A stretch of DNA of 22,437 nucleotides, from IMG/VR virus record IMGVR_UViG_3300017759_000100, positions 1 to 22,437 of that record, one strand, 5' to 3'. The DNA comes from a virus. The position numbers and the translations under genes are program-made. Within the stretch, counting starts at the first letter, position 1, and each line of letters opens with the position of its first letter. The notes beneath the pieces are model-generated. The model made no database searches. It was not told where the DNA came from and worked only from the letters and a program-made list of their open reading frames with translations. Shown in pieces: positions 1 to 22,437 of this stretch.

Positions 1-1454
1 AAGTTGTTTGCTGCTTGAACGCATAAACATCTTTCAGATAAGAAGTTAACTACCATCTCATCAGCGTCAGAAGTATAGTTTCCACCAACAGATCCAGTGA
101 TCCATGATTTCATTTTTCTATCATCAGCTTCAGAAGATCTGTATCTAATATGTAAGAATGGTCTAGAGATATTTTTACCCATAGATTGATCATACACAGT
201 AGATGTACCAGCTGGTACTAAAAGACCTTGAATATCAGTCAAGTTTCCTCTAGTAGTTGAATCATTTAAGTATTTCCAGTCAGATTTGTAGAAGTCATAA
301 GAACCTCTTCTGAAACCAGAGAAACCTAAATTTAACGCCATATCTTCTGCGTTGTTGAATACTCCATAAGAAGCACCACCAGCAACGTGTGAATTTACAG
401 ACGCTAACATGTTATCAATTTCTAAAGAAGTGTTTCTATCTAAGAACATCATGTTCTCTTCAATAGCACCTTGCTTGTCTAATTCATTAAGAATAGTATC
501 GAACTCACTTAAACCAGCATTAACGACATAAGCTGTAGAAACTCCAGCAGAGTTATATCCAGTTTGTACGTCAAAATCAGTTCCAGTAAATACTAAACCT
601 CTTGATTCAACAGCTGCAAAAAGACCTTCAGTACCTTGAACGCCAGAAATTGCAGAGCCAGTAGCTACTGGTTCAGCTTCTAACATAGACATTTCTAGGT
701 AGTCTTCAAATCTTAATCTAGCTTCGTGTTCAGACTTCATGTACCATAAGTAACCAGAAGCTCCGTTTTCAGTTGTAACTTCAACCCAACCGATCTGTGC
801 AGTGTCAGAACCATTAACTTGGTATCTGTCTCTTAAGATGATTGGTCTGTTGCTAAACTGAGTAAACCCAGCGTCGATGCTACCAACGATTCCTGAAGAA
901 CCTTTTGGATATTCATTACCATAAACGAATACTTTGATGTCATCAAGATTAGCAAACAAAGCACCGTCAGCTAAATCGTTAGTTGAATAAGGTAGAACTG
1001 TAGCCCCTGTATTTGTAATAGCAGATACTCTACATTTTATTGTGTTACCTATTCTAGCTGATTCATTGTTTACAATGATAACTGTATCAAATTGTTGTAC
1101 TAAGTGGCCAGCAGGTAATGTAATTGTATTATCAGCAGCTACTGCAACTTGTACAGAGTTAGCTCCAGATTCTAACGAATCATAAGCGATGTGTAATCTT
1201 CCTTGTTCAGACCAAATAACTTGATCAGAAGCAAGAGGCATTTCAGCTCCTACCATTTTAAGGAAACCAGATACAGTTCTTTTTCCGTATCTTTCTACTT
1301 CCTTTTCATAAATTTCTGGTAAAAATTGCTGTGCGAATGTTCCACCGCCAGATGCAGAATCGAAGCTCAAATAATTGTCTCCCCACAACGATTGAGTTGG
1401 GCGAGGTGTCAAGTGCTGTAATTCAGCACCTTGAGCAGGATTAATAAAAGGCAT
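1..1454 (-). CDS. Major capsid protein, 3' end cut by the window edge
   Basis: The frame stays open from an ATG at 1454 to base 1, giving 484 codons with no stop, so only the C-terminal end is missing. The protein begins MPFINPAQGAELQHL and has, at about residues 55-90, a run (ERYGKRTVSGFLKM ... VIWSEQGRLHIAYDS) of the kind seen in capsid proteins of Bacteroidota podovirus-like phages. Its visible end (FLSERCLCVQAANN) looks like the last strand of the capsid fold. It would form the icosahedral shell, presumably with the HK97 fold. Placement after portal and scaffold genes supports the role strongly. Codon use is richer in GC-ending codons such as AAC, GAC and TTC than in the neighbouring genes, as expected for the most highly expressed virion gene. 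The start follows an A/T-only leader with no Shine-Dalgarno. The identity rests on context, length and general resemblance, not on a catalytic motif. Confidence 0.85.
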   Translation of the reverse strand, partial: MPFINPAQGAELQHLTPRPTQSLWGDNYLSFDSASGGGTFAQQFLPEIYEKEVERYGKRTVSGFLKMVGAEMPLASDQVIWSEQGRLHIAYDSLESGANSVQVAVAADNTITLPAGHLVQQFDTVIIVNNESARIGNTIKCRVSAITNTGATVLPYSTNDLADGALFANLDDIKVFVYGNEYPKGSSGIVGSIDAGFTQFSNRPIILRDRYQVNGSDTAQIGWVEVTTENGASGYLWYMKSEHEARLRFEDYLEMSMLEAEPVATGSAISGVQGTEGLFAAVESRGLVFTGTDFDVQTGYNSAGVSTAYVVNAGLSEFDTILNELDKQGAIEENMMFLDRNTSLEIDNMLASVNSHVAGGASYGVFNNAEDMALNLGFSGFRRGSYDFYKSDWKYLNDSTTRGNLTDIQGLLVPAGTSTVYDQSMGKNISRPFLHIRYRSSEADDRKMKSWITGSVGGNYTSDADEMVVNFLSERCLCVQAANN

Positions 1455-1473
1455 AATTTTTAATTTTTAATGT
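1455..1473 (-). promoter_or_regulatory. A-rich leader (ribosome binding region) of the capsid gene
   Basis: The whole gap between the scaffold-like gene and the capsid ATG reads, on the coding strand, ACATTAAAAATTAAAAATT and contains no GGAG-like element. Repeated TTAAAAA just before the ATG is the type of A-rich, unstructured initiation region used by highly translated Bacteroidota genes, where Shine-Dalgarno pairing is rarely used. Similar A/T-only leaders precede the scaffold and portal genes. The functional reading is an inference from base composition and the expected high output of the gene. Confidence 0.4.
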
Positions 1474-2712
1474 TTAACTTATTTTATTTGGATTTCTCCC
1501 AATCTTTACTTTAAAGTCGTTAGATGATTCACCTGTTACCGCTCTCACTCTCATACCACCAGACTCAATAACATTACTGTTTGTTTGTCTAGCAGACATA
1601 TCAACATTTTTAGCTTTAGCCATACTATCCTTGATAGCGTCAGCCTTGCCTTGTTGATAAAAATGATTAGCAACTAAATCAGGATTCATTGCTGTGAAAA
1701 GTGATTTATGATAACCTTTAGCATCTTCAACAACTTGAGTATCTTTATTTGTAAATTTACTCACGAAATTATTAATGTTCATTTGGTTATCCTTAACCTT
1801 GTCAGCCTCTTTAATGTTTAGTCTGAAACGTTTTTCACCAACTTTATATTCAAAACCTTTGAATTCATTGTTAAAAACTTCATTTGACTTTTTCTCAAAG
1901 ATAGACTTGTTCTTTTCAACAGTCTTAGCGTCTTCATTGTATCGATTAAAGAAGTCAATAGCTTTCTGTTGTTCAGGCGCTAACCTGCTTCCAGCTTTAA
2001 CTTCTGCGTAATATTTGGACTTTTGCCCGTCCAAGTGGCTTTTGGCATTCGCAACTTGCTCTTTTAATGCCAATTTTTTTCTTCTAATGTCTTTAGGATC
2101 GTCCTCATCTTCATTGTATGAATATAAATCTTCCATAACGAAAACTCTTTCTTCATCTGTTAAATGAGGTTTAGTTTGTTTTAAGTACTCGTTTACGAGT
2201 TCATTATCATCAAACTTATCATAATCTTGATTTAATCTAACATAATCATCAAGACTACCCCCTGTTTCATTAATGAATTCAACTACCTTTTGTATATTTT
2301 CAGGTAGTGGTTCACCAGTCTCTTTAGCCTCAGCAACAGCTTCTTCAACTGCTTCTTTAACTTCTTCAACTTTTTCTTCAACCTCTATTTCAGTAATCTC
2401 CTCAACAACAGGTGTTTCTTCAACTACCTCTTCTGTTTTTTCTTCTTCTTTAACCTCTTCAACAGGTTCTTCTTTTACTTCTTCTTTCGGTTGTTCTTCT
2501 TCTTTTTTCTCAGATAAATCTACTTTTGCTACATCAGTATCTTCTTTTTTACTAACCTTAGCCCATTTATCTAAGTCTACTTTAATAGTACCATCTTCTT
2601 TAACCTCATTAGGGTTAGATGGTTCTTCAACCTTTTGTTCTTCAACAACAGGCTGTTCTTGTGTTTGTTCAACGATTTCTTCAACCGCCTCAGCTTTCTT
2701 TTTTTTAGCCAT
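1474..2712 (-). CDS. Probable capsid scaffolding / head assembly protein
   Basis: A 412-residue soluble protein coded between portal and capsid genes, the usual place of a scaffold. After a lysine patch (MAKKKK), residues 5 to about 135 are low complexity and dominated by Glu, Val and Lys, probably disordered or weakly helical. Residues about 140-345 are charged and mostly helical (for example DDYVRLNQDYDKFDDNELV and LTDEERVFVMEDLYSYNED). The C-terminus is basic (FKVKIGRNPNKIS), which could contact capsid subunits as known scaffolds do. There is no membrane segment, signal peptide or protease motif. It ends 19 bases before the capsid ATG and starts 26 bases after the portal stop, so it is in the same transcription unit. 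The assignment comes from position, acidity and helical content; a head-decoration or ejected-cargo protein is the main alternative. Confidence 0.55.
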   Translation of the reverse strand: MAKKKKAEAVEEIVEQTQEQPVVEEQKVEEPSNPNEVKEDGTIKVDLDKWAKVSKKEDTDVAKVDLSEKKEEEQPKEEVKEEPVEEVKEEEKTEEVVEETPVVEEITEIEVEEKVEEVKEAVEEAVAEAKETGEPLPENIQKVVEFINETGGSLDDYVRLNQDYDKFDDNELVNEYLKQTKPHLTDEERVFVMEDLYSYNEDEDDPKDIRRKKLALKEQVANAKSHLDGQKSKYYAEVKAGSRLAPEQQKAIDFFNRYNEDAKTVEKNKSIFEKKSNEVFNNEFKGFEYKVGEKRFRLNIKEADKVKDNQMNINNFVSKFTNKDTQVVEDAKGYHKSLFTAMNPDLVANHFYQQGKADAIKDSMAKAKNVDMSARQTNSNVIESGGMRVRAVTGESSNDFKVKIGRNPNKIS

Positions 2713-2738
2713 AATATAATATTATAAAATTAAACAAA

Positions 2739-5165
2739 TTATCTTGGTTCAAAGGCATTCATGCCGAACCCACCACCCATTATATCATTACCTGAAGATT
2801 CAAAGTTTTTAGGTGGTTTTGCATTATTTCTTTGATCTATTAATTCAGATTGTTGACTCGCTTGGATTTTAGTTCTTTCGTCCTTGCGGTTTTCTTTATT
2901 ATCTTCACTTGCTTTTGCAGTTTGAGCTTTCATTTGCTCTATCTGCATGTTAAGTTGAAACTCATGATTCATTAACTCTTTCTTAAGTTGAGCTTCTTTC
3001 ATCATTTTTTCTGTTTCAAGTTGAGCTTTTGTTTGCTCTAACTGCATTTGATTTTGCGTTATAACTTGATTTTTCTGTGCTTCCGCTTGTGCTGCAACCT
3101 GTTGAGCTTGAGCATTAGCCTGAGCTTGCTGTTGAATATTCTGCTGTTGTAGCATTGCGTCTTCTTCAGCTTTTCTTTTACGTTTTAGTTTTAATAACTG
3201 ATTAGCTAGTTTAACATTTTTAATCTCTCTAATATCAATAGCGTCTTCAAGGTTTATACCCTGCTGTTGTAGAGCTTGTTGAATATTATTTTCTAACATA
3301 GCTTTTTCCTCTTCATCAGGTGTTAATTCGATAAATATACCAAAGTCATATAAATGTAAATCAGCCATTTCTCTTAATGTAGCAACATTATGTCTACCTA
3401 ATTTTTGCACAAAAGCATCAGCTGTTGGTGAGTATTCTAGTATATCAGATATTCTTAATGATAAACACTCAGCTAACTCAGTTGTTAAAAATAAACCAGC
3501 TTGTAATATATGTCTTGTAGCTGTATTGCTATTAGCAGCAGCTAACTTTTGTACACCTACTAATGTTTTAGCATCTGGCATACTACCATCTCTTGCTTCA
3601 TTTAATCCGGTTACGTCTCTTATCATTTGTAAATAATAATTATACGTTTGAATTAATGATTGTAGTTTTGCGCCACCATTACCTGATTGTATTTCTTGAA
3701 TAGGCACTTTACCTGGGTTCATATCACCATCAGACGTAAATGATCTACCAATTATACTACCAGTTTGGAAGAACATGTTTAACGCCTCTTGTGGATTATA
3801 ATTAGTTCCATTACCTAAATCTATTTCAGCTAAACCATCAGCATCTAAATATATACCATCTGGAACCATTCTAGACATCACCTGTTGAATTTTAAGGTGT
3901 GTTATTTGAATCATATCAGCAAATGTAGTAATTCTACTAACTAGAGATTCTATTTTACCCTTGTACATTCTAGGAGCAACGATGCTATAATTCATTTTAA
4001 CCTTCGTGTAATCACTTTTAGGTCTCATCATGTTGTTAGCTAAGTTCCATCTTAACATTTGTTTAGTGCCTAAAACCATAGCGCCTTCAAATAAAACCTC
4101 TATTTGTTTAGATAATTTACCAAATCTTTCTTCTAGTAATTCTGTAGGAGGATTAAACTCATCATCTTTTGCTATTATTTTATGAGCACCTGTTGAAGTT
4201 TCTTTTGTTTTATAAACCTCATTCATATATGTTTTATAATTAAAATATAAAACTTGTATTTGGTTTTTATCTTGATTAACTGATTCAGCTAAACTTCTGT
4301 TGTAAAAACCTGTAGTTTGATGACCTTGGTTATGTAGAGATTTTAATTCTTGTTCTGTTAAATGAGGAAACTCTTTTACTATTTCATTTATAGGTAGAGT
4401 TTTTATTTCACCAAAATAATATATGTCTTCAAAATATGGATCTTCAGTATATGAATACACTATATTAGCTGGATCAACATACTCTACTTTAACGCCTTCA
4501 GCTTTATTAAAAGTGTTTTTAACACAACCTATACCTAAAACACATAAGTCGTAATTAATTTTTTTACGTAGTAATTCATATCTATTACCCTCTAGTAAAA
4601 CATTAATAGCTTGCTCTTCTGCAATTTCAACAGCTTGTTTATAATTAAGCTGCATGTGCAACTGTAATTCTTCTTCGTTATCAGGTAAAGGGTTAGCATC
4701 ACTTGATTGTAGGTTTACACCAAAAGCTTCAGCTGCAAACTCATTTAATTCTTGAGATCTCATATCAGCTAATATACCTTCCATGTACTTAGTTCTTTTA
4801 TCAACTCCGTATGGATCCTGCGTGTATGCTTTTATATCAAACGTTCTTTCTGATATACCATTTACTACTATATCTACAAACTTAGGTATAATAGGGACTG
4901 GTTTCCAGTCTAAATTAAGATAAGATAGATCACCATTTATAGATAATTCATCTTTATATTTTTGAATAGCTTGTTCTCCCCTAGCATAAAGTCTAAGTTT
5001 ATGGAAGTTATTTTGGTTGCTAGCAAATCTATTTGTACCAGAGTCTCTTTTAAACCACTCACTTTCAATAGCTTTACCTATCTTTAAACCATATTCTAAG
5101 GATAACTTCTCTTTGTCGCTTACAACTTGACTAGGAAAATAATTGCTCATGTAAGACTCAGCCAT
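2739..5165 (-). CDS. Portal protein
   Basis: An 808-residue protein lying directly after the large terminase (its ATG is 1 base past the terminase stop). It would form the dodecameric ring at one capsid vertex through which DNA enters and leaves and on which the neck and tail are built. Residues about 170-410 have the alternating helical and beta pattern of a portal wing and stem. The most telling part is residues about 515-552 (VTGLNEARDGSMPDAKTLVG and LAAANSNTATRHIL), a motif I associate with portals of crAss-like and related Bacteroidota phages. Residues about 655-770 are a long Gln/Lys/Glu-rich coiled coil (LQQQNIQQQAQANAQAQQ), then a short Gly-Met-rich tail (MGGGFGMNAFEPR). Large portals of about 800 residues with long helical C-termini are normal in that phage group. 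Initiation is without Shine-Dalgarno and probably coupled to terminase translation. Confidence 0.87.
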   Translation of the reverse strand: MAESYMSNYFPSQVVSDKEKLSLEYGLKIGKAIESEWFKRDSGTNRFASNQNNFHKLRLYARGEQAIQKYKDELSINGDLSYLNLDWKPVPIIPKFVDIVVNGISERTFDIKAYTQDPYGVDKRTKYMEGILADMRSQELNEFAAEAFGVNLQSSDANPLPDNEEELQLHMQLNYKQAVEIAEEQAINVLLEGNRYELLRKKINYDLCVLGIGCVKNTFNKAEGVKVEYVDPANIVYSYTEDPYFEDIYYFGEIKTLPINEIVKEFPHLTEQELKSLHNQGHQTTGFYNRSLAESVNQDKNQIQVLYFNYKTYMNEVYKTKETSTGAHKIIAKDDEFNPPTELLEERFGKLSKQIEVLFEGAMVLGTKQMLRWNLANNMMRPKSDYTKVKMNYSIVAPRMYKGKIESLVSRITTFADMIQITHLKIQQVMSRMVPDGIYLDADGLAEIDLGNGTNYNPQEALNMFFQTGSIIGRSFTSDGDMNPGKVPIQEIQSGNGGAKLQSLIQTYNYYLQMIRDVTGLNEARDGSMPDAKTLVGVQKLAAANSNTATRHILQAGLFLTTELAECLSLRISDILEYSPTADAFVQKLGRHNVATLREMADLHLYDFGIFIELTPDEEEKAMLENNIQQALQQQGINLEDAIDIREIKNVKLANQLLKLKRKRKAEEDAMLQQQNIQQQAQANAQAQQVAAQAEAQKNQVITQNQMQLEQTKAQLETEKMMKEAQLKKELMNHEFQLNMQIEQMKAQTAKASEDNKENRKDERTKIQASQQSELIDQRNNAKPPKNFESSGNDIMGGGFGMNAFEPR

Positions 5166-5166
5166 A

Positions 5167-7377
5167 TTATTGTTTTATTAATTTTGAATTATAGCCTTTA
5201 TTTTTATATTTAGCTATTGTTAAATTTATTTTATCTCTTTGCACATTTGATCTTGGATTATACAAATGTCTATTACAAGCCATAATAGCTAAACCGCTAC
5301 TAATTGTTGCATCAAACTTAGTTCTTCTTGTTATATCAAAACCAGCCCAATCATTTAATGTGTTGTTAAACACCATATCACCATATTCACCATCAGCTTT
5401 CAAACCCACATGGTCATTTATATACATTTCAATTGCGGCAGCATGTGCCTGTTTAATATCCTCACTAGAGTTAGGCATTCCACCAACTTCTTTTTCCGCT
5501 ACAGATAATTTATTCCAAACTTTATCAGGTCTATTCATTGAATAACCTCTATAACCGCGTCTTTTCAAATAATACAATAGACGAGGTTTATTATTCTCAG
5601 CGAGTATTGGCATCCCGTAAAAAACTAAAGCCATTAGAACGTCCTCAAAGAACATCTCGGATGTCTGAGGTCTAGCTAAGTACTCTAAGAAAAAAGAATT
5701 AGCAGGAGCATCTTCCATACTAAACTTTGTTAATCCGTGTAAAGCTCCTTTAGAACCTTTACCATCAACTGTACCTGATATATCGTAGCTATCACAACCA
5801 AAAGCGCCCATATGTTCATTACCAGGATATTTTAAACCGTTTTTAACTACTTGTTTATTTTGTAAATGAGATGGTGGCGTCCAAGATATATTAAACCTAC
5901 CTTGTTGATTTGGTAAAAACCTAACAGTAGTATCTTTTATACCACCTGCCCACTGGAAATTACCTCTACTATAATTAGCAACCTCTTCATTTATATCTAT
6001 TTGCTCGTATATTTTTACTAAATTAAATATACTATTTTTAGTTTCATCTCTGAAAGCATGTTCTTCAGTTCTTGGAAACTGTCTATAAAACTCATTTAAA
6101 GCATCCTGATCATTCTTTAATCCATCAGCTTCATTTTGCCAATGATCAATAACACCTATGTCTATATAGTCTCCAAATGGTCCCTTAACCTCCTCTGTTG
6201 GCGTTTCGAATACAGGTATTCCATTAGAATCAATGAATCCTTCGTAGTTCCATTCCATAGGTATGAACAAACTATATAATCCCGAGCTAGTCTGTCCATT
6301 GCGGTTTCTTTTGGTAACGTCTGAATCATAATACAGTTTTTTAAAGTTATCACCTCCTTTGTCTAAAGCGTTTGATGTTGAACCCATCATACACTTACCA
6401 ATAATCCTACTACCTAACCTTAATGTAGTTTTTGTTACACGCCAGTTATTTAATATGTTGTTTGGTCTTTCCCACTTACCACTTTCATCATGTACTAACA
6501 GTTTTAGTTTTTCACCGTCATAACTGTTATCACCTGTATTTTTCCAATCAATAGTTGTATCTAACCCTGTTAATTCCTCAGGTCTATTTTCAGTAGATGT
6601 AATATTTCTTCTTGTTAACTTGCTAGCTGGTACTCTATATGCTAGTTCTGTTTTCGGTCGATCCATACCATCTTGAATCGGTTTAAAGAAGAAAGGATAA
6701 TTAACTGATATTGGTACCACTTTATCAGTAAACATCTTTTTTGCATCTGGACCAGACTTAGATAATATACCAAATCTAGCATCACTAGATATTGTAGCTA
6801 AGTTAACTGTCTCACCAGAAGCCATAAACGAAAAACCAGATCGTCTATTTTTAAGATAACACATACCGTAACATCTATTATCAGCTTTACAAGCTTCCCA
6901 AAAAATATAAAATAATCTATTAGCTTCTCTAAAATCTGGATGTCCTACATCAATTTTAGACCACTGAAGATACATATAGTGTGTACCAGTAATGTAAGTA
7001 GGTATATCATTATTACTAAACCAGAAACCATTTTCTCTTTTCGTAAACTCATTCTCTATATAACCAATATACTTATTTTTAAAATCCTCTGGGTAATCAC
7101 GCCAATCAAATATAGTTTTTATTCTATTTAACTCTTTAGGATATTCTGTTACCTGCCAAGTACTATTTTCAAAAACGTGTACTTCTTTTGGAACTTTTGG
7201 CAAAGCTATATGTAAACCTTGTATGCTATACACATCACCTATTTGCCCTGTTTTACTAATTACAACAACATCATTTTCTTTATTGTAACCATACTTCCAA
7301 GCCTTTTTCTTGTTAAGCCTTTTAATTGTATTTGTTTTAATCGGTGTAACAATACTATATAGTTTTTGCTCGTACAT
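5167..7377 (-). CDS. terL: Terminase large subunit (packaging ATPase and nuclease)
   Basis: A 736-residue motor protein that cuts concatemeric DNA and drives it through the portal with ATP. An N-terminal extension of about 150 residues comes first. The ATPase part has an Arg-rich P-loop-like segment at residues 176-187 (KNRRSGFSFMAS), a Walker B strand at 293-301 (LLVHDESGK, with D297 and E298) and a coupling-motif-like GSTSNA at 332-337. The RNase H-like nuclease has a first acidic residue in GCDSYD (D529), a second likely near ILAENN (E594) and a third in TKFDATISSG (D689). These spacings suit terminase large subunits, and the total length is long for the family but normal in crAss-like phages. 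The start ATG overlaps the stop of the upstream small gene by 1 nt (TAATG), suggesting coupled translation. It is followed after 1 base by the portal gene. Confidence 0.88.
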   Translation of the reverse strand: MYEQKLYSIVTPIKTNTIKRLNKKKAWKYGYNKENDVVVISKTGQIGDVYSIQGLHIALPKVPKEVHVFENSTWQVTEYPKELNRIKTIFDWRDYPEDFKNKYIGYIENEFTKRENGFWFSNNDIPTYITGTHYMYLQWSKIDVGHPDFREANRLFYIFWEACKADNRCYGMCYLKNRRSGFSFMASGETVNLATISSDARFGILSKSGPDAKKMFTDKVVPISVNYPFFFKPIQDGMDRPKTELAYRVPASKLTRRNITSTENRPEELTGLDTTIDWKNTGDNSYDGEKLKLLVHDESGKWERPNNILNNWRVTKTTLRLGSRIIGKCMMGSTSNALDKGGDNFKKLYYDSDVTKRNRNGQTSSGLYSLFIPMEWNYEGFIDSNGIPVFETPTEEVKGPFGDYIDIGVIDHWQNEADGLKNDQDALNEFYRQFPRTEEHAFRDETKNSIFNLVKIYEQIDINEEVANYSRGNFQWAGGIKDTTVRFLPNQQGRFNISWTPPSHLQNKQVVKNGLKYPGNEHMGAFGCDSYDISGTVDGKGSKGALHGLTKFSMEDAPANSFFLEYLARPQTSEMFFEDVLMALVFYGMPILAENNKPRLLYYLKRRGYRGYSMNRPDKVWNKLSVAEKEVGGMPNSSEDIKQAHAAAIEMYINDHVGLKADGEYGDMVFNNTLNDWAGFDITRRTKFDATISSGLAIMACNRHLYNPRSNVQRDKINLTIAKYKNKGYNSKLIKQ

Positions 7378-7652
7378 TACTTAGATCTTTTTTCAGCGAA
7401 TCCACTAAATGTTTGTTTTTTAGTTTCTTCAACTGGTTTTCCATCTATCATGCTTTGCTCAGTCTGTATTCTTGTTAATATTTCAAAAGCATCGAATATA
7501 GCTAGTTTCTTTGTTGCTGCTGCATTTTTTAATCTATCAGCAGATATATCATCATCACTATCAACAATTGGCTCTTTAGCAACTTTAACTAACTCCTCTA
7601 CAGCTTTATAACCAGCTTGGATTATATTCTCTTTCTTCTCCTTGATATTCAT
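7377..7652 (-). CDS. Small helical protein, candidate terminase small subunit
   Basis: A 91-residue protein starting MNIKEKKENIIQAGYKAV, predicted mainly helical, with a central run (ISADRLKNAAATKKLAIFDA) and a basic end (FAEKRSK). It sits just before the large terminase and its stop overlaps that start by 1 nt, the usual place of the DNA-recognition subunit. I chose the ATG at 7652 over the in-frame ATG at 7697 because the longer version would overlap the previous gene by 92 bases and add a beta-like N-terminus (MSVYIEFKQVQLQLN) that does not fit the helical fold. The chosen start also has an A/T-rich leader like its neighbours; it still overlaps the previous gene by 47 bases. No helix-turn-helix is clear by eye, so the terminase role is an inference from position, size and helical content. 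Confidence 0.5.
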   Translation of the reverse strand: MNIKEKKENIIQAGYKAVEELVKVAKEPIVDSDDDISADRLKNAAATKKLAIFDAFEILTRIQTEQSMIDGKPVEETKKQTFSGFAEKRSK

Positions 7653-8202
7653 ATTTAATTGTAATTGCACTTGTTTGAACTCTATATAAACGCTCATCGT
7701 TTACTATAAACTCGTATTCACTACGAGGTACGAATCCTACTAAATCACCAGGTTTTAAATTGTTTAAATATTCGTGATTATTAGTATATTTTAAAACACC
7801 AACTAACGGCTGCTCTTTTTCTATACTAAAATTATCAGTAGCGTGTATTGGTTTTACAAAGCAATACTCATCAACTGATTTCCAAGTGTTGTTATTTTTA
7901 TATAAGTATATTTGATCCAGTTGAACAAAATATTTATCTTCCTCAAAGTATCCTTTACTATTTTGCTCTACGCCTCTTATATCTTTCCAACGTCTAAAAA
8001 CATTATGATGAACTATAATTTCATCACCTATATTTATATTAGTTTGAAATCCTTTAGGTGTAGATAAAACAATAGCGTTTCTATTTACATTTTGATGTGT
8101 AAAATTCTCAGTATTTGTAATAAGTGATTTATCACCTATTTTCTTAATATTATTATATCTTGAATCTACTGGTTTAACTACAAAATAATAAAGACCTTGC
8201 AT
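7606..8202 (-). CDS. Two-domain beta-barrel protein resembling tandem co-chaperonin Cpn10 folds
   Basis: A 198-residue protein of unknown family. Two halves share a pattern. Residues 7-100 run from FVVKPVD through IVLSTP and the turn NINIGDEIIVHH to EEDKYFVQLDQIYLYK. Residues 115-184 run from FVKPI through GVLKYTNN and the turn LKPGDLVGFVPR to VNDERLYRVQTSAITIKY. This order (V-x-P strand, loop, GD turn before hydrophobic strands, then E-x-x-Y-x-V and a closing Ile-rich strand) is that of GroES/Cpn10 barrels. It could help fold virion proteins with the host GroEL, as phage T4 Gp31 does, or simply reuse the barrel as a structural part. The start is taken as the ATG at 8202, which overlaps the previous TGA by 1 nt (TGATG), rather than the TTG one codon upstream. 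The gene being real is near certain; the fold is an inference. Confidence 0.8.
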   Translation of the reverse strand: MQGLYYFVVKPVDSRYNNIKKIGDKSLITNTENFTHQNVNRNAIVLSTPKGFQTNINIGDEIIVHHNVFRRWKDIRGVEQNSKGYFEEDKYFVQLDQIYLYKNNNTWKSVDEYCFVKPIHATDNFSIEKEQPLVGVLKYTNNHEYLNNLKPGDLVGFVPRSEYEFIVNDERLYRVQTSAITIKYEYQGEEREYNPSWL

Positions 8203-8420
8203 CAATATTCTAAATTGTACTCAACGGCTATAGCCATGTTCTTATTAAAATCTTTCCAAGGTAGAACCTCATTTCCTTTTTTAATATAAACGCTATACTT
8301 ATCGTCTTCCTCAACTATACAATCAATGATATGCCCTCCGTAAACCTCTTGATCTACGGAGTAGTGCATAGCTTCATTTTTGTAATCTTTACCGATACTA
8401 ATCTTTCTTATCAGTCTCAT
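8202..8420 (-). CDS. Small conserved-type phage protein, function unknown
   Basis: A 72-residue protein (MRLIRKISIGKDYKNEAMHY ...) made mostly of alternating short strands, with a central VYGGHIIDCIVEEDDKYSVY and then WKDFNKNMAIAVEYNLEY. It has no signal peptide, membrane segment or cysteine cluster. The pattern suggests a small beta-sheet domain. It overlaps the preceding coiled-coil gene by 23 bases and the next gene by 1 nt, so it is part of the same message. Similar short proteins occur near terminase genes in marine phage genomes, but I cannot name a function. Confidence 0.75.
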   Translation of the reverse strand: MRLIRKISIGKDYKNEAMHYSVDQEVYGGHIIDCIVEEDDKYSVYIKKGNEVLPWKDFNKNMAIAVEYNLEY

Positions 8421-8682
8421 CTTCAGGTATTTCAGATATAGTACCGTCAGTTAAGTTAACAGATACTTTACCATATTTTTCTTCAAGATCTTTTTGAATT
8501 ACTTGTAAATCCATTTGCAAACCTTTTAAAGTTTCTAAAGCTACATTTTTTTGTACCTCTAAACCACCAACTTGCATTTGAGCTTGATTCATTGCATTTA
8601 CCTTTTCTTGTACTGATTTTAATTCTTCTTCAGTAATCTTTTTTACATCTTTAGCGATGTCCTCTACTTTTACGTCTTCCAT
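8398..8682 (-). CDS. Small coiled-coil protein, function unknown
   Basis: A 94-residue acidic protein. Residues about 10-75 form a continuous helix with heptad-like spacing of hydrophobic residues (ITEEELKSVQEKVNAMNQAQ, then LETLKGLQMDLQVIQKDLEE), followed by a short acidic tail (ISEIPEDETDKKD). There is no membrane or catalytic motif. It lies between a probable structural gene and the pre-terminase genes, spaced 28 bases from its upstream neighbour. A role as an assembly chaperone or small structural linker would suit a coiled coil in this place, but this is a guess from shape and position. Confidence 0.75.
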   Translation of the reverse strand: MEDVKVEDIAKDVKKITEEELKSVQEKVNAMNQAQMQVGGLEVQKNVALETLKGLQMDLQVIQKDLEEKYGKVSVNLTDGTISEIPEDETDKKD

Positions 8683-8710
8683 TATATTTAAATTTAATTG
8701 TTATTAATTA

Positions 8711-9082
8711 TTATACGTCTGTATAATCTTTGTATTTATCGTCTGCTTTTAAAGCTTCATAAGCTTGTTTTACATGGTTTTTAGCTGTAGCAGCTAAAGA
8801 TCCAGTAAAAATAAAATTAAACTCAGTTATGCAACTATTTGGATTAGCGTCCCTAGTTGCTTTGTCTTTAAAAACTTTAATATTAGCGTTAATTTCATTG
8901 TTTTTTGTAAAAATTGTTTCGTAAACCGCTTCAGTTTTCAAACTACCGTCTGAATTATAAACCGCAGCTGTTTTTAAATTTTCATTAGAATTAGAATAAA
9001 AGTGACAGTTTAAACCACTTACCTGTAGATAAGCTTCACTTATTTCTAAACCTTTGAAGTTGTATAATCCTTTTAGTGCCAT
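8711..9082 (-). CDS. Conserved phage protein, probably virion-associated
   Basis: A 123-residue protein beginning MALKGLYNFKGLEISEAYLQ and ending in a helix with a Tyr/Asp tail (VKQAYEALKADDKYKDYTDV). The middle contains a linker typical of such proteins (NSDGSLKTEAVYETIF) followed by beta strands. Proteins with this start and this end are frequent beside fibre and neck genes in marine phages; I recognise the type but no proven function. It follows the 578-residue appendage gene after a gap of 67 bases, the longest untranslated stretch in the window, which holds only A/T-rich sequence with no convincing hairpin. Possible roles are a neck, tail or fibre-attachment component. Confidence 0.75.
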   Translation of the reverse strand: MALKGLYNFKGLEISEAYLQVSGLNCHFYSNSNENLKTAAVYNSDGSLKTEAVYETIFTKNNEINANIKVFKDKATRDANPNSCITEFNFIFTGSLAATAKNHVKQAYEALKADDKYKDYTDV

Positions 9083-9149
9083 TGTTTGTTTTTTAAAATC
9101 GTTATTATTCTATGTTTATATTATTACGCTATTTTCACGTTTTTTACTT

Positions 9150-10886
9150 TTAATATGAAGCAGTTATAGATACTAAGGTATTATTACTACCAAATATATT
9201 ATTTGAGTACACTTTTCTCCAAGCAACACTGTTAACACTTGTCCACGTACTTGACGCACCTAAGCTTTGTCCATTAACACTTAAAGCGCTCCAACTTTTC
9301 TTTGTACTACTAAAATATATATACAAATAATCAGTACCTGATTGATCTTGATAGTACATACCTGTTATTGTTCCACCATTAAAACTAGTATTACTTAAAC
9401 TACCAGCTGAAACAGGACTAGTTACATAACCTTTAAATACAGTTGAGTAAAAATTACCCCAACCTGTTGTCATTGTTGCTGAATAATCATTACCAGCGGG
9501 AACTGTAAAAGATGATACAGATCCATGCGTCATAGTACTACCTTGTCTACATACAGATCTAATTCTATACGTACTATTAGCTGTCAAAGCTACACTGCTT
9601 TCCTGTATTGTGTCACCTTGTGGCCCTGTTGTAGTAGTTGTATGACCAACTTTTGTAAACTGACAACCTGTTGAATCATCTAAAATACCATTAACAATAG
9701 ACGCTACAGGTGTAGAGCTATATCCTTGATTACAATAAACAACGCCATGTTCATCTACTTGACCTGTATTACTTAAGTTTTTAATCTCGCTGTATGTTGT
9801 GCCAGCGGCATTAGTAGCCCATGCTCTATAAGCATTCGGAGATGCGCCAACGCTACTTATAGTATAACTTACGTTAAATTCCTCATCATCAATACTTGAT
9901 GTTGTTACAGCACCTATAGAAGGTGTGCCTACTGTTAAACCAGTAATGCTTTCGTTAAAACTACCAGTCGTATTTATTGTGCTATCATCTTCATTTACAA
10001 TAGTAACACCTGATGTGTCTTTGTAAAATTGAGCTGTAGAGTTTGAGGCTGGTAAAACTACAAAACCTTTAGCTGATATAGTACCAGTTGTGCTAAAATT
10101 ACTTGTTTTACCTTTGTCAGTTACGTTACCATACATTTGTATTGAAGTTGCACTAACTTGACCGTTACTTGCTGTTATACTAGGCGCAATCCCAATAGCG
10201 CTTTCATTGTCAATTATTACTGTTTGACCAGGACAACTTACGCTAAACCACCATTCAGTATTACCTAAAGGTGCTGAAACCTGCATATTAGCTGTACCTG
10301 TTGAGGCATTTTTATTAAAACTTACAGCTCCTCTACCACCCGCCTGCCTGTTTATACCACTTGTAGGATAAGGTCCACCCGTGTGAGTTGTTATTTCTAA
10401 ATTTGAATCACCTATAGCTGTTCGCAAAGCGGCTAAACTAACTTGACTACCAACCCAACCGTCGTAATTACCACTAGTGCTGCCACTTGTTAATGTTTGA
10501 CCGTTCCATGTAAATACAAATTTATCTGGTATACTAAAAGATTGATATTCAATTATAACAGTTCCTTGTGCGCTACCTAGATTTATAGGATAATTAAATG
10601 TTCCTTGATCACCCTCATAATAAGCTATATTACAACCTGGTGCCGCGAAATCATGATCATAACTATAGAACTCACTCATTTTATAAGGAGCATCGTTATT
10701 AGGATGTGAAGGGCTAATAGCGTTTGTTGCATCAGCCACAAAAGAGTTACCATTAGCGTTACCACCAATAGTTATATCTTTTAAACTTAACACATCATCA
10801 TAGTCAACATCAGTGTAGTCATCTATCTCTTTTTCTGCCGCTAAACCACCTAAACTTATACTATTACCACTTGCAGGAACTGCCAT
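9150..10886 (-). CDS. Beta-rich virion appendage protein with a marine-phage N-terminal anchor
   Basis: A 578-residue protein with a mosaic layout. Residues 1-80 resemble an N-terminal virion-attachment segment common in marine phage fibres: a MAVPASGNSISLGGLAAEKE start and the phrase APYKMSEFYSYDHD. Residues about 85-225 look like a jelly-roll or Ig-like domain (IPDKFVFTWNG ... GRGAVSFNKNAS ... EWWFSVSCPG). Residues about 230-370 resemble the fibronectin-III-like repeats of Bacteroidota surface proteins, ending in AYRAWATNAAGTTYSE, and a partial second unit ends STYRIRSVCRQGST near 438-451. The C-terminal 110 residues form another beta domain (GGTITGMYYQDQSGTDYLYI ... SVAWRKVYSNNIFG). It probably sits on the outside of the particle and contacts the host or capsid. 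It starts 1 base after the DUF7936-like gene. No enzymatic motif is visible. Confidence 0.75.
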   Translation of the reverse strand: MAVPASGNSISLGGLAAEKEIDDYTDVDYDDVLSLKDITIGGNANGNSFVADATNAISPSHPNNDAPYKMSEFYSYDHDFAAPGCNIAYYEGDQGTFNYPINLGSAQGTVIIEYQSFSIPDKFVFTWNGQTLTSGSTSGNYDGWVGSQVSLAALRTAIGDSNLEITTHTGGPYPTSGINRQAGGRGAVSFNKNASTGTANMQVSAPLGNTEWWFSVSCPGQTVIIDNESAIGIAPSITASNGQVSATSIQMYGNVTDKGKTSNFSTTGTISAKGFVVLPASNSTAQFYKDTSGVTIVNEDDSTINTTGSFNESITGLTVGTPSIGAVTTSSIDDEEFNVSYTISSVGASPNAYRAWATNAAGTTYSEIKNLSNTGQVDEHGVVYCNQGYSSTPVASIVNGILDDSTGCQFTKVGHTTTTTGPQGDTIQESSVALTANSTYRIRSVCRQGSTMTHGSVSSFTVPAGNDYSATMTTGWGNFYSTVFKGYVTSPVSAGSLSNTSFNGGTITGMYYQDQSGTDYLYIYFSSTKKSWSALSVNGQSLGASSTWTSVNSVAWRKVYSNNIFGSNNTLVSITASY

Positions 10887-10887
10887 A

Positions 10888-11199
10888 TTACCAAGGTTTT
10901 TCTAGACCTACATCCATAGGTACTTTCATGTTATCAATAAATTCACTTAACCACTTTTTTCCATTTTCATGCATAACATGTGATTCTACCCAAGCTATTA
11001 CATCTGATTCTTTTAAGTTATCAAACTCTATAAAATCATCAGCGTTATAATCTATAGATATATCACCATACCAATTATGAGTGTATTCACCATCTACACA
11101 TACTATCTGAAAATTAACAGCTGTAATAACATTTGTTTTATTATCATAAGACGGCGCACCTCTTAAACTTTCTATTGTTGTTGTATATACTTTAGCCAT
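10888..11199 (-). CDS. DUF7936-like small phage protein
   Basis: A 103-residue protein beginning MAKVYTTTIESLRGAPSYDN. It has a beta-strand half (VITAVNFQIVCVDGEYTHNW) followed by a helical half containing LKESDVIAWVESHV and a closing VGLEKPW. The order of a small strand-rich domain, then a VIAWV helix, then a Pro-Trp end matches a family often found beside fibre genes in marine phages (DUF7936, as I recall it). The biochemical role of that family is unknown to me. Its ATG lies inside the end of the S74 fibre gene, giving an 8-base overlap (ATGGCTAA), so translation is probably coupled to the fibre. A fibre-folding helper or small baseplate part would fit, without proof. Confidence 0.7.
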   Translation of the reverse strand: MAKVYTTTIESLRGAPSYDNKTNVITAVNFQIVCVDGEYTHNWYGDISIDYNADDFIEFDNLKESDVIAWVESHVMHENGKKWLSEFIDNMKVPMDVGLEKPW

Positions 11200-14100
11200 T
11201 GTTTATTTGTTTTTTAAGTTGTTCAATTTCTTGTTTTAATTCTTTTATAGCCTCAATTAAATAACCTGTTATATTTCCATATGATACGCCTAACGTACCA
11301 TTATTTTCGCTAACAAGCTCAGGAGCTATCTTTTGCATTTCTTGTGCTATAACACCGGAACTAAGTAAACCAGTATCTATTCTATTAAAACTAACACCAC
11401 GCATGTCATAAACCTTAGAACCATCTAAAGTTTTTATGTTTTCTTTTAATTTTTCATCTGAATAAGCTACTACATCATGTGTAAATGTAGCGGCTGTTGT
11501 ACTTAAAGTCATAGAGTGCGATGCGTTGTCTGCTCTGTATAGTTTTAAATCTTCATCATAAGAAGCAAATATACCATCATCAACAACTAGTCTTTTGTTC
11601 ATATAAAACCTTCCTCTGTCGGTTGTTACGTGGCAATAACTACTGTTTCCAGGACCAGCTTTAAAATAACCATGTGTGGTTTGTACGTATAAATCACCGT
11701 GTGATTCTTGTTTTATATATTGTGTTGCTGATGATTTTCCACTTAAAGTTAAAGTACCTTGAAAAGTTGCATTATGACTTGTATCTAATGTTAATGTTAA
11801 ATTACCTTTTGGTGAACTAGCATCGTAGTCAGTGTAAAATTTAATTTGATCGCCTCTTACGTGTAATGTTTCTAAACCATAGTTTGTTCCACTATGTGAT
11901 ATTATACTATTTACACTGTCTTCGTAGTTTAAAGATATAAATCTTGTAGCAGCGTTTTTAATATTAAGTTCTCCATCAACATCTACATCTCCATTAGAGT
12001 TAACATTTAATATTGGTATACCTGATACATCTGCTACTGAGAATAAATCCCCAGTTAAACTATTTGTAACTGAAAATAATTGACCCTCAGTACCTTGTAC
12101 ATCTAATACAGTGTTGCCAGATGAAGACAAGCTATCAATATTAAAATCACCTCCAAGAGTTGCACCCGCATTATCACCGTGCAATTTAAATATTGGTGTT
12201 TGAGTGTGTATGTTAGTTGTGTTAGCTTTATATATAAAGTTTAAGTCATTACCTTTAGCTGGTCCATCTGGAGACATTGACCACACGTTGTAGTTAGATG
12301 TAGAAGGTCCTTGTATAAGTACAAAGCCGTAACCAGGATATGTAGGATCATTATATGTTGAAGCATTTACTATACTAGTTAAATTACCATTGTTCACTAT
12401 ACCTAAACGCGCATTATTGTGAACAGCATTGCCACCGCTAAAAGTATAAGCACCCGCTTGAACGTTAGCTATTGGTGTTTGTGATGTGTTAAAACCACTT
12501 TTACCTGTATAATTAAAATTAGCAATAGTTCCACCACCATCACCTAATATTTGTACGTTATCATCACCTTTAATTTTTAAGTTTAAACCATCAGAAAATA
12601 TGTAAGATTGACCGCCTGTTGCTGTTGATGCAGATGAACCTCTAAACCAAATTCTTTTACCATCAGCTTGTGTTACATCACCTGCAAAAGTTGCATTTTG
12701 TGATTTATCTAACGTAAGTGCTTTTGTGTTTGTTCCACTAGAATTATCAGTAAAAAATTCTATTTGACCACCATGTACTGTAGAGTCAACTACAACAAAT
12801 CTAATAGCTGATTGAAAACTTGCATCAGTATTAGAATATTGAAAATCTATAGCTTTATAATTACCAGTAGCCATACCATTAGCATTTCCTAAACCAGTTA
12901 AGAAAATACCATCACCATTAGTTCCTGATGCTATTGTTAATTTATTAACAGCATTACCATTGCTAGGAGTACCTAATACAAGACTTCCTGTAAATTTATT
13001 TGTTCCTGTTCCTGTTGTATTCATAACCCCGCCAACAGTAACAAGACCTGTGTTAGGATTCAATGCAAGATTAACTCCACTAGGTGTTAATATTTGGCCG
13101 CCATTAATTGTTGTATTTCCTGCAAAAGTTGCAGCGGTACCACTTAATGTTAATACAACCCCTGACGATGATTCAAGCTTTAAAGCACCTCTTTTATTAC
13201 CTAAGTGAGATACACCTAAAGTATTATTTATAAAAAATTGTTCTGCATCTGGATCAGTAGCTGTATTATAAATACTAAAAGCAGTAGTGCCAGTTTCTCC
13301 TGATTGTATTCTGATTTCTGGGTTTTCTGATGTGCCTGGGTGAATTAAACGTATTGAAGGTCCATTAGTAGCAGCTGTATTAACATTTACATCACCTGCA
13401 AAAGTTGCATTTTTATTAGTTGCTATTGTTAAAGCGGTATGTGTTAGCAAGTCAGACATACTAGTAGAATCGTCATGCACCATAAATCTCATACCATTTG
13501 TTCTATCTACAGAAACAGTAGCATTGTAGTAATTTTGATCACTAAATTCTAATCTTGCTCCATTAGCCTGATTACCACTGTTAGCGATTCTCATTACAGC
13601 AGTTCCATTACCTCCTGTGTTTGAGTTCCAAATTCTAGATAATATTTGACCAGTAGTATTTCTTGTTATATCAACATCACCTGTTACGTCTAAGTTGTCA
13701 CCAACCGTTACATTTCCACCGTCATTTGAAATACTACCTCTTATTACAGCTCCAGCTTGTACATACAATGATGTGCCACCTCCTGCTGCATAAAGATAAT
13801 TATTTTGTACTACAACCTCACCTGAGTTTTGTACTCTTAACGCGTTACTACCGTCAGAGCCTCTCATTACTAGAAAAGCGTTGTCGGTATGAGGTGCAGT
13901 AGTATTACCAGTAATTTCTACGTTCCCGGCAAAAACTGATGTATTATCACCATTTAAAGTAAGCACAGTACCTTGTGTACCAGCGTTATCAGTTTTGAAC
14001 TGTATATACCCCGTGTTGTTCGCTCCTGTTGTACCACCTACTATCGCCGCGTAGCCACCGGCATTATTAGTTAAATTAATAGTAGCGCAAACATCAGTTG

Positions 14101-14701
14101 AATTATTATTTTCGTGATGTAATTCAAAATAAGCACCTGTGCTATTAGCTGTACCGTCGCTATTAATTTTTAACTTATTATTTATTTCTACACCATTAGC
14201 TTGATTTTGAAAAAATGTTCCAGTTTCTGTCATGTACATTTTTCTGCTATTATTCACGGTAAAACCAAGTTGATGGTCAGCAGGCCAATACATACCAGTA
14301 TTAGCATCTCCAGTATTACTTATTGCTGGAGCACCTACGCTGCCATCAGGTAAAGATAATACTCCTGCAAAAGTTGCAACGTTAGCGGCATCTAATGTTA
14401 AGCGATCAACTCCATTTGTTGTAAAAACAATTTTATCATTAGTTCCCGGGAATTGAATATAAGTATTTGTATCACCATTATGGATTAATTTTTCAGCAAT
14501 ACTTACATCTCCATCAAAAGTAGATAAACCACTAGAGTTAACATTAAATATAGGTATACCTGACACGTCAGATACAGAAAACAAGTCTCCTGTAAGACTA
14601 TCTGTTACTGAGAATAACTGCCCTGCGGTACCTTGTATATCAAGAACCGTATTTGAGCCGTCTACTATTAGACCTTTTTTTACTTTAAATTCATTTGCCA
14701 T
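11192..14701 (-). CDS. Tail fibre with C-terminal peptidase S74 intramolecular chaperone
   Basis: A 1169-residue fibre made of repeating beta units, many containing the phrase ATFAG (for example KNATFAGDVNVNT and QNATFAGDVTQADG), as in trimeric beta-helical fibres. The last 89 residues are a clear S74 chaperone domain. It starts at SDEKLKENI, where Ser1081 and Lys1086 match the Ser/Lys pair used for self-cleavage. It then has SSGVIAQEMQKIAPELV, VSYGNITGYLIEAIKELK and a terminal helical bundle. In the family, this domain drives trimer folding and then cuts itself off. A 41-residue module occurs twice, at residues 18-58 and 864-904. Residues about 1011-1055 resemble a block in the 1321-residue fibre. 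The gene starts 21 bases after the stop of the 404-residue lectin-like gene. The product is very probably exposed at the tip of the particle and binds the host surface. Confidence 0.9.
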   Translation of the reverse strand: MANEFKVKKGLIVDGSNTVLDIQGTAGQLFSVTDSLTGDLFSVSDVSGIPIFNVNSSGLSTFDGDVSIAEKLIHNGDTNTYIQFPGTNDKIVFTTNGVDRLTLDAANVATFAGVLSLPDGSVGAPAISNTGDANTGMYWPADHQLGFTVNNSRKMYMTETGTFFQNQANGVEINNKLKINSDGTANSTGAYFELHHENNNSTDVCATINLTNNAGGYAAIVGGTTGANNTGYIQFKTDNAGTQGTVLTLNGDNTSVFAGNVEITGNTTAPHTDNAFLVMRGSDGSNALRVQNSGEVVVQNNYLYAAGGGTSLYVQAGAVIRGSISNDGGNVTVGDNLDVTGDVDITRNTTGQILSRIWNSNTGGNGTAVMRIANSGNQANGARLEFSDQNYYNATVSVDRTNGMRFMVHDDSTSMSDLLTHTALTIATNKNATFAGDVNVNTAATNGPSIRLIHPGTSENPEIRIQSGETGTTAFSIYNTATDPDAEQFFINNTLGVSHLGNKRGALKLESSSGVVLTLSGTAATFAGNTTINGGQILTPSGVNLALNPNTGLVTVGGVMNTTGTGTNKFTGSLVLGTPSNGNAVNKLTIASGTNGDGIFLTGLGNANGMATGNYKAIDFQYSNTDASFQSAIRFVVVDSTVHGGQIEFFTDNSSGTNTKALTLDKSQNATFAGDVTQADGKRIWFRGSSASTATGGQSYIFSDGLNLKIKGDDNVQILGDGGGTIANFNYTGKSGFNTSQTPIANVQAGAYTFSGGNAVHNNARLGIVNNGNLTSIVNASTYNDPTYPGYGFVLIQGPSTSNYNVWSMSPDGPAKGNDLNFIYKANTTNIHTQTPIFKLHGDNAGATLGGDFNIDSLSSSGNTVLDVQGTEGQLFSVTNSLTGDLFSVADVSGIPILNVNSNGDVDVDGELNIKNAATRFISLNYEDSVNSIISHSGTNYGLETLHVRGDQIKFYTDYDASSPKGNLTLTLDTSHNATFQGTLTLSGKSSATQYIKQESHGDLYVQTTHGYFKAGPGNSSYCHVTTDRGRFYMNKRLVVDDGIFASYDEDLKLYRADNASHSMTLSTTAATFTHDVVAYSDEKLKENIKTLDGSKVYDMRGVSFNRIDTGLLSSGVIAQEMQKIAPELVSENNGTLGVSYGNITGYLIEAIKELKQEIEQLKKQINNG
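11459..11461 (-). other. Predicted S74 self-cleavage site (Tyr1080 / Ser1081)
   Basis: The codon TCA encodes Ser1081 in the sequence VVAYSDEKLKEN. By analogy with endosialidase-type S74 domains, the fibre chain is cut just before this Ser, with Lys at +5 (Lys1086) as its partner. The cut would release an 89-residue chaperone and leave a mature fibre of 1080 residues. The motif is seen directly; that cleavage occurs is an inference from the family. Confidence 0.65.
11762..14377 (-). repeat. Dispersed AAAAGTTGC repeat inside the S74 fibre gene (five copies)
   Basis: On the plus strand AAAAGTTGC occurs at 11762, 12686, 13124, 13400 and 14369, several times in the longer form CCTGCAAAAGTTGCA. 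On the coding strand it encodes the Ala-Thr-Phe of the ATFAG phrase that ends or opens each beta unit. Four more copies lie in the 1321-residue fibre gene. The spread is explained by protein repeats, but the near identity at DNA level goes beyond what the amino acids need. Confidence 0.75.
11990..12112 (-). repeat. Second copy of the 41-residue fibre module
   Basis: Encodes residues 864-904 of the S74 fibre, with the core GQLFSVTNSLTGDLFSV and then GIPILNVNSNG. It differs from the first copy (14528-14650) at 6 of 41 residues by my count. The two copies are about 2.5 kb apart within one gene. Confidence 0.85.
14528..14650 (-). repeat. First copy of the 41-residue fibre module
   Basis: Encodes residues 18-58 of the S74 fibre, with the core GQLFSVTDSLTGDLFSV and then GIPIFNVNSSG. 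It follows the short N-terminal segment MANEFKVKKGLIVDGSN, so in this position the module lies next to the part expected to attach to the virion. Confidence 0.85.
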
Positions 14702-14722
14702 AATTACCTTTCATTTTCCGGG

Positions 14723-15937
14723 TTATATATTAAATCTATTTTTGTTTGCATTAAAATTTTTTAAAATTTCATCAACAGTTAATACTCTGTCAAAAACACA
14801 TACTCTTGGTATATCTCCTAAAAACCAATATCCGCTACCTTCAGCCTCTCTACCTACTGTTATTTGTTCTGCAGAGTTACATTTTGTAAAACTACCTGAG
14901 TTTTTAAGCACACCGTCTAAATATATTTTTCCAGTTCCATTATCGTAAGTATAAACTATTTGATGATAGTTGCCATCCCAAGCGTTACTACCAGTTACAA
15001 AGCCACCAATGTAGTTTCCATCTTGTACACCTATGCTTGTGTTACCACTGTTTTTACCTATGAAAAATTCAGTACCAGTACCTGATTCAAGCCCTCCAAA
15101 TATTGGAGTATATCCTCTAGTACTATTTCCGGTATATTTATAATACGCTATCATTGTTAATCGATCACCTAAAGTTCCTCTAGTGAACGGAGTAAGTATA
15201 TAATTATCTGTTCCATCAAACGTTGGTTGACTTGTTGAGTCAAACGATACATATGAAACATCTATATTATTAGTTCTTTTTAAATCTATTAGACTAGTAG
15301 TATTTGATCTAGATCCATTTACAAAAGGAGTTTCGTGAGATATTTTTTCTATTTGCACGTTTGAAACTTTTATAAAAGAGTTTGTGCCAGATGTAGCACT
15401 ATTATACCAAACCGTAAAACCTATATAACCATTAGGTTGACTAGCTGTACCAGTATTACCTATAGTACCACTCCAACTTATACGCTCTGTATTTTTTGTT
15501 GATTTTTGATACCTTTCGCTAGCAGCTGAGTAACCTAAATAATTAGCAGCAGAAGTTCCATTAGATCCACTGTTAGCTTGACCCATCATAACCCAAGCAA
15601 AATCACCTGGGCTATTATCTGGAATTTCTATAGTTGCCGATATAGTTACAGCAGAACCAGTATGTGCTCTCATATCCCAAACAAAAGTTCTCCAACCTTG
15701 ACCAGAACCAGCTGATCCGTTAAAACTGTTTACATTTAATTGAAACGTTTTTGTAGCTGAATCTATTAAACTATAGCTACCTCCCCAACCACCTTGAGCA
15801 TCTATCGTATCATCTGCGTAGTTAGTTGTTGGTTCACCTGGATAAAACCTAGTTGAATTACTATTATCGGCAACACCATACCCAGTGTCATGTCCATATA
15901 CTAATCCGTTGTTTATTGTTTTAGGTCCTGTGTACAT
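14723..15937 (-). CDS. LamG/concanavalin-like lectin-fold appendage protein (404 residues)
   Basis: A probable sugar-binding virion protein. Residues 1-40 form a leader shared with the 394-residue paralogue (NNGLVYGHDTGYGVAD, then STRFYPGEPTTN). Residues about 50-195 look like a carbohydrate-binding-module type jelly roll. A shared linker follows (LIDLKRTNNIDVSYVSFDST, then QPTFDGTDNYI). Residues about 240-404 form a LamG-like domain, with HQIVYTYDNGTGKIYLDGVL, VGREAEGSGYWFLGDIPRV and the characteristic end VFDRVLTVDEILKNFNANKN. It has no signal peptide, as expected for a virion part. The ATG overlaps the stop of the 235-residue paralogue by 1 nt (TAATG), so synthesis of the two is probably coupled. 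It likely decorates a fibre or baseplate and binds host surface glycans. Confidence 0.82.
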   Translation of the reverse strand: MYTGPKTINNGLVYGHDTGYGVADNSNSTRFYPGEPTTNYADDTIDAQGGWGGSYSLIDSATKTFQLNVNSFNGSAGSGQGWRTFVWDMRAHTGSAVTISATIEIPDNSPGDFAWVMMGQANSGSNGTSAANYLGYSAASERYQKSTKNTERISWSGTIGNTGTASQPNGYIGFTVWYNSATSGTNSFIKVSNVQIEKISHETPFVNGSRSNTTSLIDLKRTNNIDVSYVSFDSTSQPTFDGTDNYILTPFTRGTLGDRLTMIAYYKYTGNSTRGYTPIFGGLESGTGTEFFIGKNSGNTSIGVQDGNYIGGFVTGSNAWDGNYHQIVYTYDNGTGKIYLDGVLKNSGSFTKCNSAEQITVGREAEGSGYWFLGDIPRVCVFDRVLTVDEILKNFNANKNRFNI

Positions 15938-16644
15938 TATATATTATATTTATTTTTATAAGCATTGTAGTTTTGTAAAACTTCCGCTGCGCTTAATTCT
16001 TTATTATAACAACTAACAGCATATATTTGACCATCAAAATCCATGTCAGATCTACTTGTTTGCCAGTTACCAATCCTAAATTTATCAGCAACTAAAGCTC
16101 CAACAGTGTCTACAGAATATGCTGTTGTTGCTTGAGCCACACCATTTAAATATATTTTATGAGCAGTTGTTTGATGGTCGTCCCACGATGATATTGTCCA
16201 TGTAACCATATGTATTTGATTTGATCCATGTGCCGAAGTTAAGTGACGACCTCCTGGAGACCAGTGATCAGTTGCAAATTTACCACCGTATGATATAAAA
16301 GCCATAGAATCATTACCATCTTGCTCGTGTTGTGATAATATACCTTTATAACTACCTGTTGAGTTTTCATTAACTACAGCACTAACACTAATAGCAAAAT
16401 TATCACCAGTAAATGGAGAGTTTATAGCGCTATCCATATGCTCACCGTTTCCACTAGTAAAATCCATACAAGCTATTCCGTTTACAGATGTAAAACTAGG
16501 TCTGGTTAATGAAGTAAAATCATATCCGTTACCAGTCAAGTCGTATACAGTGTTTCCACTTCCTGGATATGATCTTTTAGACCCCATATCAACAGCAAAA
16601 ACTAATCCATTTGTTACGTAATTTGGTCCTAGTGATGTTGCCAT
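15937..16644 (-). CDS. Short LamG/concanavalin-like lectin-fold protein (235 residues)
   Basis: A reduced relative of its two larger neighbours. It keeps the leader theme (VTNGLVFAVDMGSKRSYPGS), but goes straight into the LamG-like domain at about residue 35 (YDLTGNGYDFTS ... IACMDFTSGNGEHM) without the jelly-roll part. Later landmarks are HMVTWTISSWDDHQTTAHKI with YLNGVAQATTAYS, FRIGNWQTSRSDMDFDGQIY and the end CYNKELSAAEVLQNYNAYKN. This full set of strands shows that it is an intact short form, not a broken gene. It starts 1 base after the 111-residue gene's stop and its own stop overlaps the next start by 1 nt. Its role is likely glycan binding on the virion, and it may have another binding preference than the larger forms. 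Confidence 0.82.
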   Translation of the reverse strand: MATSLGPNYVTNGLVFAVDMGSKRSYPGSGNTVYDLTGNGYDFTSLTRPSFTSVNGIACMDFTSGNGEHMDSAINSPFTGDNFAISVSAVVNENSTGSYKGILSQHEQDGNDSMAFISYGGKFATDHWSPGGRHLTSAHGSNQIHMVTWTISSWDDHQTTAHKIYLNGVAQATTAYSVDTVGALVADKFRIGNWQTSRSDMDFDGQIYAVSCYNKELSAAEVLQNYNAYKNKYNI

Positions 16645-16645
16645 T

Positions 16646-16981
16646 TTATTCTTTCATTTCGTTTGTAGTCCATTTGTCTGTAGCTAATAAAGCCAATATG
16701 TCTTCATGGTTATATTCTGTGTAGTCTGTGCTATACACATCAGGTCTACCATACACGCCAGCTTTAGTAATATAAGAAACATCTTTATCTGTCTCTAAAT
16801 CTTTATACGTAGTTTCAATATCTTCTTCTACGATTGTAACATTGTATTTTACAAAAGTTTTAGTTTTATCTATTGACTTTCTCAAAGACTCTTTGTTTGA
16901 TTGTAAAACCTGATCAAAATTTATGTCATCTATTTTTTCTATTGGTAATACTAACCATCTTCTGTTTTGAAATCTACTCAT
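16646..16981 (-). CDS. Small phage protein linked to lectin-fold genes, function unknown
   Basis: A 111-residue protein with MSRFQNRRWLVLPIEKIDDI at the start, then FDQVLQSNKESLRKSIDKTK and TFVKYNVTIVEEDIETTYKD, and a C-terminal helix (YNHEDILALLATDKWTTNEM). The pattern of an RWLV strand, a DFxQVL helix and a KTFVKY strand is one I have seen in small proteins beside fibre genes of marine phages. No function is known to me. It sits between two LamG-like paralogues, separated by 2 bases and 1 base, so it is made together with them. A chaperone or adaptor for those proteins is possible but unproved. Confidence 0.7.
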   Translation of the reverse strand: MSRFQNRRWLVLPIEKIDDINFDQVLQSNKESLRKSIDKTKTFVKYNVTIVEEDIETTYKDLETDKDVSYITKAGVYGRPDVYSTDYTEYNHEDILALLATDKWTTNEMKE

Positions 16982-16983
16982 AA

Positions 16984-18168
16984 TTATAAATTAAATCTGT
17001 TTTTATATGCTTTATAGTTTTGTGTTACTTCGTCCGCTGTTAACGCTTTAGAATACACTTTTACTATTGGTATACTTCCGTCAACTCCTTCACCGTTATT
17101 ATCAAACCTCATACCTGCCATAAATTTAGAGCTGCTTGGAAAAGTATGTGAACCACTGTATGTTGCTGTGTGTTGTTGAATACCATTTATATAAATTTTA
17201 GCCACACCAGCATTGGTAAACGTATAAACTAAATGATTAAATTTAGTTGTATCTATCGTAAGTCCACTTGGTACTATCCAAGCGTTGGTTCCAATTGATC
17301 CAAAATAATATAATAACTGACCATCTGTTCCTATTGAAAGATCTGGATTGTGAAAATTACTATCACCTGAGTTTGTTGCGCTAAACCATCTGTCATGAGA
17401 CGCAAATCCAACGGCTTTTACAACACCTTCGTAAGTTACAGATGTATAAGAGCTTAAGTTAATAGCAGTGCTTGATACTATACGATCATCTGTTCCATCA
17501 AAATCAGGTTGACCCGTGCTATCAAACGATACGTTTGATATATCTATATTTATTGTTCTTTTTAAGTCTATTAACCCTTGTGTAGCTGAGCGATTATTTT
17601 CAACGTAAGGTGTTGCGTGTGTATTTCTGATAGCTTGTTGACCAGATACATATACATTTGTGCTACTTGTTACTCCTCTAACAGCTACCCAATATGTTGT
17701 TGCGCTAGCATTAACTGTAGCGGTATAATTGTAACGAGTCCACTCAGTTGTCAGTGTTATAGTAGGGCTAGTTCTATAACCGCTTGAGTTATCATAAATA
17801 GTAAGATGACATGTTCCAGAACCTTTTAACCATACACTGTAATTAATAGAATCTCCAGCAACATTAATAGAAAACGTACTAAATCTACTATAAAGTTGGT
17901 TGTTAGAATCATTTGTGTTTCCAGTAAATCTTGAATATGATCCACCAGGTGCTGTTGCGTCTACTACATTTGTTTCTTGAGCTGTACAAATATATACAAC
18001 TTCTGGATACGATGATGTAACGGTACCACCCATATCATATATTAAATTTTCTGTCGTTTCACCTGGGTAAAATCTAGTTGGTGTGTTTACGTCAGCCACG
18101 CCATACCCAGTGTCGTATCCATATATTAAACCGTCTGTTACTATATTTGTTCCTCTTGCTATTCCCAT
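16984..18168 (-). CDS. LamG/concanavalin-like lectin-fold appendage protein (394 residues)
   Basis: First of three related proteins. Residues 1-42 form the shared leader (VTDGLIYGYDTGYGVAD, then PTRFYPGETTENL). Residues about 60-180 resemble a carbohydrate-binding jelly roll (YSRFSTFSINVAGDSINYSV ... LTTEWTRYNYTATVNAS). The linker (LIDLKRTINIDISNVSFDST, then QPDFDGTDDRI) is nearly that of the 404-residue protein. Residues about 230-394 are LamG-like, with FNHLVYTFTNAGVAKIYING, a middle strand KFMAGMRFDNNGEGVDGSIP and the end VYSKALTADEVTQNYKAYKN. The ATG overlaps the stop of the large fibre gene by 1 nt (TAATG), which ties its output to that fibre. The expected role is glycan recognition at the host surface, attached to a fibre or baseplate through the shared N-terminus. 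Confidence 0.82.
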   Translation of the reverse strand: MGIARGTNIVTDGLIYGYDTGYGVADVNTPTRFYPGETTENLIYDMGGTVTSSYPEVVYICTAQETNVVDATAPGGSYSRFTGNTNDSNNQLYSRFSTFSINVAGDSINYSVWLKGSGTCHLTIYDNSSGYRTSPTITLTTEWTRYNYTATVNASATTYWVAVRGVTSSTNVYVSGQQAIRNTHATPYVENNRSATQGLIDLKRTINIDISNVSFDSTGQPDFDGTDDRIVSSTAINLSSYTSVTYEGVVKAVGFASHDRWFSATNSGDSNFHNPDLSIGTDGQLLYYFGSIGTNAWIVPSGLTIDTTKFNHLVYTFTNAGVAKIYINGIQQHTATYSGSHTFPSSSKFMAGMRFDNNGEGVDGSIPIVKVYSKALTADEVTQNYKAYKNRFNL

Positions 18169-21100
18169 TATATTGCTCTTACTAATGATTTAATATTCCA
18201 AGTACTTGATGTTGTAGTTGCTCTCAACCTAAAATTAGACGATGATAAATCTACTGCTAAAGTTACATCTGATGTATCGCCTAAATCTACTGTTGATGTT
18301 TCATTAAAAGAAACATTTGTTCCATCACTACAAGCAACAACAGTACCCGCTCTAATATTACTACTTTTGTAAATAACATAATCAAAGAAAACAGCTGCGT
18401 AAGTAGTTCCACTTATACTAGCAACAGTTGTGGTTGTACTAGCGGAAGTTACAGAAGCGTTATCTATTAAAGCATTTTTTATTTTTATATTACCTACAAA
18501 AGTTGCGTTTTTAGAAAAAGCTATAGCATTTGAAGAAAACCCAATATAATTACTCGTGTCTGATCTATTATATATATTTCCACCTCCAGATGCACCACCA
18601 ACGTGTATATGCCCATTAGCATGGAAAGCATCATCTGTTCTAAGTATATTAGCACCGTCTCTAAATAAAGTAACATCAGCCCCTAAAGTTAAATCACCAC
18701 CACTAACAGTTACATCACCTTCAAAAGTTGCGTTACCAGTATCTAATGCTAAAGTCATAGCATCAATACTTGTTGTTTTTATTTTAAAATTAGTACCAGA
18801 TGCTTCTAATGTAGGATCTAAACCTCCACCAGCTAAATTATCAAATTTTAATGTTGGTGTAGATTTTGATATTTCTACATCCATATTAAATTTAGCTTTA
18901 TTTGTACCTGAAAAATCTAAAGTACCATAGTTATAACCTATATCGTGTGTCGTATGTTTTATATATGCAGTCTTAGAAACTGGATTTCCATCAGATTGTT
19001 TTGATCTACTTTGAAAAGCTAGTTTAGCAGAATCATTTGTAGTATTGTTTGAAGATGGTGACACAGTCATCATATACACAGTCTGTGAATTAGCACCTTC
19101 AAAAATACTTAAAGCACCTGTTTCATCAGGTCGTAAATACATAGTTTCACCTGATGTATGTTTTATTCTCATAGCACCAGAGCCAGTACCTTTTATATAA
19201 GGGTTAGCACCCTGAACTTCAAATACATTACCACCAACATACAAGTTAACTCCAACTTTAAGTTTATTTGTTATGTCCCAAGTGTCATCACCATCGTCAA
19301 ATATTAAACTCGCTTGTGTTACACCATTGCCTCTATAAATAGATATACCAGATGTAGCAGCTGTTGCTGTATCTGGTGATCCTTGAGTTGTGTTAAGTTG
19401 TAATATATTATCTTCAACCTCTACAGTTGTAGTATTTAAAGTTGTAGTTGTACCATTAACAGTTAAAGCGCCTGCAATTGTAACATTGCTTCCAAAACTT
19501 ACATTACCTCCATCAAACCAAGAGTTACCAGCTGAATCTATACGAACTTTTTCTACATTGTTATTAGTGCCATCTGAACTCATTAACGAGAACAAACCTT
19601 TATCTAAATCTGCACCAGTTGATCCCCTAGAAATTATTCTAGATATAGTATAATCTGCTGATCTTACTAAAAAATCAGCATCGTCTGCTTGTACATAAAG
19701 ATCACCAGCTACTGTTGCACCTCCTAGAACCTGCATTGTAGTGCTTAAATCTCTATTTATTAATACTAAATCTGTGTTATCAGTATTACCTATTCTTCCT
19801 CTAAACTCTAATCTATCAAGAGCTCCGTTATAGTTAATATCAAAGTTTTGAACACCACTTCCTTCTGAAAATATTATTGTGCCATTTGGATCAGTATTAG
19901 CGCCACCATCATTATATAATGTTAATGTAGGATCATCTTTTTGAATAGTTAAATCACCAGTCATTGTATCACCAGCTTTAAGTACTTTCGTATTATCAGT
20001 TCCAGTTACATTTGTTAAAGCACTTCCATCACCTGAAAAACCAGTTGCAACAACCGTACCTGTTACACTAACTCCTGTGTTTGTGGTTGCTAATTTTAAA
20101 TTGTTATCGAAATATAAGTCAACAGATCCATCACTATAAGCAGCTATACCGTTTTCACCATTTGCTGGTCTAATAAATATATCATCATATGCTTGTAGAT
20201 ATAAATCGTGATTTGTTCCTTGAGATTTTATATATAGATCACCAGTAGCTGTACTAGCATTAGTTTCAATAATAGAATCACTACCAGTGTGTTTTATAAC
20301 TAAATCACCATCGTTACCAAAAGTAGCTGGATAATTATCTTTCCAGTTAATAGAAGCATATAAACTAGAGTTCATGTATTTATCAAGATAATTAGTATCA
20401 CCTTGTAAGTATTTATAACCAAATATATGATTTATTCTAGTTGATGATGTATTCCAGTTAGTTAATGTATATTTAATTTTATTTATAACAGTGTTGTTAC
20501 CACCATGATAAGTTCTAACCGTAGCGTGAGGTTGATCATTTTCGGAATATATAGATGTGTAGTTAGAGCCGTTATCTGAAGATATTTCTATATCAATATC
20601 TTTAGCTCTCCATTGTGATGCACCAAAAGAAAGACCATACCATTGACCATAGTTAAGCCCGAAACCACTAATTTCTATTATTATAGTGTCTGTGTTGGAT
20701 GTTGATATACTAACTGTTTCTTCATGAGCAAGGAACGCATTTAATAATGAACTGGTTGAAATAGCCGTGCCGTTTTTAGTAGCAGCAACAGTTAATCTTT
20801 TTGTAGCACCAGCAAAAGCATTTGGAGAAACACCTGGCATGTAAACATGATATGTGTCTTCTAAAGCTGTGTTAAACGTAAAACCTCCTAATTGTACTTG
20901 ACTATCATTTTTAACTTTACTATAAAGTGTACCAACACCTAAAGTAAGACTACCATCATCACTTTGTTCTCTTCTAAGGTTTAAATCTTCATTGTAAGAA
21001 CTAATTATACCTTCATCAACATTTATTCTTCTATTAAAGTAAAAGTTTGATCTATCAGTTTGTATATGACAGTGACCTGTGTTTGCGGGACCAAACTCTC

Positions 21101-22133
21101 CATAACCACCAGGAGTGGTTATTCTAAACATATGACCGTTACCTTCTTCTAACTTTGTGTTTGTATCAGGTAAGTATATTTCACCACCTTTAACAGTTAA
21201 ATTATTTTCAATAGTTAAACTACTATCAATAGTAAATATGTTTGCAGCTTCAAGAACAGAACTACTATTAACACCAGGATCACTAGCTGAAGCACCTGAA
21301 TGCGTCCATGTACCCACTCTATTTGTAACAGTGTAATAACCACCAACAGAATGATTTGGCATGAACATATACAAATCATATGTATTAGATGCCGAGTTAT
21401 CCCATACTAGTTCTGCAAGCGCACTGTTTGATCCAGTTCTTTCATACCAAGAATTAAATCCTTGACCATTAGGACCTCCACCATTTCCATTAGATGTTTT
21501 AACATATAGTTTAATAGAATAATCTTGACCATTAGAAGCGTTATACCCTTGGTGTCCTTCTATTTCTATAATAGCTACATTACCACCTTGTGAAAAACTT
21601 GATAAAGTACCTAGTTTTCTCCAACCAGCCGTACCGCCAACATCAGGCATTGCATAAATTGGAGATTGCGTAGCTGGTAGGTTTGTTAAATTACTACCAT
21701 CACCGGAAAAAGACGCTGCTGTTACAGATCCCACAAAAGTTGCATTACCTGGAGCATCTAACGTAAACCTTATGTTACTTCCAGGAGAGCCTACTCCCAT
21801 TTGTAAGGTAGCAGAATTTGTACCACCATTTCTTATATACCAGGCATTATTATTATTTGTGTTGTCAAATATAACAGCACCATTACCATCAATATTAATA
21901 TGATTTGAATCAAGATTAATAGCACCTGCAAAAGTTGCTGCTGAACTTGCGATTCTAAATTTTTCTGACCCACCAATTTGATAAACTTGGTCTGATGTAG
22001 TATTAAGCACTAAAGCTCCACCAACAGATGAAAATGTAATAGCACTTGAGTTGTCCGTGTCTGTTAAAGTAAGAGACGGACTAGCATCAGATATGTTTAT
22101 GTTCCCTGTGGGAGATAAAAATGGTATTGCCAT
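18168..22133 (-). CDS. Large mosaic tail fibre (1321 residues) without an S74 domain
   Basis: A long beta-structured fibre. Beta-helical parts with ATFAG or ATFVG phrases lie near both ends (for example AATFAGAINLD at about 65-75 and GNATFEGDVTVSGGD late). Two copies of the GDGSxLTN motif are seen, near residues 143-152 (SFSGDGSNLTNLP) and about 700 (FSGDGSALTNV); this motif recurs in many marine phage fibres. Between them are two inserted domains that look like jelly rolls: about 155-290 (WRKLGTLSSFSQGGNVAIIE ... YDLYMFMPNHSVGGYYTV) and about 405-600 (YHVYMPGVSPNAFAGATKRL ... QWRAKDIDIEISSDNGSNYT). The last 95 residues form a separate compact beta domain ending LRATTTSSTWNIKSLVRAI, which I know from other phage fibres. 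It lacks an S74 domain, so its folding must rely on other factors. It is the first gene after the terminator at 22153. Confidence 0.83.
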   Translation of the reverse strand: MAIPFLSPTGNINISDASPSLTLTDTDNSSAITFSSVGGALVLNTTSDQVYQIGGSEKFRIASSAATFAGAINLDSNHINIDGNGAVIFDNTNNNNAWYIRNGGTNSATLQMGVGSPGSNIRFTLDAPGNATFVGSVTAASFSGDGSNLTNLPATQSPIYAMPDVGGTAGWRKLGTLSSFSQGGNVAIIEIEGHQGYNASNGQDYSIKLYVKTSNGNGGGPNGQGFNSWYERTGSNSALAELVWDNSASNTYDLYMFMPNHSVGGYYTVTNRVGTWTHSGASASDPGVNSSSVLEAANIFTIDSSLTIENNLTVKGGEIYLPDTNTKLEEGNGHMFRITTPGGYGEFGPANTGHCHIQTDRSNFYFNRRINVDEGIISSYNEDLNLRREQSDDGSLTLGVGTLYSKVKNDSQVQLGGFTFNTALEDTYHVYMPGVSPNAFAGATKRLTVAATKNGTAISTSSLLNAFLAHEETVSISTSNTDTIIIEISGFGLNYGQWYGLSFGASQWRAKDIDIEISSDNGSNYTSIYSENDQPHATVRTYHGGNNTVINKIKYTLTNWNTSSTRINHIFGYKYLQGDTNYLDKYMNSSLYASINWKDNYPATFGNDGDLVIKHTGSDSIIETNASTATGDLYIKSQGTNHDLYLQAYDDIFIRPANGENGIAAYSDGSVDLYFDNNLKLATTNTGVSVTGTVVATGFSGDGSALTNVTGTDNTKVLKAGDTMTGDLTIQKDDPTLTLYNDGGANTDPNGTIIFSEGSGVQNFDINYNGALDRLEFRGRIGNTDNTDLVLINRDLSTTMQVLGGATVAGDLYVQADDADFLVRSADYTISRIISRGSTGADLDKGLFSLMSSDGTNNNVEKVRIDSAGNSWFDGGNVSFGSNVTIAGALTVNGTTTTLNTTTVEVEDNILQLNTTQGSPDTATAATSGISIYRGNGVTQASLIFDDGDDTWDITNKLKVGVNLYVGGNVFEVQGANPYIKGTGSGAMRIKHTSGETMYLRPDETGALSIFEGANSQTVYMMTVSPSSNNTTNDSAKLAFQSRSKQSDGNPVSKTAYIKHTTHDIGYNYGTLDFSGTNKAKFNMDVEISKSTPTLKFDNLAGGGLDPTLEASGTNFKIKTTSIDAMTLALDTGNATFEGDVTVSGGDLTLGADVTLFRDGANILRTDDAFHANGHIHVGGASGGGNIYNRSDTSNYIGFSSNAIAFSKNATFVGNIKIKNALIDNASVTSASTTTTVASISGTTYAAVFFDYVIYKSSNIRAGTVVACSDGTNVSFNETSTVDLGDTSDVTLAVDLSSSNFRLRATTTSSTWNIKSLVRAI
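18498..21938 (-). repeat. Dispersed AAAAGTTGC repeat inside the 1321-residue fibre gene (four copies)
   Basis: Plus-strand copies begin at 18498, 18723, 21735 and 21930, again coding Ala-Thr-Phe on the minus strand. They cluster at the two ends of the gene and are absent from the central jelly-roll-like parts. Confidence 0.7.
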
Positions 22134-22152
22134 ATTAGTTTATTTGAGTAGT

Positions 22153-22178
22153 AAAAAAGACGGTACTCACGTACCGCC
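22153..22178 (-). terminator. Intrinsic (rho-independent) terminator, probably bidirectional
   Basis: On the coding strand the sequence GGCGGTAC GTGA GTACCGTC can form an 8-bp stem (one G-U pair) closed by a GTGA loop, which is of the stable GNRA type, followed at once by six T. An A run upstream (22182-22189) could pair with the T run and lengthen the stem. The reverse orientation also has a T tract, so it could stop transcription from both sides. It lies 15 bases after the stop of the gene ending at 22194 and 19 bases before the start of the 1321-residue fibre. Confidence 0.85.
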
Positions 22179-22193
22179 TAATTTTTTTTATTA

Positions 22194-22437
22194 TTAACCT
22201 ATTTTGGTAATAAGTATTTTGTAAGCGCCATCAGTAACAGTTTGTCCAAATAGAACATCAACTGTATTACCAGCATTGTCTGGTCTATCAACATCTACAT
22301 TAACTGTTTGATGTTTTTTATCTGAATTTGTACTAGCACTTGAAGATGTTTCTATAACTTGACATAAAACGTTTCTAGTACCAAGACCATGCGTTACTGT
22401 GTATGTATTACTTGTTTTAGAAACTGAACTTTCTGTG
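22194..22437 (-). CDS. C-terminal end of a phage tail fibre or appendage protein (5' part outside the window)
   Basis: The last 81 codons of a gene that continues beyond base 22437, ending in TAA at 22194. The readable end runs TESVSKTSNTYTVTHGLG, then TRNVLCQVIETSSSAST, and closes with FGQTVTDGAYKILITKIG. The order of a TVTHGLGT turn, a V-x-Q-V strand, an acidic Val-Asp-rich stretch (VNVDVDRPDNAGNT) and the ending TDGAYKILITKIG is a well-known C-terminal beta domain of phage fibres and related structural proteins. It is followed by a strong terminator. Nothing can be said about the size or N-terminus. Confidence 0.72.
   Translation of the reverse strand, partial: TESSVSKTSNTYTVTHGLGTRNVLCQVIETSSSASTNSDKKHQTVNVDVDRPDNAGNTVDVLFGQTVTDGAYKILITKIG

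Follow-up and report, generated by a model that had tools for sequence, protein, structure and literature searches.

The marine phage tail-fibre gene described here carries the same 41-residue module twice, directly behind its start and again ahead of its terminal part. The first-pass annotation had taken this as suggesting that two fibre genes with like beginnings had fused, or that a full-length and a short fibre had recombined. The question is whether the second copy is the scar of such an event or a standard part of fibres of this kind. The gene lies in a window of 22,437 nucleotides, which is the whole stretch of viral DNA that was analysed (IMG/VR virus record IMGVR_UViG_3300017759_000100), and its parts are as follows.

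11192–14701, minus strand: S74 tail-fibre gene of 1169 residues (open reading frame; Peptidase_S74; tail-fibre PHROGs)
14657–14701, minus strand: conserved fibre start MANEFKVKKGLIVDG, residues 1–15 (MANEFKVKKGL begins 29 of the 32 complete module ORFs that start with MANE)
14528–14650, minus strand: first module copy, residues 18–58, Asp type (self-match, family comparison, predicted strands)
12113–14527, minus strand: variable shaft, residues 59–863, with NATFAGDV-like beta units (scattered DNA matches, weak self repeats)
11990–12112, minus strand: second module copy, residues 864–904, Asn type (DNA island in common with the second copies of relatives)
11462–11989, minus strand: variable stretch from second copy to tip, residues 905–1080 (few DNA matches to relatives)
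11195–11461, minus strand: S74 chaperone/peptidase tip, from SDEKLK at residue 1081 to residue 1169 (PF13884, SDxxxK motif)

The S74 domain of the window fibre is real. Peptidase_S74 (PF13884) matches residues 1081–1130 with 34.9 bits against a gathering cut-off of 22, and the SDEKLK at residue 1081 has the SDxxxK form that is given as the S74 catalytic motif in PMC10769870. Two PHROGs, 5668 (tail fiber) and 18186 (baseplate wedge subunit), have their best matched stretches at residues 872–1167 and 863–1167, covering second copy, linker and tip together; the name of neither family refers to the module, and both stretches stop short of the first copy. With its conserved start followed by a module within the first 60 residues or so, the fibre belongs to a group that we define here as the MANEFK-module fibre family. 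In the window as in its relatives, LamG genes precede the fibre and the terminase follows it. When the DNA was compared with that of 20 family fibres, the longest matches in the shaft were at residues 271–339 (to L003) and 256–314 (to L005), both at 70% identity, and residues 905–1080 matched only at their two edges and in one short piece, residues 977–986 (to L005).

A recount of the two module copies gave the same 35 identical residues of 41 as reported at first. The best ungapped self-match of the protein pairs residues 17–68 with 863–914 at a BLOSUM62 score of 196. Because ten residue shuffles peaked at only 39–54, this match is beyond chance. The next-best self-match scores 60; other beta units recur in the fibre, as weak self repeats. 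A search of the window counted two module copies at E values up to 1, and the best of the further matches were short or weak, at E values of 0.026 and worse. On the DNA level 94 of 123 bases are identical, distributed over codon positions 1, 2 and 3 as 36, 39 and 19 of 41. When the count is shifted by two residues, to begin at 16 and 862, there are 16 identical codons, 19 synonymous ones and six that change the residue.

The module is widespread. In a set of 106 nonredundant module ORFs, 33 of them open-ended, 95 have one copy, 11 have two and none has more; in one collection, the best 80 of 95 confirmed stretches were retained. The first-pass annotation had reasoned that recurrence at regular intervals in homologues would mark an ordinary structural repeat. 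Such recurrence was looked for, and since no ORF exceeds two copies, the module is not a regular repeat. An ordinary repeat of the fibre shaft would agree with the series of short beta strands predicted for the module and with the recurrence of other beta units, but the varying spacing of the copies, which lie at widely differing distances in the two-copy ORFs, and the gap between 196 and the next self-match make it very improbable. A second copy ahead of the tip occurs in 12 related records, including the window. Two-copy fibres are also found in a second group (L114, L115, L119 and L120), where the internal copies cluster weakly (75/95) with the first copies of the same group. A profile built for this analysis shows no S74 in 34 of the 73 complete ORFs that have the module, and S74 was not seen in the examined portion of the S-SKS1 protein.

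The first and second copies were compared as two sets over 22 named family loci, with L094 and L185 left out. One diagnostic site is Asp in 17 of 17 first copies and Asn in 12 of 12 second copies; the second copies of L013, L015, L128, L134 and L174 come from genes cut by contig edges, whose first copies are unseen. The apparent one-copy gene of L008 was omitted from the second-copy counts and the terminase tree. It contains a second copy whose frame is broken and interrupted by a stop and which has Asp at the diagnostic site, so that its inclusion would give Asn in 12 of 13; because the fibre and the terminase of L008 are both broken, sequencing or assembly errors are likely. Mean DNA identity is 0.794 among first copies and 0.798 among second copies. 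Between first and second copies it is 0.733 across phages and 0.729 within one gene (seven genes), and copies of the same gene are thus no closer to each other than to those of other phages. The 12 second copies fall on one side of a branch with a support of 58/82, and the second copy of the window is nearest to that of L013, at 94%. A derivation of the second copies from MAQKFL-type fibre starts, five of six of which have Asn, is conceivable; the tree, which is poorly resolved, does not join the two.

These comparisons show that both copies are old and have been inherited by position, with the protein conserved and the silent sites worn. A recent duplication inside the window gene, or gene conversion between its copies, could be read from the protein identity, and a sister relation of the two copies in the window was not rejected by an AU test (p 0.108), with 108 columns that resolve little. 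The silent sites have diverged, however, with only 19 of 41 third positions identical, and this, together with the nearness of the window second copy to that of another phage, makes an event of this kind extremely improbable. Recent fusion or duplication would make the two copies closer to each other than to those of other phages, which was not seen in the identities above. A fresh fusion in the window lineage was discarded, as relatives have the second copy at the corresponding position.

The second copy had also been described as opening what looks like a second, complete short fibre start of module, beta units and S74. This part of the earlier description did not hold: MANEFKVKKGLIVDG was not found ahead of the second copy in the window, and the best internal match to the fibre start scores 25 and lies elsewhere in the gene, within the range of 17–29 given by shuffles on L003. 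The conserved start accompanies first copies. Among 38 internal copies, 37 score 18 or less to the fibre start in the preceding 40 residues, whereas genuine starts reach at least 59. The exception is L003, in which ANNFKIQKG, resembling the ANEFKVKKG of the start, lies about 25 residues before the second copy and scores 36.

A relative with a separate S74 fibre that begins with the module had been predicted, and fibres of this kind exist, with lengths down to 160 residues. Three records (L087–L089) have, at the same locus as the window fibre, a 160-residue fibre consisting of start, module and S74, and L185 has a separate S74 fibre of 224 residues with the module at its beginning. The DNA of the L087 gene is a chimera, with a first-copy start and a tip otherwise found behind second copies. 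It is of the first-copy type at codons 16–34 and of the second-copy type from codon 60 on, and the switch is situated at about codons 46–60, the last third or edge of the module. Inside the module there are only four strictly informative sites, which read first, first, second, first, and the sites behind it were compared with the unrelated shafts of the first-copy references. The tip is nearest to those of L128 and L134 (downstream identity 0.95 and 0.82, upstream 0.10), in both of which the second copy directly precedes a linker and tip matching those of L087. Start and tip thus seem to have been joined at the module in one lineage.

Two explanations meet in this short gene. In the first, a short fibre of module and S74 became attached to the end of a longer one, and what remains of the start of the short fibre is the second copy. 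Stand-alone fibres of start, module and S74 do exist, one of them at this very locus; the L088 and L096 records each hold the module in two different ORFs; an Asn-type copy stands near the start of five of the six MAQKFL fibres compared; and L003 has its look-alike of the start. Against this, nearly all internal copies have no fibre start in front of them, the nine-residue L003 motif also occurs within the L161 and L163 shafts with no module beside it, and L087 is equally explicable as a deletion product. Since the second copies form one lineage in 12 records, any fusion must be old, and we regard a fusion origin as doubtful. In the second explanation, two-copy fibres collapse to start, module and tip by recombination between the copies, and a shaft is regained by the opposite event, an insertion between phages. 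This agrees with the early first-copy and late second-copy types of L087, with its nearest tips, and with the occurrence of the gene in three records whose surroundings are not all identical. There is nonetheless a single natural example of a join within or bordering the motif, with few informative sites, and the three records could represent the same population. The control described below also showed no preference for the module, so that this course of events is conceivable but somewhat short of probable. The origin by fusion or recombination first proposed is partly supported: the irregular placement of the module, the stand-alone relatives and the L087 join speak in its favour, and a second copy that is old, shared and devoid of a fibre start speaks against it.

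The control concerned mosaic joins, which were seen in 60 of 126 cases at the module, 527 of 913 in windows away from the module and, in S74, 239 of 377. Pairs are not independent in either set, and the control, from which pairs more than 97% identical were left out, unlike in the module set, is possibly inflated by short beta units common to many fibres. Joins are at least as common away from the module, and the data therefore give no support for it as a crossover hot spot.

Exchange of fibre parts is apparent among close relatives. The terminase closest to that of the window, at 98%, belongs to L011, and yet the corresponding DNA of the two fibres matches only at codons 1–55, 851–909 and 1148–1169. 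By this comparison, the shaft between the copies has been swapped wholesale between close relatives. In a terminase tree of 23 records, well-supported branches force at least four changes in the presence of the second copy, and the best tree has five; L005, with two copies, and L090, with one, are neighbours on short branches. The tree shows that the second copy has been repeatedly gained or lost.

In the predicted structure, the first copy has strands at residues 30–32, 39–44 and 50–55, with a further one just behind it at 60–62. Model confidence is good to high from residue 41 on and low to middling before it, so that the model has low confidence over the first half of the module; the model of the tip is poor. 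Searches for solved relatives of the fibre and the module found none, the module having no sequence match among solved chains, and Foldseek gave no significant match, the best being a Bdellovibrio fibre at an E value of 0.26. A search of genome_contigs with the fibre start and module found no relative, and the titles and abstract openings retrieved with general terms did not name the module.

In T-even phages, small motifs are located in the adhesin, and the distal tail fibre is reportedly subject to recombination between conserved motifs, as Tetart is said to have described in 1998. As in the window family, short conserved stretches there bound variable segments and permit swaps. In the window family, however, the unit has 41 residues and is repeated within one gene around the whole shaft, recombination is suggested by sequence comparison, and the control showed no concentration of crossovers at the conserved motif, as the T-even type would have. 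Ackermannviridae tailspikes are neighbouring receptor-binding genes with conserved N-terminal domains, for which PMC11414711 describes recombination between domains and gene loss in the laboratory; the components of that branched complex are encoded by separate genes, whereas the unit of the window family recurs inside one polypeptide. The mosaic adhesive trimer fibres of Bdellovibrio are, according to PMC10769870, trimeric, with a conserved beta-rich N-terminal domain and varied tips, and 13 of 21 end in S74. They are bacterial, and the fold match named above is not significant. Other PF13884 (chaperone of endosialidase) fibres likewise have a C-terminal S74 with SDxxxK behind a beta-rich shaft, but S74 is uninformative on the module, being absent from nearly half of the complete module ORFs.

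Since the pair is old and common to related phages, the module is best understood as a standard part of patchwork fibres and not as a scar left by recent fusion. Accordingly, the window gene is probably a standard two-copy mosaic fibre in which the module serves as a reusable beta-strand unit. Its two fixed positions are directly after the conserved start and at the head of the terminal part, which comprises the second copy, a variable stretch and the tip. There it may act as a rigid trimeric joint, connecting the attachment end to the shaft and then the shaft to the tip, and S74 would aid trimer folding before cutting itself off. Because the same DNA is present at both positions, and some of these phages have it in further fibre genes, recombination may occasionally delete, insert or exchange in frame everything between the copies.

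It is less likely that the two in-frame copies, which flank the entire host-facing shaft, constitute a built-in joint for excision or exchange, by which a single in-frame step sheds or replaces the host-recognition shaft. If they do, recombination between the copies, or with module copies in another fibre gene of the same phage, would cut a fibre exceeding 1000 residues down to a stub of 160 residues like that of L087, which is reduced to start, joint and S74 tip and to which a different shaft could be put back. L005 and L090, whose fibres at a single locus are unequal in length and in copy number, together with L087 offer a natural series for the change of fibre length and tip. The module is also a searchable anchor for the host-recognition genes of uncultured marine phages, as its presence locates the fibre start and often the last part, even where the rest is hard to align.

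The S74 fibre gene of the window and the genes before it are encoded on the minus strand:

11192-14701, minus strand, S74 fibre gene, an ORF of 1169 residues
14723-18168, minus strand, before the fibre, three genes for Laminin_G_3 lectin-like domains (394, 235 and 404 aa) and a 111-aa gene among them
18168-22133, minus strand, a 1321-aa protein for which neither Pfam nor PHROGs gave a family at E 0.001

The C-terminal end of the fibre is an S74 chaperone/peptidase, with the motif SDEKLK at residue 1081. When the fibre is compared with itself, residues 18-58 and 864-904, the two copies of a 41-residue module, are identical at 35 of 41 positions. This match reaches a score of 196; the next best reaches 60 and the best of each of ten shuffles 39-54, so that the repeat reported in the first-pass annotation is real and its coordinates are exact. 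The DNA of the two copies agrees at 94 of 123 bases (36, 39 and 19 of 41 at the three codon positions). Because third-position identity is low, this shows that the silent sites have eroded and the protein sequence has been conserved.

The Laminin_G_3 genes are found repeatedly at the same place in relatives. No clear module is present in the 1321-aa protein, which shows a weak similarity of about 26% over 376 columns to the beta-rich shaft of the S74 fibre; at its place, the record of loci L088 and L169 has a 1823-aa fibre with a MAQKFL start and a module. Elsewhere in the window (8711-9082, minus strand), a 123-aa protein has a weak DUF1985 match under the curated cut-off, likely a chance match. 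At another viral locus, L041, a 224-aa module protein without S74 is followed by a row of three S74 ORFs (6581-11598), each of 555-564 aa.

A scan with both module copies identified 56 viral loci, and more were added by scans with the fibre, the fibre start and the second copy, one of these scans giving the best 80 of 95 matches. Running a profile over open frames no shorter than 60 residues yielded 168 ORFs, or 106 once contained duplicates were removed and the window ORF was counted. The module occurs once in 95 of the 106, twice in 11 and never more often. Among the 73 complete ORFs, 65 have one copy and 8 have two; the 33 others (30 with one copy, three with two) are open-ended, so their single copies are lower bounds. 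The module lies either near the start (residues 20-90) or deeper inside, where internal copies are 123 to 1533 residues ahead of the end in ORFs with an intact end. The 32 complete ORFs with a MANE start, as in the window, range from 160 to 2231 residues; S74 is present in 23 and two copies in 8. A single clear copy was also seen in a cultured phage, the cyanophage S-SKS1. It lies close to the end of a protein whose annotation is baseplate wedge subunit, and the 1568 residues examined contain no S74.

The copies were compared at 22 family loci. This family shares all or part of the gene order of the window, and terminases were compared for nine records. Module position 15 is Asp in 17 of 17 first copies and Asn in 12 of 12 second copies, or 12 of 13 when the broken second copy of locus L008, which carries Asp, is included. 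In L008 the fibre frame is broken across the second copy (9603-9956) and several stops interrupt the terminase on that contig, probably owing to sequencing or assembly errors. On average, DNA identity between two first copies is 0.794 and between two second copies 0.798, compared with 0.733 for a first and a second copy across phages and 0.729 for the two inside one gene (7 genes). In a weak tree of 72 copies (108 columns), one branch sets apart all 12 second copies (support 58/82), and 21 first copies are grouped (95/69); with the same 108 columns, an AU test does not reject the two window copies as sisters (p 0.108). These comparisons argue that the two copies are old and that each is tied to its position in the gene. 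A first and an internal copy are likewise present in a second group of MANEFK fibres (L114, L115, L119 and L120; open-ended, the longest 2715 aa). In the tree, the internal copies of this group are placed with the group's own first copies (75/95), perhaps reflecting an independent second origin.

In a tree built from the terminases of 23 records, well-supported branches require at least 4 changes in whether the second copy is present, and the best tree has 5. L005, with a two-copy fibre of 1295 aa, and L090, with a one-copy fibre of 641 aa, sit next to each other in this tree, separated by short branches. They share a stretch of 1.8 kb that extends into the terminase gene and is 92% identical. 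Their fibres match only at the start and module, between the L090 module and the second copy of L005, and at the tip and the sequence behind it. The terminase closest to that of the window is from L011 (98%). The corresponding fibre DNA matches only at codons 1-55, 851-909 and 1148-1169, and beyond the fibre the match continues across the downstream genes at 85%. The final 22 fibre codons (11192-11260, minus strand) are 94% identical to L011 and the remaining S74 domain is without a DNA match, which points to a join inside the end of the tip. Across 20 family fibres, long islands of matching DNA coincide with the start and first copy, with the second copy and with the tip, apart mainly from two shaft stretches at 70%.

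Joins are common throughout these fibres. Among 126 pairs of module copies whose downstream 40 residues are alike (at least 55%), the upstream residues are unlike (below 40%) in 60, many of which span different fibre genes. Control windows off the module show the same mosaic pattern in 527 of 913 cases and S74 windows in 239 of 377, and the module as a hot spot that attracts joins is thus unsupported.

The 40 residues preceding an internal copy have no match above score 18 to the fibre start, MANEFKVKKGLIVDG, in 37 of 38 cases, compared with a score of at least 59 for all 41 first copies of MANE fibres. The sole exception is L003 (score 36; its shuffles peak at 17-29), where ANNFKIQKG occurs about 25 residues before the second copy:

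L003 residues 941-949, L161 and L163 near residue 844, fibre-start-like motif ANNFKIQKGG, in the shaft of three fibres that belong to two kinds

As the L161 and L163 copies lie away from any module, we take it to be a shaft motif in L003, where it could conceivably also be an eroded fibre start.

The search for relatives with a stand-alone module-S74 fibre was successful. At the same locus as the window fibre, L087-L089 encode a 160-residue fibre in which the start is followed by a module of Asp type and then, after a short linker, by S74. L128 and L134, from the same family and cut by contig edges, have an Asn-type copy directly ahead of the linker and tip of L087, with identities to L087 of 0.95 and 0.82 downstream and 0.10 upstream. 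At the start, L087 DNA follows the first copies of L084, L085, L086 and L090, with which the first three ten-codon blocks each agree at 27-30 of 30 bases; from codon 41 on it follows L128 (25-29 of 30 per block, 15 in the last). Diagnostic sites were defined from five first copies (these four and L096) and two second copies (L128 and L134). L087 is of the first type at codons 16, 25 and 34, of the second type at 42, of the first at 46 and of the second from 60; the sites from 60 on are past the end of the module, in a region where the shafts of the first-copy references are unrelated. The order of these sites places the join within the final third of the module or at the module's edge. The short fibre may have arisen by deletion between two copies, or it may reflect an ancestor of the longer fibres.

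The proposal that the second copy is the scar of a fusion or recombination between two fibre genes therefore holds in part: module-S74 fibres do occur as separate genes, and in one of them the join appears to lie at the module. Against it, the second copy of the window lacks a fibre start and is a long-standing component, tied to its position, of a family of mosaic fibres. In T-even fibres, exchange of phage adhesins bounded by motifs is known. In Ackermannviridae, recombination between tailspike genes that share domains was observed experimentally (PMC11414711).

In a model of residues 1-130, the module forms short strands at 30-32, 39-44 and 50-55, with another just behind it at 60-62; model confidence is 82-86 at residues 41-70 and 56-68 at 11-40. 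For the last 320 residues of the fibre the model is poor, and solved structures gave no sequence match and no significant fold match. From its place, its conservation and the predicted strands, we infer that the module may be a trimeric joint linking the attachment end, the shaft and the tip of these fibres.
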